A stretch of DNA of 64,000 bases from Phycisphaerae bacterium RAS2. Its GTDB lineage: Bacteria; Planctomycetota; Phycisphaerae; UBA1845; UTPLA1. The translations under genes and the position numbers were made by a program. The stretch is taken from the NCBI GenBank assembly GCA_007753915.1, contig CP036352.1:992001-1056000 (forward strand). The letters are read 5' to 3'. The notes under the pieces are model-generated. The model did not search any database, was not told where the DNA came from, and worked only from the letters and a program-made list of their open reading frames with translations. Positions within the stretch are counted from its first letter, which is position 1, and each line of letters starts with the position of its first letter. Shown one piece after another: positions 1 through 64,000 of this stretch.

Positions 1-87
1 AGCGAAGCAGTTCCAGGGTATCGCGATCGGCTGGAGCTTCGGCGGTCGTATCCCGAGGCGCGGCCCGGCGCGCGCGGTTTTCGCGCG

Positions 88-1923
88 ATGGTCTTTTCAC
101 CGGCGGCGAGTGGTTCCGAGCCGGTGGGCGGCAGGTGGTCGTTTGACGTGACGCGTGACGGAGAAACCGCGGCAAGAAAGCACGTTGCCGACCTGATCGC
201 CAAGCGCCTTGCGGCAGATGGACTCCCGACGACATTCGCGCGAGTCGAGTTCTGGCTGGCGGCGCGCGACTCGAAATATCTCACCCTCCCGTTCCATGAG
301 CGCGAAACGCTGCTTCGCCGTGTCGGCCTTCCCACGGACCTTTTCCCATTCTTCGTTGCCGATCCCGCTTCGGAGCGTGAATCCGTTGCAGCGCGCATCG
401 CTGGCGAACCTCCTCCGTTGGTGCGCGTCGTGGATGAAGCGGTTGCCGCCGGGCGCTCGGAGAATGAAGTCGTCGCCGCGGCCCGCGCACTGCGTTTCGA
501 GTTTCGACCGACGCAGCCGGGCTATCGCGCCGCGACGGAGTCGGGCGAGAACGAGATCGGCTGGGTACGGCTTCAGGCGTCGGCCGGGAGTTTCTACGAC
601 GGTCCCGGCGACGGCGGCTGCCTCGATGTATTTCAACAACTGCTCGGGGCGATCCCCGATGCACGATTCGTGATCAGTGTTGAACGCAAACACGCCGACG
701 GGCTGCTCGAAGCGCTGCGCGGCTGGAGGGCGCCGCGCAGAAACGATACATGCGTAATAATAGAGGACCTTGCCCTGTCGCAATGGGCACAGGACAACGG
801 CAAACCGGGGACGGTCCATTTGCCGGGCAAGCCTGATTCGGCCGCCACGCTGGTCACGCTGGTGCCGCGTTACGCCAGCCGCGGCGAGGAGGGGTCGATT
901 TTCGTCGCGGGTGACTCGTTCGCCTGCGAAGGCGTTGCCGAGGCGGGGATTCCCTTTGTGCAGTCGCCGCTCTTGTTTCAAGGCGGCAATCTGCTGGCGG
1001 TGTGGGATGCGGCGCGGCAGAAGCGTGTGCTGTTGACGGGCGAGGCGGAGATTCATCGCAATGCGGCACTGGGGCTGACCGCACCGCAAGTCGAGGCGGC
1101 GCTAGCGATTGAGTTCGGCTGCGACGAGGTCGTCGTCCTGCCCGCGGTGTCGTATCACATCGACTACGAAGTTGCGGTTCGCAGCGCAGGGGGGCGGACC
1201 ATCGCGTTGATAAACGATGAAATGATCGCGGCGCGGGAGATCGTTCGCCTCGGACTCCAACGGATCGACTCGACGGATTCGCCGAACGCGCTGCCGCCTG
1301 GTGCGCAATCGGCGATAAGCAAAGCGAACGTTATGTTGCATCGGGGCGGTAACCGCGAAGTGGGGGCCGCGGCATGGGAGTGCCTTGAGCACCTTGCGGT
1401 CCAGCCCGGGCAATGGCCGCTCGACCTGGTTCGTCGATTCGCTTTGGGGCCGGGCGAGTCGGCGGTGGGCAACTTCAATCTGTTTATGACAGCGGTGGAC
1501 ATTCTTCGCTCGGCCGCTGCGACGGAAGCCATGTACCCGGGCGAGGATCACTCGTCGGCGTACTTCCGGTCGTTGATCCGGCGACGCGCGCAGCGCCAGG
1601 AGATCGTGCAGGCGCTCAAGCGCCTGGGTTGGGAGATCGTCACGGTGCCAAGTCTCGCTGACTCGGAACAAAGCTTGTGTTATCTCAATGGCATTCAGTC
1701 GCGTTCGCACTATTTCATGCCGGCCTACGGTGGCATATTCGAGTCAATGGATTCAAATGTGAAAGCAGTCATCGTGCGAGCCTGGGGCGATGGCGTGAAG
1801 GTCGTGCCGATTCGCTCCGGGGAGAGCCTGCGTCGCGATGGGGGCGTCCATTGCTCGGCCTCCGTTTACCCGACGATTGGTTCGCCGGTATTGCCTAGCC
1901 CGAATGGATTGAATCGTAACTAA
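88..1923 (+). CDS. Guanidino-modifying-enzyme (agmatine/peptidylarginine deiminase fold) protein, possibly 5'-truncated
   Basis: About 611 residues if started at the ATG at 88, but the frame stays open to base 1 with no stop and no Shine-Dalgarno precedes 88, so the true start may lie outside the window. The second half carries the signature blocks of the guanidino-group modifying enzyme superfamily (agmatine deiminase, PAD): W233-AQDNG (the W.RD.G block), QGGN at 298-301, H357-I-D359, a PAYGG stretch near 545, and a C-terminal GGVHC with Cys589 as likely nucleophile. The spacing fits the Cys-His-Asp catalytic set. The N-terminal ~170 residues match nothing I recognise, and the protein is much longer than a typical agmatine deiminase (about 350-370 residues). 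The blocks are diverged, so the substrate cannot be named; hydrolase, dihydrolase or amidinotransferase chemistry are all possible. The fold is fairly sure, the reaction is not. Confidence 0.7.
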   Translation: MVFSPAASGSEPVGGRWSFDVTRDGETAARKHVADLIAKRLAADGLPTTFARVEFWLAARDSKYLTLPFHERETLLRRVGLPTDLFPFFVADPASERESVAARIAGEPPPLVRVVDEAVAAGRSENEVVAAARALRFEFRPTQPGYRAATESGENEIGWVRLQASAGSFYDGPGDGGCLDVFQQLLGAIPDARFVISVERKHADGLLEALRGWRAPRRNDTCVIIEDLALSQWAQDNGKPGTVHLPGKPDSAATLVTLVPRYASRGEEGSIFVAGDSFACEGVAEAGIPFVQSPLLFQGGNLLAVWDAARQKRVLLTGEAEIHRNAALGLTAPQVEAALAIEFGCDEVVVLPAVSYHIDYEVAVRSAGGRTIALINDEMIAAREIVRLGLQRIDSTDSPNALPPGAQSAISKANVMLHRGGNREVGAAAWECLEHLAVQPGQWPLDLVRRFALGPGESAVGNFNLFMTAVDILRSAAATEAMYPGEDHSSAYFRSLIRRRAQRQEIVQALKRLGWEIVTVPSLADSEQSLCYLNGIQSRSHYFMPAYGGIFESMDSNVKAVIVRAWGDGVKVVPIRSGESLRRDGGVHCSASVYPTIGSPVLPSPNGLNRN

Positions 1924-2254
1924 CGAATCTGTTTATGGTTACGGCAGGTCTAACATGGCGTGCACTAGTGCCCAGGGGCGATTAATTATCTGTTCTGACG
2001 CGATTAACGGCGGTTTCCAGACGTTATAATGGGGGCAGTGGTTGCAAAGCGCATCCAGAGTTGCTGAAGCAAGGTTCGAGTTTGCCATTAGGTATCGACC
2101 TGCGAATCAGCGCTTGGATGTGTGAGTGGAGTAGAGGAGCGGGTGAGGTTTCTTCGGACAATTGACCTCAAGTCGGTCCTAAGCTGCGCGCGGAATCGAC
2201 GTCGGTTCGCCGGACGCGCTGCGGCAGGGGTCGCATTTTTATAAGGATGTAGAA
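1924..2254. other. Intergenic region with a -10-like box
   Basis: 331 bases with no convincing gene. A perfect TATAAT lies at 2025-2030, but no good -35 hexamer sits 16-18 bases upstream, so promoter status is weak. If real it would give the exported protein at 2255 a leader of roughly 220 bases. A good ribosome-binding site (AAGGA) lies just before that gene. Confidence 0.35.
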
Positions 2255-4294
2255 ATGAAAGTGCTTGGCTGGACGAAACGGCTGGTTGTCCTGGGCTTGG
2301 TGCTGTCGGCGACTTCGGCCGCGGCACGGGCTGCGGACCAAGCGGCGAATGAGAAACGATACGGCCTGACGACAGGTACCACGCTGCTGGAGTTGGATGC
2401 TGCCGCGATGAACGCGCTGGGCATTTCGTTCCCCGCGAACGCTGGGGCCGACGGCAAAGTCGGCATGCAGTTCAATGTGAACGGTGCCGCTTCAAATCTC
2501 CAGTTGGCGCGCGTCGATGGCGCGAGCGCCGGGTTGTACGGTGTGCTCGCGACCGAAGGTGCCGGCAAATGGACGATTTCGTCCGATGCCGGTCGCCAGA
2601 CGGTGAACGTCGGCGATTTTCTGATCGGCTTTGCCGGTCGCCACGGCCACGTGAGTGATGCCCAGGACCTGCACCTGGAAGTCATGACCGTGTCGCCGGA
2701 GAGTGTCACCGTGGACTTCGAAGGCGCGTTCGGCACGATCACCGTGCGCGGCGAGCTGGTCGTCTCGGAGCAATTTGCCGCGAACGTTCTGAATCAACCC
2801 GGACATGCCGGGCGATTCGTCGGTCATTTGACCATTCAGGCCATGAGCCGCGAGGCAATGGAGCCGAGCGAGCCCGATGTTGAGGCCGGGTTGCGGGCAC
2901 CGGGTCCAGACGTGACCGTCGGCGAACTGCGCGGCAACGGTGACAGCCCCGGCACGCAGCCGGTCAACTGGGGTACGAACAGCGGTTATTCCGCCTACTC
3001 GTTCGGTACGACCTCGTGCAACGTTGGAACGGTTCCCCTTTGGTGGTTCACGTTCGGCGCCGCCAATCCATCATGGCACCCTGTCATTAATCAAGGTATT
3101 TACCGCTATAAGGTCGTCAACGGCTCGGGCCGGTTCGAGATGCTTGGTCAGGCCTGGCTGAAGCACGGCTTCTGCGCGTTGCAGGGAACTGTTTGCAGCG
3201 CGTGCTCACCATTCTGCGGCGGTTGCTGCAACAACCTCGGTGTTGGCTGCTCCGACCCGTACACGGCCTCGCGAAACGGCGACCGCACGGGCATGGGGCC
3301 CAAGTCGCAGATCAATGCGGCGTCGGGCCAGATCATGGTATGGCCGTACCCGACGAGCAATCCTGCCGGCAATCAGACACTCGGACGCTGCCGCACGCTG
3401 ATCGCCGATGTGGATCCGGCGCAGAACGCCGGCGCCGCCTACTATGCCGAAGGCATGTACATTTCGCAGGACGACGCCAGCGCCACGAACGACAACAACA
3501 ATGCTTCGTATCGTCGCTGCCAGTTCGCCAGCGGCGGTAGCTACTCGATGACCTGGTTCAGCACTTCGTCGGGCCAGACGGTTCGCCAGCAGGCGGCGAT
3601 CAATGCGTGGAAGGTGCACGATCCGTCCGTGGAGATTGTCCACGTGGATGTCATCAACGACGGCCGGTTCACAATTGGCTACCGCGTCACCGACTTGAGC
3701 GGTGTGGGCAGCGGCCCGTGGCATTACGAGTACGCCGTCTTCAACATGAACTCGGATCGCAGTGCGTCGTCAATTGCCATTCCGCTCCCGGCCGGCAGCG
3801 TGGTCACCAACACCGGATTCCGCGACGTGGAGTACCACAACGGCGACGGGTCAACCATCGGCATCAACTATGACGGCTCCGACTGGCCGGCGACGGTCAC
3901 CCCCGGCACCGCCGTTACTTGGAACATGCCCGTCGCGTCTCCGGCCGCGAACTCCAACGCGCTACGCTGGGGCACGATGTACAACTACCGGTTTGATGCG
4001 GACAGCCCGCCGGTCGAAGGTCTGATGACCATCGGCCTGTACAAGGCAGGTGTGCCGACGAGCGTGACGGCGGACGTGCTCGTGCCGTCGGTACCGAGTT
4101 GCAGTTGCCTGGGCGATCTGAACAACAGCGGCGCGGTGGACGGCGGCGACGTCGCCCTCTTCACGCAGATGTACATCGGCAGCATCAGCACCAGCGCGTG
4201 CGCCCAGGTCGAGAAGCCCGATAGCGGGCCGCTTGACTCGGCAGACGTCGACACGTTCGTGAACTTGCTGCTGAACGTGACGCAGTGCAAGTAA
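2255..4294 (+). CDS. Exported protein with C-terminal dockerin-like module
   Basis: 679 residues, preceded by an AAGGATG ribosome-binding site. Residues 1-26 form a signal peptide (basic n-region, hydrophobic core, AxA-type site around SAAARA). The body has no catalytic motif I recognise. A cysteine-rich stretch lies around residues 308-337, with pairs and CxxC spacings that suggest disulfides. The last ~65 residues begin CxCLGDLNNSGAVDGGD and continue with a second acidic segment (LDSADVDTF), a duplicated Ca-binding dockerin type I-like arrangement. The same tail type recurs in the genes at 20347 and 23278, so it is likely a shared cell-surface or anchoring module. A strong terminator follows, so the gene is probably monocistronic. 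Function unknown. Confidence 0.75.
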   Translation: MKVLGWTKRLVVLGLVLSATSAAARAADQAANEKRYGLTTGTTLLELDAAAMNALGISFPANAGADGKVGMQFNVNGAASNLQLARVDGASAGLYGVLATEGAGKWTISSDAGRQTVNVGDFLIGFAGRHGHVSDAQDLHLEVMTVSPESVTVDFEGAFGTITVRGELVVSEQFAANVLNQPGHAGRFVGHLTIQAMSREAMEPSEPDVEAGLRAPGPDVTVGELRGNGDSPGTQPVNWGTNSGYSAYSFGTTSCNVGTVPLWWFTFGAANPSWHPVINQGIYRYKVVNGSGRFEMLGQAWLKHGFCALQGTVCSACSPFCGGCCNNLGVGCSDPYTASRNGDRTGMGPKSQINAASGQIMVWPYPTSNPAGNQTLGRCRTLIADVDPAQNAGAAYYAEGMYISQDDASATNDNNNASYRRCQFASGGSYSMTWFSTSSGQTVRQQAAINAWKVHDPSVEIVHVDVINDGRFTIGYRVTDLSGVGSGPWHYEYAVFNMNSDRSASSIAIPLPAGSVVTNTGFRDVEYHNGDGSTIGINYDGSDWPATVTPGTAVTWNMPVASPAANSNALRWGTMYNYRFDADSPPVEGLMTIGLYKAGVPTSVTADVLVPSVPSCSCLGDLNNSGAVDGGDVALFTQMYIGSISTSACAQVEKPDSGPLDSADVDTFVNLLLNVTQCK

Positions 4295-4357
4295 TTCACA
4301 GCGACGGATCGGCTTGAAACAGCGTGCCGATTCGGCGAAACCGTTGAACCAACCCAG

Positions 4358-4390
4358 CGCCCACGGGGTAATACCCGTGGGCGTTTTTTT
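4358..4390 (+). terminator. Rho-independent terminator
   Basis: Perfect 10-bp stem (CGCCCACGGG with its complement at 4374-4383), 6-base loop, then seven T residues. It ends the transcript of the exported protein at 2255. Confidence 0.93.
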
Positions 4391-4518
4391 GCGCGTGGCC
4401 GAGAAAGCGCCTGCACGGCATGATTATCATTCGCGAACGAGGTGCGCGGGCACGCGGAGGCTGTCGTGCCACGGCTGTCCCGACCGACCGGGTTTGATCC
4501 AGTCCAATTGAGGAACCG

Positions 4519-5184
4519 ATGTACATCGATCTTGCAAACACCGAACACTCGTGGCGGGCGATGCACCGGCTGTATTTGTCTTTCGTTCAACCGCGACCGA
4601 TCGCATTTGCTTCGACGATTGACGATCAGGGCCGGCCGAACCTCGCGCCGTTTTCGTTTTACAACATGATGTCGGCGAATCCGCCGGTCGTGGTGTTCAG
4701 CCCGGCGCTCAATCGACACGGGCAGCCGAAGGATACGCTGGCGAACATCCGCGCGACGAAGGAGTTTGTCATCGCGACAGTGACGGAGGCCATCGCCGAG
4801 CGGATGAATGTCTGCAGCACGGAGTTCCCGCACGGGGTGAGCGAATTTGAGCGGAGCGGTCTTACGTCGCAGCCGGGGAAGAAGGTGCGGGCGATGCTGG
4901 TGAAGGAAAGCCCGGTGAACATCGAGTGCCGGCTGATGCAGATTGTGAGTTGCGGCGATCAGGCCGGGGCGGGGCAGGCGGTCTTTGGCGAGGTCGTGGC
5001 AGTGCACGTGGACGAATCGGTGCTGGCGACGGGCGACATGGTCTGCGACCCTGCGAAGCTGCGGGCCGTGGCGCGGATGGGCGGCGACCTGTATTCGCGG
5101 ACGACCGACCGCTTCGCATTGAAGAGCCTGCGCGATCCGGCGGAGTTCGAGCAGCACGGACCGCCGAGCATGTCTGAAGTCTAG
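4519..5184 (+). CDS. Flavin reductase-like (FMN-binding split-barrel) domain protein
   Basis: 221 residues, with a GAGGAA ribosome-binding site before the ATG. The N-terminal two thirds fit the flavin reductase-like domain family: PRPIAFASTID (the start of the split barrel), then APFSFYNMMSANPP, and an NIRATKEFVIATV segment typical of the FMN-binding core. A VFGEVVAVHVDESVL strand follows, then a C-terminal segment with GGDLYSRTTDRF, which is characteristic of the family branch annotated as a conserved protein of the DIM6/NTAB type. It would bind FMN non-covalently and probably reduces flavin or a small substrate in the cytoplasm; the partner is unknown. It stands alone behind a terminator. 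Confidence 0.85.
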   Translation: MYIDLANTEHSWRAMHRLYLSFVQPRPIAFASTIDDQGRPNLAPFSFYNMMSANPPVVVFSPALNRHGQPKDTLANIRATKEFVIATVTEAIAERMNVCSTEFPHGVSEFERSGLTSQPGKKVRAMLVKESPVNIECRLMQIVSCGDQAGAGQAVFGEVVAVHVDESVLATGDMVCDPAKLRAVARMGGDLYSRTTDRFALKSLRDPAEFEQHGPPSMSEV

Positions 5185-5247
5185 CGCGATCCGCTGGGCC
5201 TGAGACGGCGTACATCGATCAGGGCCGCTTCTACTACCAGGCGAAGC

Positions 5248-6633
5248 ATGCACGAAACTGAATTGCCTACAACCGTCGCACGGATGGGTGACGAACGGGA
5301 GGCTGCGCAGTTGGAGATTACGCAGCTGTCTTTCTGGCAGGGCTTCTGGCTGCCGGTGACTTACATGCTGCGGCCGACGCAGTTTGGTGAGCTGTTTCGG
5401 GAGATTCCTCGAGCGGCACTTGCGGCGAGCGTTGCGGTGGGTACGGTGTTTCTTCTCTGTGCGATTGGTTTTTCGTTTTGGCTGGGCGAGGCGGCCGCCG
5501 GAGGATCTGCGTTTCATCTTGATACCGGTGAGTCGCCAGCCGAAACTGCCGCGACCGCCGGTCTGGTGCTTCTGGGGATCGTCGGAGGATTCGCGTTTGC
5601 CATGCTCTGCCTCTCGGTGTTGCGGTTCCCCGATCTCCACCGAAGCAGGTCGATGTTCAGGACGCTGGCGAGGGCTTTCGCATCTTCCTGCTCGTTGGTC
5701 TGGCTGATTGCTTGTGCGGTTCTTGTCAGTTCGATTGTTGTCGTTGGAGTGGACAGCCTGGTCCTAAGGGACACGGAATTTGTTGTCCGCAATTTGGAGG
5801 AAGACCTCGGATTCGCCGGCATCGCGGTGCTTTACTGGAGCGCGGTCCTGTGGATCAGAAGGTTTGATCGCGGGATTTCGAGTCAGACAGCCACTCCGGT
5901 TACGGACTTCCTGTGCGAAGGATGCGGCTATCAATTGATGCCGAATCACACAAACGACGTTTGCCCGGAATGTGGACGTAGCGTGACCGACTCGATGACG
6001 GCAGAAGCCATCCGCCAGGCAACCGCGTGGGAAGCGCAGCACAATGCTCGCGGGTGGCTCGCTACGTCGCTCGCGTGCCTGCGCAGGCCGACGGCGACGT
6101 ATGCCTCGATGCCGATGCGAGAAGGAATGCGCTTGGCCACGTCATTTGCGGGGATCACAATCCTCGCGATCGTGCTGGGAGCGGTTGTATGGTTCGCGAT
6201 TCTCATGCTGATCGAAACGGCAACGCGCTCACGGACTCAAATCAAGTGGACGGAGATTGCGACCGTCAGCATCATTCCGGGCATGGCGGTTTCCATGATC
6301 GGCTGGACCTTGCTGCGCGGGGTCGGCGGGATCGTTGCGATCTTCATCGCGTGGCAAGGCTCGCTTCGAGACGGCCGCTGGTTCGCCAAGGTCTTGAACT
6401 ACGAGAGCTGTTACTTGTGGCTATATTGTCTGTTTAATGGGGTGTGGGTCAGCCTGATGGTGTTTTTCAGCACTCCATTCAACCTGTTCATGGGGCGCGT
6501 GACCGGGGTTCACAGCATTGAAGGGATCCCCTGGGGCATGGTCATTCTACTTTTTGGAAACGCGGCGCTTTTGGTGATTTGGCTGACGCGGTACGGGCGC
6601 ACGGTCCGAGCGATTCGATGGAACAACTTCTAG
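5248..6633 (+). CDS. Multi-pass membrane protein with central zinc ribbon
   Basis: 461 residues. Two or more hydrophobic segments in residues 55-125, further ones at about 145-175 and 190-205, then a soluble zinc ribbon C223-x2-C226-GYQL...C239-PE-C242, followed by further membrane segments at about 295-325, 340-375, 395-420 and 430-450. The layout (membrane bundle, CxxCGY.L....CPECG ribbon, membrane bundle) is seen in many planctomycete proteins of unknown role. Two other proteins here (30157 and 63003) carry the same ribbon. The next gene starts 13 bases downstream, so the two are probably co-transcribed. No enzymatic motif seen; a Yip1-like domain arrangement is possible but not demonstrated. 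Confidence 0.75.
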   Translation: MHETELPTTVARMGDEREAAQLEITQLSFWQGFWLPVTYMLRPTQFGELFREIPRAALAASVAVGTVFLLCAIGFSFWLGEAAAGGSAFHLDTGESPAETAATAGLVLLGIVGGFAFAMLCLSVLRFPDLHRSRSMFRTLARAFASSCSLVWLIACAVLVSSIVVVGVDSLVLRDTEFVVRNLEEDLGFAGIAVLYWSAVLWIRRFDRGISSQTATPVTDFLCEGCGYQLMPNHTNDVCPECGRSVTDSMTAEAIRQATAWEAQHNARGWLATSLACLRRPTATYASMPMREGMRLATSFAGITILAIVLGAVVWFAILMLIETATRSRTQIKWTEIATVSIIPGMAVSMIGWTLLRGVGGIVAIFIAWQGSLRDGRWFAKVLNYESCYLWLYCLFNGVWVSLMVFFSTPFNLFMGRVTGVHSIEGIPWGMVILLFGNAALLVIWLTRYGRTVRAIRWNNF

Positions 6634-6646
6634 CGGAGCTTCGCCG

Positions 6647-7453
6647 GTGATCACCAGCGCCTCGAACGAACGCATCAAGGAACTGCTTCGGTTGCGTCGC
6701 CGGTCGCGCGGCGGGGAGGAGATTCTGATCGACGGCCTGCGGGAGATTTCGCGCGCGGCGGCGGCGGGCGTGGCGATTCTCGAACTATACTATTGTCAAG
6801 AATTGTGGGACGCCGCGCCGGGCGGGGCGATGGTCAACACGGTGCAGTCGGCCGGGGCAAAGGTGGTGGAAGTGACGCGGCCGGTGTTTGAGAAGATTCG
6901 CTACGGCGACCGGACCGGCGGCGTGTTGGCCGTCGCAAGGCGGCCGCATCGGACGCTGGAGAATTTGCAATTGTCGGGCGCGCCGCTGGTGGCGATTCTC
7001 GAAGGCGTGGAGAAGCCCGGCAACCTCGGTGCGATCGTGCGAACGACCGACGGAGCCGGCGTCGAGGCCGTGATCGTCGTCGATTCGGAGATCGACGTGT
7101 ACGGGCCGAACGCGATCCGGGCGAGCGTTTCAACGATCTTTTCGGTTCCCGTGGTGGAGGCGACGGCGTCCGCGGCGCTGGCGTGGGTCTCCGCGCGAGG
7201 CATGCAGGTGGTTGCGGCCGATCCGGCGGCGACGAAATTATACACGAGTATTGATATGGCGCGGCCGACGGCGCTGGTGTACGGCAGCGAATCGCGCGGG
7301 TTGTCCGAGGCTTGGCGCGGCGCTGGGACGCAACTCGTGCGCGTGCCCATGTTGGGTCTGGCCGATAGCCTGAACGTGGCGACGACGGCGGCGGTGATGT
7401 TCTACGAAGCGCGGCGGCAACGCGGTGAGAAGGGCAGCGCATCAATCATTTAG
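6647..7453 (+). CDS. SpoU/TrmH-family RNA 2'-O-methyltransferase
   Basis: 268 residues from a GTG start 13 bases after the preceding stop. It begins with the usual ITSxxNxRIKxLLRLRRR substrate-binding domain (residues 1-100), then the SPOUT knot: motif 1 at KPGNLGAIVRTTDGAGV (about 123-139), motif 2 at ALVYGSESRGLS, and motif 3 at PMLGLADSLNVATTAAVMFYE. These carry the invariant N, R, E and S/N residues of SAM-dependent ribose methylases. It should methylate a 23S rRNA or tRNA ribose; which nucleotide cannot be read from sequence. The length is usual for the RlmB-like branch. Confidence 0.9.
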   Translation: MITSASNERIKELLRLRRRSRGGEEILIDGLREISRAAAAGVAILELYYCQELWDAAPGGAMVNTVQSAGAKVVEVTRPVFEKIRYGDRTGGVLAVARRPHRTLENLQLSGAPLVAILEGVEKPGNLGAIVRTTDGAGVEAVIVVDSEIDVYGPNAIRASVSTIFSVPVVEATASAALAWVSARGMQVVAADPAATKLYTSIDMARPTALVYGSESRGLSEAWRGAGTQLVRVPMLGLADSLNVATTAAVMFYEARRQRGEKGSASII

Positions 7454-7476
7454 CAGGCGAGCTTGCTCGCCGTCCG

Positions 7477-7485
7477 TGATATAAT
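7477..7485 (+). promoter_or_regulatory. Extended -10 promoter of the small heat-shock gene
   Basis: TG at 7477-7478, one base, then perfect TATAAT at 7480-7485: the extended -10 form, which can work without a good -35. Transcription would start near 7492, placing the 7496-7525 hairpin at the extreme 5' end of the mRNA. Confidence 0.6.
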
Positions 7486-7495
7486 GGAGTGTCTA

Positions 7496-7525
7496 ATCAC
7501 GCGCGGGAATCCCATCCCGCGTGAT
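7496..7525 (+). promoter_or_regulatory. Leader hairpin before hsp20 ribosome-binding site
   Basis: Left arm ATCACGCGCGGG and right arm CCCGCGTGAT form a stem of about 10 bp with a short internal bulge. It sits between the extended -10 and the AGGAG site of the Hsp20 gene. The position suits a stability or thermosensing element, but the ribosome-binding site itself is not in the stem. Confidence 0.5.
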
Positions 7526-7542
7526 AGCAGGAGTACTCGAAC

Positions 7543-8034
7543 ATGGCGAATTTTCCTTTTCCGTCGGAATGGCCGTTCAACGTGCAGGGTGTGCGAAGCG
7601 AAGTGGACCGTCTGCTGGATCGCGTGTGGCACTTGGGGTTGAGCACCGCGCCACTCGACGGCCAGGACTGGGCTCCGTGTCTCGACATCTTCGAGGAAAC
7701 GGACCGTTACATTGTTCGAGCCGAGTTGCCGGGCATGGCGGCGGAGGACGTCTCGGTCGAGATGCTGGGACAGACGCTCTCGATCCGCGGGTTCAAGGCC
7801 GAGCCGGCGCGGCCGGCTGACAAATCGACTGCGGGCGGGGCGAATGAAGGCACGGTGACCGGTCGCAAGCTGCGCGGTGAGTGTCGCTACGGCAGCTTCG
7901 CGCGGAAGACCGACCTGCCCGGCCCGGTGAACGAAGCCGGCGTCATCGCATCGTGTCGCAACGGTGTGTTGGAAGTATCGATTCCCAAGGCGCAAAGCGG
8001 TTTGGGGAAATCGGTGAAAGTGTCAGCAGGCTGA
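7543..8034 (+). CDS. Small heat-shock protein (Hsp20/alpha-crystallin)
   Basis: 163 residues; AGGAG ribosome-binding site before the ATG. The alpha-crystallin domain runs from about residue 45 to the end: PCLDIFEETDRYIVRAELPG, then DVSVEMLGQTLSIRG, a GECRYGSFARKTDLPG segment corresponding to the conserved ERxxGxFxRxxxLP, and NGVLEVSIPK with the C-terminal core strand. An insertion of about 20 residues (rich in A, G and T) sits between beta-strands around residues 87-108. ATP-independent holdase chaperone in the cytoplasm. It has its own extended -10 promoter and a hairpin leader. Confidence 0.93.
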   Translation: MANFPFPSEWPFNVQGVRSEVDRLLDRVWHLGLSTAPLDGQDWAPCLDIFEETDRYIVRAELPGMAAEDVSVEMLGQTLSIRGFKAEPARPADKSTAGGANEGTVTGRKLRGECRYGSFARKTDLPGPVNEAGVIASCRNGVLEVSIPKAQSGLGKSVKVSAG

Positions 8035-8103
8035 CGCTTTTCGGGCGCGCGACCGCAGCGTTGCGGGTCGCGGCATGAGGAGTTCGACGTGATCGTGGCT
8101 GTG

Positions 8104-8205
8104 TTACTTTGACGCGCCCTTGGTCTTCTGGGACTTGGCCTTGGCCTTGAGTCTGGCCTTGCGTTTCTTGTGCTTCTTCAGGGCGTTCTTGGCTTTCTTG
8201 TACAT
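8104..8205 (-). CDS. Very basic 33-residue peptide
   Basis: A 33-codon frame from ATG (8205) to TAA, with GGAG about 8 bases upstream. The product has roughly half Lys/Arg/His (MYKKAKNALKKHKKRKARLK, then AKAKSQKTKG...). The pattern of a short helix rich in K and A resembles small basic proteins common in planctomycetes and small ribosome- or nucleic-acid-associated proteins. It lies alone on the minus strand between hsp20 and acyP. The coding call rests on the ribosome-binding site, the composition and the lack of any other gene here; function unknown. Confidence 0.6.
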   Translation of the reverse strand: MYKKAKNALKKHKKRKARLKAKAKSQKTKGASK

Positions 8206-8382
8206 TTGTTGAGGCTCCGTGTGCGGCAGGTTCTGACTTTATCGGCGGGGAGCATACCACGACGGCGCGACGGGTGGCAAGGCAGCGGCGACCCTTGCAT
8301 GCCGGGTCGGGCAGCCCTATCATGCCGTGGCAGGCTGCGTGAACGGGTATCCGTTTGAGCGGGTGTCCGGCCGCCTGTCTTC

Positions 8383-8652
8383 ATGATTCGTCGAACCGTC
8401 CATTATTCCGGTCGTGTGCAGGGTGTGGGGTTCCGGTTCACGGCGCACAGCCTTGCAGGGAAGTTTCCGGTTTGCGGGTACGTCAAGAACCTGCCGGACG
8501 GCCGGGTCGAAGCGGTCGTGGAAGGGGAGCGCGAAGTCATTGAGCGTTTTCTGGCCGACGTGCATCAGGAAATGTCGGGCCACATCCGCGGGATGACCGC
8601 TCACGACAGCCCGGCAACGGGTCAGTTCGCTGGTTTTGAGGTTCGTTATTGA
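8383..8652 (+). CDS. acyP: Acylphosphatase
   Basis: 89 residues, the normal length. The phosphate-binding loop GRVQGVGFR includes the catalytic Arg18, and the catalytic Asn is N36 in GYVKNLPDGRVEAVVEG; both family signatures are intact. Cytoplasmic hydrolysis of acyl phosphates such as 1,3-bisphosphoglycerate and carbamoyl phosphate. It is followed by rho after about 150 bases. Confidence 0.95.
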   Translation: MIRRTVHYSGRVQGVGFRFTAHSLAGKFPVCGYVKNLPDGRVEAVVEGEREVIERFLADVHQEMSGHIRGMTAHDSPATGQFAGFEVRY

Positions 8653-8801
8653 TCGCAGCTTCGGGCGGATCGGCCGAAGCGTTCGTGGGGAAGCGGCGCG
8701 CCGCGGATTCGTGTTTTCACTCGTGAAGCGCCGGCTCTCAAACAACTCGCAAAGAGCAAATCATCCGCGCCCCCGGGGCCGGACCAGCGGGAATCAACTG
8801 A

Positions 8802-9947
8802 ATGCAGCCAAGAGAGCAAGTCGTCGAAGGCACGTTGGAAATCGCGGGCAACGGACCGGGGTATCTTCGCGACCCGAAACGAAATTACACCGTGTCTCCC
8901 AACGACCCGCAGGTGCCGCGCGACCTCATCCAGCGGTTCAAGCTCCGGGGCGGCGAAGCACTCTCCGCGACGGCCAATCGCGGTCGCAAGGGCAACGGCC
9001 CGCTGACGGTATCGTTCATCAAGGAAATCTGCGGTCAGCATCCGGGCGCGTGGGCGAAGGTGTTGCCGTTCGAGGACCTGCCCGTCATTCACCCGTCGGA
9101 GATTCTCAAGTTTGAAACGCCGGGCGGGCCGATGTCGACGCGCATCGTCGATCTCCTTGCGCCGATCGGCAAGGGCCAGCGCGGGTTGATCGTCGCACCG
9201 CCGCGGACGGGCAAGACCGTGCTCCTGCGACAGATGGCCGAGGGCATCACGGCGAATCACCCGGAGATTTTCCTCATGATGCTGCTGATCGACGAGCGGC
9301 CGGAGGAAGTGACGGAGATGAAGCGGGCGGTGGTGAAGGCGCCGGGCGGCTGGCAGCATGGCGCGCCGGAGGTGGTCTACTCCAGCAACGACCACGACGC
9401 GAAAAGCCACGGACGCATCGCCAAGCTGATGATCGAAAAAGCCAAGCGCCACCTGGAAATGGGCGAGGACGTGCTGATTCTGCTGGATTCGCTCACGCGC
9501 CTGGGCCGGGCGTTTAATACACTTGTAGGAAACAGCGGGCGGACCATGACCGGCGGGCTGGACATCCGGGCGCTGGAGTTGCCCAAGCAGATGTTCGGCT
9601 CGGCGAGAAAAATCGAGAACGGCGGCAGCCTGACGATCATCGCATCGGTTCTCGTCGAGACGGGCAGCCGAATGGACGATTTCATCTTCCAGGAGTTCAA
9701 GGGCACCGGCAACATGGAACTGGTGTTAAGCCGCGAGTTGGCCAACCTGCGCATCTGGCCGGCTATGAATCTATCCGAAAGCGGCACACGGAAGGAAGAA
9801 CTGCTGCTGGGCGCCGAAGGCTACGAGAAGATGTCCCGCGTCCGTCGCCGACTGCTCTCCCAGACGCCGCAACGGCAGATGGAAGGCATGATTGACGAGT
9901 TGAAGAAGTTCGAGACGAACGAGGTCTTTTTGAAGAACCTGGTGTGA
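8802..9947 (+). CDS. rho: Transcription termination factor Rho
   Basis: 381 residues. The N-terminal RNA-binding fold (residues 1-90) includes a GYLRD...Y..SPNDPQVP segment, the S1/cold-shock-like primary site. The ATPase core has Walker A PPRTGKT (133-139), LLIDERPEEVTEM, Walker B VLILLDSLTRLGRAFN, the Q-loop and R-loop region (GGLDIRALELPKQMFGSARKIENGGSLTIIASVLVETGSRMDD is represented in order), and the FKGTGNMELVLSR block. Hexameric RNA helicase that ends Rho-dependent transcripts. There is no long N-terminal insertion of the kind found in some high-GC bacteria. Confidence 0.97.
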   Translation: MQPREQVVEGTLEIAGNGPGYLRDPKRNYTVSPNDPQVPRDLIQRFKLRGGEALSATANRGRKGNGPLTVSFIKEICGQHPGAWAKVLPFEDLPVIHPSEILKFETPGGPMSTRIVDLLAPIGKGQRGLIVAPPRTGKTVLLRQMAEGITANHPEIFLMMLLIDERPEEVTEMKRAVVKAPGGWQHGAPEVVYSSNDHDAKSHGRIAKLMIEKAKRHLEMGEDVLILLDSLTRLGRAFNTLVGNSGRTMTGGLDIRALELPKQMFGSARKIENGGSLTIIASVLVETGSRMDDFIFQEFKGTGNMELVLSRELANLRIWPAMNLSESGTRKEELLLGAEGYEKMSRVRRRLLSQTPQRQMEGMIDELKKFETNEVFLKNLV

Positions 9948-10336
9948 CTGCGACGGATTCGTGGGTAACAGAGACGAACCAGTCAAACATTGGAGGGGGC
10001 CATTTCGATACCAACGCGATTGCCCGCCGCCTCATATGCAAGAGAATGTGACGTTGCCGAATCGAGCGAAAAGGTATAACTAGTTAATAATAAATGACTT
10101 ATCACCCATCATTGGTAGGCTGGAAGGCTCGTTCGGCACACCTTGCTCATCCGCAGGGATTTCGAATTATTCTAGCATTCACAGTACTACCATGCCTCAG
10201 AAATGTTGACACGTAATGTCGTTTTCGTTAATATTGCGCTTGCTGAATTAGGCAGAGGGCAGGCGAACCACCTCGCGTTCAGCGTGCGAGTATCCCGTGG
10301 GTTTCCCGCGGCCTCGAATAATAGGAGGGAGTTGTC
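9948..10336. other. Intergenic region upstream of a PEP-CTERM gene
   Basis: 389 bases without a gene. It is visibly more AT-rich than its surroundings, holds the strong promoter at 10206-10234, and ends with an AGGAGGGAG ribosome-binding site. No terminator for rho is visible. Confidence 0.6.
10206..10234 (+). promoter_or_regulatory. Sigma-70-type promoter of the PEP-CTERM gene
   Basis: TTGACA at 10206-10211, exactly 17 bases, then TAATAT at 10229-10234: a near-consensus housekeeping promoter giving a leader of about 95 bases. Confidence 0.8.
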
Positions 10337-11362
10337 ATGAAGTTGTCGCGAGTTCTATTGGGATTTGCGTCGGCTGCCGCCATCACGGCATCCGCAAGTG
10401 CATTTCCGATCTATCCGGAAGTTGAAGGAAACGACACCAAGGCTGCGGCGACAGTTCCGCCGGCATGCTTGAACCCGGGTGACGGTGTTTCGGGTAATAG
10501 CACGGCTGGGACCGGCGTGGGCGTTGACTATTTCAGGCTCAACATCTGTGCAGATGCTCCTGCGATTTATGAATGGCGCTTGACGCTCGCTTCCAGCACG
10601 GCCGGCCACTCGAGCTCGCTTCGAAGCCTAAACCAGACGGCTGTAGCACAGGCCCCGTGGCTTCCTGGTATGGCCATCGGCACGCCCGGTGCCACCGATG
10701 GTTCGGCGCAGGCCCATGTCGTTGCTGGAACCGACCGAGTCCAGAAGTGGTACGGCTTCGGCAAAGGCGAGTTTCAGTACTATCGCGTCACTGGTGCCAC
10801 TGCCACGACGGCCGACTATACGGCCACGCTGAGCCGGACCACGATTACGCCGGTTGATCTTGGCTCGTACGCCCCGGGGAGCATCGAGATTCGAACTCTG
10901 GGCCAGGGCCACACGACGGATACCGATCTGTGGATCTACGACGCCAATTTGGATCCAATCGTCGGCTACGGCAATGACGACGAAGCAACGGCCGCCATCT
11001 CCGGCTGTGTGGGTGCGACGGGTACGACGCTGCAATCCTGCTTGATTCGCAACTATGGCCCGGGTACCTATTACATGGCGTTGAGCAACTTCGCTCTCAC
11101 GAACAACCAGCCGTCGCCGTCGGATGACGACTTCCGCACGGGTGCATTGCTCGAGTCGCCCGGTGCGATCCTCAATAGCTCATCCACTCTTAACGTCAAC
11201 GTGACGTTCCGGGTTACGGATGCCAACGGTTCCGCGCAATTCCCGACCACCCGGGCCGAAGCCCACCAGGTGGTCTGGGCGAAGTTCACCGTGACGCCCG
11301 AGCCTTCGACGCTGACGCTGCTGGCGCTTGGCGCGCTGGGTTTGATTCGACGACGGAAGTAA
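10337..11362 (+). CDS. Exported PEP-CTERM sorting-domain protein
   Basis: 341 residues with a strong AGGAGGGAG ribosome-binding site. Signal peptide at residues 1-22 (hydrophobic core, ASASAFP). The body resembles pre-peptidase C-terminal-like beta-sandwich domains: an EGNDTKAAA opening, an L/I-DLWIYDANLDPIVGYGNDD segment and GPGTYYMALSNF. The C-terminus is TPEPSTLTLLALGALGLIRRRK: the PEP motif, a membrane helix and an arginine cluster, recognised and cleaved by an exosortase (EpsH/XrtA-like), which is not in this window. Probably an extracellular matrix or surface protein. It has its own promoter and terminator. Confidence 0.85.
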   Translation: MKLSRVLLGFASAAAITASASAFPIYPEVEGNDTKAAATVPPACLNPGDGVSGNSTAGTGVGVDYFRLNICADAPAIYEWRLTLASSTAGHSSSLRSLNQTAVAQAPWLPGMAIGTPGATDGSAQAHVVAGTDRVQKWYGFGKGEFQYYRVTGATATTADYTATLSRTTITPVDLGSYAPGSIEIRTLGQGHTTDTDLWIYDANLDPIVGYGNDDEATAAISGCVGATGTTLQSCLIRNYGPGTYYMALSNFALTNNQPSPSDDDFRTGALLESPGAILNSSSTLNVNVTFRVTDANGSAQFPTTRAEAHQVVWAKFTVTPEPSTLTLLALGALGLIRRRK

Positions 11363-11433
11363 TCCCCTGCATTCGCGAGCAACCCCTTCTGCGGAAGGGG
11401 GCACGCGATGCGGTAGCACGAAGTTCGAACCCC

Positions 11434-11469
11434 AGACCCTCCGGTTTATCGCCGGAGGGTCTTTTCTTT
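11434..11469 (+). terminator. Rho-independent terminator
   Basis: Perfect 11-bp stem (AGACCCTCCGG with its complement at 11452-11462), 7-base loop, then TTTCTTT. It ends the PEP-CTERM transcript, facing the convergent permease gene. Confidence 0.9.
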
Positions 11470-11531
11470 GCGCCGGGTTGATGTGCTTTTCGTTGCAACG
11501 ACGGACTTGAATCGATCGGTGGATTCCGCGT

Positions 11532-13268
11532 TTACCGTCGCAGCACTTTGGTCGCGAAGAACCCCACCGCGCCAAACATGAACACCGTGCTCGACCACAT
11601 CACCAGGATGCTTAACCAGCCGTATTGCGGCCGATCCGCGAGGTTTCGTCCGATGATCGACGCGACAACAACAAAAGCCATCGGCACGCAACTGATCCCG
11701 AACGCGGTGAGTACCTGCCCATTTCGGACGATGATCCCCAGCACCGCGCCAAGCAGGACAATCGCGATCGCGCTGAACGAGTACGACATGCGGAAGTGAA
11801 TCTCGCCGCGGATCTCGGATTGATACTCCTGCATGCGTTTGAAAACCTTTTCGTGCAGCTTCGACTGGCGCCCCGGCAGCCCGATGCCCGCGTCGGGTTC
11901 GAGCATGTCTTCGAGCTTGAAACTCGCCCAGCGCGCCGCGAGACCGGGCTGATCCATGTATTCGACCGGCGCGAGTGTTTCCTTCGGCCGTCGCACGATG
12001 CGCCCGCCGGGCGTCGGAGGGTCGTCCTGAATCTCCACGTTTCCGTTGAGCGTCACGATCACCATCGGCCGATCGCGCTTGAACGAGCTTTTCAGTTCGA
12101 TGACTGCTTCGTCGGCGCGGAGGATGCGCCGGTCTTTTCCGACTTGCTCAATCAGCTTCACCTTTTTTACTTCGGGCCGGCCGTCATCGGGGTTGATGCG
12201 CCAGGACTCGGCGGTCAGTTCCATCGAGACTTTTGACTTTTCTGAGCCGACAAGGGCGAAGGGCTTTCCCGCCGAGAGGGACGCATCGATCTCTCGCGCA
12301 AGGAACAACATCATCATCTCGCGGGCCAGGCCCCACAGCCGATCCTGCACCTCGGGGATCACGGCCGGGTTCTCCACGAACTTCATGAGCGTCAGCAGGT
12401 CTTCAAACTTGGTTTTCCGCTTGATCGGCAGGGCGACCTCGATCGGGCCGAGAATCTGGTGGCGAAGCTCGTAATATTGACGTCGCGTGGCGTCGAACGT
12501 GCGCACGCCCTGCAGGTCCACGGTGATCTTGGGCGACGGGCTTTCATCCGTGCCGGGGTCGAAGTCGATGATCGTGTCGTCCGCCGTGCCGTATCGCATC
12601 ACTTCCTGGTCTTCGATTTCGAGGAACGAGACGCCGATCAGTCGCAGATAGGTGTGGTGCGCCTGAATCGGAATGGGGGCGTCGGAGCCGGGGATGGCGT
12701 CGGCCCCGTCTGATGAGATCGATGGAGCGCTGGCTGCGGGTTGGGTGGAAAGGGCGGCGATCATCTGCTGGGGATCCAGTCGCTCGAATCCATTGGCCAT
12801 GATTCGATATTTCCCGAACGCCAACGGCTTGGCCTTCTGGAATTGATTCAGGACGATCGCGGGCAGGTCCTTGCGTGTGATTCGCTCAATGGCGGCCGAC
12901 AGGCCCGGGATCATGAAGTTCCACGAAACGAGCGTGAAGAGCGTGACAAAGACCCCGAGCAGTCCGGCGGAGAGCAGCAATCGGTGGACGTTGATGCCGG
13001 CGGCGCGGGCGGCAAGGACTTCGTTATCGGCGGATGCGCGGCCGTAGGTGATGGTGGCGGAAAACAGGGCGGCGACGGGAAGAATAAGCGTCACCGCGAC
13101 GGGCGTGAGGAAGGCGAAGACTTTGGCCATTTCTTCGGCGCCGATGCCCTCTCCCCGGAAGATGTTGGCGACGCCGCCACCCATGACCATGAGAATGGTC
13201 AGCGCGACCGCGGTCATGAGGAAGGCTTTGAGGAGTTCTCGGCCGAAGTAGGTGTGAAGGGTACGCAT
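11532..13268 (-). CDS. LptF/LptG (YjgP/YjgQ) family permease
   Basis: 578 residues from the ATG at 13268, chosen because MRTLHTYFGRELLKAF is the canonical start of the family; an in-frame TTG at 13310 would add 14 residues. Membrane helices at about 15-45, 50-80 and 95-125 on the N-terminal side and three more in the last ~100 residues (FRMSYSFSAIAIVLLGAVLGI..., then FVVVASIIGRNLADRP) flank a large periplasmic jelly-roll domain. This is the topology of the lipopolysaccharide-export permeases LptF and LptG. The periplasmic part is unusually long (about 370 residues; whole proteins are usually near 360). Its partner and the LptB ATPase are not nearby. Which of F or G it represents cannot be told. 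Confidence 0.85.
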   Translation of the reverse strand: MRTLHTYFGRELLKAFLMTAVALTILMVMGGGVANIFRGEGIGAEEMAKVFAFLTPVAVTLILPVAALFSATITYGRASADNEVLAARAAGINVHRLLLSAGLLGVFVTLFTLVSWNFMIPGLSAAIERITRKDLPAIVLNQFQKAKPLAFGKYRIMANGFERLDPQQMIAALSTQPAASAPSISSDGADAIPGSDAPIPIQAHHTYLRLIGVSFLEIEDQEVMRYGTADDTIIDFDPGTDESPSPKITVDLQGVRTFDATRRQYYELRHQILGPIEVALPIKRKTKFEDLLTLMKFVENPAVIPEVQDRLWGLAREMMMLFLAREIDASLSAGKPFALVGSEKSKVSMELTAESWRINPDDGRPEVKKVKLIEQVGKDRRILRADEAVIELKSSFKRDRPMVIVTLNGNVEIQDDPPTPGGRIVRRPKETLAPVEYMDQPGLAARWASFKLEDMLEPDAGIGLPGRQSKLHEKVFKRMQEYQSEIRGEIHFRMSYSFSAIAIVLLGAVLGIIVRNGQVLTAFGISCVPMAFVVVASIIGRNLADRPQYGWLSILVMWSSTVFMFGAVGFFATKVLRR

Positions 13269-13614
13269 GAGCGATGGGGGAGAGTCTAAGGCGGCTCGGA
13301 CACGGGTCAAGAAAGTGTGAATTGGGTCGCCGGCGGGAAAGATTTTTGGCGTCGCAGGCGGCCTTTGGCTTGACTCTCCGGTTGGAGAATGCTCTCATAT
13401 CCCATTGCACGGCGTCGTTTCCGCGCAACCGGAGGAATCAGGCGAGGTTGCGGATCGGCAGCGCCGCGGGGCATGGACGGGCCCGATCAACGCCGGACAC
13501 TCCACCAACCCAGCAGACTCGAACCGCTGCCCGCGCATCCGTTGAGGATCTTCGCTCGAGCCGGCGGCGTTTCAAACCGACAAAGGACTCATTCTCCTTC
13601 AGGGGACCCAATTG

Positions 13615-15555
13615 ATGGCGAACATTCTCAAGACGGCGCCCTCGCGAACGGACATGTTGCATAAGTGGACGATCGCGGACTCGCTGGACCTGTACAACGT
13701 CCTGCAGTGGGGCGCGGGCTTCTTCGGCATCAACGAGAAGGGCAACGTGGCGGTCTCGGCGCGCGGCGCGGGCGGCCCGTCGCTCGACATGAAGGAGCTG
13801 GTGGACGAACTCATCCAGCGCGGCATCGAAGCGCCGATTCTCATCCGCTTTTCCGACATTCTTCGCTCGCGCATTCAGCAGCTTTGCGAGGCGTTCTCCA
13901 AGTCGTTCGCCGAACACGAATACACCGGCTCCTACATGGGCGTGTACCCGATCAAGGTGAACCAGCAGCGCCACGTCGTCGAGGAAATTGTGCAGTACGG
14001 CGGGCCGTTCTCCTTCGGGCTGGAGGCCGGGTCCAAACCCGAGCTGCTGGCCGTGCTGGCGATGCTGGAGGCCCGCGAGCCGCTCATCATCTGCAACGGT
14101 TATAAGGACAACGAATACATCGACATGGCCCTCTGGGCGACGAGGCTGGGCAAGACGATTGTGCTCGTCGTGGAAGAATATCAGGAGCTTGTGCGCATCC
14201 TGGATCGATCCAATGCGATGAAGGTCCGCCCGAAGATCGGCTTCCGCATGAAGCTGGCGGCGAAAGGCTCGGGCCGCTGGCAGGAGTCGGGCGGGTCGAA
14301 GTCCAAGTTCGGCCTGACGCTCACGGAAATGCTTAAGGGCGTCGAACTGCTCCGCAGCGAGGGCATGCTGGACTGCCTGCAACTCACGCACTTCCACATC
14401 GGCAGCCAGATCACCAACATCCGCTCAATCAAGCAGGCCTTGGCCGAGGGCTGCCGGCTTTATCTTGAATTGACCAAGCTCGGCGCGGGGCTGAAGTATT
14501 TCGATGTCGGCGGCGGCATGGCTGTGGACTACGACGGCAGCAGCAGCAACTTCCAGTCCAGCGCCAATTACACGATGCAGGAGTACGTGAGCGACGTCGT
14601 CTCGGCCGTGGCGCAGGCCTGCAACGCCGCCGAGGTGCCGCATCCGACGATCGTCACCGAGTGCGGCCGGGCGATCACGGCGCACCACAGCGTGCTGATC
14701 TTCAACGTGCTGGGCGTGACCGAGCAGGCCGAGCACCCGGCGCCGGCGAGCCTGCCGGAAGACGCACCGCAGGTGTTGCAGAATCTGCTCGAAGCATACA
14801 ACTCGATCAGCGCGAAGAACTTCCAGGAAGCCTATCACGACATCCTGCATCTGCGCGACGAGGCCATGAGCGCCTTCAACCTCGGCTACCTCACGATTCA
14901 GCAGTGCAGCACGATGGAGGTGATCTTCTGGGCGGCCTGCCGGCGGATCGCGAACATCATGCGCGAGAAGGACTACGTGCCGGACGAGTTGCAGGGGCTG
15001 GAGGCGATGCTGGCCGATACGTACGTCTGCAACTTCTCGGCGTTTCAGAGCGTGCCCGACTGCTGGGCCGTCGATCAGCTTTTCCCGATCATGCCGATCC
15101 ACCGGCTGACCGAGGAGCCGACGCGGCGGGGCGTGCTGGCCGACATCACCTGCGACAGCGACGGGAAGATCGACAAGTTTATTGATCTTCGCGACATCAA
15201 GAGTTCGCTCGAGCTGCATCCCGTGCATCAGGGCGAGGACTACTACGTCGGCATCTTCATGACCGGGGCCTACCAGGAAATCCTCGGCGACATGCACAAC
15301 CTTTTCGGCGACACCAACGCCATCCACGTCACCCTCGGCAACAACGGCGAGTATTTCATCGAGCACGTCGTCGACGGCGACACGATTCAGGAAGTCCTGC
15401 AATATGTGCAGTACCCCACCGAGACGTTGATCGCCAAGCTCCGCCGCACGGTGGAGGAGGCCGTCCGCAGCAAGCAGATCACCTTCCACGAGTCGGCTGA
15501 GTTCCTGCGGCGATACGAGCAGGGGCTGAAGGGGTACACGTACCTGGCGGAGTAG
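13615..15555 (+). CDS. speA: Biosynthetic arginine decarboxylase
   Basis: 646 residues from the ATG at 13615 (CAGGGGA lies upstream; a TTG immediately before is less likely). A PLP-dependent fold-III decarboxylase: WTIADSLDLYNVLQWG opening, PLP lysine K114 in GVYPIKVNQQ, FGLEAGSKPEL, the HFHIGSQI block, the glycine-rich phosphate loop DVGGGMAVDYDGS, and ESGRA-type residues in TIVTECGRAITAHHSVL. The length matches SpeA (about 630-660), not the lysine/ornithine branch. It makes agmatine and CO2 from arginine, the first step of agmatine-route polyamine synthesis. No speB or speE is in the window; a distant deiminase-fold protein lies at 88. Confidence 0.96.
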   Translation: MANILKTAPSRTDMLHKWTIADSLDLYNVLQWGAGFFGINEKGNVAVSARGAGGPSLDMKELVDELIQRGIEAPILIRFSDILRSRIQQLCEAFSKSFAEHEYTGSYMGVYPIKVNQQRHVVEEIVQYGGPFSFGLEAGSKPELLAVLAMLEAREPLIICNGYKDNEYIDMALWATRLGKTIVLVVEEYQELVRILDRSNAMKVRPKIGFRMKLAAKGSGRWQESGGSKSKFGLTLTEMLKGVELLRSEGMLDCLQLTHFHIGSQITNIRSIKQALAEGCRLYLELTKLGAGLKYFDVGGGMAVDYDGSSSNFQSSANYTMQEYVSDVVSAVAQACNAAEVPHPTIVTECGRAITAHHSVLIFNVLGVTEQAEHPAPASLPEDAPQVLQNLLEAYNSISAKNFQEAYHDILHLRDEAMSAFNLGYLTIQQCSTMEVIFWAACRRIANIMREKDYVPDELQGLEAMLADTYVCNFSAFQSVPDCWAVDQLFPIMPIHRLTEEPTRRGVLADITCDSDGKIDKFIDLRDIKSSLELHPVHQGEDYYVGIFMTGAYQEILGDMHNLFGDTNAIHVTLGNNGEYFIEHVVDGDTIQEVLQYVQYPTETLIAKLRRTVEEAVRSKQITFHESAEFLRRYEQGLKGYTYLAE

Positions 15556-15563
15556 GGGCCTCT

Positions 15564-16118
15564 ATGTCGCCTCTGGCCGTGGATTGCGTTCGCGTGTCGT
15601 GGCTTACGCTCGTCGGCATGATGCTTCTCTCGCGCGTGGTGTTTCAACGTGCCGGGCCGGAGTGGATGAGGGCGTTTCTAGACACCTGGAAAAACTCGCG
15701 CACCAAGCGAATCTGGGCGGCACTCGTGCTCGCGACGTTCGCAGCCTTGGTGCCGGTGCTGTGGCGGGACTGGCCGGCACTGAAGGCGTTTGAGCGGGTC
15801 CTGGCCGGGCTTTTGCTGGCGGTCCTGTTCGCGGATGGATTTCTGAATGCCCTGCCGTCAGGCTTTCGCACCTTCAAAGACAGAATGCAGGAAGCATGGG
15901 TGCGCAGGCATCCGCGCGTTGAAGACCAGTCGGACCGCGCCATGTTTGCGAAAGTCAATCTGCTTCTCGCGGCGTTGTCGCTTGCGATGGGGCTGGCGGT
16001 CGTGCTCTACCGCCCTATTACAACGCGGCTGGTCATCCTGTCCGTTGTGCTGGCGTTGATATTGACATTTGGACTATTGCACTTGACGCTTCGCGAACAG
16101 CGTTCGGGTACCCGTTGA
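15564..16118 (+). CDS. Small membrane protein of unknown function
   Basis: 184 residues starting 8 bases after the speA stop, so probably in the same transcript. Hydrophobic segments at about 8-27, 48-68, 75-95 (with a charged loop after), 130-148 and 152-172 suggest four to five membrane passes. A basic cytoplasmic loop (residues 100-125, KDRMQEAWVRRHPR) lies between the halves. No domain recognised. Confidence 0.65.
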   Translation: MSPLAVDCVRVSWLTLVGMMLLSRVVFQRAGPEWMRAFLDTWKNSRTKRIWAALVLATFAALVPVLWRDWPALKAFERVLAGLLLAVLFADGFLNALPSGFRTFKDRMQEAWVRRHPRVEDQSDRAMFAKVNLLLAALSLAMGLAVVLYRPITTRLVILSVVLALILTFGLLHLTLREQRSGTR

Positions 16119-16171
16119 CTTTGATTATCACGGAACGAGAAGTAGTCCATTAAAACCTAAGTAATCCGCTC

Positions 16172-16705
16172 ATGGGTTCGACCAAGCGAACAAAACCTCG
16201 GGAAGCACCGACACCTCTCATGGTCCGGTTTGAAACCGCGCGCGGGGACGGATTCTTCGGCGCGGCGGATGATTTCCTTGCCATGGTTGACGGAGACCGG
16301 CCCACGTTGCGTTCGAAAAGCGGCCGGCTTCAGGAGATCGAGCAGCTCACCAAGTGGATTTGCGATCACACGTCGCCTGTGCCGTCGGATGCATACCAAG
16401 ACTCGCGAAGCCGACGCCCCTACACCTGGTTCAAGCCGACGGCGCGAGAGCACATTCGCAAGGCGACCCTGCTTTGCGCACTTCTGAATCGCGAGGGGCT
16501 AAACATCCGGCGGCTCGAGATGCCGGTGCCCGCTCGACCTCTGTGGGAGGATGACGTTCAGATCGTCATTCGTAGGCCGCGATCGCCGAAGCGACAGGCG
16601 ATGCACTTCTTCACTTCGCGGATCAAAGATCGCGTCGCCCGACAGAAAAAACGGCGCGAACGCATCGGGCGAATTAAAGCCCGCGCGGCCAAATCGGGAA
16701 TCTGA
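16172..16705 (+). CDS. Hypothetical basic protein
   Basis: 177 residues, soluble and basic, with a Lys/Arg-rich C-terminus (RVARQKKRRERIGRIKARAAK) that may bind nucleic acid. No known domain seen. It starts with ATG and lacks a clear Shine-Dalgarno. Codon use matches its neighbours. It sits between speA and the ferredoxin oxidoreductase operon on the same strand. Confidence 0.6.
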   Translation: MGSTKRTKPREAPTPLMVRFETARGDGFFGAADDFLAMVDGDRPTLRSKSGRLQEIEQLTKWICDHTSPVPSDAYQDSRSRRPYTWFKPTAREHIRKATLLCALLNREGLNIRRLEMPVPARPLWEDDVQIVIRRPRSPKRQAMHFFTSRIKDRVARQKKRRERIGRIKARAAKSGI

Positions 16706-16927
16706 TAGATTGCCCGGCCCGTTGGGCTTGCATCATCGACGCACACACCCGCCAAAGCCTTTTTCCACGCTCCGCGCGGGGATTCTCGCAGGCCACGGAC
16801 GCATGAGACCGCTCCTCGGCCCATGAATTCGCGTTTCTCTCACTTCCACGGCAATTCTTCCTACTGGCACCGGAATTGCCTATCTGCTAACCGAGGGTGT
16901 GTCGCCCTGGAGAGCGATCCGGCTGTC

Positions 16928-17149
16928 ATGAGCACACAGATTGATCGCGATCGATGCAAGGGATGCGGGCTGTGTGTCGTGTTCTGCCCGCGGCACATTC
17001 TGAAACTCGAAGACGGACTGAATCGGGCGGGGTATCACCCGGCCGTGAATCACGATCTCGACGCGTGTACCGCGTGCGGCCTGTGTGCCGAGATGTGCCC
17101 GGAGACGGGCATCCGCGTAACGCGTCGAAAGAAGAAGTCCAGGGGCTGA
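16928..17149 (+). CDS. korD: 2-oxoacid:ferredoxin oxidoreductase delta subunit (2x[4Fe-4S])
   Basis: 73 residues from the ATG at 16928, chosen because the ferredoxin fold starts at once; upstream in-frame ATGs give an unconserved extension. It carries two canonical cluster motifs, CKGCGLCVVFCP and CTACGLCAEMCP, and a basic tail. It is the electron-transfer subunit feeding ferredoxin from the TPP centre in the alpha/beta subunits encoded next. The order delta-alpha-beta-gamma is that of Kor/Vor operons. Confidence 0.88.
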   Translation: MSTQIDRDRCKGCGLCVVFCPRHILKLEDGLNRAGYHPAVNHDLDACTACGLCAEMCPETGIRVTRRKKKSRG

Positions 17150-17159
17150 TGGCAACAGG

Positions 17160-18353
17160 ATGCGGTTCAACATGCCGGTGCAAGTTGACAACAGACTGTC
17201 GGGAGCCGCCGCGATCGACCACCTCACCCCCTCTTCCTCCTCCAGTTCGCGGCGGCTCGTCAAAGGCAACGAAGCCCTCGCCCTCGGCGCGATTGCCGGC
17301 GGCGTTGAGTGCTTCTTTGGATATCCGATCACTCCGCAGAACGAAGTGCCCGAGCTGCTGTCGGACCTGATGCCGCGGCTCGGGCGCGTCTTCCTTCAGG
17401 CCGAAAGCGAAGTTGCATCAATCAACATGGTTTACGGCGCGGCCGCCGCGGGTCATCGCGCCGTGACCAGCAGTTCAAGCCCGGGCATCAGCCTGATGAT
17501 GGAGGGCTTGAGCTACATCGCGGGCGCGCGTCTGCCGTGCGTAGTGATCAACGTGATGCGCGGCGGGCCGGGCCTGGGCAACATTGCGCCGTCGCAGGCG
17601 GATTACTTTCAGGCGTGCAAGGGCGGGGGCCACGGCGATTATCGTTGCATCGTGCTGGCCCCGTGGAACGTGCAGGAGATGTTCGAGTTCCCGCGCAGGG
17701 CTTTTGAGATCGCCGAGCGCCATCGCATGCCGGTCATGATTCTGGCCGACGCCGTGCTCGGCTCGATGCTCGAACCGGCAACCGTCCCCGATGACTTTCC
17801 TCCGGCGGTGCATCGTCCGGCAGACTGGGCCTGCACCGGTCGCGGCGCGCGCAGCCACAAGAATGTGGTCAACTCGCTTTTTTTGAGTGCAGACGAACTG
17901 GAGCGGCACAACCAACTGCTCCAGCGAACCTACCTCGATGCGCGGGCGGAGATTCGCTTCGACACGCGATTCACCGACGACGCCGAGCTGGTCATCGTCG
18001 CGTTCGGTGCGGCGGCGCGCGTCGCGCTCTCCGCGATTCGCCAACTTCGCGCGGCGGGCCAGCGCGTAGGCCTCTTCCGCCCGCAGACGCTCTACCCGTT
18101 CCCAGTCGAGGCGCTGCGACAGGCGACGGCCGGCGCGAAGCGAATCGTCGTGTTTGAGCTGAACGCGGGCCAGATGGTGGAAGACGTGCGGCTGACGATC
18201 AACGGCGCGAAGCCGGTGGAGTTCTTCGGACGCATGGGCGGCGTGATTCCGTCGCCCGAGGAAGTCGCGGAGTTTGTAACGCGCCAACTCGCGGGTGATT
18301 CATTGCCGAAGCGCGCGATGCCCGCAAGAACCGAGGAGGCTTGCCATGGGTGA
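17160..18353 (+). CDS. korA: 2-oxoacid:ferredoxin oxidoreductase alpha subunit
   Basis: 397 residues, 10 bases after korD. KGNEALALGAIAGGVECFFGYPITPQNEVPE marks domain I of the pyruvate/2-oxoglutarate oxidoreductase family. AESEVASINMVYGAAAAGHRAVTSSSSPGISLM follows, with the glycines and serines of the substrate pocket, then VINVMRGGPGLGNIAPSQADYFQ. The C-terminal third is the transketolase-C-like domain II (VIVAFGAAARVALSAI; GLFRPQTLYPFP). Gamma is a separate gene, as in KorABCD and VorABCD. The substrate (2-oxoglutarate or branched-chain 2-oxoacids) cannot be decided. The end overlaps korB by 8 bases. Confidence 0.88.
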   Translation: MRFNMPVQVDNRLSGAAAIDHLTPSSSSSSRRLVKGNEALALGAIAGGVECFFGYPITPQNEVPELLSDLMPRLGRVFLQAESEVASINMVYGAAAAGHRAVTSSSSPGISLMMEGLSYIAGARLPCVVINVMRGGPGLGNIAPSQADYFQACKGGGHGDYRCIVLAPWNVQEMFEFPRRAFEIAERHRMPVMILADAVLGSMLEPATVPDDFPPAVHRPADWACTGRGARSHKNVVNSLFLSADELERHNQLLQRTYLDARAEIRFDTRFTDDAELVIVAFGAAARVALSAIRQLRAAGQRVGLFRPQTLYPFPVEALRQATAGAKRIVVFELNAGQMVEDVRLTINGAKPVEFFGRMGGVIPSPEEVAEFVTRQLAGDSLPKRAMPARTEEACHG

Positions 18354-19221
18354 CATCTGCGGGCCAACTTGCGGCGAGACAGCGTGCACACCGGTCGCCG
18401 GCGCAGCGTCGAACAACGGCAACGGTGAAAGAGAAGTCGTGTTCGACCGCCCCGAGTGCATGACCGACAAAGTGATGCACTACTGCCCCGGCTGCACACA
18501 TGGGATTATCCACCGGCTCGTCGGCGAGATGATCGACGAGTTCGGATTGTTTGAGCGCACCGTCGGCGTCTGCCCGGTCGGCTGTTCGGTCTTTGCATTC
18601 GAATACTTCCACTTTGATATGATCGAAGCCAGCCACGGGCGGGCGGCGGCGGTGGCGACGGCGGTGAAGCGAGCCGACCCGAATCGGTTCGTGTTTACGT
18701 ATCAAGGCGACGGCGACCTCGCGGCGATCGGTCTCGCGGAGTCGGTCCATGCGGCAGCGCGCGGCGAGAACATCTGCGTGTTCTTTGTGAACAATGGCAT
18801 CTACGGCATGACCGGCGGGCAGATGGCCCCGACATCGCTGGTCGGGCAGAAGACAACGACGTCGCCGCGCGGACGGGAACTGGGTATCGCCGGGCCGCCG
18901 ATCGGCGTGTGTGAGATGCTCTCGTCATTGCCGGCCGTGGCGTACTTGGCGCGCGTGCCGATCACCAGCCCGAAGAACATCCACACGGCGCGAAAGTACA
19001 TGCGGGCGGCGATTCGCGCGCAGCTTGAGCACAAGGGCTTCGCGCTGGTCGAATTCTTGAGCACCTGCCCGGTTCAGTGGGGGATGTCGCCCGTCAAGGC
19101 GATGGAATACATCGACAAGACGGTGGTGCAGACCTTCAAGCCGGGCGTCTTCATCGACCGCGTGACGCCTTCCAAGGAGCCGATTGCGCAGGCAATCGAA
19201 GGGATGGTGGCAACCCCATGA
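18346..19221 (+). CDS. korB: 2-oxoacid:ferredoxin oxidoreductase beta subunit (TPP-binding)
   Basis: 291 residues. The ATG at 18346 has GAGGAGG upstream and overlaps korA. YCPGCTHGIIHRLV is the beta-subunit hallmark near the N-terminus (cluster-ligating CxxC). The TPP/Mg motif is YQGDGDLAAIGLAES...NNGIYGMTGGQMAPTS. The N-terminal ~35 residues before this are cysteine-containing (CGPTCGETACTP) and not typical; they may bind metal or be an odd extension. It forms the catalytic core with korA for CoA-dependent oxidative decarboxylation or the reverse carboxylation. It overlaps korC by 4 bases (ATGA). Confidence 0.88.
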   Translation: MGDICGPTCGETACTPVAGAASNNGNGEREVVFDRPECMTDKVMHYCPGCTHGIIHRLVGEMIDEFGLFERTVGVCPVGCSVFAFEYFHFDMIEASHGRAAAVATAVKRADPNRFVFTYQGDGDLAAIGLAESVHAAARGENICVFFVNNGIYGMTGGQMAPTSLVGQKTTTSPRGRELGIAGPPIGVCEMLSSLPAVAYLARVPITSPKNIHTARKYMRAAIRAQLEHKGFALVEFLSTCPVQWGMSPVKAMEYIDKTVVQTFKPGVFIDRVTPSKEPIAQAIEGMVATP

Positions 19222-19805
19222 TCCAGCGCGTCCTCATCGCGGGCTTCGGCGGACAGGGCATCCTGCTCATTGGGCAGATTCTCGCCGACGCCGCCATGAA
19301 ACAGGGCTATCACACGACGTGGTTCCCGTCGTACGGGCCCGAGATGCGCGGCGGTACGGCCAACTGCACGACCATCTTCTCCGATGACGAAATCGGCTCG
19401 CCGATCTCCGCCATGTATGACATTCTCATCGCCATGAATCAGCCCTCGCTGGAAAAGTTTGCTCCGGTCGTGCGGTCCGGCGGCGCGGTCCTGGTCAATT
19501 CGTCGATGGTCCCGATCCGCTGCGATCGGGCCGATGTCACCGTGTTGCACGTGCCGGCCGCTGATCTCGCGCGGCAGGCGGGAAGCGAGCGTGTGGCGAA
19601 CATGGTCATGCTCGGGACGCTGTTGGCCGTGCAGGATGACCTGAAGCAGGAATGGTTGGAGCGCGCCGTGGCGGCGGTCGTCGGCAAGAAGCACGCGGAG
19701 TTGATCGAGGCCAACCTCGCGGCCATCCGCGCCGGCGCGGAATTTGAGGAATCGATCGGCCAGCGGGCGCCGTCATGCGGCAGCACGGTTCTGACTGCGG
19801 ATTGA
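19218..19805 (+). CDS. korC: 2-oxoacid:ferredoxin oxidoreductase gamma subunit
   Basis: 195 residues from the ATG at 19218, translationally coupled to korB. GFGGQGILLIGQILADAAMKQGYHTTWFPSYGPEMRGG is represented by its opening GFGGQG and the SYGPEMRGG block, both invariant in the gamma (pyruvate ferredoxin/flavodoxin oxidoreductase) domain. NQPSLEKFAPVVRSGG and a C-terminal helical region follow. It completes the complex with all four subunits intact and no frameshift. Confidence 0.88.
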   Translation: MIQRVLIAGFGGQGILLIGQILADAAMKQGYHTTWFPSYGPEMRGGTANCTTIFSDDEIGSPISAMYDILIAMNQPSLEKFAPVVRSGGAVLVNSSMVPIRCDRADVTVLHVPAADLARQAGSERVANMVMLGTLLAVQDDLKQEWLERAVAAVVGKKHAELIEANLAAIRAGAEFEESIGQRAPSCGSTVLTAD

Positions 19806-19811
19806 CGGCTC

Positions 19812-20090
19812 ATGGCTAACAGCTTTCTTAATGGTGCCATCATGATGACAACCGAATCCCATCCGACGTCGCATCACACGCGCTACGACGACGCTCACGA
19901 CTGGCTGCTGCACAACTGTCACGATATTCGCTACAAGAAGTTATTGGAGCGCGGTCTGGAATACGCCGCCGCGGTCGAGCGCGCGGGAATCTGCACCGAC
20001 GCGAATACGGCCGATGATCTCTACGCGTTCCTGACCGACCCCGGCGCGTGGGATGCCCGCAACCGTGCGTTTGTCGCCTCGACGCTTTAG
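19812..20090 (+). CDS. Small conserved-looking protein downstream of korC
   Basis: 92 residues (about 82 if started at the ATG ATG pair at 19842-19845). Soluble and acidic to neutral, with DAHDWLLHNCHDIRYKKLLERGLEYAAAVERAG. No domain recognised. It starts 6 bases after korC on the same strand, so it is probably in the operon. It could be a small accessory or regulatory protein of the Kor complex, but that is inference from position only. Confidence 0.6.
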   Translation: MANSFLNGAIMMTTESHPTSHHTRYDDAHDWLLHNCHDIRYKKLLERGLEYAAAVERAGICTDANTADDLYAFLTDPGAWDARNRAFVASTL

Positions 20091-20346
20091 CCCGCTCCGC
20101 CGCGGTAGACCGGTGGGAATCACGCTCCGCGCACGCTCCCGGGATTTTCATCCTCTCAATCGCAAGCCGCCTGCGGTGTGCGTTTTCCACCAAAAACCGC
20201 CCTGAATGCCACGAATTCAGGCATTAGCGACGTCCGAATTGGTCTGCGGCCGCTGTTTTTTGCTGGTTTCCCACTCCCGCATTGCGATAAGATGTAGTTA
20301 CTCCCGACGGTCACGACGTCATAAGGGTGGAAACAGGAGCGAGCGG

Positions 20347-23232
20347 ATGAGCAAGCCACTTCCGGCCGTGGTGATCGTCTTTTCTTTTCTTGCCGTCATC
20401 TCAAGCGTTGCATTTGCGGAGACGCATCAACTTTCCGACGAGCCGGACGGTTACACCGTTTCGGGTGAGCGAATCGATCCGTCGATGATCGGACCTGGGA
20501 TCATCGAATCCAACGAGGAAGTGATCGCGCGGGATCTGGCCATGCCGCCGTCCATGCGGAATCCCAAAGCGCGAAACGGCGCTCACGGGGCCTGGGTCGT
20601 GCCTTCGCCCCGTGCCATCAGCCCGACAGGGTCTGGCAATTACAACGTCATGAACAAGTGGGGCGACACGCGCATGGGAATCGGCTTCCCGCGACCGGTG
20701 CGCGTGCTCGGGGCACACCTCGGCGGCCAGACGAGTCTGTCCGTTACGACGCCCGGCCTGCGCGTCGTCGGCTATCTGCAGGGCAGGGAAGTCGGACGGA
20801 CCGATGTCATTCGCGGTTTGACGCTCGCGCCGCAGTGGTTTGATTTGAATCTCGACAACGTGGACCGCATCGTGTTCGAGGCCGAAGCCGCGCAGCCGGA
20901 TGCCGGCTGGTTTTCGCTGGATGATCTGACGTTTGTCGAGATGCCGGCGCCGGGCGGGGCTTTCGGCAATGCGACCATCATCGATTTTGAGGACCTGCGT
21001 TACAACGACAAACTCTCCGGCTCGGGCTATCGCGGTCTTTTGTGGGAGGAGGGCTTCGGCCCTATTCCGCAGGACACGCCGCAGGACGTGAACATCATTC
21101 CGGCTCCGGTGTCGCCGGTCGGCTCAAAGCCCGTCGCGGCCGAGTCCGGCGAGTCCGAAGACGATGGCAATGCTCTCCTTCGCGGCTCGGGCGGTCCTAC
21201 GTTGATCGCCCAATACCAGGGCGTCTTTTTTGGCAGCGATCCCGGCGCCTCGTCGATCCCGCCCGACACGTGCGGCGCGATCGGCCCCAACCACTTTGTT
21301 GAAGTGATCAACTCCAGCTACGTTGTTTACAACAAGACGACCGGCGCGAAGATTCAAAGCATGAGTCTGGGCAACTTCTTCAATGGAAGCGGGCAATCCT
21401 TCACGGGAGGCGATCCGCGCGTCGTCTATGACACCCACTCGGGCCGCTGGATTGTGGTCGCAACCAATTTCGGTTCGACAATTCACGTCGCTGTTTCAAC
21501 CTCCAACAGTGCGACGGGGAGCTATTTTAAGACCTTCTTCACCGCCGCGGCCGGCTCGGATGCCGCGTGCTGGGTTGATCATCCGACGTTGGGCGTGGAT
21601 GCCAACGGAATTTACATCGGCGCCTACATGGTGGGCTGCAATCGAACGATCTTTGCGCTGGAGAAAGCGCCCATGATTGCCGTCTCACCCAGCATGGGAA
21701 CGCTGACGGCCTTCCGCAACATCTCCGGCGCCGAGATTACGCTTCAGGCCGCGCAGGTCTACGGCACCCCGATCACGCCGGGCGGCTACATCGTGTCGGT
21801 GACGGGTTCCAGTGCGTCGAGCATTCGATTCCGCCGTGTGAACCCGCCGATGACCGCCCCCACGTTGACGACCGTCGCCACGGTGGGCGTGAACTCCTAT
21901 TCCACTCCGCCCGATGCGCCCTCCATGGGCAGCGGCGTCGCCCTCGATACCATCGACGTGCGAATCATCAATGCCTTGTACCGAAACGGGTTTTTCTATG
22001 CGACGCATTGCATCAACGTCGGGGGTCGTGCAGCAGTGCGCTGGTACAAGTTCCAGGAAAACGCCTCGTCGCCCTTCATCACGTTGAGCCAGCAGGGCAA
22101 CGTGACCGACGCCACACGTCACTACTTTATGCCTTCGCTCACGGTGAACAACAGCGGGCATATGGTGCTGGGCTTCTCCGGATCGCATGCCGGCGAGTTT
22201 GCCAGTTCCTATTACTGCGGTCGTCTCGTGAACGATCCGGCAGGTCAGACCACGACGCCGGCTCTGCTCAAGTCCGGCAATGCGTCTTACACCTTCACAG
22301 ACGGCTCCGGCCGCAATCGTTGGGGTGATTACAGTTTGACGACGGTGGATCCCAGTGATGGCGAGACGATCTGGACAGTGCAGGAATACGTGCACGCGAC
22401 GAACACCTGGGGCACGTGGCTGGGCAAGTTTACGTTTGCTCCGGTCGACCTGACGCCGCCCTCGCCCGATCCGATGTCGTTCTCCATCGCGCCGACCACG
22501 GTCAACACGTCATCGGTCTTCATGCAGGCAACCGAAGCGACCGACACGAGCTCGCCCCCGGTCAATTACTACTTCGACTATGTTTCAGGCGCCGGCGGCC
22601 ATGACAGCATCCAGGCGTCACGTGATTACACCGACACAGGATTGCCGCTGGCCAACAGCAATTACACTTATCGCGTGGCCGCACGCGACAGCGCGACGCC
22701 CAACTTCAATCAGACGGGCTTCTCGGCCACGGCCTCCGTTTCCACGGCCATTGAGACACCCATGGGAGTGTCATTTGGAACGATCACCGATTCGTCCGTT
22801 GCCGTGAACGCGGCCGGAACTTTTACCAATCTCGGCTTCCTGCAAACAGGCCTTTTCTACGAGATGACGCCGGCGGCCGGCAGCGGGGCCAACGTCTGGG
22901 TCACCGGCGTTGGCGCCAACAGCATCACGGTTTCTGGCCTGACGCCTTGCACGCAATACGGCTTCCGCGTGAAGGCGCGCAACTTCCAGGGAATTGAGAC
23001 CGGCTTCGACAATGCGGCTCCCACGCTTGTGTTCACCACAGGATGCACCGGCTGCACGCTTTTGGGCGACTTGAACAACAGCGGGGCTGTCGAGGGCGGC
23101 GACATCGCCGGATTCGTCGGCGCCAAGCTCGGCAACCCGGTCGGCGGTACCAATCCGCAATGTGCCGAATACGGTGGAACGTTGGAGCAGGATATTGACG
23201 CATTCGTGACCGATTTGTTGGCGACCCCTTGA
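20347..23232 (+). CDS. Large exported protein with fibronectin III-like and dockerin-like C-terminal module
   Basis: 961 residues from the ATG at 20347 (ACAGGAG ribosome-binding site; signal peptide at residues 1-24, VAFA|ETH). Residues ~340-700 look like a sialidase/beta-propeller-like extracellular fold with repeated GSGQSFTGGDPRVVYDTHSGRW-type strands (DPRVVYD...GRW recurs in surface proteins), containing a CWVDHPTLGVD block. Residues ~740-900 form fibronectin III-like strands (ESPPVNYYFDYV..., YTYRVAARDSA, GLTPCTQYGFRVKARN). The last ~60 residues are the dockerin-like tail LGDLNNSGAVEGGDIAGFVG...DIDAFVTDLL. The last ~260 residues are clearly paralogous to those of the next gene. Surface or secreted; enzymatic activity not shown. 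Confidence 0.8.
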   Translation: MSKPLPAVVIVFSFLAVISSVAFAETHQLSDEPDGYTVSGERIDPSMIGPGIIESNEEVIARDLAMPPSMRNPKARNGAHGAWVVPSPRAISPTGSGNYNVMNKWGDTRMGIGFPRPVRVLGAHLGGQTSLSVTTPGLRVVGYLQGREVGRTDVIRGLTLAPQWFDLNLDNVDRIVFEAEAAQPDAGWFSLDDLTFVEMPAPGGAFGNATIIDFEDLRYNDKLSGSGYRGLLWEEGFGPIPQDTPQDVNIIPAPVSPVGSKPVAAESGESEDDGNALLRGSGGPTLIAQYQGVFFGSDPGASSIPPDTCGAIGPNHFVEVINSSYVVYNKTTGAKIQSMSLGNFFNGSGQSFTGGDPRVVYDTHSGRWIVVATNFGSTIHVAVSTSNSATGSYFKTFFTAAAGSDAACWVDHPTLGVDANGIYIGAYMVGCNRTIFALEKAPMIAVSPSMGTLTAFRNISGAEITLQAAQVYGTPITPGGYIVSVTGSSASSIRFRRVNPPMTAPTLTTVATVGVNSYSTPPDAPSMGSGVALDTIDVRIINALYRNGFFYATHCINVGGRAAVRWYKFQENASSPFITLSQQGNVTDATRHYFMPSLTVNNSGHMVLGFSGSHAGEFASSYYCGRLVNDPAGQTTTPALLKSGNASYTFTDGSGRNRWGDYSLTTVDPSDGETIWTVQEYVHATNTWGTWLGKFTFAPVDLTPPSPDPMSFSIAPTTVNTSSVFMQATEATDTSSPPVNYYFDYVSGAGGHDSIQASRDYTDTGLPLANSNYTYRVAARDSATPNFNQTGFSATASVSTAIETPMGVSFGTITDSSVAVNAAGTFTNLGFLQTGLFYEMTPAAGSGANVWVTGVGANSITVSGLTPCTQYGFRVKARNFQGIETGFDNAAPTLVFTTGCTGCTLLGDLNNSGAVEGGDIAGFVGAKLGNPVGGTNPQCAEYGGTLEQDIDAFVTDLLATP

Positions 23233-23277
23233 GTCTTCTGGGGCAAGCGTAGCAACGTGAAAGGTGGAGCGGCATTC

Positions 23278-25254
23278 ATGAGCAGGACATTTTGGTTTCT
23301 CGTTGTAGTGGGTCTCATGTCGGCGGGGGCGGTTCATGCCCAATCTTCCGACGGGGCCGAGGCTTTGAGCGCGGCGAAGGACGATCATTCAGGCCATCAA
23401 CACCTTCAGTTCGTCGAACCGCAGGAACCGATTACGTTTGATGACGAGACCGGTCGCCCCGTCGAGTACACGACCGAGCGGCGCTGGCGATTCAGTTGCG
23501 GCTCGAATCTGGAAGGCAAGACGGCGGAAGACCTCGCGCGCATTGCGGCGGATTTCAAGCAGATGTTCGAACAGGGGCCTGTGATCCAGGTCAACCCGGC
23601 GGCGCTGCGCGGCCCCGGCGGCCTGAACATCGTCTTCAACGTCAGCGGCAGTCCGCCGGCGGGTGCAGTGGCAGCGCTGGATGCCGTCGCGCTGTACATC
23701 GAGAGCCAGTTCAGCGATCCGATCACCGTCACGCTCAATGTCGGGTTTCAGTCGATGGGGCCGGGCGTTCTCGCGGCGACCGGTTCGGATTACGTCAACA
23801 ACATTTCATACACGACCATCCGGTCCAATCTCCAGACGCTGGATTTTGATGACACGATTCAGACGTTTCTCCCGCCGGCGCCCACCTGCCCGGTGCGCTA
23901 CAACGGCGCGTCCGACACCGTGTCGAATCAGTCCACAATGGACATCACCGAGGCCAACTGGGCGGCCATGCGCAACATCACGACGGCCGGAACGAACGCC
24001 GGCATCACCTTTAATACAGATTTCTCGTTTGACTACGATCCGACCAACGGCGTGGGTGGGTTGACCTGCTTCCGCTCGGTCGCCGTTCACGAAGTCGGCC
24101 ATGCCATGGGCTTTGTGTCGGCGACGGACTTCAACCCCGGCGACATGGAAGGTCTGGACCTGTTTCGGTTTCAGTTGACCGACGGCGCCTTCGATTACAA
24201 CCCTGACAACACTGCCGAATTCACCCTTCGCCCGCGGCTGGTTTCCAACAACTCCCCGAACGACTCGCACATCTTCGACAACATTCAGGCCGAATACCGG
24301 ATGGAAGACGGCAGCCCGAGTCAGGCCTCGCACTTCCGTGACAATTTCAACATCGGCATCATGGACCCGACCCTCGGCGGCGGCGAGACGTTCTTCCCGA
24401 ACTACTATCGTGTTGCCGACCAGCGCGCGTTTGACGCCATCGGCTGGGACTTTCCGCCGCAGGACCCGGGCGACGTCGATCCGCCGACACCCAACCCGAT
24501 GAGCTTCTCGATCAACCCGAATCCCGTCGACCACCAGTCGATCGCCATGCAGGCGACCGTGGCGACCGACATCGAAAGCCCCCCGGCCTTTTACAACTTT
24601 GACTACGTCTCCGGCGCGGGCGGACACGACAGCGGATGGCAGCCCAGCCGCGACTACACCGACGTCGCGCTTCCCTCGGCCAACAGCGCCTACACCTATC
24701 GCGTGGCTGCGCGGGACAGCTCGCCGAACATCAACCAGACCAGCTACTCGGCGAACTTCGGCGTCGGCTCGGGCATTCAAACGCCGACCGGCATCTCGTT
24801 CGGCACGATCACCGACACAACGATTCAGGTGACGGCCACCGGCACGTTCACCAACGTCGGTTTCCTCCAGACCGGCTTCTTCTACGAGATGACGCCCCCT
24901 GCGGGAACCGGTGCAAACGTTTGGGTCACCGGCGCCGGCGCGAACACGACCACCATCACCGGTCTGACGCCCTGCACGCAATACAGCTTCCGTGTTCGGG
25001 CGCGAAACTTCGAAGGATTTCAGACGCCCTTCAATAGCGTGTCGGGCACGGTCACGCTCACGACCGGTTGCGGGAGTTGTGTGCTGCTGGGCGACCTCAA
25101 CTTGAGCGGTGCGGTCGAGGGCGGCGATATCGCCGGCTTCGTGGGCGCCAAGCTCGGCAACCCGGTCGGCGGAACGAATCCGATGTGCGCTGAGTACGGC
25201 GGCACGCTCGAACAGGACATCGACGACTTCGTGGCCGATCTGCTGGGACCGTAA
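23278..25254 (+). CDS. Exported zinc metalloprotease with fibronectin III-like and dockerin-like tail
   Basis: 658 residues from the ATG at 23278 (AGGTGGAG upstream); signal peptide at 1-22 (VHA|QSS). The catalytic domain has H271-EVGH275-AMGF, an HExxH zinc site followed by the G of the metzincin-like turn, preceded by a conserved IVFNVSGSPPAGAVAALDAVALYIESQF-type segment. The region matches the NF038122-like family of planctomycete and proteobacterial metalloproteases as I know it. NIGIMDPTL near residue 360 may be the Met-turn. Residues ~405-590 are fibronectin III-like, and the last ~60 are the dockerin-like tail (LGDLNLSGAVEGGDIAGFVG). Together with the preceding gene it forms a tandem pair sharing this module. 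Confidence 0.85.
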   Translation: MSRTFWFLVVVGLMSAGAVHAQSSDGAEALSAAKDDHSGHQHLQFVEPQEPITFDDETGRPVEYTTERRWRFSCGSNLEGKTAEDLARIAADFKQMFEQGPVIQVNPAALRGPGGLNIVFNVSGSPPAGAVAALDAVALYIESQFSDPITVTLNVGFQSMGPGVLAATGSDYVNNISYTTIRSNLQTLDFDDTIQTFLPPAPTCPVRYNGASDTVSNQSTMDITEANWAAMRNITTAGTNAGITFNTDFSFDYDPTNGVGGLTCFRSVAVHEVGHAMGFVSATDFNPGDMEGLDLFRFQLTDGAFDYNPDNTAEFTLRPRLVSNNSPNDSHIFDNIQAEYRMEDGSPSQASHFRDNFNIGIMDPTLGGGETFFPNYYRVADQRAFDAIGWDFPPQDPGDVDPPTPNPMSFSINPNPVDHQSIAMQATVATDIESPPAFYNFDYVSGAGGHDSGWQPSRDYTDVALPSANSAYTYRVAARDSSPNINQTSYSANFGVGSGIQTPTGISFGTITDTTIQVTATGTFTNVGFLQTGFFYEMTPPAGTGANVWVTGAGANTTTITGLTPCTQYSFRVRARNFEGFQTPFNSVSGTVTLTTGCGSCVLLGDLNLSGAVEGGDIAGFVGAKLGNPVGGTNPMCAEYGGTLEQDIDDFVADLLGP

Positions 25255-25340
25255 TTGCCCGCAGGCAGCCCGCTCCATCGGTAATTCACAGGCTCGCCGC
25301 GCGGCGCACGACGCCGCCCGGAGGGCCTGCGCGCTATGCG

Positions 25341-25369
25341 TTGGCTCGGATGCGACGGGCGCATAAAAT
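25341..25369 (+). promoter_or_regulatory. Probable promoter of the aldolase gene
   Basis: TTGGCT at 25341-25346, 17 bases, then TAAAAT at 25364-25369, about 48 bases before the start codon. Confidence 0.6.
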
Positions 25370-25417
25370 ACAGCCCGTTGGAATGCACCACAGCACGTTC
25401 ACTCACGGGAGCAGCGC

Positions 25418-26065
25418 ATGAAGTTCTTTCTCGATACGGCCAACCTCGATGAAATCCGCGCCGGGGCGGCGCTTGGCATCGTTGACGGCGTCACCACCAA
25501 TCCCAGCCTCGTCGCCAAGGAGGGCAAGGATTTCAAGACGCTCGTCGGGCAGATTTGCGAGATCATCCCCGGCCCCGTCTCGGCCGAGGTGGTTTCGACC
25601 ACCTGCGACGCCATGGTGAAGGAAGGCCGCGAGCTGGCGAAGATCGCCGAAAACGTAATCGTGAAGCTACCGACGATCCCCGAAGGCGTGAAGGCCCTGA
25701 AGATTCTCTCGGCCGAGGGCGTCAAGACGAATCTCACGCTGGTGTTTCAGCCGATCCAGGCGCTGATCGTGGCCAAGGCCGGCGCGACGTTCTGCTCGCC
25801 GTTTCTGGGCCGGCTGGACGACATCGGCCAGGACGGCATGGCGTTGATTGATGACATTCGTCTAATCTACGACAACTACGGCTTCCGCACCGAGATCCTC
25901 GCGGCCAGCCTGCGCCACCCGCTGCACGTCGTGCAGGCCGCCAAGGCCGGCGCCGACATCGGCACCATGCCGTACAGCGTTTTCAAGCAGTTGCTCAATC
26001 ACCCGTTGACGGACATCGGCCTCGAGCGGTTTCTCAACGACTTCAAGAAGCTCCAGGCCAAGTAA
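25418..26065 (+). CDS. fsa: Fructose-6-phosphate aldolase / small transaldolase
   Basis: 215 residues, the length of the short transaldolase subfamily. MKFFLDTANLDEI opening, DGVTTNPSLVAKEG, the Schiff-base lysine K83 in NVIVKLPTI, LTLVFQPIQALIVAKAGATFCSPFLGRLDD, and EILAASLRHPLHV with the GADIGTMPYSVFKQL phosphate site: all blocks are present. It carries out transaldolase or fructose-6-phosphate aldolase chemistry in the pentose phosphate pathway. The FSA-specific versus transaldolase-specific residue (Gln or Glu in the F/Q position) reads F-Q in LVFQ, which does not settle the activity. Confidence 0.93.
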   Translation: MKFFLDTANLDEIRAGAALGIVDGVTTNPSLVAKEGKDFKTLVGQICEIIPGPVSAEVVSTTCDAMVKEGRELAKIAENVIVKLPTIPEGVKALKILSAEGVKTNLTLVFQPIQALIVAKAGATFCSPFLGRLDDIGQDGMALIDDIRLIYDNYGFRTEILAASLRHPLHVVQAAKAGADIGTMPYSVFKQLLNHPLTDIGLERFLNDFKKLQAK

Positions 26066-26067
26066 CG

Positions 26068-26097
26068 TTGGCCGCTGCCGCCGCGCCGCCCTAAGAT
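26068..26097 (+). promoter_or_regulatory. Probable promoter of asnB, leaderless
   Basis: TTGGCC at 26068-26073, 18 bases, then TAAGAT at 26092-26097. The ATG follows after only 7 bases and there is no Shine-Dalgarno, so the mRNA would start at or next to the start codon. Confidence 0.5.
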
Positions 26098-26104
26098 CAC
26101 GCCC

Positions 26105-28039
26105 ATGTGCGGCATCGCCGGTTACTTACGCCCCAAAGGGTTGCTCGACGACGCCGTCCTCGCGCGCATGCTCAAGCACATCGCCCATCGCGGGCCCGAT
26201 GGTGCGGGGACCTGGACGCGGCCCGAGATCGGCCTGGCCTTCGCGCACAGCCGGCTGAAGGTGCAGGACCTTTCGCCGGCGGCCGATCAGCCGATGCACA
26301 GCGCCGACGGCACGACGAGCCTTGTCTTCAACGGTGAAATATACAATTTTCACGAGCTGCGCGATGAACTGCGCGCGGCCGGGGCGCAGATCAAGTCATC
26401 CGGCGATACCGAGGTGCTGCTGGAACTGTGCCGGCGCGATCCGACCCTGGGGTTCCTGCCGCGGCTCAACGGCATGTTCGCCTTCGCCGTCTGGAACCAC
26501 CCGACGCGCACATTCACGCTCGCGCGCGACCACGCGGGTGTGAAGCCGCTCCTGTACGCCGAGTTCGACGGGGGGCTTGCGTTCGCATCGGAACTGGCGG
26601 CGATCCGCCCGCCGCTGCGTGATCTGTCCATCGATCCGCGGGCGGTCTACGAACTGCTCTCGCTGGGCTTCATCGCCGCGCCGCGCACCATTTTTCAACA
26701 GGTCCACAAGCTGCGCCCCGGGCATCTTGCCCGCTGGCACGACGGCCGCATCACCGTCGAGCGATGGAGCCGCCCGTTGCGAAAGCCCGATGCGTCCCTT
26801 CCGTCGCGTCCCGAAGGTTCGTCGTACACGGCAGCCTGCGAGGAATTGCGCGAACTGGTGGAAGACGCGGTCGAGCATCGGCTGATTGCCGACGTGCCGG
26901 TGGGAGTGTTTCTCTCCGGCGGGATCGATTCGGCGATTGTGACAGCCGTCGCCGCGCGCGTGGCGGCGGGGCGGGTGAAGACGTTTTCGGTGACGTTTCC
27001 GGGTTTCGTGTATTTTGATGAAAGTCGCTATGCGCGGGCCGTGGCGGACCGGTACGGCACCGATCACACCGAGATCCCGCTGCGCATCGACGACGTGCGC
27101 GAGATCATCCCGACGGTGCAGTCGCACCTCGGCGAGCCGTTCGCCGACAGCAGCGCGCTGCCGACCTATCTGCTTAGTCGCATGACGCGGCAGCACGTGA
27201 CGGTGGCGTTGTCGGGCGACGGGGCCGATGAGCAATTCGCAGGTTACGCGCGCTACGCCGCGGCCACGCTGATCGAGCGATTCGGCTGGTTCGCGCGCAC
27301 CCCGCTGTACGGCCCGGCCCGGCGAATGGTCGAATGCCTGCCTGCCAAGCGCGAAACGTTTCTCGGCAAGGTCGCCAGCCAGCTCAAGCGCGCGATCCGA
27401 GGCATGGACCCACGCGGACCGCACCGCTACGCGAACTGGATGCGAACGTCCGACGCGGGCGCGTTCTCGCGCCTCTTGCACCGGCCGGACGATTCTCCCG
27501 CGATCATCGACGACATCGCCCAAATGCTCTGGGGCTTTCGCGGCGAGCCGAAAGACTCGCCCGACTTGAATCATCATCTGCGCGTCGAGTGGCAGACGTC
27601 ACTGCCGGACGACATGCTCACGAAGATCGACCTGATGTCGATGGCCCACGGGCTGGAGGTGCGCTCGCCCTTCATGGATCACCGCGTGGCCGACTTCGTC
27701 GCCGGGCTGCCGTGGCGATGGAAGCTCAACGGCTGGCGGAAGAAGTTCATGCTCATCGACTCGTATCGTGACCTGCTGCCGCCGATCCTGCACAACCGGC
27801 CCAAGCGCGGGTTTGAGGTGCCGGTCGGCCCGTGGATGCGCGGCCCGCTGAACGGCATGGTGCGCGATCTTATTGCTGCCGATCGCTGCTTCTTCGGCAC
27901 GATTCTCAATCGCGAGGGCGCGCTGGCCATGCTGGATGAACACACCCGCGGCCGAGCCGATCACAACTATTGCCTCTGGGCGCTCGTGTCGCTGCTGGCG
28001 TGGCAGCAGGAGCACGCGCGAGAGGTGGCTGTCGCATAG
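26105..28039 (+). CDS. asnB: Asparagine synthase (glutamine-hydrolysing)
   Basis: 644 residues. Cys2 (MCGIAGYL) is the N-terminal glutaminase nucleophile. AHRGPDGAG, FNGEIYN and SSGDTEVLLEL complete the class II amidotransferase half (residues 1-210). The synthetase half has the ATP pyrophosphatase loop SGGIDS (271-276), ALSGDGADEQFAGY, and MLTKIDLMSMAHGLEVRSPFMDH. It converts aspartate, glutamine and ATP to asparagine. The length and motifs resemble the exopolysaccharide-cluster and XrtA-associated type as well as the housekeeping AsnB; no exosortase gene is nearby, so housekeeping is assumed. Confidence 0.93.
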   Translation: MCGIAGYLRPKGLLDDAVLARMLKHIAHRGPDGAGTWTRPEIGLAFAHSRLKVQDLSPAADQPMHSADGTTSLVFNGEIYNFHELRDELRAAGAQIKSSGDTEVLLELCRRDPTLGFLPRLNGMFAFAVWNHPTRTFTLARDHAGVKPLLYAEFDGGLAFASELAAIRPPLRDLSIDPRAVYELLSLGFIAAPRTIFQQVHKLRPGHLARWHDGRITVERWSRPLRKPDASLPSRPEGSSYTAACEELRELVEDAVEHRLIADVPVGVFLSGGIDSAIVTAVAARVAAGRVKTFSVTFPGFVYFDESRYARAVADRYGTDHTEIPLRIDDVREIIPTVQSHLGEPFADSSALPTYLLSRMTRQHVTVALSGDGADEQFAGYARYAAATLIERFGWFARTPLYGPARRMVECLPAKRETFLGKVASQLKRAIRGMDPRGPHRYANWMRTSDAGAFSRLLHRPDDSPAIIDDIAQMLWGFRGEPKDSPDLNHHLRVEWQTSLPDDMLTKIDLMSMAHGLEVRSPFMDHRVADFVAGLPWRWKLNGWRKKFMLIDSYRDLLPPILHNRPKRGFEVPVGPWMRGPLNGMVRDLIAADRCFFGTILNREGALAMLDEHTRGRADHNYCLWALVSLLAWQQEHAREVAVA

Positions 28040-28066
28040 GCTTGTTACTTTCGATCCCTGGTCGGA

Positions 28067-28453
28067 TTACTTGCACCATTGGCGCTGATCAACTTTGTAA
28101 CCCATTCCCGTCCACGTTGCGCAAACCTGATAGGACTTTCCAGTTTCCAAGCATGATTGGGTGGGGCTGTGGACCGCGAACTGAAAATACTCTTCTGTAT
28201 ATTCACCCGCAATCGTCCGGTCCACGCGCATGGTCACGACCCAGCGGTTTATTCGGTCGTCCCAATTTGTTGGAGCAAGGCTCGTAACGGTGCCCATGAA
28301 TACAAGTTCGTGGCGATCGCTACGATCCTGCCAGCGATTATCTAAAGCCACCTGCGAAGATGGGGGACCGCCGCCTGAAGACGGTTTTTCCTTCGAAGCG
28401 CAGCGCGGGCCGACCAGCAGAGCCAGAAACAGCACCAACATTGCACACTTCAT
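28067..28453 (-). CDS. Small exported protein or lipoprotein
   Basis: 128 residues. A hydrophobic signal segment (residues 1-17) ends in GPRC, giving a possible lipobox with Cys18 although its -3 to -1 residues are not ideal. The mature part has HELVFMGTVTSLAPTNWDDRINRWVVTMRVDR, which resembles OB-fold or TIMP-like netrin domains with paired cysteines (C95 region and C110) near the C-terminus. Function unknown. It converges with asnB. Confidence 0.65.
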   Translation of the reverse strand: MKCAMLVLFLALLVGPRCASKEKPSSGGGPPSSQVALDNRWQDRSDRHELVFMGTVTSLAPTNWDDRINRWVVTMRVDRTIAGEYTEEYFQFAVHSPTQSCLETGKSYQVCATWTGMGYKVDQRQWCK

Positions 28454-28571
28454 CAGACGCCCAGTTTATTGCCGGTCCATGCGGGCAATCCGTACCCACT
28501 GTCTGCGCAAACAACGCTCGGCGCAAACTAATCGCCAGCACTTCAAAGCAAGAGAACGATCAAATCACTTG

Positions 28572-29081
28572 CTAGTCGTCGTCTTCCTCGCCATCGTCGT
28601 CTTCCGCCTCGTTGCCTGCTGCGCGGCCGTCGGGCGTGTACGTCACTTCGTGGCGTTTGCCATTCTTCGTGAACTTCACTTCGTAGTGGATGGTTGTCAG
28701 CTTTTCGGCATGAAGCTTCGCGTCGCTGCCGCCGGTCTTGCGCACCGCTTCCAGAACGGCCTTCGGCAGCACCTCGGGCGAGATGTGCTCTTCCATCTCG
28801 ACAAGGTCTCCTTGCGCCGTCACTTCGGCCTCGACTTCGCCGTGCGGACTCTTCCACGATCCCTCATACAGCGTGACGCCGTTCTCGACTTCCATTTCGA
28901 ATTCGGTGATCTCCGCACCCGCCGCGAGCTTCTTGAGCGCTTCCAGCGCGGCCTTGGGCAGATCACCCGCCTTGACCTTTTGTTCCTTCTCATCGCCCGG
29001 GCCTTGGGCGAACGCCAGAAAGCTGACGCCCAGCAGAAGCGAACCACCGACCAATGACACCGTTCTCAATCGCGCGGTCAT
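28572..29081 (-). CDS. Exported PepSY-like protein
   Basis: 169 residues from the ATG at 29081, chosen for AAAGGCAGG upstream and the signal peptide that follows (ARLRTVSLVGGSLLLGVSFLAFA). The mature protein has two similar ~60-residue halves: LPKAALEALKKLAAGAEITEFEMEVENGVTLYEG and LPKAVLEAVRKTGGSDAKLH...YEVKFTKNGKRHEVTYTPDG. This duplicated helix-strand pattern is that of PepSY-like (putative beta-lactamase-inhibitor-like) domains. The tail is highly acidic (EAEDDDGEEDDD). Periplasmic; probably a binding or inhibitory role; unproven. Confidence 0.75.
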   Translation of the reverse strand: MTARLRTVSLVGGSLLLGVSFLAFAQGPGDEKEQKVKAGDLPKAALEALKKLAAGAEITEFEMEVENGVTLYEGSWKSPHGEVEAEVTAQGDLVEMEEHISPEVLPKAVLEAVRKTGGSDAKLHAEKLTTIHYEVKFTKNGKRHEVTYTPDGRAAGNEAEDDDGEEDDD

Positions 29082-29197
29082 GGAACACCTGCCTTTCTGA
29101 ATTGTCCGACGCCTCGTTACGATCGAAAACATCGGACGACTCAACTCGCCCCCCCCGCTGGGCGCATCATACCGCGCAGCAACCCCGGGCAATCAAC

Positions 29198-29235
29198 AAA
29201 AAAAGACCCGCCGCCGGTCATGCCGGAAGCGGGTC
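29198..29235 (-). terminator. Rho-independent terminator
   Basis: On the minus strand a GACCCGC stem with its complement, an inner CCGG pair and a TT/CG internal mismatch are followed by seven T residues. It ends the PEP-CTERM transcript from 29905. Confidence 0.85.
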
Positions 29236-29275
29236 GAAACGAATCCAGAATTCGCAGGATGGGCTGGAAATCCGC

Positions 29276-29905
29276 TTAGCAGCGGCGGCGGAGCAGGCCC
29301 AATCCACAGAGAGAAAGCAGCGCCAGCGTGCTCGGCTCGGGGACAAACGTGCCGGGGTTGCCTTGATCTAGTCCGGTCGAGAAATACGAACCGTATTCGT
29401 CACCGTCCAGCGCCAGTTTCCACTGGTAGGGGTCGTTCGCGCCGAGGGCCGCGAGCGTAAGCGGGTTGCCGCTGCGATTCTGCGTCCGGATCGAACCAAT
29501 GAAATCCTGATCGCCGTATCGGAGGCGGTCTGACAACGCGCAGCCCGGTGTAAAGATATTGATCGCGTCGTTGCGGCTAAGGTTGTCGGTCACGCCGCCC
29601 AGGACCGCCACCGACGGATCCAAATTCCACGCCGTGCGGAAGTCGCCCTCCAGCGCCTCGGTGAATACGGCCGACTCACCCGGCTGCAGAACACCGAGCG
29701 AGCCAAGATCGACCGTGCCGCACGTGTCGGTGTTGTCGTCGTAGCTCCAGCCGGTCATGTCGATCGGTGCGCCGCTCATGTTCGTGATCTCCACGAACTC
29801 GCCGTTCGCGCCTTGGTACATCCACTCGGTGATCATGATCGATGCCTGCGCTCCGGCCGACATCAATCCCACGAGCAACCCTGCGATGACGATTTGCTTC
29901 CTCAT
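29276..29905 (-). CDS. Exported lamin-tail-domain protein with PEP-CTERM tail
   Basis: 209 residues from the ATG at 29905 (GAAGGGACG upstream). Signal peptide at residues 1-22 (GLMSAGAQA|S). Residues ~23-120 match the lamin tail domain pattern: IMITEWMYQGANGEFVEITNMSGAPIDMTGWSYDD, then LGVLQPGESAVFTE and LSRNDAINIF. The C-terminus is VPEPSTLALLSLCGLGLLRRRC: PEP, membrane helix and arginines, the exosortase signal. Likely processed and displayed extracellularly. Own terminator. Confidence 0.85.
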   Translation of the reverse strand: MRKQIVIAGLLVGLMSAGAQASIMITEWMYQGANGEFVEITNMSGAPIDMTGWSYDDNTDTCGTVDLGSLGVLQPGESAVFTEALEGDFRTAWNLDPSVAVLGGVTDNLSRNDAINIFTPGCALSDRLRYGDQDFIGSIRTQNRSGNPLTLAALGANDPYQWKLALDGDEYGSYFSTGLDQGNPGTFVPEPSTLALLSLCGLGLLRRRC

Positions 29906-30156
29906 GTCTCGTCCCTTCCTTCCGTAAAGTGTGACCAAGCCAATCCTTTGATTTCCCATCCGAAAAGCGCCTGCTGGTGGAATCCTCCGCGACCCGGTCT
30001 GATGCGACTCGGGCCTTGTCCACCCAGGTTCTTACTCGGGAACGATACCGCGTCGGAATTAAGCCCATACGAGGTCACGGTTAAGAATCTGTTAATGTCG
30101 GGCTTGGTTTTTCCGCATTGGGCTGCGGCGGTGTGCTTGTTACACTCTTTGCTGAC

Positions 30157-30972
30157 ATGGCTTTACGCACTCGAACCCAGCGCACACTTCTCCTCGGCCT
30201 GATCGGTTCGGTTTCGCTTTGCGGGCTGGTGGGGATCTATTGCCTCGTGATTGGGCAGATCGGTCCGTTTGAGGAAAAAATCCTCGCCACCACGGGAATC
30301 GTCAGCGCATGTTCGATCCTCGGGCTGACAGCAGCAGTCCCGTGGGAGCGGCGGCGCTGGCACCCGATCGGTCCCATGGCGGCGATCGGCGTCACCGCGG
30401 CGCTGATCATGAGCCTGACGATGGTGTGGCTGATTCACGGTTTCACTGAGGAGTTTGGCCGCGCGCTGCTGGTGACGTGGATCGTTGCGGTCACGCTATG
30501 CCACATCGGCCTTATGTCGCTGGCGCGGCTGCGAACGCAGTGGGCAATCATTCAAACGGTGACGGTTGTCTGCGCGATCCTGCTGGCCGGCGAGTTGATC
30601 ACGATGATCGTCTGGGACGTCTCCGATGACATGCTGGCTCGCATCGCCGGCGTGCTGGCGATTCTGACCGCCTGCGGCACGGTCTCGCTGCCGATCCTCC
30701 ACCGCATCTCGGCGATGCAGGCGCGTGAGGCGGTCCGGACCGTCGAGCTGCAAATCGCCCTGACCTGCCCCCGGTGCAGCACGGCGCAATCGCTTCCTGC
30801 GGGCCGGTCGCGCTGCGGCCGGTGCGGCCTCAAGTTCGCCATCGAGATCGAGGAAGACAACTGCCGTAAATGCGGCTATCCGCTCTATCAAATCCAATCG
30901 GCCGTTTGCCCGGATTGCGGCACGCCGATCGAGTCCCCGGCTAACGAGGCGAATCAGGCCATCGGCCGGTAG
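30157..30972 (+). CDS. Membrane protein with C-terminal zinc ribbons
   Basis: 271 residues from the ATG at 30157; a TACACT box lies 10 bases upstream and no Shine-Dalgarno is seen. Six hydrophobic helices between residues ~8 and 185. The C-terminus has two metal sites: CPRCSTAQSLPAGRSRCGRC (residues ~203-222) and CRKCGYPLYQIQSAVCPDCG (~235-254). The second is the same CxxCGYxL ribbon as in the proteins at 5248 and 63003. Role unknown; a planctomycete family by pattern. Confidence 0.7.
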   Translation: MALRTRTQRTLLLGLIGSVSLCGLVGIYCLVIGQIGPFEEKILATTGIVSACSILGLTAAVPWERRRWHPIGPMAAIGVTAALIMSLTMVWLIHGFTEEFGRALLVTWIVAVTLCHIGLMSLARLRTQWAIIQTVTVVCAILLAGELITMIVWDVSDDMLARIAGVLAILTACGTVSLPILHRISAMQAREAVRTVELQIALTCPRCSTAQSLPAGRSRCGRCGLKFAIEIEEDNCRKCGYPLYQIQSAVCPDCGTPIESPANEANQAIGR

Positions 30973-31000
30973 TGATAGTCGCGCTTTAAGATGTAACGGG

Positions 31001-31819
31001 CTAGTGCAATGATGCGCCAATCCGGTCAATAATCGTATCGCCTAATGCGGTTGCATGGATCCCCATTAGACCAAGCTCGCGTAGCAAGTCCCGCTTAATT
31101 GCCGCGGGGAAGGTCACTCGACCGCAACACCCCTTTGAAAGCGAATGGATCATCGTCTGCTGGTTGACTTGAAGTTCACCGGCCACCGTCAGGAACGCCT
31201 TCTGTTTTGTCATCCTGTCAAGGACGGGTGGGTAATAGACTTTCGTTACAAATCGGCGATCGGGCAAGCCGTCCTTTTCGAAAAGCCGGGAAAGATCGAC
31301 TTCTCCGGAGATGTTGCGCTTGAATTGGTGAGTAATCCAATGATCCTTAAGCGATAATTCGAACGCTCCTTCTCGATCATGGTGCCTGCCATCGAACCAC
31401 CAGACGACGCCGTCGGCATTTATTTCATTTTCTTCGCTAGCACAGGCAAAGTAGGCGGCGATCAACGGGTCTCGCGTCCAATCGAGTGCCCTGGTCGGCA
31501 CGCTGTAATGCCGAGCCAACGGCAAGGCGAGCAGAAGATTCCTCCTGTCTGCGTACAGGCGCTCCGGGCCATAAAAATAGATTCTCGCTTTATCGCAAAA
31601 GGACGACAGGAGTTCGACTTCGCGTTTTTCAGGGGCTTCAATCTTCGGCTTACCACACTCGTCTTTGCGAAGCAGCGTCGGACATAGATCGTATTCGTTG
31701 TTCGCCTGCCCTCGAAACGCACCGTATGCCGAAAGCGAATTCAGTCTCGCAATCACAGCATCGACCGGCCCAAGATTCTCGTCTTTCCACTGCCCAGTAC
31801 GCATTTCTCGCGGCCCCAT
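31001..31819 (-). CDS. FRG-domain protein
   Basis: 272 residues from the ATG at 31819; an in-frame TTG at 31840 is possible. YGAFRGQANNEYDLCPTLLR opens the FRG domain (named for the FRG motif), and LALPLARHYSVPTRALDWTRDPLIAAYFAC is its second block, with the R..LDWT motif intact. FRG domains occur in toxins, in anti-phage and other conflict systems, and beside toxin-antitoxin genes; the biochemical activity is not settled. Here it lies 56 bases downstream of hicA on the same strand and is less GC-rich than flanking housekeeping genes, consistent with an acquired defence or toxin module. Confidence 0.8.
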   Translation of the reverse strand: MGPREMRTGQWKDENLGPVDAVIARLNSLSAYGAFRGQANNEYDLCPTLLRKDECGKPKIEAPEKREVELLSSFCDKARIYFYGPERLYADRRNLLLALPLARHYSVPTRALDWTRDPLIAAYFACASEENEINADGVVWWFDGRHHDREGAFELSLKDHWITHQFKRNISGEVDLSRLFEKDGLPDRRFVTKVYYPPVLDRMTKQKAFLTVAGELQVNQQTMIHSLSKGCCGRVTFPAAIKRDLLRELGLMGIHATALGDTIIDRIGASLH

Positions 31820-31875
31820 CGTCCGTACGGCATGAAGCAATTAAATAGTAGATTAAGACGTGGTCCAAAATTTGG

Positions 31876-32103
31876 CTACAACATCTCGCGAAGTTGCTCG
31901 ACGGTTAACGCAGCGTCGCGAAGGATCGCGTGGAGCGTGCCGGGTTTCAATTCACGATGGTCGGGCACGGTTGTCGGTTTTCGGGACGGATCAGTCGGGT
32001 GGCGTAGCCGCATGTGACTACCGCGCTGTCGCACAACAGCGTATCCAAGGCGCTGCAAAATCGAAACCAGTTCCCTCCCGGAAAGCGTGGGAAGGCGGCT
32101 CAT
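31876..32103 (-). CDS. hicA: HicA-family toxin (mRNA interferase)
   Basis: 75 residues, the standard length. The dsRBD-like fold is seen as LSGRELVSILQRLGYAVVRQRGSHMRLRHP with the catalytic His30 in GSH, then TTVPDHRELKPGTLHAILRDA. It cleaves mRNA and tmRNA when free of HicB. It overlaps hicB by 4 bases (ATGA), so the two are translationally coupled with antitoxin first. The FRG gene follows. Confidence 0.93.
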   Translation of the reverse strand: MSRLPTLSGRELVSILQRLGYAVVRQRGSHMRLRHPTDPSRKPTTVPDHRELKPGTLHAILRDAALTVEQLREML

Positions 32104-32327
32104 GTCGTGACTTGGACCTCGGCGAGCATGGGCTGATTTGCGGTCACCGGAACCGGTTCGCCCTTTTCTGCCATGTCTTCAAGGACCAGGACGATGGCCT
32201 CGCGGATGTTCTCGAGCGCTTCATCACGCGTGTCGCCCTGGCTATGGCAACCGGGCAATGAGGGGCAATCGACGAAGTAGCCTCCGTCAGGCTGGGGAAT
32301 CAGAATAACCGGGAATGTGTGCGACAT
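32100..32327 (-). CDS. hicB: HicB-family antitoxin
   Basis: 75 residues. FPVILIPQPDGGYFVDCPSLPGCHSQGDTRDEALENIREAIVLVLEDMAEKG is represented by the DGGYFVDCPSLPGC core and the DEALENIREAI helix, the partially degraded RNase H-like HicB fold. It lacks the C-terminal HTH or RHH DNA-binding domain of longer HicB proteins, so self-regulation through DNA binding may need another factor. It has a near-consensus promoter whose -10 ends 6 bases before the ATG. Confidence 0.92.
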   Translation of the reverse strand: MSHTFPVILIPQPDGGYFVDCPSLPGCHSQGDTRDEALENIREAIVLVLEDMAEKGEPVPVTANQPMLAEVQVTT

Positions 32328-32333
32328 GACTCT

Positions 32334-32362
32334 ATTTTATCGTACGGATCACGACGCGGCAA
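32334..32362 (-). promoter_or_regulatory. Promoter of hicBA, leaderless
   Basis: On the minus strand TTGCCG, 17 bases, TAAAAT, then 6 bases to the hicB ATG. No ribosome-binding site could fit in such a leader. Confidence 0.65.
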
Positions 32363-32409
32363 ACCGTTTCCTCTGCAATCCCGTCGCCGATAAGGTCCGC
32401 CGCAATGCC

Positions 32410-33645
32410 TCACCCAATCGGCCGGTAGTGGTAATCCCGCTTCACGGCGCGCCAGCCGGCGTCTTCGATCAACCGGCGGATCATGGCTTCGTCGAGGCGA
32501 TAGGTCGTGCCCGCGGCGCTGACGACGTTCTCCTCCATCATCACGCTGCCCATGTCGTTCGCCCCGAAGAACAGGGCAAGCTGCCCGATCTTCGGGCCCA
32601 TCGTCACCCAGCTCGACTGGATGTTCGGTATATTGTCTAAATAAATGCGCGACAGCGCCAGCATCGTGAGGTATTCGTTCGCATCGGCCAGCAGCAGGTG
32701 CTTTCCGTCGTTGAGCGGCTTGGGCGTCTTGGCGTCTTGGCGTTCTTGCGTTTCAGGCAGCGGCCGCATCCGCCCCAGCGGCGTGTTGTCCGGTTGGAAC
32801 GTCCAGCAAATGAACGCTCCGAACCCGCCGCCGTTGCCCCGCGCCAGCGACTCGTCCTGCAAATCGCGCAGAAGCCGCAGATGCTCCAGTCGCTCGTCGA
32901 GCGTTTCGATGTGGCCGAACATCATCGTGCAGCTCGTGCGCATGCCGAGAATGTGGCACTGTCGCATCACCTCCAGCCACTCGCCGGTCATGGTCTTGCC
33001 GATCCCGATCTTCCCGCGCACCCGGTCGGAGAGGATCTCCCCGCCGCCGCCCGGCACGCTGTCCAGCCCCGCCTCCATCAGCCGCGCCAGCACGTCATGG
33101 ATGCTCATGCCGAAAATTTGCGAGAACGCGAAAATCTCCGGCGGGCTGAACGCGTGAATGTGGATCGCCGGAAAGTTCCGCCGGATGAACCGCATCAAGT
33201 CGAGATACCACTCGAACGGCAGCCCCGCCTCGCCCTCGCCCGGCACGAGGCCGCCCTGCATCAGAATCTGCGTGCCGCCGATGGCGACCAGTTCCTCGAT
33301 CTTTCGGCCGATCTCGTCGTAGCTCAACGTGTACCCCGCGGGCAGGTCGGTGCGGCCGCTGGGCTGCCCCGGCACGTCGGCCTTGAAATTGCAAAAGATG
33401 CACTTGGCCGTGCACCAGTTCGCGTAGTTGATGTTGCGATCGACGACGTAGGTGCGGTAATCCTCGGGATGCAGTCGTTGTGTCACGTCGAAGGCACGCC
33501 GGCCCAGCTCGTGGATTGACGCGTCGAAGTACATCGCGCGAAGATCGTCGGTCGAGATTCGCGACGACGCATGATCCGCGCCGCGACCGTGAGAAGGCGT
33601 TGGCGGCGTGGCGGAGATGGCACTCACAGCAGCCCCTCCCGCCAT
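32410..33645 (-). CDS. mqnC: Cyclic dehypoxanthinyl futalosine synthase (radical SAM)
   Basis: 411 residues. The radical SAM cluster motif is C78-x3-C82-x2-C85 in NWCTAKCIFCNF. Further MqnC blocks are GGTQILMQGG, SVPGGGGEILSDRVR, EWLEVMRQCH, TSCTMMFGHIET, AFICWTFQPDNTPLG and IQSSWVTMGPKIGQLALFFGANDMGS. It closes the ring of dehypoxanthine futalosine in menaquinone synthesis. It overlaps mqnA by 22 bases. After NTPLGRM a ~20-residue segment (ETQERQDAKTPKPLNDGK) is encoded partly by an 8-bp tandem repeat at 32723-32747 and looks like an insertion relative to the family. MqnE lies 20 kb away and MqnB/MqnD are not in the window. Confidence 0.93.
   Translation of the reverse strand: MAGGAAVSAISATPPTPSHGRGADHASSRISTDDLRAMYFDASIHELGRRAFDVTQRLHPEDYRTYVVDRNINYANWCTAKCIFCNFKADVPGQPSGRTDLPAGYTLSYDEIGRKIEELVAIGGTQILMQGGLVPGEGEAGLPFEWYLDLMRFIRRNFPAIHIHAFSPPEIFAFSQIFGMSIHDVLARLMEAGLDSVPGGGGEILSDRVRGKIGIGKTMTGEWLEVMRQCHILGMRTSCTMMFGHIETLDERLEHLRLLRDLQDESLARGNGGGFGAFICWTFQPDNTPLGRMRPLPETQERQDAKTPKPLNDGKHLLLADANEYLTMLALSRIYLDNIPNIQSSWVTMGPKIGQLALFFGANDMGSVMMEENVVSAAGTTYRLDEAMIRRLIEDAGWRAVKRDYHYRPIG
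32723..32747. repeat. 8-bp tandem repeat in frame inside mqnC
   Basis: Three units of GGCGTCTT, the last with one extra base, coding on the minus strand for part of the extra RQDAKTPK segment of MqnC. Confidence 0.8.
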
Positions 33646-34490
33646 GCGAGCGTCTCAAACCGCTCCATCGCCTCGCGCATCGCCGGCGTCAGCGTGTACT
33701 TCAGCGTGCGACACAGGTACTCCACGGCGATCGCCTTCGGCCAGCCGTGCTCCGCTGCCGCTGCCTCCGCGATCTGCGAGGCCGAAGCGACCCCCGCGTC
33801 CCGTGCCTCGCCCAGCAACCGCGCCAGCGCTGCATCGTCGCGCCCGCGCGGGCCGAACCACGCCGCGAACACAAACGGCAGCCCGGTCAGGTGCTTCCAC
33901 GCCGCGCCCAGATCAACCTCGAACCCGTACCCGCGCGGCGCCTGCCGGATCACCTTGTCGCCGATCAGCAGGATCGAATCCGGCGCATCGGCCGCGCTCC
34001 CGCTCTCCGCGACCGGTCGAATTGTGTCGCTTGGCGATTGGTCGCCGCGTTGCAGCGGAACCAATTCCAGCGCTCGGCCATACAGCTCCCGCCAGATCAC
34101 CTGCGCCAGAATCACCGAAGTATGCGATTCGCCATCGACGCACAGCCGCGTCACTTTGTCAGGCGGCACGCGCGAAAACACGCGCACCGTCAGCGTTTCG
34201 CCGTCGCTGGCGATGCACCCGTCGCCGACCGGCTCCAGTTCCGCCTTCCGCCGAAAGTAGTCCACCACCGGCAGCATTGCGCAGTCGCACTCGCCGGCCG
34301 CCAGCAGCGCCGCCAGCTTCGCCGGCACCGCCGCGCGAATCGCCACGCGCTCGCGGCCGATCAAGGTGCTGTAAAGCGGCAGGGCGTTGAGATACGACAC
34401 GACGCCGAGCGTGACGGTGGGCTTCGAAAGGTCGCGCGATCGCTCGGTCGAAACCGGGTCGCTGTGTTTTGCCTGCGTGCCGGGGGCCAT
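33624..34490 (-). CDS. mqnA: Chorismate dehydratase
   Basis: 288 residues from the ATG at 34490. The family opening VTLGVVSYLNALPLYSTL is followed by PAKLAALLAAGECDCAMLPVVDYF and a periplasmic-binding-protein-like fold. SILLIGDKVIR and DLGAAWKHLTGLPFVFAAWFGPRG are conserved late blocks. It makes 3-enolpyruvyl-benzoate from chorismate, the first step of the futalosine pathway. It is followed by mqnC with overlap, so the two are coupled. A loop of ~25 residues before SILLIGD is longer than I expect. Confidence 0.9.
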   Translation of the reverse strand: MAPGTQAKHSDPVSTERSRDLSKPTVTLGVVSYLNALPLYSTLIGRERVAIRAAVPAKLAALLAAGECDCAMLPVVDYFRRKAELEPVGDGCIASDGETLTVRVFSRVPPDKVTRLCVDGESHTSVILAQVIWRELYGRALELVPLQRGDQSPSDTIRPVAESGSAADAPDSILLIGDKVIRQAPRGYGFEVDLGAAWKHLTGLPFVFAAWFGPRGRDDAALARLLGEARDAGVASASQIAEAAAAEHGWPKAIAVEYLCRTLKYTLTPAMREAMERFETLAWREGLL

Positions 34491-34502
34491 GTCGGTATGC
34501 GG

Positions 34503-34531
34503 ATTATAGAGGCGACCGGCCCGCGCGGGAA
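34503..34531 (-). promoter_or_regulatory. Probable promoter of mqnA-mqnC
   Basis: On the minus strand TTCCCG, 17 bases, perfect TATAAT, then 12 bases to the mqnA ATG. No Shine-Dalgarno is seen. Confidence 0.55.
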
Positions 34532-34652
34532 AACCGCCCGGCGGCCCGGGTTTGCCGATAAACTGGTGGCGGGAATTGCATCCGCACGGCGACGAGCGGG
34601 TAGAAAAGCGGCGAAGGCCCCGCCTCGGCGATTCGATCATCCGGAGATTTCA

Positions 34653-34817
34653 ATGGACCCCAGCGTAGGAATGGAAAACGGCGTGCAACTCGCCGTGCTC
34701 GACATCGGCTTTCAGGCGCTTTCGATTTTTCTCAATCTGATCCTGCTCTTGTTCCGCGACGTGTTGGGCAGTTTCTTCGGGTCGATCCTCGGCCTCTTCA
34801 CCGGCACGACACCGTGA
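34653..34817 (+). CDS. Small hydrophobic membrane peptide, 54 residues
   Basis: Starts at ATG 34653 with GGAG 7-8 bases upstream. The product begins MDPSVGMENGVQLAVLDIGF and has one long hydrophobic helix (ALSIFLNLILLLFRDVLGSFFGSILGLF). It is divergent from mqnA. No homologue recognised. The clean ribosome-binding site and amphipathic/hydrophobic content support a real gene. Confidence 0.55.
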   Translation: MDPSVGMENGVQLAVLDIGFQALSIFLNLILLLFRDVLGSFFGSILGLFTGTTP

Positions 34818-35030
34818 GACCGGTCGTGCGGATTGCGGCTTGTTGCTCCTGGCTCAAGGCGCTGTCCGTCTTGTCCAATGACAACTGCCTACCAGCCCCT
34901 GCCCCCTGACCAACCGACCACTGCCCGCTGGCCACTAGCAACTGACCACCGGCCCCTGACCACTGCCTTCCGGCAAATGGCTAATGGCTTAAGGCTTATG
35001 GCTTATGGCTAAAAGCTTCTTCTAATTCGC
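34818..35030. repeat. Degenerate short-repeat intergenic stretch
   Basis: Between 34875 and 34975 variants of CTGACCACTGCC recur, followed at 34980-35012 by repeats of ATGGCTTA/AGGCTTA. No gene is seen. This low-complexity spacer precedes the promoter of the beta-helix gene. Confidence 0.6.
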
Positions 35031-35060
35031 TTGACACGCCGGTGGCATTTGTGTTATACT
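35031..35060 (+). promoter_or_regulatory. Sigma-70-type promoter of the beta-helix protein gene
   Basis: TTGACA at 35031-35036, 18 bases, then TATACT at 35055-35060; about 90 bases of leader before the ATG at 35157. Confidence 0.8.
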
Positions 35061-35156
35061 CACGTCATCTCGCGGGGCCGGAAGGGCCGCTCACCGGGCA
35101 AGCGGACGGCGAGAAGTGAGCCGTTGGCGCGTCGTTTGACGCAGGAGGCCAAACCA

Positions 35157-36914
<1,758 letters not shown>

Positions 36915-36934
36915 ACAATAGAAGGAACCGAACC

Positions 36935-37675
36935 ATGTACAGGTATGTGTGCACTTGCGCCATTTTAGTCGGCTGTAGCATAGCAACTTCAGTCGAGAGT
37001 AGCGCGGGTGTTGTTGCCTGGCAACTCGGCGAGCCTTTGACCGCTAACTCGTCTATCGAATCGCAGGGGAATCTCGGTTCTTCCCTCTTTCTTCGCTGCG
37101 ACGCGACGGCTGAACAATGTAAGTGGCGTATTACGACTCGAGTCCGAATCGACACCGGCACGCTGAACGCCTACGACGTCCATCTCCGCGACCCGGCCGG
37201 GGCGGGTACGTACTTGAGCATCTCCGACACGACTTTCACTAACACACCGTGGTCGGATGTCACGTTTGCGTATGAAAACAGCGGACCGTTTCTCTCCCGC
37301 ATTGACGCAAACGTTCCCATCGGCCAGCCGCAGGTTCCCGCCGGGCCGACGATCTATGACATGTACAGCTATGTGCTGACTTCGCAGGCCGGTGTCGCCC
37401 CCGGCACGCTTACGCAACTCCGCGCCGGGTCCAACGGTTTCATTGGCACGAACCCGGGCCCGCCGCCGCAAGGCTTCTTCCGACCGACCGCCTTTGGCGC
37501 CAATCCCGGATTCTTTATTTCCGGCGGCATGGAATGGCCCAATCCGGTCATTCACATCAATTACGTCCCCGAACCCGCCACCGCCGCGCTGCTCCTCACC
37601 CCGGCGATGCTGCTGATGCGCCGTCGGCGGCCGCGCGATCGCTCCCACCGGCGCGATCAACGTCGCTGCGATTGA
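36935..37675 (+). CDS. Exported PEP-CTERM protein
   Basis: 246 residues from the ATG at 36935 (GAAGGAACC upstream), 20 bases after the beta-helix gene and probably co-transcribed. Signal peptide at residues ~1-26. The body has one cysteine pair (LFLRCDATAEQCKW) resembling the C...CxW pair in the PEP-CTERM protein at 49543. The tail VPEPATAALLLTPAMLLMRRRR is a PEP-CTERM signal with a longer basic end. The first part of this gene is less GC-rich than its neighbours. Confidence 0.8.
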   Translation: MYRYVCTCAILVGCSIATSVESSAGVVAWQLGEPLTANSSIESQGNLGSSLFLRCDATAEQCKWRITTRVRIDTGTLNAYDVHLRDPAGAGTYLSISDTTFTNTPWSDVTFAYENSGPFLSRIDANVPIGQPQVPAGPTIYDMYSYVLTSQAGVAPGTLTQLRAGSNGFIGTNPGPPPQGFFRPTAFGANPGFFISGGMEWPNPVIHINYVPEPATAALLLTPAMLLMRRRRPRDRSHRRDQRRCD

Positions 37676-37678
37676 ACC

Positions 37679-37763
37679 GAGCCGCGACCGTCAGGGAGCG
37701 GTCAGGGCTCAAATTGCGGGCCATCACATTCACAGGCTGACCGCTCCCTGACGGTCGCGGCTC
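37679..37763. repeat. 27-bp perfect inverted repeat pair
   Basis: The arms at 37679-37705 and 37737-37763 are exact reverse complements around a 31-base loop. The right arm contains CGCTCCCTGACGGTCGCGGC; a variant with one change in its first 22 bases recurs at 37967-37988 and another with two changes lies inside gatB at 61706-61727. Confidence 0.95.
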
Positions 37764-37805
37764 TGACAGGCGCGCGCGGCGCTCCTCGCCATGGTGAGTT
37801 TGCAT

Positions 37806-37828
37806 GGTGCGTCGAGGACGCACCCTAC
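37806..37828 (+). repeat. 23-bp dispersed palindromic repeat, copy 1
   Basis: GGTGCGTC and GACGCACC pair around a GAG loop, followed by CTAC. The exact reverse complement of all 23 bases lies at 51684-51706. Confidence 0.95.
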
Positions 37829-37966
37829 GAATCTGCTGACCCGACCTACGCGATGGGAGTTCGATCATCGTGCCCCCACCCTCGCTGCGCGAGGATGGGG
37901 CACCCGCGCTCAATTCAAAGCACGGGTTGATGTTTGCAGCTCGACGTAAACCGGATGCCCCCTCGG

Positions 37967-38001
37967 CGCTCCCTGACGGTTGCGGCTCTGACAGACGCGC
38001 G
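37967..38001 (+). repeat. Diverged copy of the TCCCTGACGGT repeat
   Basis: 35 bases matching 37742-37776 with two differences. It shows that the family is dispersed in the intergenic region. Confidence 0.85.
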
Positions 38002-38053
38002 CCATTCGGATTGAGGAATCCCTTCTCGGATGGCGGTTGCCCGCGTCGCACGC

Positions 38054-39001
38054 TTACTCCGTCTGCACCCACGCCTCATCCCGGCCGGTGCCCGACCAGA
38101 GTGAATTGTTCCCGTCGAAGAGATACTCGCCGTGCGGCCCGAGCTGATAGCCCAACTGACTCGGCGTCATCGACTCCACGTGCGTATCGACAAACATGAC
38201 GCTGCTTTTCTTCAGATGGCGCGGGTCGGCGGCTGTGCGCTCCGATGGGTAGCCGGCCGACTCGCCGTTGACGGGCGCGATCTTCGGCGGGTCGAGGTTG
38301 AAGCCCTCATTGCCGAACCGCTCCGGCTCGTTCGCATTGTTGGCGTACGCCATCCGATGATCCACGCCTTCGGTGGCGGCCGTGCCCATGCTGTCCGCGA
38401 CGGCCACCGTGCGCGACGGGTCCTTGATCCGCGTGGCGGAGACGGGCCAGTTCTTGAACGACGTGATATCGCTCGTTGTCTTTAATCTGGAGTTGCCGAG
38501 GAACGAGTAGTTGTAGCCGTAGGAGCCGTTGCGCTCGTCGGTCCATTCGGGCGTGGCGGGGCAGACATAGACGCGGCTGCTGTAGTTCTGCCGGTCGCCC
38601 TTCTCGCCGAACATGTCGAGCATCGTCGCGCTGGGCATCGGGTCGGCGAATGCCTGAATGCCGACGTTCGTCCCCATCATCGCCAGAAAGGTCGGCCGAT
38701 ATTTGAACCCGCCCAGGACCAGCGTGCGCCAATTGTCATTGTCGATTTTCGGCAGCCGACCCGGGACAAGCTGGTCGGCGTGATCGGTGGTGTACATCAC
38801 GAGGCCCTGCCCGAGCGTGCGAAGATTCCCCAGGCACTGTGCAGCTGTGCCGGTCTGGCGCGCCGCGGACATGGCGGGGAGCAATAGCGAGACCATCAGC
38901 GCGATGATGGAGATGGCGACGAGCAGTTCGATCAGCGTGAAAGCTCGCAGGCGCGAGGAGGATTCCACCACCGGCTGCTTTCGAACTTGCAATGACGTCA
39001 T
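38054..39001 (-). CDS. Type II pseudopilin-like protein (prepilin N-methylation motif)
   Basis: 315 residues from the ATG at 39001 (GGAG upstream). FTLIELLVAISIIALMVSLLLPAMSAAR is represented by the FTLIELLVAI prepilin motif after a basic leader of ~20 residues, so a type IV prepilin peptidase would cut before Phe. The large C-terminal domain has VYVCPATPEWTDERNGSYGYNYSFLG and FVDTHVESM, the planctomycete DUF1559-like G-pseudopilin pattern. Many paralogues of this kind occur per planctomycete genome and their roles are unclear. Confidence 0.88.
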   Translation of the reverse strand: MTSLQVRKQPVVESSSRLRAFTLIELLVAISIIALMVSLLLPAMSAARQTGTAAQCLGNLRTLGQGLVMYTTDHADQLVPGRLPKIDNDNWRTLVLGGFKYRPTFLAMMGTNVGIQAFADPMPSATMLDMFGEKGDRQNYSSRVYVCPATPEWTDERNGSYGYNYSFLGNSRLKTTSDITSFKNWPVSATRIKDPSRTVAVADSMGTAATEGVDHRMAYANNANEPERFGNEGFNLDPPKIAPVNGESAGYPSERTAADPRHLKKSSVMFVDTHVESMTPSQLGYQLGPHGEYLFDGNNSLWSGTGRDEAWVQTE

Positions 39002-39223
39002 GAATCGGCTCCGAGCGGGAGTTGAAGCCTCCTGAAGAATCGTACCGCGCCGCATTGGCTTTCACCAAATCCGCGGGCTTCTTATCGCCCCCTATAATTC
39101 ATCATCACGATGTGTTCCGGGCGAGGGGCGAGGAGCGGTAACTCATTTCGCCGTCGGCGTATGCCGAAGAAAAGTGAGTCGTTCGCGGCCATCGCGGGCG
39201 ACCCCATGATGGAGCGAGATGCC

Positions 39224-39562
39224 ATGGACCCCGCACACGCGACTTTCACCGCTCGGTTCAATCACACGCCCAGCCGATTCCCCGCCATGCGCAAGGACCT
39301 TCGGATCGAGTCGCACGACATCATCCGCTGGAAGCGCCCCGGCATGATCGAGGATCACAAGGCCTGGGCCGTCGACAAGTCGGCGACCAGCATGGGATTT
39401 CTGACCGACGTGCAGTCCGCTCCACAGGTCGGCGACACCCTCAACATCCGTTTCCGAATCCATGGCGACTGGCAGTCGGCGGAGCAGACGGTTCGCATCG
39501 CGCGCACGCAGCTCACGCCCAGCCGCGATCTCGTGATGGTCGGCTGCACGATCGAGCCGTAA
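39224..39562 (+). CDS. PilZ-like domain protein
   Basis: 112 residues from the ATG at 39224, chosen because GGAGCGAG lies 8 bases upstream. In-frame ATGs at 39110, 39161 and 39206 would add up to 38 residues, and a TATAAT at 39093-39098 makes a leaderless start at 39110 possible. RKDLRIESHDIIRWKR..., then DKSATSMGFLTDVQSAPQVGDTLNIRFRI, and a TPSRDLVMVGCTIE end fit the PilZ barrel: an N-terminal R..R-like patch and the D.S..G motif. Binding of c-di-GMP is plausible but the RxxxR motif is not perfect. A phosphodiesterase gene follows after 58 bases. Confidence 0.6.
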   Translation: MDPAHATFTARFNHTPSRFPAMRKDLRIESHDIIRWKRPGMIEDHKAWAVDKSATSMGFLTDVQSAPQVGDTLNIRFRIHGDWQSAEQTVRIARTQLTPSRDLVMVGCTIEP

Positions 39563-39620
39563 ACGCCTTGCGCGGCCGATCGCACGCTCTTCGCGCGGTC
39601 CCCCTACAATCCGCGGCTCG

Positions 39621-41333
39621 ATGACGCCGCGAAATCTTCGATTCCATGCACCCTGCTTTCGGCACCTGGCCTGCGTCGCGGCGCTGATTGGGATCGCGAT
39701 GCCTTCAGTGGGCTGCAATCCGCAGCGCGAAATCCACCTCAACCTCGGGCCGACCGTCCAGCGACCGTCGGCGGCCGTCATCCTCTTCTTCGTCGACGGC
39801 CTCGATCGCGACACGATGGAGCTGCTTCGCACGACCGGGCAGTTGCCCAACATCGACCATCTGTTTGAGGACAGCGGCGTCGAAGTCGAGCACGCCGTCA
39901 CGTCGATTCCGGCGGTTACGTATGCTAACACGGTGTCACTCTTCACCGGGTGCCTTCCCGGTACGCACGGCATCGTCGGCAACACCTGGTTCGACCCGCG
40001 CGAGCTGCGTGCCGTCGATTACATCACGCTGCGCGACTACCTGACCGTGAACCAGGACTTTTCGCGCAAGACGATCTATGAAATGCTCGACGACCGGCTC
40101 ACCTTCAACGTCCATTGCCCCACGCGCCGCGGCGCCGCCGTTACGCTTGATAATCCCGTGCTCAAAGGCGCCGCCTTCGCCGTGCAGCGCTTCGCCAACG
40201 TCGACGAACTCGTCGGCGGCACGATTGAGGAAGTGGGCTGGGTCGCCTGGTACGAAAAGCGCTGGCCCGAACTGCTCGTGCATTACTTCCCCGGCGTCGA
40301 TGAGATCGGCCACACCTACGGCGCCAGCAGCCACGAATACCGCGAAGCATTGCGAAACATCGATCGACAGGTCGGTCGCGTCGTCCGCGCCGTGCAGCGC
40401 GAGAAAGTCGCCGACCGCGTGTATTACATTCTCACGAGCGACCACGGCCACGTACCGGCCGACCCCGACCATGTCATCGACATGACGGCGTTCTTGAGAG
40501 ATCGCTGCAAGCTTCGCGTCGCCACGACGGCCGACGTGCCTGCGGTCATCACCGCCGCGTCACGGGAGGCGCGCCTCGCTGCGCTGGAGCCGTTCGATGC
40601 TTTCCTGGTAGACGCATCGCACCGGCACGGGGTCATCCACCTGCGCGATGACGACGGCTGGGGGAGACGACCCTCGCTGGATCGAATCCAGCACGTGCTC
40701 TTTCCCGGTGGCGAGTTCTCCGGGCCGCCGGACTTGTGCCGGATTCGAGGCATCGCGCTGGTGTGCCATGCCGACGGCCCGGACCGTGTGCGCATTTACT
40801 CCCGCCGCGAGTCCGCCGTCATCGAGCGACGCCTTCCCGCATCGGACCCCAACCACCCCGAGCGCTCGACGCTCGCCGAGTACCGCATCGCCCCCGACGC
40901 CGCCGGCCGCTTGCCTGATCCCCTGCGCTACCGCCGCAACGGTCTGGCCGATTTTCTCGCCGCCGGGTGGCACGGCTCGCGCGAATGGCTCGCCGCGACG
41001 GCCGACACCGAGTTCCCTGATTTCGTCCCGCAGATCGTCGAGTATTTTGATTCGCCGCGCGCGGGCGATGTCGTCGTTTTCACTTCGGGCGATTTCGCCT
41101 TCACCGGCCACCACGCAGGCAATCACGGTTCGGCCGTCCGGCGCGACATGCGCATTCCGATGTTCTTCGCCGGACCGGGGCTGAAGGGCGATGCGGAGAT
41201 TCCCTGCGCCCGGATTGTCGATATCGTACCGACGATCCTGCAAATGCTCGGCCGCGACGGCCGGCTGGAAGACCTGCCGCCGATTGACGGCGTCGGCCTG
41301 TTGCCGCAGCTTCAAAGCGCTGTGGATCGCTGA
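39621..41333 (+). CDS. Alkaline phosphatase superfamily phosphodiesterase (NPP-like lipoprotein)
   Basis: 570 residues. Signal peptide with lipobox SVGC (Cys32). FFVDGLDRD carries the first metal Asp (D59). VTYANTVSLFTG holds the nucleophile Thr100 by analogy with nucleotide pyrophosphatase/phosphodiesterases. THGIVGN, VHYFPGVDEIGHTYG (metal D/H) and TSDHGHV (D-H pair) complete the bimetal site, and GNHGS lies near the C-terminus (HHAGNHGS). Cleaves phosphodiesters or phosphonates at the outer face of the membrane. The stop overlaps the start of the phosphatase gene downstream by 1 base. Confidence 0.88.
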   Translation: MTPRNLRFHAPCFRHLACVAALIGIAMPSVGCNPQREIHLNLGPTVQRPSAAVILFFVDGLDRDTMELLRTTGQLPNIDHLFEDSGVEVEHAVTSIPAVTYANTVSLFTGCLPGTHGIVGNTWFDPRELRAVDYITLRDYLTVNQDFSRKTIYEMLDDRLTFNVHCPTRRGAAVTLDNPVLKGAAFAVQRFANVDELVGGTIEEVGWVAWYEKRWPELLVHYFPGVDEIGHTYGASSHEYREALRNIDRQVGRVVRAVQREKVADRVYYILTSDHGHVPADPDHVIDMTAFLRDRCKLRVATTADVPAVITAASREARLAALEPFDAFLVDASHRHGVIHLRDDDGWGRRPSLDRIQHVLFPGGEFSGPPDLCRIRGIALVCHADGPDRVRIYSRRESAVIERRLPASDPNHPERSTLAEYRIAPDAAGRLPDPLRYRRNGLADFLAAGWHGSREWLAATADTEFPDFVPQIVEYFDSPRAGDVVVFTSGDFAFTGHHAGNHGSAVRRDMRIPMFFAGPGLKGDAEIPCARIVDIVPTILQMLGRDGRLEDLPPIDGVGLLPQLQSAVDR

Positions 41334-41938
41334 TGGAACTGGAAACCATCAAACGGGTGCTGCTTCGCGCGTTCGTTCGCGTTGGCTACTGGCCGTCGCT
41401 GCTGGCGGGGCGGCTCATGTACAAGCTGGGTGTTTGGCAACAGTGGGATGCCATCGACGAGCACGTGATCCTCGGCGCGATCCCCGTCTGGGGCGATCTG
41501 AAGCGTCTCCGCGCGCTCGGCGTCATCGCGGTCATCAACCTCTGCGAGGAGTTCCCCGGTGAGCCGGTGAAACTGGCCGCCCTCGGCATGACACAGCTTC
41601 ATTTACCGACGCTCGATTATCACTGCCCGTCGTTGGAGAATATCTACAAGGCGCTGGATTTCATCCGGTCGCGGTCCACCGCCGAATCTGCTCCATGCGA
41701 ATCGCCCGCTGCTGCGGCTGCGCCCCGGCTCCGCGGAAAGGTCTACATCCACTGCAAGGCCGGCCGCGGCCGCAGCGCCGCCGTCGCGTTGTGCTACCTG
41801 ATGGTCTCGCGCGGTCTGACTGCCGCCGACGCCGCGCGACGGCTCAAGCAGCTCCGCCCGGCCGTGCGGCGGGGAATTAACGAGCAGGGGCCTATTCGAG
41901 CGTTCGAGGCGGGCTGGCGGGAAAAGCGGGCGAAATAG
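41333..41938 (+). CDS. Dual-specificity protein phosphatase (PTPMT1-like)
   Basis: 201 residues, coupled to the preceding gene. The signature loop is HC141KAGRGR147S (CX5R), with Asp95 in LPTLDYHCPS as candidate general acid. GVIAVINLCEEFPG and QLHLPTLD are the strands of the DSP fold, as in phosphatidylglycerophosphate phosphatases of the PTPMT1 type. An alanine-rich insert (residues ~115-135) precedes the catalytic strand. Together with the adjacent phosphodiesterase it may act in phospholipid turnover; inference. Confidence 0.87.
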   Translation: MELETIKRVLLRAFVRVGYWPSLLAGRLMYKLGVWQQWDAIDEHVILGAIPVWGDLKRLRALGVIAVINLCEEFPGEPVKLAALGMTQLHLPTLDYHCPSLENIYKALDFIRSRSTAESAPCESPAAAAAPRLRGKVYIHCKAGRGRSAAVALCYLMVSRGLTAADAARRLKQLRPAVRRGINEQGPIRAFEAGWREKRAK

Positions 41939-42044
41939 CGACACGAAAAGTAGAAAATAGGCAATACGGTGAGTACGAATCCGATGAGTGACAGAATCTG
42001 TCATCACCAAGATGAAATTCAATTCGAGGAACAAGGAGAATGTC

Positions 42045-42072
42045 TTGACTTCTGGGAGAGCGGCACTGTAAG
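42045..42072 (+). promoter_or_regulatory. Possible promoter
   Basis: TTGACT at 42045-42050, 16 bases, then TGTAAG (4 of 6 consensus) at 42067-42072, 45 bases before the GTG start of the cysteine-rich protein. Confidence 0.45.
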
Positions 42073-42117
42073 CTGAACTCCGGGCGTGGGGGTGTCATTG
42101 GAATTGGAGGATTTCCC

Positions 42118-42942
42118 GTGAAGTCGTCGCTTTCCCATCAGGCCGTGGGCACCAAGTTCGCACTGTTTGTCGCCGTTACCGTGGTGTGGTGCTGCACCGG
42201 GGCGGAGGTGAGCATTGGTACTTGTGACAGCGAAGAGGAATACACCCAGGAGCCAACCCCGCTGCCTCCCGATGATGCGCTTTGCCAGGGTCCACAATCC
42301 GACACACTATGTACCGTCGTATGTAGGAACAAAGAGGCCTGTAATGGCTGTTGCAATGCGAAAGAACAAGCTGGGCACTGGGGTTCTGATGGTGGCGCGG
42401 GAGAGCAATCTTGTCTCAATGGCTGCAAGAACAAGTGGCCGATGCAGATTGTCATAGATGTCGATTTCGACCCGATTGGCGCGAAACTGGAGCCCAACGC
42501 TCCATGGGAGCGTGGCGCCTATGTCGAGCTTCCGTCCGGGGTTTATGAATCAGCCTCATGTGAATGCGCAAGTGCGCTAGTTGCCAAGGAGTCTGACGAA
42601 GCGATACTTTCAGACCAGATATTTTCGCAAATTCCTTCTTTCATGGATAGCGTTGACACAAGAGCTTTTGTTGAAGCCCTGACGCCGTGCGAGCGCGCGG
42701 CGCTCTACTCTGACGTTGTGCGATGGCAAACCGAGATACATGCGATCGATTCGGCGGAATTTGCAGCGCTGAAGCAACTCATTGAAGCTGAAGTTGTGTC
42801 TCGTCTGGCCCTAAGCAGCCGACAGGGCGGTGAGGCGTTCCGAGAAGAGTTCAACCGCATGCTGGGTGAGATATGGTATGATCAAGTAGTTCAGACCGGT
42901 TCGGGTTATGAGTTGGTCGAAATTGAACAGTTAGAAGAATAG
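42118..42942 (+). CDS. Cysteine-rich exported protein, unknown
   Basis: 274 residues from GTG, chosen for GGAGGA 6 bases upstream. Signal segment at residues ~13-28 (FALFVAVTVVWCC). Residues 60-105 are cysteine-rich (CQGPQSDTLCTVVCRNKEACNGCC...CLNGC). The C-terminal half is helical and acidic. It is noticeably more AT-rich than its neighbours. A TlpA-type thiol protein gene starts 3 bases after the stop, so the two are co-transcribed; disulfide chemistry linking them is inferred. Confidence 0.65.
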   Translation: MKSSLSHQAVGTKFALFVAVTVVWCCTGAEVSIGTCDSEEEYTQEPTPLPPDDALCQGPQSDTLCTVVCRNKEACNGCCNAKEQAGHWGSDGGAGEQSCLNGCKNKWPMQIVIDVDFDPIGAKLEPNAPWERGAYVELPSGVYESASCECASALVAKESDEAILSDQIFSQIPSFMDSVDTRAFVEALTPCERAALYSDVVRWQTEIHAIDSAEFAALKQLIEAEVVSRLALSSRQGGEAFREEFNRMLGEIWYDQVVQTGSGYELVEIEQLEE

Positions 42943-42945
42943 TCG

Positions 42946-44529
42946 GTGAATCTCGTGCCCAATACAGTGCGGAATCGACGAGTCGTTTCCGGCATGGCGG
43001 CTGCAGCCGTGATCGTACTTGCATGCTCGAATCGGCTTACCGGAGAGGATGGGCCGGTTGTTTCGGCGGATACGTCTCGTCGCATTCAATCGCTCGGCTC
43101 AGCCGTTCCCGATTTAACTGGAACCGGCTGGTTCAACGTCGACAAACCGCTGACGTGGGAAATCTTGCGCGGCCGGCCGGTGCTCGTCGAGTTCTGGGCG
43201 ACGTGGTGCGCGCCGTGCCGCGCGCACATTCCCAATCTCCGCGAAGCAAAGTCACTCTACGCGGACAAAGGGCTGGTCGTTATCGGCGTGACGCGCGAAG
43301 AGCCGATCCGCGTTCGCGCATTCCTCAAGAGACTGAATATCGACTACGCGGTTTGTTCCGGCCAGCCACTGGAGAGTAACTCAGAAGTCCAGGCCATTCC
43401 CCATTCGGTGCTGATTGATCCATCGGGCAACGTCGCATGGACTGGGCACCCAGAGCACGGTCTGGCCCAGGCTTTGGATGCGTTGATGAGGCCGTTGCCG
43501 AGTATGCCCATGTTCAACTATGTGCCGGGTAAATCCACGGCCGCGTTTCCCGCTCGCCCGTCGCGGGCCGCGCCGTTCGATGAAGGAGAACTGGCGGCTG
43601 AACTGGACCGAGTCCTGATGCGCGGCGCGGACCTGCGTCCAAGCGAGTGCAGTCGGCTGTTTGAATTCTACTGGCGCAATCTGCCCGCTGACGACTGGGA
43701 AGGCGACGCGGCGGCGCGGTTGTCCGCAAATCGCGCGCTAATCAATCTCAATTTGGCCATCGGTCGGCAAAGTCCCGCGATCCGCAAGTCAATCGGCGCG
43801 GAGGTCTTGAAACGCCTTGAGGGGAGTGAGACAGAATTCGAAAATCGGTCGTGGCTGTGTCATGCACCCAGATTCTATTTCGAGCGCGGCGACCAACCGG
43901 TCATCTCGATACTCAAGCAGCGACTCAAGAATGAGCAAAACCCCCTCGTCATCGCAGCGATCGAGGGGTCGCTTGAAAAGCTGGACCCCGCTTGGCCCGC
44001 CGTCCAGCCAAGCCGTGTGATGCTGGCGAATCAGGCGAACAGCGCCGATGAGAAGAGCCTCAAGACGAAACTCCTGGGCCGAGACTCCGAGTATGCTCGC
44101 TTTGACGCGTATTGCCGGGCCATGTATCGACGTATCACCGGCGACGAGGTTACGACCAGCATGATTCGCGACTTGAGCGCGGATTACCACCGCCACGATT
44201 CGAACAGCGACGGCGATTTGTTGATCCGCAGCCAGATTCTCCACGTCCTGACTGATGACGACGACTTGCAATCCCGAATCCAGGCTTCCGCGGAGCTTAA
44301 ACGAACCGTGCAGGATGCTGTTTGGGGCATCGTTCGCCAACCCGACGCAGACGCCTCGCTTCGTGCCGGTGCCTTGGCCGGCCTGCGGCGCATCGGCTTC
44401 GATCACCTCAACCGCAAGGAAATGATTGACTTTTTCGACAGCCGGTTGAGTCTTGAATCAGATCGACTCGTGCAATTGAATCTTCAATGGTGGAAGTTGA
44501 AGCTGACCAATCCGGGAAAGCTCAACTGA
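42946..44529 (+). CDS. Exported TlpA-like thioredoxin-fold protein with long C-terminal extension
   Basis: 527 residues from GTG. Signal peptide or anchor at ~10-27 with LAC. The thioredoxin domain (residues ~52-180) has FWATWC88-AP-C91-RAH, GLVVIGVTREEP and IPHSVLIDPSGNVAWTGHPE (the cis-Pro region). The remaining ~340 residues are helical and match nothing I recognise. Periplasmic thiol-disulfide reductase, perhaps acting on the cysteine-rich protein encoded just upstream. Confidence 0.82.
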   Translation: MNLVPNTVRNRRVVSGMAAAAVIVLACSNRLTGEDGPVVSADTSRRIQSLGSAVPDLTGTGWFNVDKPLTWEILRGRPVLVEFWATWCAPCRAHIPNLREAKSLYADKGLVVIGVTREEPIRVRAFLKRLNIDYAVCSGQPLESNSEVQAIPHSVLIDPSGNVAWTGHPEHGLAQALDALMRPLPSMPMFNYVPGKSTAAFPARPSRAAPFDEGELAAELDRVLMRGADLRPSECSRLFEFYWRNLPADDWEGDAAARLSANRALINLNLAIGRQSPAIRKSIGAEVLKRLEGSETEFENRSWLCHAPRFYFERGDQPVISILKQRLKNEQNPLVIAAIEGSLEKLDPAWPAVQPSRVMLANQANSADEKSLKTKLLGRDSEYARFDAYCRAMYRRITGDEVTTSMIRDLSADYHRHDSNSDGDLLIRSQILHVLTDDDDLQSRIQASAELKRTVQDAVWGIVRQPDADASLRAGALAGLRRIGFDHLNRKEMIDFFDSRLSLESDRLVQLNLQWWKLKLTNPGKLN

Positions 44530-44600
44530 CGTCCGCATGCCGTGAAAGCCCCAGTGGGCCTGGTTTCGGCATGCTGATTCAATCCCAGCGAGCGACGCAA

Positions 44601-45458
44601 TCAACGTCCGACTCGGACCGCAGGCGCGGACGTGGGCGGATCAGCCATCGTGCCGCTCACCAGCCCGAGATCCCCCAGAATCTCAAACACCCGATCGCGC
44701 ACATCCAGCCCCATGACGCCTTCCCCGCGCGCGTTCGCCGCGAACACAAACTGCCGCCCGCCGCTCGCCACATGTCCCACAAACCAGCCCAGCATCGGCT
44801 TGTCCGTCCCCTGCGTGCCCGTGCCGGTCTTACCGCTGAACGTCCAAGACGCCGCTGCCTGGTCGCCCTCCCCGCGCTTCAGCACGATCATCTCGCGCAC
44901 CGTCTTCATCGTCGCCGGCTTGAACGGAAGCTTGTCCTGATACAGCCGCTCCATGAACCGAACCTGCTCAATCGCAGAGATCGCCAGCGACGACACGAGC
45001 CAGAACTTATCGATCCCCCCGGAGATGTCCCGGTTGCCATATTCACAACCATCAAGATACTTCTGCATCCGCTCCGGCCCGATCTTTCGCGCCAGCACCT
45101 GGAAATACCACACGACCGAGTCGCGGATCGCCGTCGCCAGCGTGTGATCCTGCTCGCAGGCCTTGCGGCTTTGGGGCGTGCCGTCCCAGGTCAGCAGCGT
45201 GTCGGGCCCGCTGACGACGCCGCAGTCCAGCGCCGCCAGCGAACTGAAAATCTTGAACGTTGAGCAGGGCGTGCGGCGAACTTTGCAGCCCGCCTCGTTG
45301 AAAAACAGCATCTCGCCCGTACCGACTTCCTTGATGACGAAGCACCCTTCGTACTTCCCGAACCGCGCCGCGAAATCAACCTTGCGCAGATCGAGTGTCG
45401 CGTCCGGCGGCCCGGCAAAAACTGCGTGCGTCAGGATAAACGTCAGAAGCGGAACCAT
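44601..45458 (-). CDS. Class D (OXA-type) beta-lactamase
   Basis: 285 residues with an AAAGGAG ribosome-binding site. Signal peptide at residues ~1-15. All class D motifs are present: S66-T-F-K69 (the catalytic serine and carboxylatable lysine), S114-V-V, Y140-G-N142 and K210-T-G212, plus W153 and the WFVGH strand. They differ from MecR/BlaR sensor domains in having a free N-terminal signal and no membrane zinc-protease part. Hydrolyses penicillins in the periplasm. No mobile element lies near it and codon use is like the neighbours, so it is probably resident, not acquired. Confidence 0.92.
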   Translation of the reverse strand: MVPLLTFILTHAVFAGPPDATLDLRKVDFAARFGKYEGCFVIKEVGTGEMLFFNEAGCKVRRTPCSTFKIFSSLAALDCGVVSGPDTLLTWDGTPQSRKACEQDHTLATAIRDSVVWYFQVLARKIGPERMQKYLDGCEYGNRDISGGIDKFWLVSSLAISAIEQVRFMERLYQDKLPFKPATMKTVREMIVLKRGEGDQAAASWTFSGKTGTGTQGTDKPMLGWFVGHVASGGRQFVFAANARGEGVMGLDVRDRVFEILGDLGLVSGTMADPPTSAPAVRVGR

Positions 45459-45536
45459 GCTTGAAGACTCCTTTCTTCAATGAGGGCTGCGGCGACAGGG
45501 CATACGCCGCGCAGCGTCACGCGGTTCGCGCGATGT

Positions 45537-46067
45537 TCACGGCACTTCGTCGCTGCGCCCGTCGCGCCGGTGACCGTTCTCGTCATACAGGCTCACGTCC
45601 ATGTCCAGCATCGCCTTCGTCATCGTCACGACCTGCCCCGTGTGAAACGCGAAATGCTCCACGACATGCATCACCGCCGCCGCCCCGCTGACGCGATACG
45701 ACTGAATCGAAAACTCCCACGCAAGATGCTCCTCCGCCATCCCGCGGATCACCCCGCATGCCTCGCGCAGCGTCTCCTGCAAGTCCGCCAGCAGCCCCTC
45801 GCAATCCGCCCCTCCCCGCGCGTCGAACTCCGCCTGCCGATCGCGCTCGATCTCACGGCCCGCGAGGCCGCCCAGCACCCATTGGCGGATGTTCCCGTTC
45901 AAGTGCAATAGCAAATTCGCCACGCTGTTGCTGTGAGAATTGAGCCGGTGCCAAAGTTGCTCGCGGGTCAGCATCCGGGAGCATCGGCCAATCTGCGCGA
46001 AATGATCTTCCAGCTTCGTCGCCGCATATTCCGTCACCAACTCTGCAGACAGCCGCTTTTCGTTCAT
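45537..46067 (-). CDS. DinB/DUF1572-family protein
   Basis: 176 residues from the ATG at 46067. Four-helix DinB-like fold: NSVANLLLHLNGNIRQWVLGGLAG gives the first metal His, and HVVEHFAFHTGQVVTMTKAML the HxxxH pair near the C-terminus. Metal-dependent hydrolase-like or thiol-transferase family (DinB/YfiT, bacillithiol-transferase type); the substrate is unknown. Confidence 0.83.
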   Translation of the reverse strand: MNEKRLSAELVTEYAATKLEDHFAQIGRCSRMLTREQLWHRLNSHSNSVANLLLHLNGNIRQWVLGGLAGREIERDRQAEFDARGGADCEGLLADLQETLREACGVIRGMAEEHLAWEFSIQSYRVSGAAAVMHVVEHFAFHTGQVVTMTKAMLDMDVSLYDENGHRRDGRSDEVP

Positions 46068-46131
46068 GTCGCACCCGCTTTCCAAACGCGCTCGCCCCGT
46101 CGCGAATCCTACCGCCTTCCGCCCGCTCACT

Positions 46132-46166
46132 CCTCAAGCCTCAAGCCTCAAGCCTCAAGCCTCAAG
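46132..46166 (+). repeat. 7-bp tandem repeat, five copies
   Basis: Five exact CCTCAAG units, just upstream of pdxB, between the divergent DinB and pdxB genes. Confidence 0.95.
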
Positions 46167-46191
46167 CCCCAACCCTCTTTATACTCCCCCC

Positions 46192-47265
46192 ATGCGCATC
46201 CTCATCGACGAAGACATTGCCCACGACGGCCTGTTTCACTCGCTCGGCGAGGTTCGCACATTCCCCGGCCGCGCACTCAATGACCCCGCCCCGACCCAAC
46301 TCTCCGACCTCGTCACAGCCGACGCGCTCATTATCCGCTCGGTCACACGCATTGACCGCGCCCTGCTCGACCGCTGCCCCCGTCTGGCCTTCCTCGGCAC
46401 CGTCACCACCGGCACCGACCACATCGACTCCGCCGCTGTACGAAATCGCGGCATCACCTTCACCGACGCCGCCGGCTGCAACGCCCTCCCCGTCGCCGAA
46501 TACGTCCTCGCTGCGATCACGTCTCTGCTCAATGGACCCCGCCCCGGCTTGCCGATAGGCGGATTCACTCTCGGCATCCTCGGCCGCGGCCGCATCGGCT
46601 CAATCGTCGCCGACTGGGCCGCCCGGCTTGGCATGACCGTCCTCGCTTGCGATCCACCGCTGGCCCGAGCCGGTGCCGCCGGCCTTGTGACATTTGACGA
46701 ACTCGCCGCCCGCGCCGACTTCATCACGCTGCACGTCCCCCTCACACGCGAAGGCCCCGACGCCACGGCCGGAATGGTCAACGCCGCCTGGCTGGCACGG
46801 CTTCGCCCCGGCGCACGGCTCATCAACGCGTCGCGCGGCGAAGTCGTGGACGAACTCGCGCTGCTTGCCGCCCTGCGAAACGGCCGACTCGCCGCCGCCG
46901 TGCTCGATGTCTGGCACGGCGAGCCGAACGTGCGAGCGGAGCTGGTCGCGGCCGCCGCGCTGGCGACCCCGCACTTCGCGGGCTACAGCGTGCAGGCGCG
47001 TCGCCGCGCGGTGCTGCGCACGCGAGACGCCCTGGCCGAATGGTTGAAATCCCCAGCGAAATCAGGGGTCTTCTCACCTTTGGAGCCGGGCCGTGCCGGA
47101 CCGGATTCGCGCCGTCCGCCCGCGCCGGATCAAATCGCGACGCTTGTAAAAAAGCTCTCCGATTGGAGCGACCGCTTCAAAGTCGCCGCCGCGAGCGGGC
47201 AACAGGCCGCGGCGTTCGACGCCCTCCGCCGCGAGGCCCACGCCCGCGAAGAACTCACTCCCTAG
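46192..47265 (+). CDS. pdxB: Erythronate-4-phosphate dehydrogenase
   Basis: 357 residues from the ATG at 46192; a TATACT box ends 6 bases upstream with no Shine-Dalgarno. MRILIDEDIAHDGLFHSLGEVRTFPGRAL is represented by the DEDI opening, and GTVTTGTDHID, AGCNALPVAEYVLAAI and the GILGRGRIG dinucleotide motif follow, with LHVPLT, INASRGEVVDE and DVWHGEP. These are PdxB-type D-2-hydroxyacid dehydrogenase features (the N-A-[LV]-P-V-A-E-Y block is diagnostic). Second step of deoxyxylulose-5-phosphate-independent pyridoxal phosphate synthesis. A C-terminal dimerisation domain is partly present and diverged. Confidence 0.88.
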   Translation: MRILIDEDIAHDGLFHSLGEVRTFPGRALNDPAPTQLSDLVTADALIIRSVTRIDRALLDRCPRLAFLGTVTTGTDHIDSAAVRNRGITFTDAAGCNALPVAEYVLAAITSLLNGPRPGLPIGGFTLGILGRGRIGSIVADWAARLGMTVLACDPPLARAGAAGLVTFDELAARADFITLHVPLTREGPDATAGMVNAAWLARLRPGARLINASRGEVVDELALLAALRNGRLAAAVLDVWHGEPNVRAELVAAAALATPHFAGYSVQARRRAVLRTRDALAEWLKSPAKSGVFSPLEPGRAGPDSRRPPAPDQIATLVKKLSDWSDRFKVAAASGQQAAAFDALRREAHAREELTP

Positions 47266-47368
47266 TGCGGGCAGCGCTCACCAGGCAGGGCGGGCACGGC
47301 CCACCAACGCTTCAAGAAATAGGGCGCAGCCTGCAATCGCAACATCCCCGCAATTTCCACGGATCGTC

Positions 47369-47388
47369 ATTCCCGCGAAAGCGGGAAT
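47369..47388. repeat. dRS3-like 20-bp palindromic repeat
   Basis: ATTCCCGCGAAAGCGGGAAT fits ATTCCC-N8-GGGAAT, the core of the Neisseria dRS3 repeat, also common in other genomes as part of GTCATTCCCGCG-type repeats. Confidence 0.8.
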
Positions 47389-47698
47389 CCAGACAACAGG
47401 CGAATTATCCAACGCGCCGTGCGGCCGTCGATCCATCCTGCAACCAACGGGGCGCCATTCCGCCGAATATCGCGCCGTGTTTGTGCCTCCTCGCACAAAC
47501 CGGGACCGCTCCCACGGACGACTCGCCTTCTTTCCCCCGCGACCCCCGGATTTGACCCTATTTTTTGCCAATCCCGTATTAACGCCGTGTAAAACCCCTG
47601 AAATCCCCTCCGCGGACCGCCCCGAATCAGCATTAACCTATTGACAATGAAGGACTTAGCACAGAACGAAAATTCATCTTTTCCCACCCCCCAAACCA

Positions 47699-47728
47699 TT
47701 GAAATCCCAGCCCCCTTTGCGGTACTAT
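47699..47728 (+). promoter_or_regulatory. Probable promoter with long leader
   Basis: TTGAAA at 47699-47704, 18 bases, then TACTAT at 47723-47728. If used, the leader to the ATG at 48189 is about 450 bases. Confidence 0.45.
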
Positions 47729-48188
47729 GGCCGTATGTAGCAGCCGGAGCGCAAAGCGCGCCCGTCTCTACATCGTGCGTGCATCCTTCGTGATGCCGCG
47801 TGGTTGGCTCGGTTCGTTCGATGTTTGCTGCGTTTTTGCAAGAGACGCGGCGATGCGAACGCGGGCGATGAAACGGTTCACCGGCAAGAGTGGTGATCCG
47901 AATGTCGCCTTGAAGTTGACCGGCCGCAACCGCGCGGAATAACATCGGATGGGTCGCACGACGCAGGCAAAGTCGAACGCCCGGTAAGTGTTCGGCGGAA
48001 CCTGTCATCAGCGGCTTGGCTCGAACGGTGGAGCGGGTCGGCTGACTTCGGCGTCCGGGTGGCCCGGGCGAAGAAGTAAAACGGGACAACGGTCTGATTG
48101 ACCCGTAGCCCCGGTAGGCTTTGGGTCCCCCCGGCAGACGCCGGGTTGTGGATCCTCCGCTCAAGAGAGTGGAGTGAGGAGCAAAGAA

Positions 48189-49337
48189 ATGAATCGCAGT
48201 TTCTGCACAGTAGTGGCCTTGTGCGTCGTGTCGGCCTTCGCGGCCGCCGCCGTCGCCCAGGACTCCGTGATCTTCATGGACGTTCGCAACAACTCGATCA
48301 CCGCGAACACCGCAAGCAACTACAACAACATGTCGCACGGCACCATGAACGGCCCCTTCGGCGTTACGCCGACGGGCGATGTTGGACGCCGTGGCGGCGG
48401 CCAGTCATTGATCGTTCACCCGCGACAGAACAACGGCGGCCATGCCACTTTCGGCACGGCCTTCCCTAACCTTGATGGCGACGGAAACCGCGCCACGGGC
48501 AACCTGTGGGTGTACATGGACGTGCTCAATGACGGCAGCGGCACCAACGGCGTCATCAGCTCGGTCGGTCTGGACATCGACATCGTCCCGCCGGTCGGCA
48601 CGGTTCGCAATCGGCTTGATAGCCTTTCTTTCACGATGATGAACGACCAGACGGTCGCGGACAGCACGCTCGCTCCGGGCGGCTCGGGTCCGTGGAACTC
48701 GGTCGCGCACGGTGCTCAGGTCGGCGCGACGCCGAACCTGGACTGGAACGATGCCCGCGCGGTCGCCGTCCCGGTGATCGCCGGCCCGGCCTATAGCTCG
48801 GCCGGCCGCTTGGTCCCCCGCACGCCGGATAACACGGCGGCTGGACGCCCGTACCGCATCGGTCGCCTCACCGCGACGGCTGCACTCCGTGTTTGCACGG
48901 GTGCGACGATCCCGCCGTTCGACGGTGCCGCTTTCAGCACTCGCTCGACCTACAACGTCTTCATGCAGGTGGACAGCCTGCTGATCACCCGCGTCTTCGA
49001 GACCGGCGGCGACACGGTTGAAAACGTGGCCTTCGGTTACGTTGGTGCGCTTCCCGATGCGGCCCAGAGCGGCAACGTCGCTAACGTCTCGTCGGCCGTG
49101 GCTGATGCCACGATCCAAGTGCGCATGAAGGGCGACATCGACGGCAACGGCGTGCTCAACACGCTCGACACGACGCCGTACTTGGCATTGGTCGCTCCGA
49201 CGGATAACCCGACGTCGGCCTACTTGGGTGACTTCACGGCGCCCCCGGGCGTGGTCGCTCTCGCCAACAACCTCGTGACGACGTTGGATACGACGCCGTT
49301 CTTGGCGAACTTCCCGACGAACACGCCGTGCCCGTAA
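48189..49337 (+). CDS. Exported protein with dockerin-like tail
   Basis: 382 residues from the ATG at 48189 (GTGAGGAG upstream). Signal peptide at ~1-23 (FAAAAVAQ). The body is a beta-rich domain of unknown type (QDSVIFMDVRNNSITANTAS..., GNLWVYMDVLNDGSG). The last ~85 residues are MKGDIDGNGVLNTLDTTPYLALV and, ~40 residues later, a second LDTTPFL segment: two Ca-loop-like repeats of dockerin type. It is preceded by a long structured leader and followed by a hairpin. Confidence 0.78.
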   Translation: MNRSFCTVVALCVVSAFAAAAVAQDSVIFMDVRNNSITANTASNYNNMSHGTMNGPFGVTPTGDVGRRGGGQSLIVHPRQNNGGHATFGTAFPNLDGDGNRATGNLWVYMDVLNDGSGTNGVISSVGLDIDIVPPVGTVRNRLDSLSFTMMNDQTVADSTLAPGGSGPWNSVAHGAQVGATPNLDWNDARAVAVPVIAGPAYSSAGRLVPRTPDNTAAGRPYRIGRLTATAALRVCTGATIPPFDGAAFSTRSTYNVFMQVDSLLITRVFETGGDTVENVAFGYVGALPDAAQSGNVANVSSAVADATIQVRMKGDIDGNGVLNTLDTTPYLALVAPTDNPTSAYLGDFTAPPGVVALANNLVTTLDTTPFLANFPTNTPCP

Positions 49338-49356
49338 GATGAGTAACCGCCTGACC

Positions 49357-49380
49357 GGGTGCCCCGGCGACGGGGCACCC
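49357..49380 (+). terminator. Strong hairpin after the dockerin-tail gene
   Basis: Perfect 10-bp stem (GGGTGCCCCG with its complement) capped by a GCGA tetraloop of the GNRA type. No U-tract follows, so it could be a Rho-assisted terminator or an mRNA 3'-end stabiliser. Confidence 0.6.
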
Positions 49381-49388
49381 GCAAAGGC

Positions 49389-49417
49389 TTGCATGTGTAA
49401 GACAGTCCTGCTAAGAT
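49389..49417 (+). promoter_or_regulatory. Promoter of the PEP-CTERM gene at 49543
   Basis: TTGCAT at 49389-49394, 17 bases, then TAAGAT at 49412-49417, giving a leader of about 120 bases. Confidence 0.65.
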
Positions 49418-49542
49418 AAAACTTGCTTTGTGAGGAACGATTGGATTTCTTCCCCAAAGGGTCGAAAGGGGAGGGGCCAAGAGGCGAAGTGAGGGCGGGA
49501 ACAAGAATTCTCGGAGGTCCTTTTAGGAAGAAGGAGATGATG

Positions 49543-50241
49543 ATGAAGCGAACTCTTCTGTCTATGGGTGTTGTCGCGCTGCTCGCAGCGAACACCTACG
49601 GTGCCGGCGAAGGCTGGTACTCCGCGACCCCAGGTGGTCCGGGTGCGAGCGTTATCTCGCAGGGCCAGGGCGCAGCTCTGGTTCTGGAGTGCGACAAGGG
49701 CATTTCGCCCGCGGGTTGCACTTGGGACGTGACGTTCAACTACCAAGCGTTGGATGGTGGTGGTCAGGGTTGGGCCGTTGACCTCAACAGCCCGGCCTTC
49801 TCGAAGCTGAGCATCACGAACCAGAACTCGACGAACAATGCTCTGTCGGGTGCGGGCGCGATCCATGGCGCTCCTGGTTCGGTGTTCGGTGGCGGCATTG
49901 TCGGCCCGGACTGGCTGCTTGGTGACGCCGGTGGCGTCGCTGCGGCACCGTTGCCCGGCGCTGCATTGCTGGTTCTCCAGACGTTCACCCTGAATGCGAA
50001 CGGGACCGCCTCACTGGGCGCTCACCCGATCTTCGCTCAGATCGGTGGCAACGCTTGGGGTGGCAACGACACTGCGGAGTTTTCCGAGCTGGTCAAGTTG
50101 GGTGCCAACGACCCGGTGTCGGGTTCGCCGACCGGCGAGTTGCTCCCGCTGCCGGTGATTATTGTCAACAACGTTCCGGAGCCGGCGACGCTGTCGCTGT
50201 TGGCTTTCGGTGCGATCGCCTTGATCCGCCGCCGCGCCTAA
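49543..50241 (+). CDS. Exported PEP-CTERM protein
   Basis: 232 residues from the third of three overlapping ATGs (49537, 49540, 49543), chosen for 6-base spacing from AAGGAG. Signal peptide at 1-20 (ANTYGAGE). The body has ALVLECDKGISPAGCTWDVTFNY, a C...CTW pair like that in the PEP-CTERM protein at 36935, then a beta-rich domain. The tail is VPEPATLSLLAFGAIALIRRRA. Exosortase substrate. Own promoter and terminator. Confidence 0.85.
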   Translation: MKRTLLSMGVVALLAANTYGAGEGWYSATPGGPGASVISQGQGAALVLECDKGISPAGCTWDVTFNYQALDGGGQGWAVDLNSPAFSKLSITNQNSTNNALSGAGAIHGAPGSVFGGGIVGPDWLLGDAGGVAAAPLPGAALLVLQTFTLNANGTASLGAHPIFAQIGGNAWGGNDTAEFSELVKLGANDPVSGSPTGELLPLPVIIVNNVPEPATLSLLAFGAIALIRRRA

Positions 50242-50273
50242 TCGGCACTGGCATTGGACTAAGGAATTAACGG

Positions 50274-50320
50274 CGGCCGCTTGTCTCGTTCAATCGAGTC
50301 AGGCGGCCGTCTTCTTTTTT
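50274..50320 (+). terminator. Rho-independent terminator
   Basis: A CGGCCGC...CTCG stem pairs with CGAG...GCGGCCG (one mismatch, one G-U), followed by CTTCTTTTTT. Confidence 0.87.
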
Positions 50321-50334
50321 GCTCGGAAGTACTG

Positions 50335-50363
50335 TTACCAATGCGCTGTCGGGTGCATACAAT
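50335..50363 (+). promoter_or_regulatory. Promoter of the helical exported protein gene
   Basis: TTACCA at 50335-50340, 17 bases, then TACAAT at 50358-50363, about 70 bases before the ATG at 50434. Confidence 0.6.
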
Positions 50364-50433
50364 ATGTGAGCCAACATAGGAATTGAGTTTTCGCGTGCAA
50401 GCGCTGCCTCCCAGAGCGCAGGATGGTGCATAA

Positions 50434-51687
50434 ATGAAAATGAACTGTTCGTTCCTAACCTGTGGACTCGTAGCTTTTGTTTGCGCTTTACCTGGTATGG
50501 CGCAAGACCCGGTGCTCTTGCAAGCAGACCCTGCAATGGTGGCTGCGCTACAGGATGAAGCCGACATACAGGCGCAGGCTTTGATTTCCGCATATGGCCT
50601 TGACGGGGGGCTTGCGGCCTCGCTGCGTGATGAACTCCAAAAACGAATCGCGGCCCAGATCGTGTTTGAGCAAACTGAAATGGCTGCATTGATCGATCAG
50701 GCAAAGTCTCAAGTGACACCGGAAGGAGATGTCAAAGGGGAAGTCGACCTGCTTCCAAAACTCCAAGAGCTCAATTCTCGCATGCCATTGAACGAAGTGC
50801 AGGTCGCAGCATGGCTAGAGACGGTCATTCCTGAACAAGCGATTCCCGAAGGGAGACAGCGCTGGGAAGAAGTTCGTACCTTGCGACACCAGAAGCAATT
50901 GATTGTGGAAGAAGCAATAGGGCAGGATGCGGCATTGAAGAGCGATCTGTCCAATAGTGTGGTCCAATCATCCAAGTCGATCACCCCTCACGACGACATG
51001 CCTTTGCCGAACGATCCCGTGAACGATCGTTTCTATCCCGAGATACGGGTCCGCGATGCCGGCGGCGAGGTGATTGTCGCGCCGAATCGCAAGACGGGAG
51101 CGGGGAACGACATGCCCGCGCCGGGTGAATTGACCAAGCCCGAGCGAGCCCGATTGGCCGAGATCGAGGCCGCCGAGCGCGAGGGTCGGCGCAAGCCCGG
51201 TCCTGCGGGCCTGGGCACGCCTCCGCCGTCGATGTCCGAGACGCCGCGCGAGTCGATTGTCATTGAGCAGCCGCCGGCCCCGCAGGTGACAGTGCAGGTC
51301 GCGCCGACGTCGCCGGCCGGTCAGCCGACGGGTCGCGCCGCCCCGGCCGTGCCCGCTGCGAAGGAAGTGGTGTACGCGAAAGCGCCGCCGCTGGACGACT
51401 GGGATAAGTACGTTCAGGAACACGCGAAGAAGGTCGGTTTCGACGAGGCGCAGTTGACCCGTGCCCAGGCCGTATTGAAGGATCTGAAGCGCCGGGCGAA
51501 TCAGTACCGCATGAGCCGGTCGGACATGTTCGCGGCGGCCGCGTTGAAGACGGACGCGAAGGAGCGCGACGCGATGTCGAAGGAATTGAACAAGCCGATC
51601 GACGCGATGTTCGATGAGTTGAAGCAGCGGATCGACAGCCTGATGACGCTGGAACAGCGTCAGAAATCCGCCGCCGGCAAGAAGTAG
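50434..51687 (+). CDS. Exported helical, proline-rich-linker protein, unknown
   Basis: 417 residues. Signal peptide at 1-23 (ALPGMAQ|DP). The N-terminal ~190 residues are helical, with a probable coiled-coil stretch. Residues ~245-320 are a proline/alanine-rich linker (QPPAPQVTVQVAPTSPAGQP). The C-terminal ~95 residues are again helical and charged (DDWDKYVQEHAKKVGFDEAQLTRAQAVLKDLKRRANQY). The first ~550 bases are less GC-rich than the rest, giving a composition step near 50990. The stop codon lies inside a dispersed 23-bp palindrome. No domain recognised. Confidence 0.7.
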   Translation: MKMNCSFLTCGLVAFVCALPGMAQDPVLLQADPAMVAALQDEADIQAQALISAYGLDGGLAASLRDELQKRIAAQIVFEQTEMAALIDQAKSQVTPEGDVKGEVDLLPKLQELNSRMPLNEVQVAAWLETVIPEQAIPEGRQRWEEVRTLRHQKQLIVEEAIGQDAALKSDLSNSVVQSSKSITPHDDMPLPNDPVNDRFYPEIRVRDAGGEVIVAPNRKTGAGNDMPAPGELTKPERARLAEIEAAEREGRRKPGPAGLGTPPPSMSETPRESIVIEQPPAPQVTVQVAPTSPAGQPTGRAAPAVPAAKEVVYAKAPPLDDWDKYVQEHAKKVGFDEAQLTRAQAVLKDLKRRANQYRMSRSDMFAAAALKTDAKERDAMSKELNKPIDAMFDELKQRIDSLMTLEQRQKSAAGKK

Positions 51688-51706
51688 GGTGCGTCCTCGA
51701 CGCACC
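51684..51706 (-). repeat. 23-bp dispersed palindromic repeat, copy 2, overlapping a stop codon
   Basis: Exact reverse complement of 37806-37828. The TAG stop of the preceding gene (51685-51687) is part of the repeat. Confidence 0.95.
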
Positions 51707-51751
51707 TGGGTAGGCGGGGCATGGCTCACCTATCAGCGTGCCGGTGATCTC

Positions 51752-51768
51752 GGTGGGCGGTGCCCACC
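51752..51768. repeat. Short palindrome of the GGTGGGC/GCCCACC type
   Basis: GGTGGGC and GCCCACC pair around GGT, followed by CTACAAATCC. The neighbouring repeat family ends the same way (CACCCTACGAATC at 37822 onward), so the two may belong to one group. Confidence 0.8.
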
Positions 51769-51903
51769 CTACAAATCCAATCTGGTCGATACTTACTGGT
51801 GAACCCGGGTAACAGCGGCGGTGCGGGCTTGCGGTCCGTGTCGGCCTGCGCGCTTATAATCCCCCCGGGCGGGGCCGTGCGATTCGATCGCGGGAGACGC
51901 GCC

Positions 51904-53703
51904 ATGCGTTCAGCTACATTGCTCCTTGTCGGGCTGATGCCGGTGGCAGCGGCGTACGGTCAGATCGACAAGCGCGTCAACACCGGCAGCGTGAACGCGG
52001 GCTACGCGCGGGACGCGAACCCGATGGTCGGCTCGGGCGGTTTGAATCTTTCCCGTCCAGGCATGAACGACCCCGGCTATTTCTCGAACGCCATCATCAC
52101 CGGCAACGTCACCGGGTTGGCCGGGTTCCGTGGCGATTCGCCGATCACCAATGCCAACCAGTTTCGCGATGCGCTTCCTTCGTCGAGCTTGAGCGGATTC
52201 TTCGCTCGCTCCGTGTCGGCGAAAGATGCCGCGCCGGGTTATGTCCCCACGCCGACCATTTTCCTTGGTCGCCAGGAGACCGTGACCGACGGCGGATTCG
52301 TGCGCAGTGGCTTCAACGTGGCATCATCGGTAGGCTCGCTCTCGCAGAATCTCGCATCGCCCACGACGGCCGTTCCGACCTACGGCGCACGGCCCGTCAC
52401 GCTGCCGGATGAGTCCGACCGGCGTATTCAAGGCCCCGCCGAAATCGATTCGATCGGCTTGCGGCAGAAACCGATTGGCGGACGGACGTTCGACCCCAAT
52501 AAGGCAGGACAGGCATCGGCGACGGCGATTCGCAACCCGTTCGATCTTGCGGCGACGTCTTCGATTTTTGGTTCACCGGGTCGTGGAGCGGTGGGCGGCA
52601 GCATGCTGATGGAGAATCCGCTTGCACCGCCGAAGCCGCGGGACGTTCTCGCCGAGCTTGGCTACACGGGGATCGACCTGTCCGCCGAGGCCGCATCAAG
52701 AGTGGGCAAGGGGCTGAACAAGCCGCTTTCAAAGGACGTGCTGGCGGCGGGCATGACCGGCAAGGAGGAAGAATCGGCTGATTTCGTCGGCGGCACGAAG
52801 CAGCGTGATTTCACGGGCGGGCAAAGCCTGGCGGAGCGGCTGAGAATTCCGACAGCGGCGAAGTATGGCGCCGACGCCCCGCCGAATCTCGGAGCCGACC
52901 GGTTCGCCGACTTGTACAACGCGTATCGCACAGCCTCGCAGGTCGGCGTGTCGCAGTTTGGGTTTGATGCCGAGGGGTCGCAATCCGCGACGGGCGACTG
53001 GGTGACATCCGACGGCGAGTTCACCCGGGAAGCCGATCGGAAAAAGGACGCGACCGGCCCGCAGCAGACGGAAGACGAAGGAGCGGTTGCGCGGGACGCC
53101 GAGGGTCGTCGGACGCTGGGGCTTCGCCGCCGTGCGGAAGAGTCGATTGCGCTGCTGACGAGCAAAGCGAAGTGGGCCGGCGACGTGATGGAGGACCCGA
53201 TCACGACATTCGCCGGGCATTATGAGAATGATTTGAATCGGCTGATCGTCGAGGCCGAAACGCTGATGCACAAAGGGGAGTATTACCGCGCGGCGAGCAA
53301 GTTTGATCTGGCGTGCCTGATTGATCCGCGCAATCCGCTTCCGCATCTGGGTCGGGGCCACGCGAGGATCGCCGCGGGCGACTACTCATCGGGGTTGTCG
53401 TCCGTTCTGGCGGGGATTGAGCGGTTCCCGCAGATCGCGGCGTTCCGGCTCGATCTGCCGGCCCTGGTCGGCGGACGCGATGTGTTTGACCGCCGCCGTG
53501 CGGACCTGACGAAGAAGCTGACTCAACGAGAGGACTACGAGCTGCGATTCCTCCTGGGTTATCTGGAGCTTTACTCCGGCCTGTCCGTCGAAGGGCTGGC
53601 GGATCTGGCGAAGGCGGCTGGCGATGCTCCGGCCGACAGTGTGATCACCCGGTTTCACGACCTGTTGACGGATCGCGGTCAGGCCCCGGCGCTCCCGGAG
53701 TGA
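51904..53703 (+). CDS. Exported TPR-containing protein
   Basis: 599 residues from the ATG at 51904 (GGGAGA upstream; signal peptide at ~1-20, AAYG). The first ~430 residues are low in hydrophobic pattern and rich in G, A, S, with repeated NPF/SGG stretches and no known domain. Residues ~470-590 hold TPR-like helices (LMHKGEYYRAASKFDLACLIDPRNPLPHLGRGHARIAAGDYSSGLSSVLAGIERFP). Probably a periplasmic scaffold. It stands alone after a repeat-bearing gap. Confidence 0.75.
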   Translation: MRSATLLLVGLMPVAAAYGQIDKRVNTGSVNAGYARDANPMVGSGGLNLSRPGMNDPGYFSNAIITGNVTGLAGFRGDSPITNANQFRDALPSSSLSGFFARSVSAKDAAPGYVPTPTIFLGRQETVTDGGFVRSGFNVASSVGSLSQNLASPTTAVPTYGARPVTLPDESDRRIQGPAEIDSIGLRQKPIGGRTFDPNKAGQASATAIRNPFDLAATSSIFGSPGRGAVGGSMLMENPLAPPKPRDVLAELGYTGIDLSAEAASRVGKGLNKPLSKDVLAAGMTGKEEESADFVGGTKQRDFTGGQSLAERLRIPTAAKYGADAPPNLGADRFADLYNAYRTASQVGVSQFGFDAEGSQSATGDWVTSDGEFTREADRKKDATGPQQTEDEGAVARDAEGRRTLGLRRRAEESIALLTSKAKWAGDVMEDPITTFAGHYENDLNRLIVEAETLMHKGEYYRAASKFDLACLIDPRNPLPHLGRGHARIAAGDYSSGLSSVLAGIERFPQIAAFRLDLPALVGGRDVFDRRRADLTKKLTQREDYELRFLLGYLELYSGLSVEGLADLAKAAGDAPADSVITRFHDLLTDRGQAPALPE

Positions 53704-53812
53704 GTTGAGACCGGCGGGTTGGTCTAATCAGAATTCACAAGCCAGACGGCCGAGATCGGTTAAACGAAAAATCTTACCGAAATTCCCATTTTTCTCTTGA
53801 CAGCCCCTGCGC

Positions 53813-53856
53813 AAAAAGAAAGCACCGAGTGCCTCAAGGGCATGCCCGGTGCTTTC
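53813..53856 (-). terminator. Rho-independent terminator, minus strand
   Basis: A perfect 10-bp stem (GAAAGCACCG at 53818-53827 with CGGTGCTTTC at 53847-53856) is followed, on the minus strand, by TTTTT. It faces leftward, opposite to the flanking genes. Confidence 0.8.
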
Positions 53857-53911
53857 CGGAGGGGAAAGAAGCCTTCAGAAATCGCCGCTTTTTCACGCTT
53901 CCAGCGGCCAT
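53834..53911 (-). CDS. Candidate 25-residue basic peptide or sRNA
   Basis: Frame from ATG 53911 to TGA with GGAGG 3 bases upstream (short spacing). The product begins MAAGSVKKRRFLKASF, basic. Its 3' end overlaps the terminator stem and a TATAAT box sits about 42 bases upstream. It could equally be a non-coding RNA. No homologue recognised. Confidence 0.3.
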   Translation of the reverse strand: MAAGSVKKRRFLKASFPSGKHRACP

Positions 53912-54368
53912 CAGCCTCCGGTGATGAATCCGTTCTTCAACGGCTCCGAATCATTATATCCGCGGTTTTCGGAGCTTACTGCTTGTATCGGCCTTTTCCG
54001 GCCGAATCCAAGAGGGTTTTGATGGCCGATAATGTCGGCCAATCCCCCGGTCCATGGCATGAGGCAGGCCCTTTCAGGCCCGCCAATATTGTATACGCCC
54101 GGAAAAAGGGGAGTTCCACTGGTTGTGCCGAGAATTTCGTTTCTGTCATAAAAGGGAACGCGGCAAGGGAGCCTTCTGCCCGCAAGACGAATCTGGCGGA
54201 GTCGTGAAGCACATCTCCTGCGGGGTGGGATGAGGCTCGCCGGGCTGCTGATGGGGCTCGGCGGTTGACAGGGCGCGCGGGTGACGTAGACTCCATGAAG
54301 CCGAACGCACATTCACGGCCCAGTCGACCTCGCGGGAGGGGGCGGGACAGGAAGGCCGGCTCGAAACT

Positions 54369-54442
54369 GACTCCGTAGCTCAGCTGGATAGAGCGCAGCC
54401 CTGCGAAGGCTGAGGTCGGTGGTTCGAATCCACTCGGAGTCG
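54369..54442 (+). tRNA. tRNA-Arg, anticodon GCG
   Basis: Cloverleaf: acceptor GACTCCG/CGGAGTC with discriminator G54442; D-stem GCTC/GAGC; anticodon stem CAGCC/GGCTG enclosing CTGCGAA, so the anticodon is GCG (reads CGC and CGU, Arg); T-arm GGTTCGAATCC. No encoded CCA. GCG is unusual for bacterial Arg tRNAs, where ACG (deaminated to ICG) is normal. Confidence 0.92.
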
Positions 54443-54491
54443 TTCTCTCTTGCGCCGCGTGCCGGCAACGGCGACCGGCTAAGATCACGCG

Positions 54492-55697
54492 ATGCTGCTG
54501 AAGGAATCCAACCCGGGACTCGGAGACATCGCGCGCAAGGTGGAAGCGGGCGAGCGATTGACGCACGAAGACGGAGTGCGGCTGTTCGCCACGCGCGACC
54601 TTCACGAGTTGGGCCGGCTGGCGGATCTCGTTCGGCGTCGGCTGCACGGTGACGCGGCGTATTACAACGTCAACCGGCATATCAATTATACAAATTACTG
54701 CGTCCTGCGGTGCAAGTTCTGTTCATTTTACCGGCCGTATCCGGTGGGGGGGGAGCCGCCGCGGACGGTCTCGCTTCCGGTGACCGGCGATTCGGCGGGC
54801 GCGGTGGGCGGCGCGTGGGGCGAGGGGGATTCGTACGAGCTTTCGGTCGAGCAGGTCGTGGAACGGGCGCGTGTGGCACAGGCGCACGGGGCGACGGAAG
54901 TGCACATCGTCGGCGGACTGCATCCGAAGCTGCCGTTTGAATATTATGTTGACATGTGTCGCGCGATTCGCAATACCTGCCCCGGGCTGTTCATCAAGGC
55001 CTTCACGGCGATCGAGATCATTCACTTCACGCGCATCACGCGGCCCCGGTTGAGCATTCGCGAGGTGCTGGAGCGGCTGCGCGACGCAGGGCTGGACACG
55101 CTTCCCGGCGGTGGCGCGGAGATTTTTGACGATCGCGTCCATGGAGAGGCCTATCGCGCCAAGGTCGGCGAGGCCGGCTGGTTTGACGTGCATCGTACGG
55201 CTCACGAGCTGGGCATCCCCACTAATGCGACGATGTTGTACGGGCACATTGAGCGGCCGGAGGAGCGCGTGACGCACATGGTGAAGCTGCGCGCGTTGCA
55301 GGATGAATCGATTCAGGCACGACGCGTGGGATTCAATTGTTTCATTCCCCTGTCATTCATTCCCGACGGCAGCGAGTTCGCGCACCTTCCCGGTCCGACG
55401 GGTCTGGACGATCTGCGCACGCTGGCGGTGTCGCGGTTGATGCTGGACAACATCCCGCATCTCAAGGCGTTCTGGATCATGCAATCGGCGAAATTGAGCC
55501 AGGTGTCGCTGAACTGGGGCGTGGATGATCTGGACGGCACGGTGGTTCACTATGACATCACGAAGCGCGAAGGGGGCGCGGGGAATCGTCATCAGGAGTT
55601 GACCGTCGCGCAGATTCGCCGGCTGATTCGCGAGGCGGGCTTCGAGCCGGTGGAGCGTGATTCGTTGTATCGGCCGGTGGCGCGACCGGCTGTGTGA
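54492..55697 (+). CDS. mqnE: Aminofutalosine synthase (radical SAM)
   Basis: 401 residues. Radical SAM site C70-x3-C74-x2-C77 in NYTNYCVLRCKFCSF. HIVGGLHP, FTAIEIIHFTRI, TLPGGGAEIFDDRVHGE, VHRTAHELGIPTNATMLYGHIE and FIPLSFIPDG are diagnostic of MqnE rather than MqnC. It joins 3-enolpyruvyl-benzoate to the purine nucleoside in menaquinone synthesis. A segment of ~20 residues after YRPYPVGG is longer than usual. A TAAGAT box ends 6 bases before the ATG with no Shine-Dalgarno. It lies just after tRNA-Arg and far from mqnA-mqnC. Confidence 0.93.
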   Translation: MLLKESNPGLGDIARKVEAGERLTHEDGVRLFATRDLHELGRLADLVRRRLHGDAAYYNVNRHINYTNYCVLRCKFCSFYRPYPVGGEPPRTVSLPVTGDSAGAVGGAWGEGDSYELSVEQVVERARVAQAHGATEVHIVGGLHPKLPFEYYVDMCRAIRNTCPGLFIKAFTAIEIIHFTRITRPRLSIREVLERLRDAGLDTLPGGGAEIFDDRVHGEAYRAKVGEAGWFDVHRTAHELGIPTNATMLYGHIERPEERVTHMVKLRALQDESIQARRVGFNCFIPLSFIPDGSEFAHLPGPTGLDDLRTLAVSRLMLDNIPHLKAFWIMQSAKLSQVSLNWGVDDLDGTVVHYDITKREGGAGNRHQELTVAQIRRLIREAGFEPVERDSLYRPVARPAV

Positions 55698-55739
55698 CGT
55701 TGGCGCGGCGGACGGCAGGGCGGTAGGCTGGCGCACACC

Positions 55740-56714
55740 ATGACAGACACTTGCACGATTTCACGAGCCGAACCGCGAACGCTGCGGGCATGGCTGCGCT
55801 ACTTGCTGGCAGCGCCGCAACAGTCTCCCGGTGAGTGTGAGCAGCAGGTCAGCGCGTTTCTGGATTACTCGCAGGCGATGAATCTGGACCTTTCGCGGCT
55901 CTGGGTGGAGTGTTCGGGATCATCCGACGTCGCCCGGCCCGGTGATCGACCGGCGGTGCTGTGCATTCCAACAGCGGGGCGCGCCGCGATGCTGGTGCTG
56001 CCGGACGGCCGAATGCACCCCCCTCGGGGCGGGGCGTGGGCGGCGTTGATTCGGCATTCGCTGGCGGATGAAACGATTTGCGACGTGCGTCTGTTTCAGG
56101 GCTTGCTGGCGGCGGGCGATGAGCCGGGTCGGCGCGAGATGGAGCGAGTGGGGTTCGGCGAGATTGCGACGCTGATCTACATGGAGCGCGAGGTGGGCGG
56201 TGCGCCGATCGCGCGGCGACTGCAACACGCGGCGCGTTGGGTGACGTACGATGAATCCGTGCGGGAATTGTTCGGCAGGACGATTCTTGCGACGTATGAG
56301 GGCAGCCTGGATTGCCCCGGTTTGTCGGGATTGCGGGCGATGGAGGACATTCTGGCGAGCCATCGCGGCGCAGGGCGCTTCGCGGCACATCGCTGGCTGC
56401 TGCTGATGATCGACGAACAACCGGCTGGTTGTATCTTGTTGGCGGAGCATCCTTTACAGCCGGTGCTGGAGATCGCGTACATGGGCGTGACGCCGCGATT
56501 TCGCGGTCGCGGGTTGGGGAGTGTGTTGCTGGACGAGGCAATTGAGCTGGCGCATCGCGAGCAATTTCAACGGGTTACGCTCGCGGCGGACGCGCGCAAC
56601 ACGCCGGCGCTGCGGATGTACGAGCGAGCGGGGTTTGCGGAGTTCCTCCGACGGCGCGCGATGCTGCTTCACCGCGCTTCAAACTCAATCGCGCAGCAGA
56701 GATACGATTCATAA
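55740..56714 (+). CDS. GNAT-family N-acetyltransferase
   Basis: 324 residues, with two GNAT-like halves. The C-terminal domain has EIAYMGVTPRFRGRGLGSVLLDEAIELA with the acetyl-CoA loop RGRGLG, then VTLAADARNTPALRMYERAGFAEF. The N-terminal half is weakly similar to the same fold. Substrate unknown; mycothiol-synthase-like double-GNAT proteins are one alternative. It follows mqnE after 42 bases. Confidence 0.85.
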   Translation: MTDTCTISRAEPRTLRAWLRYLLAAPQQSPGECEQQVSAFLDYSQAMNLDLSRLWVECSGSSDVARPGDRPAVLCIPTAGRAAMLVLPDGRMHPPRGGAWAALIRHSLADETICDVRLFQGLLAAGDEPGRREMERVGFGEIATLIYMEREVGGAPIARRLQHAARWVTYDESVRELFGRTILATYEGSLDCPGLSGLRAMEDILASHRGAGRFAAHRWLLLMIDEQPAGCILLAEHPLQPVLEIAYMGVTPRFRGRGLGSVLLDEAIELAHREQFQRVTLAADARNTPALRMYERAGFAEFLRRRAMLLHRASNSIAQQRYDS

Positions 56715-57028
56715 GGGTCGTTGTTCCACCGGCTATTCAGAGTTCGCGGCAACGTGTGGGTAAGCTGTGGAGCCAAATAAATTTTTCAGCCGTAAGTTTC
56801 GTGCGCGTCGTTGTGAATCGCGCGTGCGAAAGATTGCTTCACGAATTCTTCATTGACGAGCCGACAGCCGATCCGTAATATGCCGAACCGAAGTTGACAA
56901 CAACTGTGTCGCGGCGAGCGAGCCAGCGACGCGTGGCCATAGATGTTCCGGGCCTCTTAAAGTTTCGCTTTGTCTAAATTGATCTGATTCATCCGCAAGC
57001 CCCCGCGGCAAGGGAAAAGGAGCGCGCC
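56715..57028. other. Region upstream of dnaA; candidate origin
   Basis: 314 bases without a gene. One DnaA-box-like 9-mer, TGTGGGTAA (56755-56763; one mismatch to the complement of TTATCCACA), lies next to an AT-rich stretch (CCAAATAAATTTTTCAG). The region is adjacent to dnaA but lacks a box cluster, so origin status is unproven. Confidence 0.3.
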
Positions 57029-58450
57029 GTGCTCGTCGACCTTCAACAGGAAAACTCGCGCAAAATTCGAACCCGGCTTGAGCAGATCGTCGGCCCGCAG
57101 CGTTTCAAGGTCTGGTTTCGCAACTCAACGCAGTTCACCTGCTGCGACGGATTCGTGAAGGTCGGCGTGCCCAACCTGTTCCTCGGCGGCTGGATTGAGG
57201 ATCACTTCTCCGAGGCCATTGCCCAGGCGGCCCGCGACGTGCTGAACAAAGACGTGCAGATCACCTTTGCCATCGACCCGGTCCTGTTTCGCAATCTGCG
57301 GCAGAGCCAGCTCAATTCGCAGGCGGCGTTCATCGAGAAGAACGCCGAGCGCGCCCTGCGAGACGGGAAAGTGCTTCCGGCCGGCGAATCCGTTCCGCTT
57401 CGCCGATTGAAATACCGCATCGACGATTACGTCGTCGGGCCGAGCAATCGAATCGCCCACGGCGTGGCCAGCGCCCTGATTGAGGATCCCCGGCGCGACG
57501 GGGGCGCGGTGTTTGTGTACAGCGGTTGCGGCCTGGGCAAGACGCACCTGCTCCAGGGCATCGCCAATGCGCTGGCGGAGCGGCAGCCGCAGGTTCGCTG
57601 GGCCTATGTGTCGGGCGAGGAGTTCACGAATCAGTTCCTGTTCGCCCTGCGCGAGAAGAAGCTGGACGCGTTTCGCCATCGCTATCGGGATATTGACGTT
57701 TTGCTTATTGACGACATGCAGTTCATCGCCAACAAGCGTGCGACGCAGGAGGAGTTCTTCCACACGTTCAACGCGATTGACGGCAGCGGCAAGCGCGTCG
57801 TGCTGGCGTCGGACGCCCATCCGAAGCTGATCGGGGACCTGTCCGAGCCGCTGGTGAGCCGGTTGATCGCGGGCATGGTCGTGCGGATCGACAAGCCGGA
57901 CTTCGAGATGCGCTGCGAGATTCTTCGCCGCCGCGCCCGGCAGACATCGCAGCCGGTGCCCGAGCCGGTGATCCAGTACATCGCCGAGAAGATCACCGCG
58001 AACATCCGCGAGCTGGAGGGTTGCCTGCTCAAGCTGCTGGCCTTTGCCACGCTCGCCAAGGCGCCGATCACGCTGGATCTGGCGCGGCAGACGCTGGACG
58101 ACCATCTGCGGCAAACGGGGAAGATCATCACGGTCAGCGACATCGAGCGACTGGTGTCGACGTACTTCGGGTTGACGCCGGCTGACCTGCACACGTCGCG
58201 GAAGAATCGCACGATCGCCCTGGCGCGAAACGTGGCGATGCATCTTGCACGGCAGCACACCGATCTCTCTTTCCCGGAGATCGCGCGACTGATGGGCAAC
58301 AAGAATCACACGACGGTGCTGCTGGCGTGCCGGCGGATCGGCGTCCTGTTGCGGGATGACGGCGAAGGTTATTGGATCGGAGCCGCGGGTCCGCAAACGC
58401 GCAAGCTCCGGGAAATCGTGCAGTCGCTGGAAGAGCAGTTGCTGCGATAG
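57029..58450 (+). CDS. dnaA: Chromosomal replication initiator DnaA
   Basis: 473 residues from GTG with AAAGGAG 8 bases upstream. Domain I at ~1-85; a short linker; AAA+ domain with Walker A SGCGLGKT (165-172; Cys in place of the usual Val or Ile), Walker B VLLIDDMQFI, sensor GKRVVLASDAHP and arginine-finger region PLVSRLIAGM; domain IV helix-turn-helix with NRTIALARNVAMHLARQHTDLSFPEIARLMG then NKNHTTVLLACRRI, the DnaA-box signature. It binds origin boxes and opens DNA. dnaN is not next to it. Confidence 0.96.
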   Translation: MLVDLQQENSRKIRTRLEQIVGPQRFKVWFRNSTQFTCCDGFVKVGVPNLFLGGWIEDHFSEAIAQAARDVLNKDVQITFAIDPVLFRNLRQSQLNSQAAFIEKNAERALRDGKVLPAGESVPLRRLKYRIDDYVVGPSNRIAHGVASALIEDPRRDGGAVFVYSGCGLGKTHLLQGIANALAERQPQVRWAYVSGEEFTNQFLFALREKKLDAFRHRYRDIDVLLIDDMQFIANKRATQEEFFHTFNAIDGSGKRVVLASDAHPKLIGDLSEPLVSRLIAGMVVRIDKPDFEMRCEILRRRARQTSQPVPEPVIQYIAEKITANIRELEGCLLKLLAFATLAKAPITLDLARQTLDDHLRQTGKIITVSDIERLVSTYFGLTPADLHTSRKNRTIALARNVAMHLARQHTDLSFPEIARLMGNKNHTTVLLACRRIGVLLRDDGEGYWIGAAGPQTRKLREIVQSLEEQLLR

Positions 58451-58811
58451 CGTGCCGCCCCGGGCCGTGCGAGTTGGTCGCCAAAGGCCGCAGCCTTGCC
58501 GCCCACGTCGCGGCCGAGCATTCCTTTCCAATTCATCAACCCCCCGTGCCGTGAGCGGCGGGATGAGCGTCCGTTAACGCGATAGACGCGTTGGCGGCTG
58601 CGAAGTTGCTCCTCGTGGGCGTCATCTCCCGGGATATTCAAGATGGCGCGCGTCGTCCAGCCGCCCGATAGGAGAGGCGAGAAGCGGCCTAGAATGGGGA
58701 GAGGCGGCGGCCTCGCGCTGGTTGGCGGGGCGTGGAGCGGGCTTGTCGCGGCGACGCGGGGCGGGCAAAATTCAGCCTCTCTTCGCCGTCAACTCACAGA
58801 GGCAATTCACT
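58451..58811. other. Intergenic region between dnaA and the HtrA gene
   Basis: 361 bases; I see no gene, no RNA gene and no clear terminator. The AGAGG ribosome-binding site of the next gene ends it. Confidence 0.5.
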
Positions 58812-60449
58812 ATGCGCATCACAAGTTGCCGGAAGTGTGGTACCCCCATGGCCCGCGCGGGTTGGGTGTTCGTGTTGGCGGTTGGCGGCGCGTGGCCGAC
58901 GGCCGCATGGTCGCAGGATCGCAGCGGGCCCGCCGGCGGTCCGGACGCCCAGGCGGTGGCGCGGCTGGAGCAGCTCTCCGATGCGTTCGCGTCGATCGCG
59001 GCGGCGGTCAAGCCGACGGTTGTCAATATTTCGTCGGTCGCGACGAATCGCCGGCTCAATCGCGAGCTGCGCGAGGCGTTTCCCGACGGCACGTTTCAAT
59101 TCTCTCCGGTGACCGGCACCGGCAGCGGGGTGATCTTCGACGCCGACGGTTACATCGTGACGAACAACCATGTCGTGGCCGGGGCTGACGCGGTGCGCGT
59201 GACGCTGGCCGATGGGCGGAAGCTGCGGGCGGAAGTGGTGGCGACCGATCCAAAGACGGATCTCGCGGTGATTCGGATCAACGCGAAGGGACTGAAGGCG
59301 GCGCGATTCGGCGACAGCGACGCCGTGCGGGTCGGTCACATCGTGCTGGCGATCGGCAGCCCGTTTCGGCTGGGGCACAGCGTGTCGCACGGAATCGTGT
59401 CGGCGATTGGCCGGAACGACGACATTGACGTGGACATTGATTACAAGAATTGGATTCAGACGGATGCGCCGATCAATCCGGGGAATTCCGGCGGCCCGTT
59501 GATCAGCGCGCGGGGTGAGATCGTCGGCATCAACGTCGCGATCGCGACCGACAGCGGCGGGCATCAGGGCGTGGGCTTCGCGATTCCGTCCAACACGGTG
59601 CGTCGCATCGCGAACATGTTGAAGACGGGTGAGAAAGTCGTCCGCGGCTACCTCGGCGTAGAGATCGATCCCGTGGACGAACAGACGGCGTCGGGATACG
59701 GCCTGTCGGAAGTGGCGGGGGTGATGATCCGGGGGGTCGGGGAGGATTCTCCGGCGGCGCGAGGCGGGTTGAAGTCCGAGGACATCGTATTGGCGATCGA
59801 CGGGACGCCGGTGCGCACCCGCGAGCAGTTGCAGCAGATCATCGCGGAGACTTCGCCGGGATCGAGTGTTTCGCTGAAGGTGTGGCGCAAGAGCCGCGAG
59901 CAGACGGTGCGGGTCACCGTGGAAGAGCAGCCGCGAAATTTCCGAACGACGATCAGCCTGCGTGAACTGACTCGCCAGCGCGAGCCCGATTCGGCGGTGG
60001 AAGCCGCGCCGTCAGAGGGCAATTCGGATGACGGGGAATCGGCTGAAGACGAAGGCGCGACGAGCGAGAAGGGCGACGATTCGGTTGGATCGGTCGACGA
60101 CGGCGCCGCAGAGGATGGCAGCGGAGACAGAGATGGGTCGCGCGAGCGGGAAGGAACGGAATCGGCGTGGGGGTTTGAGGGCGCGACGCTGACGCCGGAA
60201 TTGGGGCGGAAGTATCGACTGCCGTCGTCATTGGAGGACGGCGTGCTGATCACGTCAGTCGATCCGGCGTCGGAAGCGTGGGCCTGCCGGTTGCGCCGCG
60301 GCATGGTGATTGTGCGGGCGAACGACAAGCCGGTGCGGCTGCTGGACGATCTCACGTCGGCGCTGAATCCCGAGGCGCTGGCCCGCGGCGTGCGGTTGAA
60401 GCTGCGCGATCGGTCGGATGAGTATTATCTGGTGCTGCGGGTTCGGTAG
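58812..60449 (+). CDS. HtrA/DegP-type periplasmic serine protease
   Basis: 545 residues from the ATG at 58812 (AGAGG upstream), with a signal segment at ~15-35. Trypsin-like triad: H120 in IVTNNHVV, D150 in DPKTDLAVI, S226 in GNSGGP. PDZ 1 at about 285-375 (GYLGVEIDPVDE...), an acidic low-complexity linker at ~390-460 (EGNSDDGESAEDEG...), then a second PDZ-like domain (EDGVLITSVDPASEAWACRLRRGMVIVRAN). Quality-control protease of the envelope. The acidic linker is much longer than in typical DegQ/S proteins. Confidence 0.94.
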   Translation: MRITSCRKCGTPMARAGWVFVLAVGGAWPTAAWSQDRSGPAGGPDAQAVARLEQLSDAFASIAAAVKPTVVNISSVATNRRLNRELREAFPDGTFQFSPVTGTGSGVIFDADGYIVTNNHVVAGADAVRVTLADGRKLRAEVVATDPKTDLAVIRINAKGLKAARFGDSDAVRVGHIVLAIGSPFRLGHSVSHGIVSAIGRNDDIDVDIDYKNWIQTDAPINPGNSGGPLISARGEIVGINVAIATDSGGHQGVGFAIPSNTVRRIANMLKTGEKVVRGYLGVEIDPVDEQTASGYGLSEVAGVMIRGVGEDSPAARGGLKSEDIVLAIDGTPVRTREQLQQIIAETSPGSSVSLKVWRKSREQTVRVTVEEQPRNFRTTISLRELTRQREPDSAVEAAPSEGNSDDGESAEDEGATSEKGDDSVGSVDDGAAEDGSGDRDGSREREGTESAWGFEGATLTPELGRKYRLPSSLEDGVLITSVDPASEAWACRLRRGMVIVRANDKPVRLLDDLTSALNPEALARGVRLKLRDRSDEYYLVLRVR

Positions 60450-60662
60450 CAGAGCCGGCGGGGCCGTTTTCCAAGTTTCGAAGTGTTTCCCAAACAGACA
60501 AACCATGGGTTCTTGGTTCGAAGCACATCAAGCGAACTTGCGCGTCGCGCGCTTGCGATCACGACGACTGTCGGCCTATGATGGCGGCCATGTCCGGCCC
60601 AGATGAGCTTCGAAAGGCTCACGGACGGATGGGGACGTCGTGACGCGTCGAGAGGGCAAACA

Positions 60663-61352
60663 ATGCTGCGTGACTCCAAGCCTTGCGGTGCCTGTCAGGG
60701 AGCGTTGATTTCGATTCTTGCGTTGGGCGCGCTGTCGGCCGGGACGGGATGTCAGCCGCTGCCCAGTTTCCTGTTGGGCGTCGGCAACCTGCTGGGGACG
60801 CTGACGCACAATGGCGTGAGCTATCAAATTTTGACCGATGGCAGCGGCGCAGTAACGCAAGTTATTAGTTCAAACGGGAACACGTTCGACATCGGTGCGG
60901 ACGGCAATCTCTCCGGCGTGACGACACCCGACGGGACAACGTTTGGGTTTGTGAACAACCCGGACGGCACGATCACGATCACATTCAGTAATTCACCTCA
61001 ATTTGGCGCCGGCCAGTTCACGGTCAACCCCAACGGTGGCGGGGGGAGCCCAAAGCGGTTTGATTCAATGCCTCTGGTCGAGTTGGCTTCGTTGACCAAG
61101 TTGTCGACTTCGCAGACCGACTCCAGCAGTGTCTTGTGTAACCGACTTGTCCCCCTGTGCGAGAATTTGGAGTTCTTCCTGGAAGTCATCTTTCCGGTCA
61201 TCCGCGATGACGTCGTAGCCCGTCTGGCCGCTCGGCATCCCGAATTGCCCTTCGCCGATCTTGCCGCGGGTGCATTGGTAGACAACTTCGTCAATGATGC
61301 TTTGAACAACTGTGCAGGGATCGGGTTGCTGGCGCTGGCGGAGTGCGAGTAA
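60663..61352 (+). CDS. Exported lipoprotein, unknown
   Basis: 229 residues from the ATG at 60663 (GAGAGGG upstream). Signal peptide with lipobox SAGTGC followed by QPLPS. Short repeats SYQILTDGSGAVTQVISSNGNTFDIGADGNLSGV suggest RHS- or beta-repeat-like strands. The C-terminal ~110 residues are helical with a cysteine-pair region. Function unknown. It converges with gatB. Confidence 0.72.
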   Translation: MLRDSKPCGACQGALISILALGALSAGTGCQPLPSFLLGVGNLLGTLTHNGVSYQILTDGSGAVTQVISSNGNTFDIGADGNLSGVTTPDGTTFGFVNNPDGTITITFSNSPQFGAGQFTVNPNGGGGSPKRFDSMPLVELASLTKLSTSQTDSSSVLCNRLVPLCENLEFFLEVIFPVIRDDVVARLAARHPELPFADLAAGALVDNFVNDALNNCAGIGLLALAECE

Positions 61353-61381
61353 CCGGGTCGCGCATTGACGGATGATTGGGA

Positions 61382-62986
61382 TCAGTCGTTGTTCTTCAGC
61401 CCCTTGATTTTTCTTTCGATCAGATCTCCCGTCAGTTTCGGGTCGGCCTTGCCCCCGGAGAGTTTCATGACTTGGCCGCGGAGGAAGCCGGGGGCGGCCT
61501 TGGCTTTTCGCTCGTTGTCGCCGAGGGCGTCGGCGACGGCCTGGGGATTCTTCGCGAAGGCTTCGTCGACCCATGCTTGCGTGGCGGATTCGTCGCGGAC
61601 CTGCAAGAGGCCAAGGTCGCGCGCGAGGTCGAGGACGGATGATCCGGTGTCAAGTATTTGGCCCTCACCCCGGCCCTCTCCCTTGGAGGGAGAGGGGGTG
61701 GAACTCGCTCCCTCGCGGTCGCGGCTCGGATCGACAGCGCGGCGCGGATGGGCGGCGAGTTTTTCGGCGATGTTTGCGGCGGCGGAAGCACTGATGGCGC
61801 CCTCCTGCACGGCGCGGGCCAGGTCGGCGACGTGCTTCGGAGGCACGCCGAGATCGGCAATGGTGCATCCGGCGGCTGACGCGAGGTTGTTCCAGATACC
61901 GACAAATTGCTTGATAACGGTCCGCGCGTCCACGCCGGCCGTCACGACGTTGTCGAACAGTTCGGCCGTTTTGCGGTCGGCAAGCAGCACTTCGCAGTCT
62001 TTCTCTGTCACGCCGAGGTCGCGGATCAAACGCGCCTGGCGCGCCAGCGGCAGTTCGCCGATTTCCCCGCGCACCTGCTCCACCCACGCTGCGTCGGGTG
62101 TGACCGGCACGAGATCGGGATCGGGGAAGTAGCGATAGTCGTGCGACTCCTCCTTGCCGCGCTGAAACTCCGTCACCTCGCGCTCGTCGTCCCAGCCGAA
62201 GTTCATCTTGCCGAGCTTGTCGAGCGTGTAATCGTGGTCGGCCTCCCACGCAGCTGTCTGCCGCTTGATCTCGTATTCCACGGCCAGCCGCACCGAGCGG
62301 AAGCTGTTGAGATTCTTGATTTCGCTAATCGGCGTGCGGTATTCGCGGCCGTCGTGCGTGATGGCGAGGTTCACGTTCGGCTCAAAACGCATCTGTCCCT
62401 TCTGCATGTTGGCTTCGCTGACGCCGAGAAACTTGACGAGTCGCTGCAGCTCGACGGCGAAGGCGTAGCACTCGTCGGCGGATGCGAGGTCGGGCTGGGT
62501 GACGATTTCGAGCAGCGGCGTGCCGGCGCGATTGAGATCGACGCGTGAGTGGTCGACGCCTTCGTGCAGGTTCTTGCCGGCGTCTTCTTCGAGATGCGCG
62601 CGGATGATGCCGATGCGGCGCATGGGAGCTTTGCCGCCGCCGTCGAGGCCATCAGCGGGCGTTGGAACTTCAAAGACGCCGTTAAACGAGAGCGGCAGGT
62701 CGTACTGGCTGATCTGATAATTCTTCGGCAAGTCGGGGTAAAAGTAGCTCTTGCGATCCCACTTCGTGAACGGCGCGATCTTGCACCCCAGTGCCAGCGC
62801 CGCGCGCACGGCCAACTCGTACGCGCGGCGGTTCATCACCGGCAGCGAGCCGGGCAGGCCGAGGCAGACCGGGCACACGCGCGAGTTCGGCTCGGCGGCG
62901 AACTCCAGCGGGCAGGCGCAAAACAGCTTCGTGCGCGTCGCAAGCTGGACGTGGATCTCCATGCCGATGATGGGGCGGATTTGCAT
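61382..62986 (-). CDS. gatB: Aspartyl/glutamyl-tRNA amidotransferase subunit B, with a repeat-derived insertion
   Basis: 534 residues. IIGMEIHVQLATRTKLFCACP opening, CPVCLGLPGSLPVMNRRA, RKSYFYPDLPKNYQISQYDLPL, GIIRAHLEEDAGKNLHE, DLNRAGTPLLEIVT, and DYRYFPDPDLVPV. The C-terminal YqeY-like region is present (GFLRGQVMKLSGGKADPKL). Converts Glu-tRNA(Gln) and Asp-tRNA(Asn) by transamidation with GatA/GatC, which are not in the window. Between AEKLAAH and TGSSVLDLARDLGL lie ~33 extra residues (RRAVDPSRDREGASSTPSPS then KGEGRGEGQI) encoded by palindromic and dispersed-repeat DNA. It lies in a cinA / zinc-ribbon / gatB operon. Confidence 0.95.
   Translation of the reverse strand: MQIRPIIGMEIHVQLATRTKLFCACPLEFAAEPNSRVCPVCLGLPGSLPVMNRRAYELAVRAALALGCKIAPFTKWDRKSYFYPDLPKNYQISQYDLPLSFNGVFEVPTPADGLDGGGKAPMRRIGIIRAHLEEDAGKNLHEGVDHSRVDLNRAGTPLLEIVTQPDLASADECYAFAVELQRLVKFLGVSEANMQKGQMRFEPNVNLAITHDGREYRTPISEIKNLNSFRSVRLAVEYEIKRQTAAWEADHDYTLDKLGKMNFGWDDEREVTEFQRGKEESHDYRYFPDPDLVPVTPDAAWVEQVRGEIGELPLARQARLIRDLGVTEKDCEVLLADRKTAELFDNVVTAGVDARTVIKQFVGIWNNLASAAGCTIADLGVPPKHVADLARAVQEGAISASAAANIAEKLAAHPRRAVDPSRDREGASSTPSPSKGEGRGEGQILDTGSSVLDLARDLGLLQVRDESATQAWVDEAFAKNPQAVADALGDNERKAKAAPGFLRGQVMKLSGGKADPKLTGDLIERKIKGLKNND
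61662..61727. repeat. Palindromic repeat elements in frame inside gatB
   Basis: CCCTCTCCC (61674-61682) and GGGAGAGGG (61688-61696) form a hairpin with CACCCC/GGGGTG flanks. Directly after it, 61706-61727 matches the intergenic repeat arm at 37742-37763 at 20 of 22 bases. Both code in frame for the extra GatB residues. Confidence 0.85.
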
Positions 62987-63002
62987 GGCGGGATTCTAAG
63001 GG

Positions 63003-63296
63003 CTATTGGCCCTGAATTGGATGCTTCGACGGCACCGGTGTTCCGCACTCGGGGCAGATGCCGCTTTGGTTGCCGGTGAGGTTGTAACCGCATTGGGAGC
63101 AATGCGAGGAACTGGGATGGATGATGAGAATCTCTCGCATGATAGGCAAGAGCAAAAACAGAACGGCGGCAGCAATATGCGGCACATCCCAAGTGGATGC
63201 CAGTTTCAAGAGTGAGTTGCAATGACTGCATCGCCAAGCTCCACCGAAGCGAAACCAGACGCGAGTTCTGTGATGGCAGAAGGGGCATGATGCCAT
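63003..63296 (-). CDS. Small zinc-ribbon membrane protein
   Basis: 97 residues between cinA and gatB, with gaps of 6 and 16 bases, so in one operon. An N-terminal metal site (CPFCHH...CSHC), one membrane segment (HIAAAVLFLLLPIMREILII), then CSQCGYNLTGNQSGICPECG: the same ribbon as in the proteins at 5248 and 30157. Unknown role; no enzyme motif. Confidence 0.75.
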   Translation of the reverse strand: MASCPFCHHRTRVWFRFGGAWRCSHCNSLLKLASTWDVPHIAAAVLFLLLPIMREILIIHPSSSHCSQCGYNLTGNQSGICPECGTPVPSKHPIQGQ

Positions 63297-63302
63297 GACG
63301 CT

Positions 63303-64000
63303 TTATCTCGCCAACGTCAAACGCAGCAGATTGATTGCCGCCTTGGCGGTGCGGTCGCGGATTTCGTCCCGGGTGAACGACTCGCCGATGCGGAGTTCTT
63401 TAACGGTGACACGGTAATCGGAACCAGGCGTTCGCTCATGTTCGAACGGCCGCGCGGGCTGAAGCCCGCGGTTCGTTGTGGCCCCGTGGCTCGTTGGTTC
63501 CTGTCGCTCTGCCATCGCGATGTAAACCAGTCCGACGGGTTTGTCGGGCGTGCCGCCGGTGGGGCCGGCGATGCCGGTGGCGGAGAGGGCGAAGTCGGTG
63601 CCGGCGAGCCGGCGGCAGTTGGCGGCCATGGCCTCGGCGACTTCGGCGCTGACGGCCCCGTGCGCGGCGAGGAGGTCGGCGGGGATTTCGAGCAGCCGCT
63701 GCTTGGCGTCATTCGAGTAGGTCACGAACGATTGAATGAAGTAGGCGCTGCTGCCGGGCACGTCGGTGAGGCGCTTGGCGATGAGGCCGCCGGTGCAGGA
63801 CTCGGCCGTGGCGATGGTTTTTCTCTGCGCGATGAGCAGGCGGGCGACGGCGTCGGAGAGGGTATCGTCGCCTTCGCCGAAGACGGCAATGCCGAGTCGG
63901 CGGCGGATGTCGTCGGCGTCGGCGTCGAGCAGGGCGCGGGCGTCGGCTTCGGAGTCGGCGCGGGCATTGATGCGGATGGAGATGATCATGTCGGCGGCGC
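63303..64000 (-). CDS. cinA: CinA C-terminal (nicotinamide-nucleotide amidohydrolase) domain protein, 5' end outside window
   Basis: The frame is open to the right edge, so the N-terminal MoaB/Mog-like part of CinA probably lies beyond; 228 codons are seen from the ATG at 63989. INARADSEADARALLDADADDIRRRLG is represented by its first part, the CinA inter-domain region. TIATAESCTGGLIAKRLTDVPGSS, SFVTYSNDAKQRLL, EVAEAMAANCRRLAGTDFALSATGIAGPTGGTPDKPVGLVY and RDRTAKAAINLLRL are in order, the PncC amidase core. Residues after IAMA (ERQEPTSHGATTNRGLQPAR, then PFEHERTPGS) are extra to the family and coded partly by an 18-bp palindrome. It hydrolyses nicotinamide mononucleotide to recycle NAD. Confidence 0.9.
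   Translation of the reverse strand, partial: AADMIISIRINARADSEADARALLDADADDIRRRLGIAVFGEGDDTLSDAVARLLIAQRKTIATAESCTGGLIAKRLTDVPGSSAYFIQSFVTYSNDAKQRLLEIPADLLAAHGAVSAEVAEAMAANCRRLAGTDFALSATGIAGPTGGTPDKPVGLVYIAMAERQEPTSHGATTNRGLQPARPFEHERTPGSDYRVTVKELRIGESFTRDEIRDRTAKAAINLLRLTLAR
63453..63470. repeat. 18-bp palindrome in frame inside cinA
   Basis: CGCGGGCT and AGCCCGCG pair around GA. It encodes part of an extra loop (RGLQPARP) in the CinA amidase domain. Confidence 0.85.

Follow-up and report, generated by a model that had tools for sequence, protein, structure and literature searches.

A palindromic repeat in the gatB gene of a planctomycete and its probable link to transposases lying in frame within aminoacyl-tRNA synthetase genes

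We analysed a window of 64,000 nt from Phycisphaerae bacterium RAS2 (CP036352.1, positions 992,001 to 1,056,000 of the forward strand; the genome is called G000 below), in which the gatB gene carries an in-frame insert (Table 1). The product of this gene, 534 aa long, is a true GatB, matching the NCBIfam GatB model above its cut-off. A gatB match was found in 39 of 41 genomes, G000 included; the alignment comprises 37 of them, without G016 and G024, whose matches were fragmentary. The initial annotation had pointed to about 33 residues that are not expected in GatB, and the alignment confirms them as residues 414-446. It had also described the underlying DNA as a hairpin joined to a sequence resembling an intergenic inverted repeat; we indeed find the hairpin, CCCTCTCCC..GGGAGAGGG, and a stretch (61706-61727) identical at 20 of 22 bases to the intergenic arm at 37742-37763. 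The origin of the insert from palindromic repeats therefore stands, with the correction that two different repeat families, which we call A and B, lie side by side in gatB.

Table 1 Host gene, insert and related intergenic repeats, in window coordinates.
Feature	Position	Strand	Description and basis
gatB	61382..62986	minus	534 codons, host gene of the insert; ORF, NCBIfam TIGR00133 and others
Extra GatB residues 414-446	61649..61747	minus	alignment of 37 genomes; gap against 3al0_B and 3h0l_B
Repeat A copy in frame (class 3 REP)	61706..61729	minus	CCGA foot, codes for SRDREGA; repeat comparison and genome-wide pattern search
Repeat B, second palindrome	61662..61696	none	core hairpin 61674-61696, codes for SPSKGEGRGEG; 7 genome sites
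Intergenic repeat A copy, left arm of inverted pair	37679..37700	plus	repeat search
Intergenic repeat A copy, right arm of inverted pair	37742..37763	minus	repeat search
Additional repeat A copy	37967..37988	minus	21/22 bases as in the arm; repeat search

The solved chains 3al0_B and 3h0l_B have two to three residues at the insert site, which lies between the body and the tail domain. The insert is present in G000 and in G001, the sole genome of the same genus in this search, and absent from the other 35 aligned genomes, so that it is not common to all relatives. Several of these 35 show unrelated extra residues at the same position, the longest in G019, G027, G031, and G035. Since both species share the insert, it most likely predates their split. 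Its DNA has evolved somewhat faster than its flanks, with an identity between G000 and G001 of 82/105, compared to 1068/1236 for gatB before the insert and 219/261 after it.

Both repeats occur elsewhere in the genome above chance. Over the 4.32 Mb genome, repeat A (AGCCGCGACCGYSAGGGAGCG, up to two mismatches) matches 76 times and the reversed pattern once, a count that refutes a chance likeness between the gatB insert and the repeats, and repeat B (CCCTCTCCC-N3..12-GGGAGAGGG) has 7 sites, with every site counted on both strands, compared to none for the control. Copies of repeat A form a weak imperfect hairpin, and ten pairs of them face each other at a spacing of 62-116 bp. The foot of the repeat is CNGA in 72 of the 76 copies (CCGA in 65, CAGA in 6, CGGA in 1). 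G001 has 23 copies, mostly imperfect and one perfect. Across the phylum, repeat A (up to one mismatch) is found in 20 of 392 genomes, including G000, and reaches a high copy number in a few scattered ones.

Repeat A is depleted in genes, as only 4 of its 76 copies lie within genes, all in the SRDREGA frame, compared to 1251 of 3000 random positions on the same stretches. These counts come from a strict test, which misses the copy in cinA because of its repetitive flank; a looser test also picked up shadow frames. In G000, repeat A is read in the SRDREGA frame inside cinA, a CoA-activase gene, a pepD-like dipeptidase gene, and a peroxidase-related gene, and also at the end of an agmatinase gene, which supports the earlier view that a mostly intergenic repeat has entered an essential gene with the frame kept. 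Some of the in-gene copies are also polymorphic between the two species of the genus, one of the points on which that view could be checked. The pepD-like gene of G001 is without repeat A, and its CoA-activase gene is without the copy seen in G000 and has a degenerate copy further on. The cinA gene of G001 has hairpin B alone, whereas that of G000 has 69 more bases including repeat A and 27 more bases within the hairpin, both multiples of three.

In G000, cinA and gatB lie about 2.5 kb apart and both carry repeat A followed by repeat B, which might indicate that the combined insert spread between these neighbours through recombination or copying rather than transposition. Nevertheless, in G001 gatB has both repeats and cinA has B without A, so that A either reached cinA separately or was lost there. 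Repeat A is also found without B in other genes, and the 76 scattered copies would have no explanation, which makes such a spread rather improbable. CinA (63303-63998, minus strand) also contains another group of extra residues, RGLQPARPFEHERT, whose codons surround a GCGGGCTGAAGCCCGC palindrome at 63453; this stretch is longer in the sister species. RGLKPAA stretches are also seen in the alanyl-tRNA synthetase (AlaRS) loop of G468 and G475, and those of CinA and AlaRS apparently represent a third in-frame palindromic repeat.

In-gene copies of repeat A are not confined to this genus. In G408, from the same class, 18 of 97 copies lie in genes, 12 of them in the SRDREGA frame (binomial p 3e-6 against one in six, the copies partly sharing genes and hence not all being independent). 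Among the hosts are MnmA, RimO, homoserine dehydrogenase, carbamoyl-phosphate synthase, and a glucosamine-6-phosphate deaminase-like protein with two copies, to which NrdJ is added by a weaker test (the deaminase-like and NrdJ loci are L235 and L238). In G282, repeat A lies in frame within IleRS (L246). No copy was called in genes in samples of eight loci each from G121, G238, and G331. A radical-SAM UPF0004 gene of G408 (L303, G408:C1:1841600-1844700) contains tandem VSRDHQQ units with a repeat A pair at their end, which looks like growth of the repeat through in-frame tandem duplication.

Two perfect copies of repeat A flank, in inverted orientation, a gene for an IS200-like HuH/Y1 transposase (G000:C1:2706306-2706797). 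Residues H87, H89, Y147, and Q152 are invariant in 12 aligned transposases including this one; in an alignment of 36, the first three remain invariant and Q152 is found in at least 90%. The predicted fold (pLDDT 85.6) gives TM-scores near 0.5 to IS200 transposases and to the RAYT-REP complex 4er8. Inverted repeat pairs surround 17 of 30 transposase loci at an identity of 43% or more, compared to 1 of 30 more distant loci and 0 of 60 controls. A transposase match is present in 52 of 114 genomes of the order; G001 has a distant one (33% identity) and no close one. We found no link between repeat B and a transposase. In Legionella waltersii and a proteobacterial assembly (L426, L418), as well as at acidobacterial loci such as L423, the transposase has stand-alone relatives bordered by this repeat with at most a few mismatches; the Legionella and proteobacterial loci indicate that the pair of repeat and transposase crosses phyla.

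The available text of PMC6006769 describes class 3 TnpA(Y1) as occurring principally in planctomycetes, acidobacteria, and proteobacteria, with a Y----Q motif, flanking structures with a CnGA foot, and sometimes a high copy number. The element studied here has the HuH and Y----Q motifs, the CnGA foot on flanking structures, and many copies (76), and it likewise falls mainly in planctomycetes and acidobacteria. Given the CnGA foot and the flanking of a Y----Q HuH/Y1 transposase, we identify repeat A as a class 3 TnpA/REP element, and its association with this gene makes it most likely that the transposase moves the repeat. One difference from the account in the available text of PMC6006769 is that, here, copies lie within genes and the transposase gene lies within another gene.

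In-frame REPs within genes are known from other bacteria; among them, O. terrae (Verrucomicrobia) has the largest number of GTAG REPs according to the part of PMC3733652 available. Like our repeat, these GTAG/CGTC REPs are short in-frame palindromes, often in genes for enzymes of DNA or RNA metabolism; nevertheless, their feet differ, and the available part of that paper describes no transposase gene within the host gene (PMC3733652). The initial annotation had compared the gatB insert to Rickettsia palindromic elements, which are also in-frame insertions coding for an added peptide. However, those have a CGTC end and no dedicated transposase, as far as the accessible text of PMC3733652 goes, while the foot of repeat A is CNGA in 72 of 76 copies, and neither GTAG nor CGTC. 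On account of the CnGA foot and the flanked transposase we reject a Rickettsia-type element; both features instead fit class 3 TnpA. No paper on the peptide SRDREGA was found in our literature search.

A further finding, beyond the initial annotation, concerns relatives, where essential genes contain the transposase gene itself in frame. A complete transposase is embedded in AlaRS in at least 12 genomes of the order (G007, G008, G015, G024, G027, G029, G470, G472, G473, G491, G492, G497), with two transposases within the one AlaRS gene of G029, and with the contig of G024 ending just past the transposase. ValRS is the host in G019, from the same order, and in G408, G412, and G238, from the same class, amounting to 16 genomes with 12 others that are distinct by frame length; IleRS was considered as the host in G408 and rejected in favor of ValRS. 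In G331, from the same phylum, the transposase lies within a methyltransferase-like frame.

Among the best 80 of 267 transposase loci, 37 lie in frames longer than 420 aa. These comprise 12 AlaRS (the same 12 genomes as in the search of the order, with the same frame lengths, and counted once), 12 ValRS, 6 DUF1156-like and 2 Alw26I-type methyltransferase-like frames (eight assignments all below curated cut-offs), one frame following a cytidylyltransferase domain, and four with no assigned host (L373, L406, L407, L438), two of which, L407 and L438, may be open by chance. The frames were read at the fetched loci, with L177 and low-identity matches without a locus, some in frames above 800 aa, left out. 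Very long frames around the transposase had been considered as high-GC artefacts, an idea dropped when the frames were read. Methyltransferase genes (DUF1156 or Alw26I/PglX-like) with an in-frame transposase were seen at L369, L370, L394, L398, L399, L400, L368, L378, and L196, and some of them perhaps belong to anti-phage systems.

The linkers of the embedded transposases are coded by repeats, commonly SRDREGA-like or EPRPSGS before the transposase and PLPYGRGS, PLPHGRGS, or PLPDGRGS after it. Inverted A-like pairs flank the transposase in 12/12 AlaRS, 12/12 ValRS, and 9/13 other long frames, and 15/43 stand-alone genes, compared to 0/80 controls. On solved structures, the insertion point in the AlaRS of L374 corresponds to a three-residue loop (4xem_A 307-311) and the ValRS site of L388 lies between residues 363 and 377 of 1gax. 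The predicted structure of a fusion was weak (mean pLDDT 58.1) and not usable.

Empty sites are found within the same genus, the AlaRS loop having 33 residues in G002 and 26 in G013, compared to 247 in G015. G471 has half a repeat in this loop, the first site of G027 has a repeat pair without a transposase, and G000 and G001 have a loop of 26 residues with no repeat. This comparison covers 19 AlaRS genes, three of which were missed by the motif, with loop lengths measured for part of them. In G460, AlaRS is present as two halves separated by about 500 kb (C1:827745 and C1:321275), and the break falls at the model position occupied by the transposase in relatives, which reflects either a split gene or an assembly error.

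The embedded transposases mostly lack a nearby start codon. An ATG is found within 15 codons upstream in 2 of 22 aminoacyl-tRNA synthetase cases compared to 24 of 36 stand-alone genes, and an ATG, GTG, or TTG in 5 of 22 compared to 29 of 36; two synthetase cases, one other long frame, and seven stand-alone genes were left out of this count, as the motif was not found. The five retained start codons would allow separate translation of the transposase by internal initiation, giving two products from one gene. However, 17 of the 22 cases have none, compared to 7 of the 36 stand-alone genes, and no stop codon lies between the embedded transposase and the remainder of the synthetase, and we consider internal initiation unlikely.

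One could also suspect errors of assembly or binning behind the synthetase-transposase frames, or pseudogenes in decay while an intact copy lies elsewhere in the genome, given that most embedded cases come from metagenome assemblies and that L394, filed under Bacillota, nearly equals L400 from Planctomycetota and may be mis-binned. Against this, the same loops are occupied in many separate assemblies, and the genome of G408 is a single contig, 99% complete. The PF01411 matches listed for the 12 AlaRS genomes are different parts of one gene on one contig in each, with no second AlaRS gene among them, and a search with PF10458 (the ValRS C-domain) shows exactly one ValRS each in G019, G408, G412, and G238, its frame having the same length as the transposase frame. 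In addition, the frames have no stops and both the embedded transposase and its host are under purifying selection; over 12 pairs of embedded transposases, pN is 0.12-0.27 and pS is 0.59-0.80, as estimated with a purpose-written codon model and with synonymous sites near saturation. All of this makes artefacts or decay a very unlikely origin. An ordinary expansion of a GatB loop in this lineage, similar to intergenic repeats by chance or base composition, is hardly credible as the origin of the insert in spite of the variable site and the unrelated extra residues of several relatives, given the 76 copies against one in the control, the 20 of 22 bases shared with the intergenic arm, and the same repeat in other genes where the sister species has none.

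In a tree of 81 transposases, the host labels change 20 times, compared to a mean of 35.2 after shuffling, with no shuffled set out of 200 as low. On the same tree, in which 25 of 78 inner branches are weak, at least 12 changes occurred between the embedded and the stand-alone state. As the host labels are clustered and yet the state changed at least 12 times, the element seems to combine long residence in one gene with several entries into or departures from genes.

Our preferred reading, which we regard as likely, is that the gatB insert consists of a class 3 TnpA/REP copy next to an unrelated palindrome, and that in relatives the whole transposase lies in frame within AlaRS or ValRS and is likely fused to it. 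The single-strand HuH/Y1 transposase would move class 3 REP copies around the genome, and a copy in a gene would persist only if it keeps the reading frame open and adds its peptide to a flexible linker. In gatB, the added peptide would occupy the linker that joins the tail domain to the body. In relatives, the complete transposase, together with the inverted repeats at both ends, sits in frame in AlaRS, ValRS, and some methyltransferase-like genes, and the host enzyme would most likely contain it as an internal domain. A single fused synthetase-transposase protein would thus be produced, with both parts working, and the essential gene would shield the element from loss, since the host would survive only an in-frame loss. 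Whether class 3 REP transposases of planctomycetes are lodgers of essential genes, which use a few permissive loops of the only AlaRS or ValRS gene, lose their start codon, become a shielded internal domain, and seed copies such as that in gatB, is a proposal for which we see about equal chances of being right or wrong.

Inteins with homing endonucleases also place a mobile enzyme in frame within a conserved essential gene. Unlike inteins, the four fusions scanned with Pfam (L374, L388, L369, L371) showed only host domains and Y1_Tnp, with no HINT splicing domain, and the insert seems to remain in the protein. The embedded elements also resemble REPtrons, in which TnpA-REP (RAYT) is, according to the available text of PMC8266576, a domesticated transposase gene bordered by palindromes, as both have a transposase gene between inverted REPs and a related fold (4er8). 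They differ from REPtrons as described there in the class 3 tyrosine motif, in having no GTAG foot, and in lying in frame in aminoacyl-tRNA synthetase genes (PMC8266576). We found no published account of a transposase within an aminoacyl-tRNA synthetase gene among the top-ranked results of our search, which covered few subscription papers and no supplements.

To our knowledge, essential genes are usually thought to be closed to transposons. Here, many planctomycetes appear to carry a transposase gene, lacking any splicing domain, in their sole copy of an aminoacyl-tRNA synthetase gene. Should the fusions be produced, a mobile element can exploit the essentiality of a host gene as protection, and small repeats such as that of gatB illustrate how proteins acquire new segments. 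The findings also point to natural sites in AlaRS, ValRS, and GatB at which between about 30 and more than 200 additional residues are tolerated, and they turn the persistence of REP transposases into a testable question.
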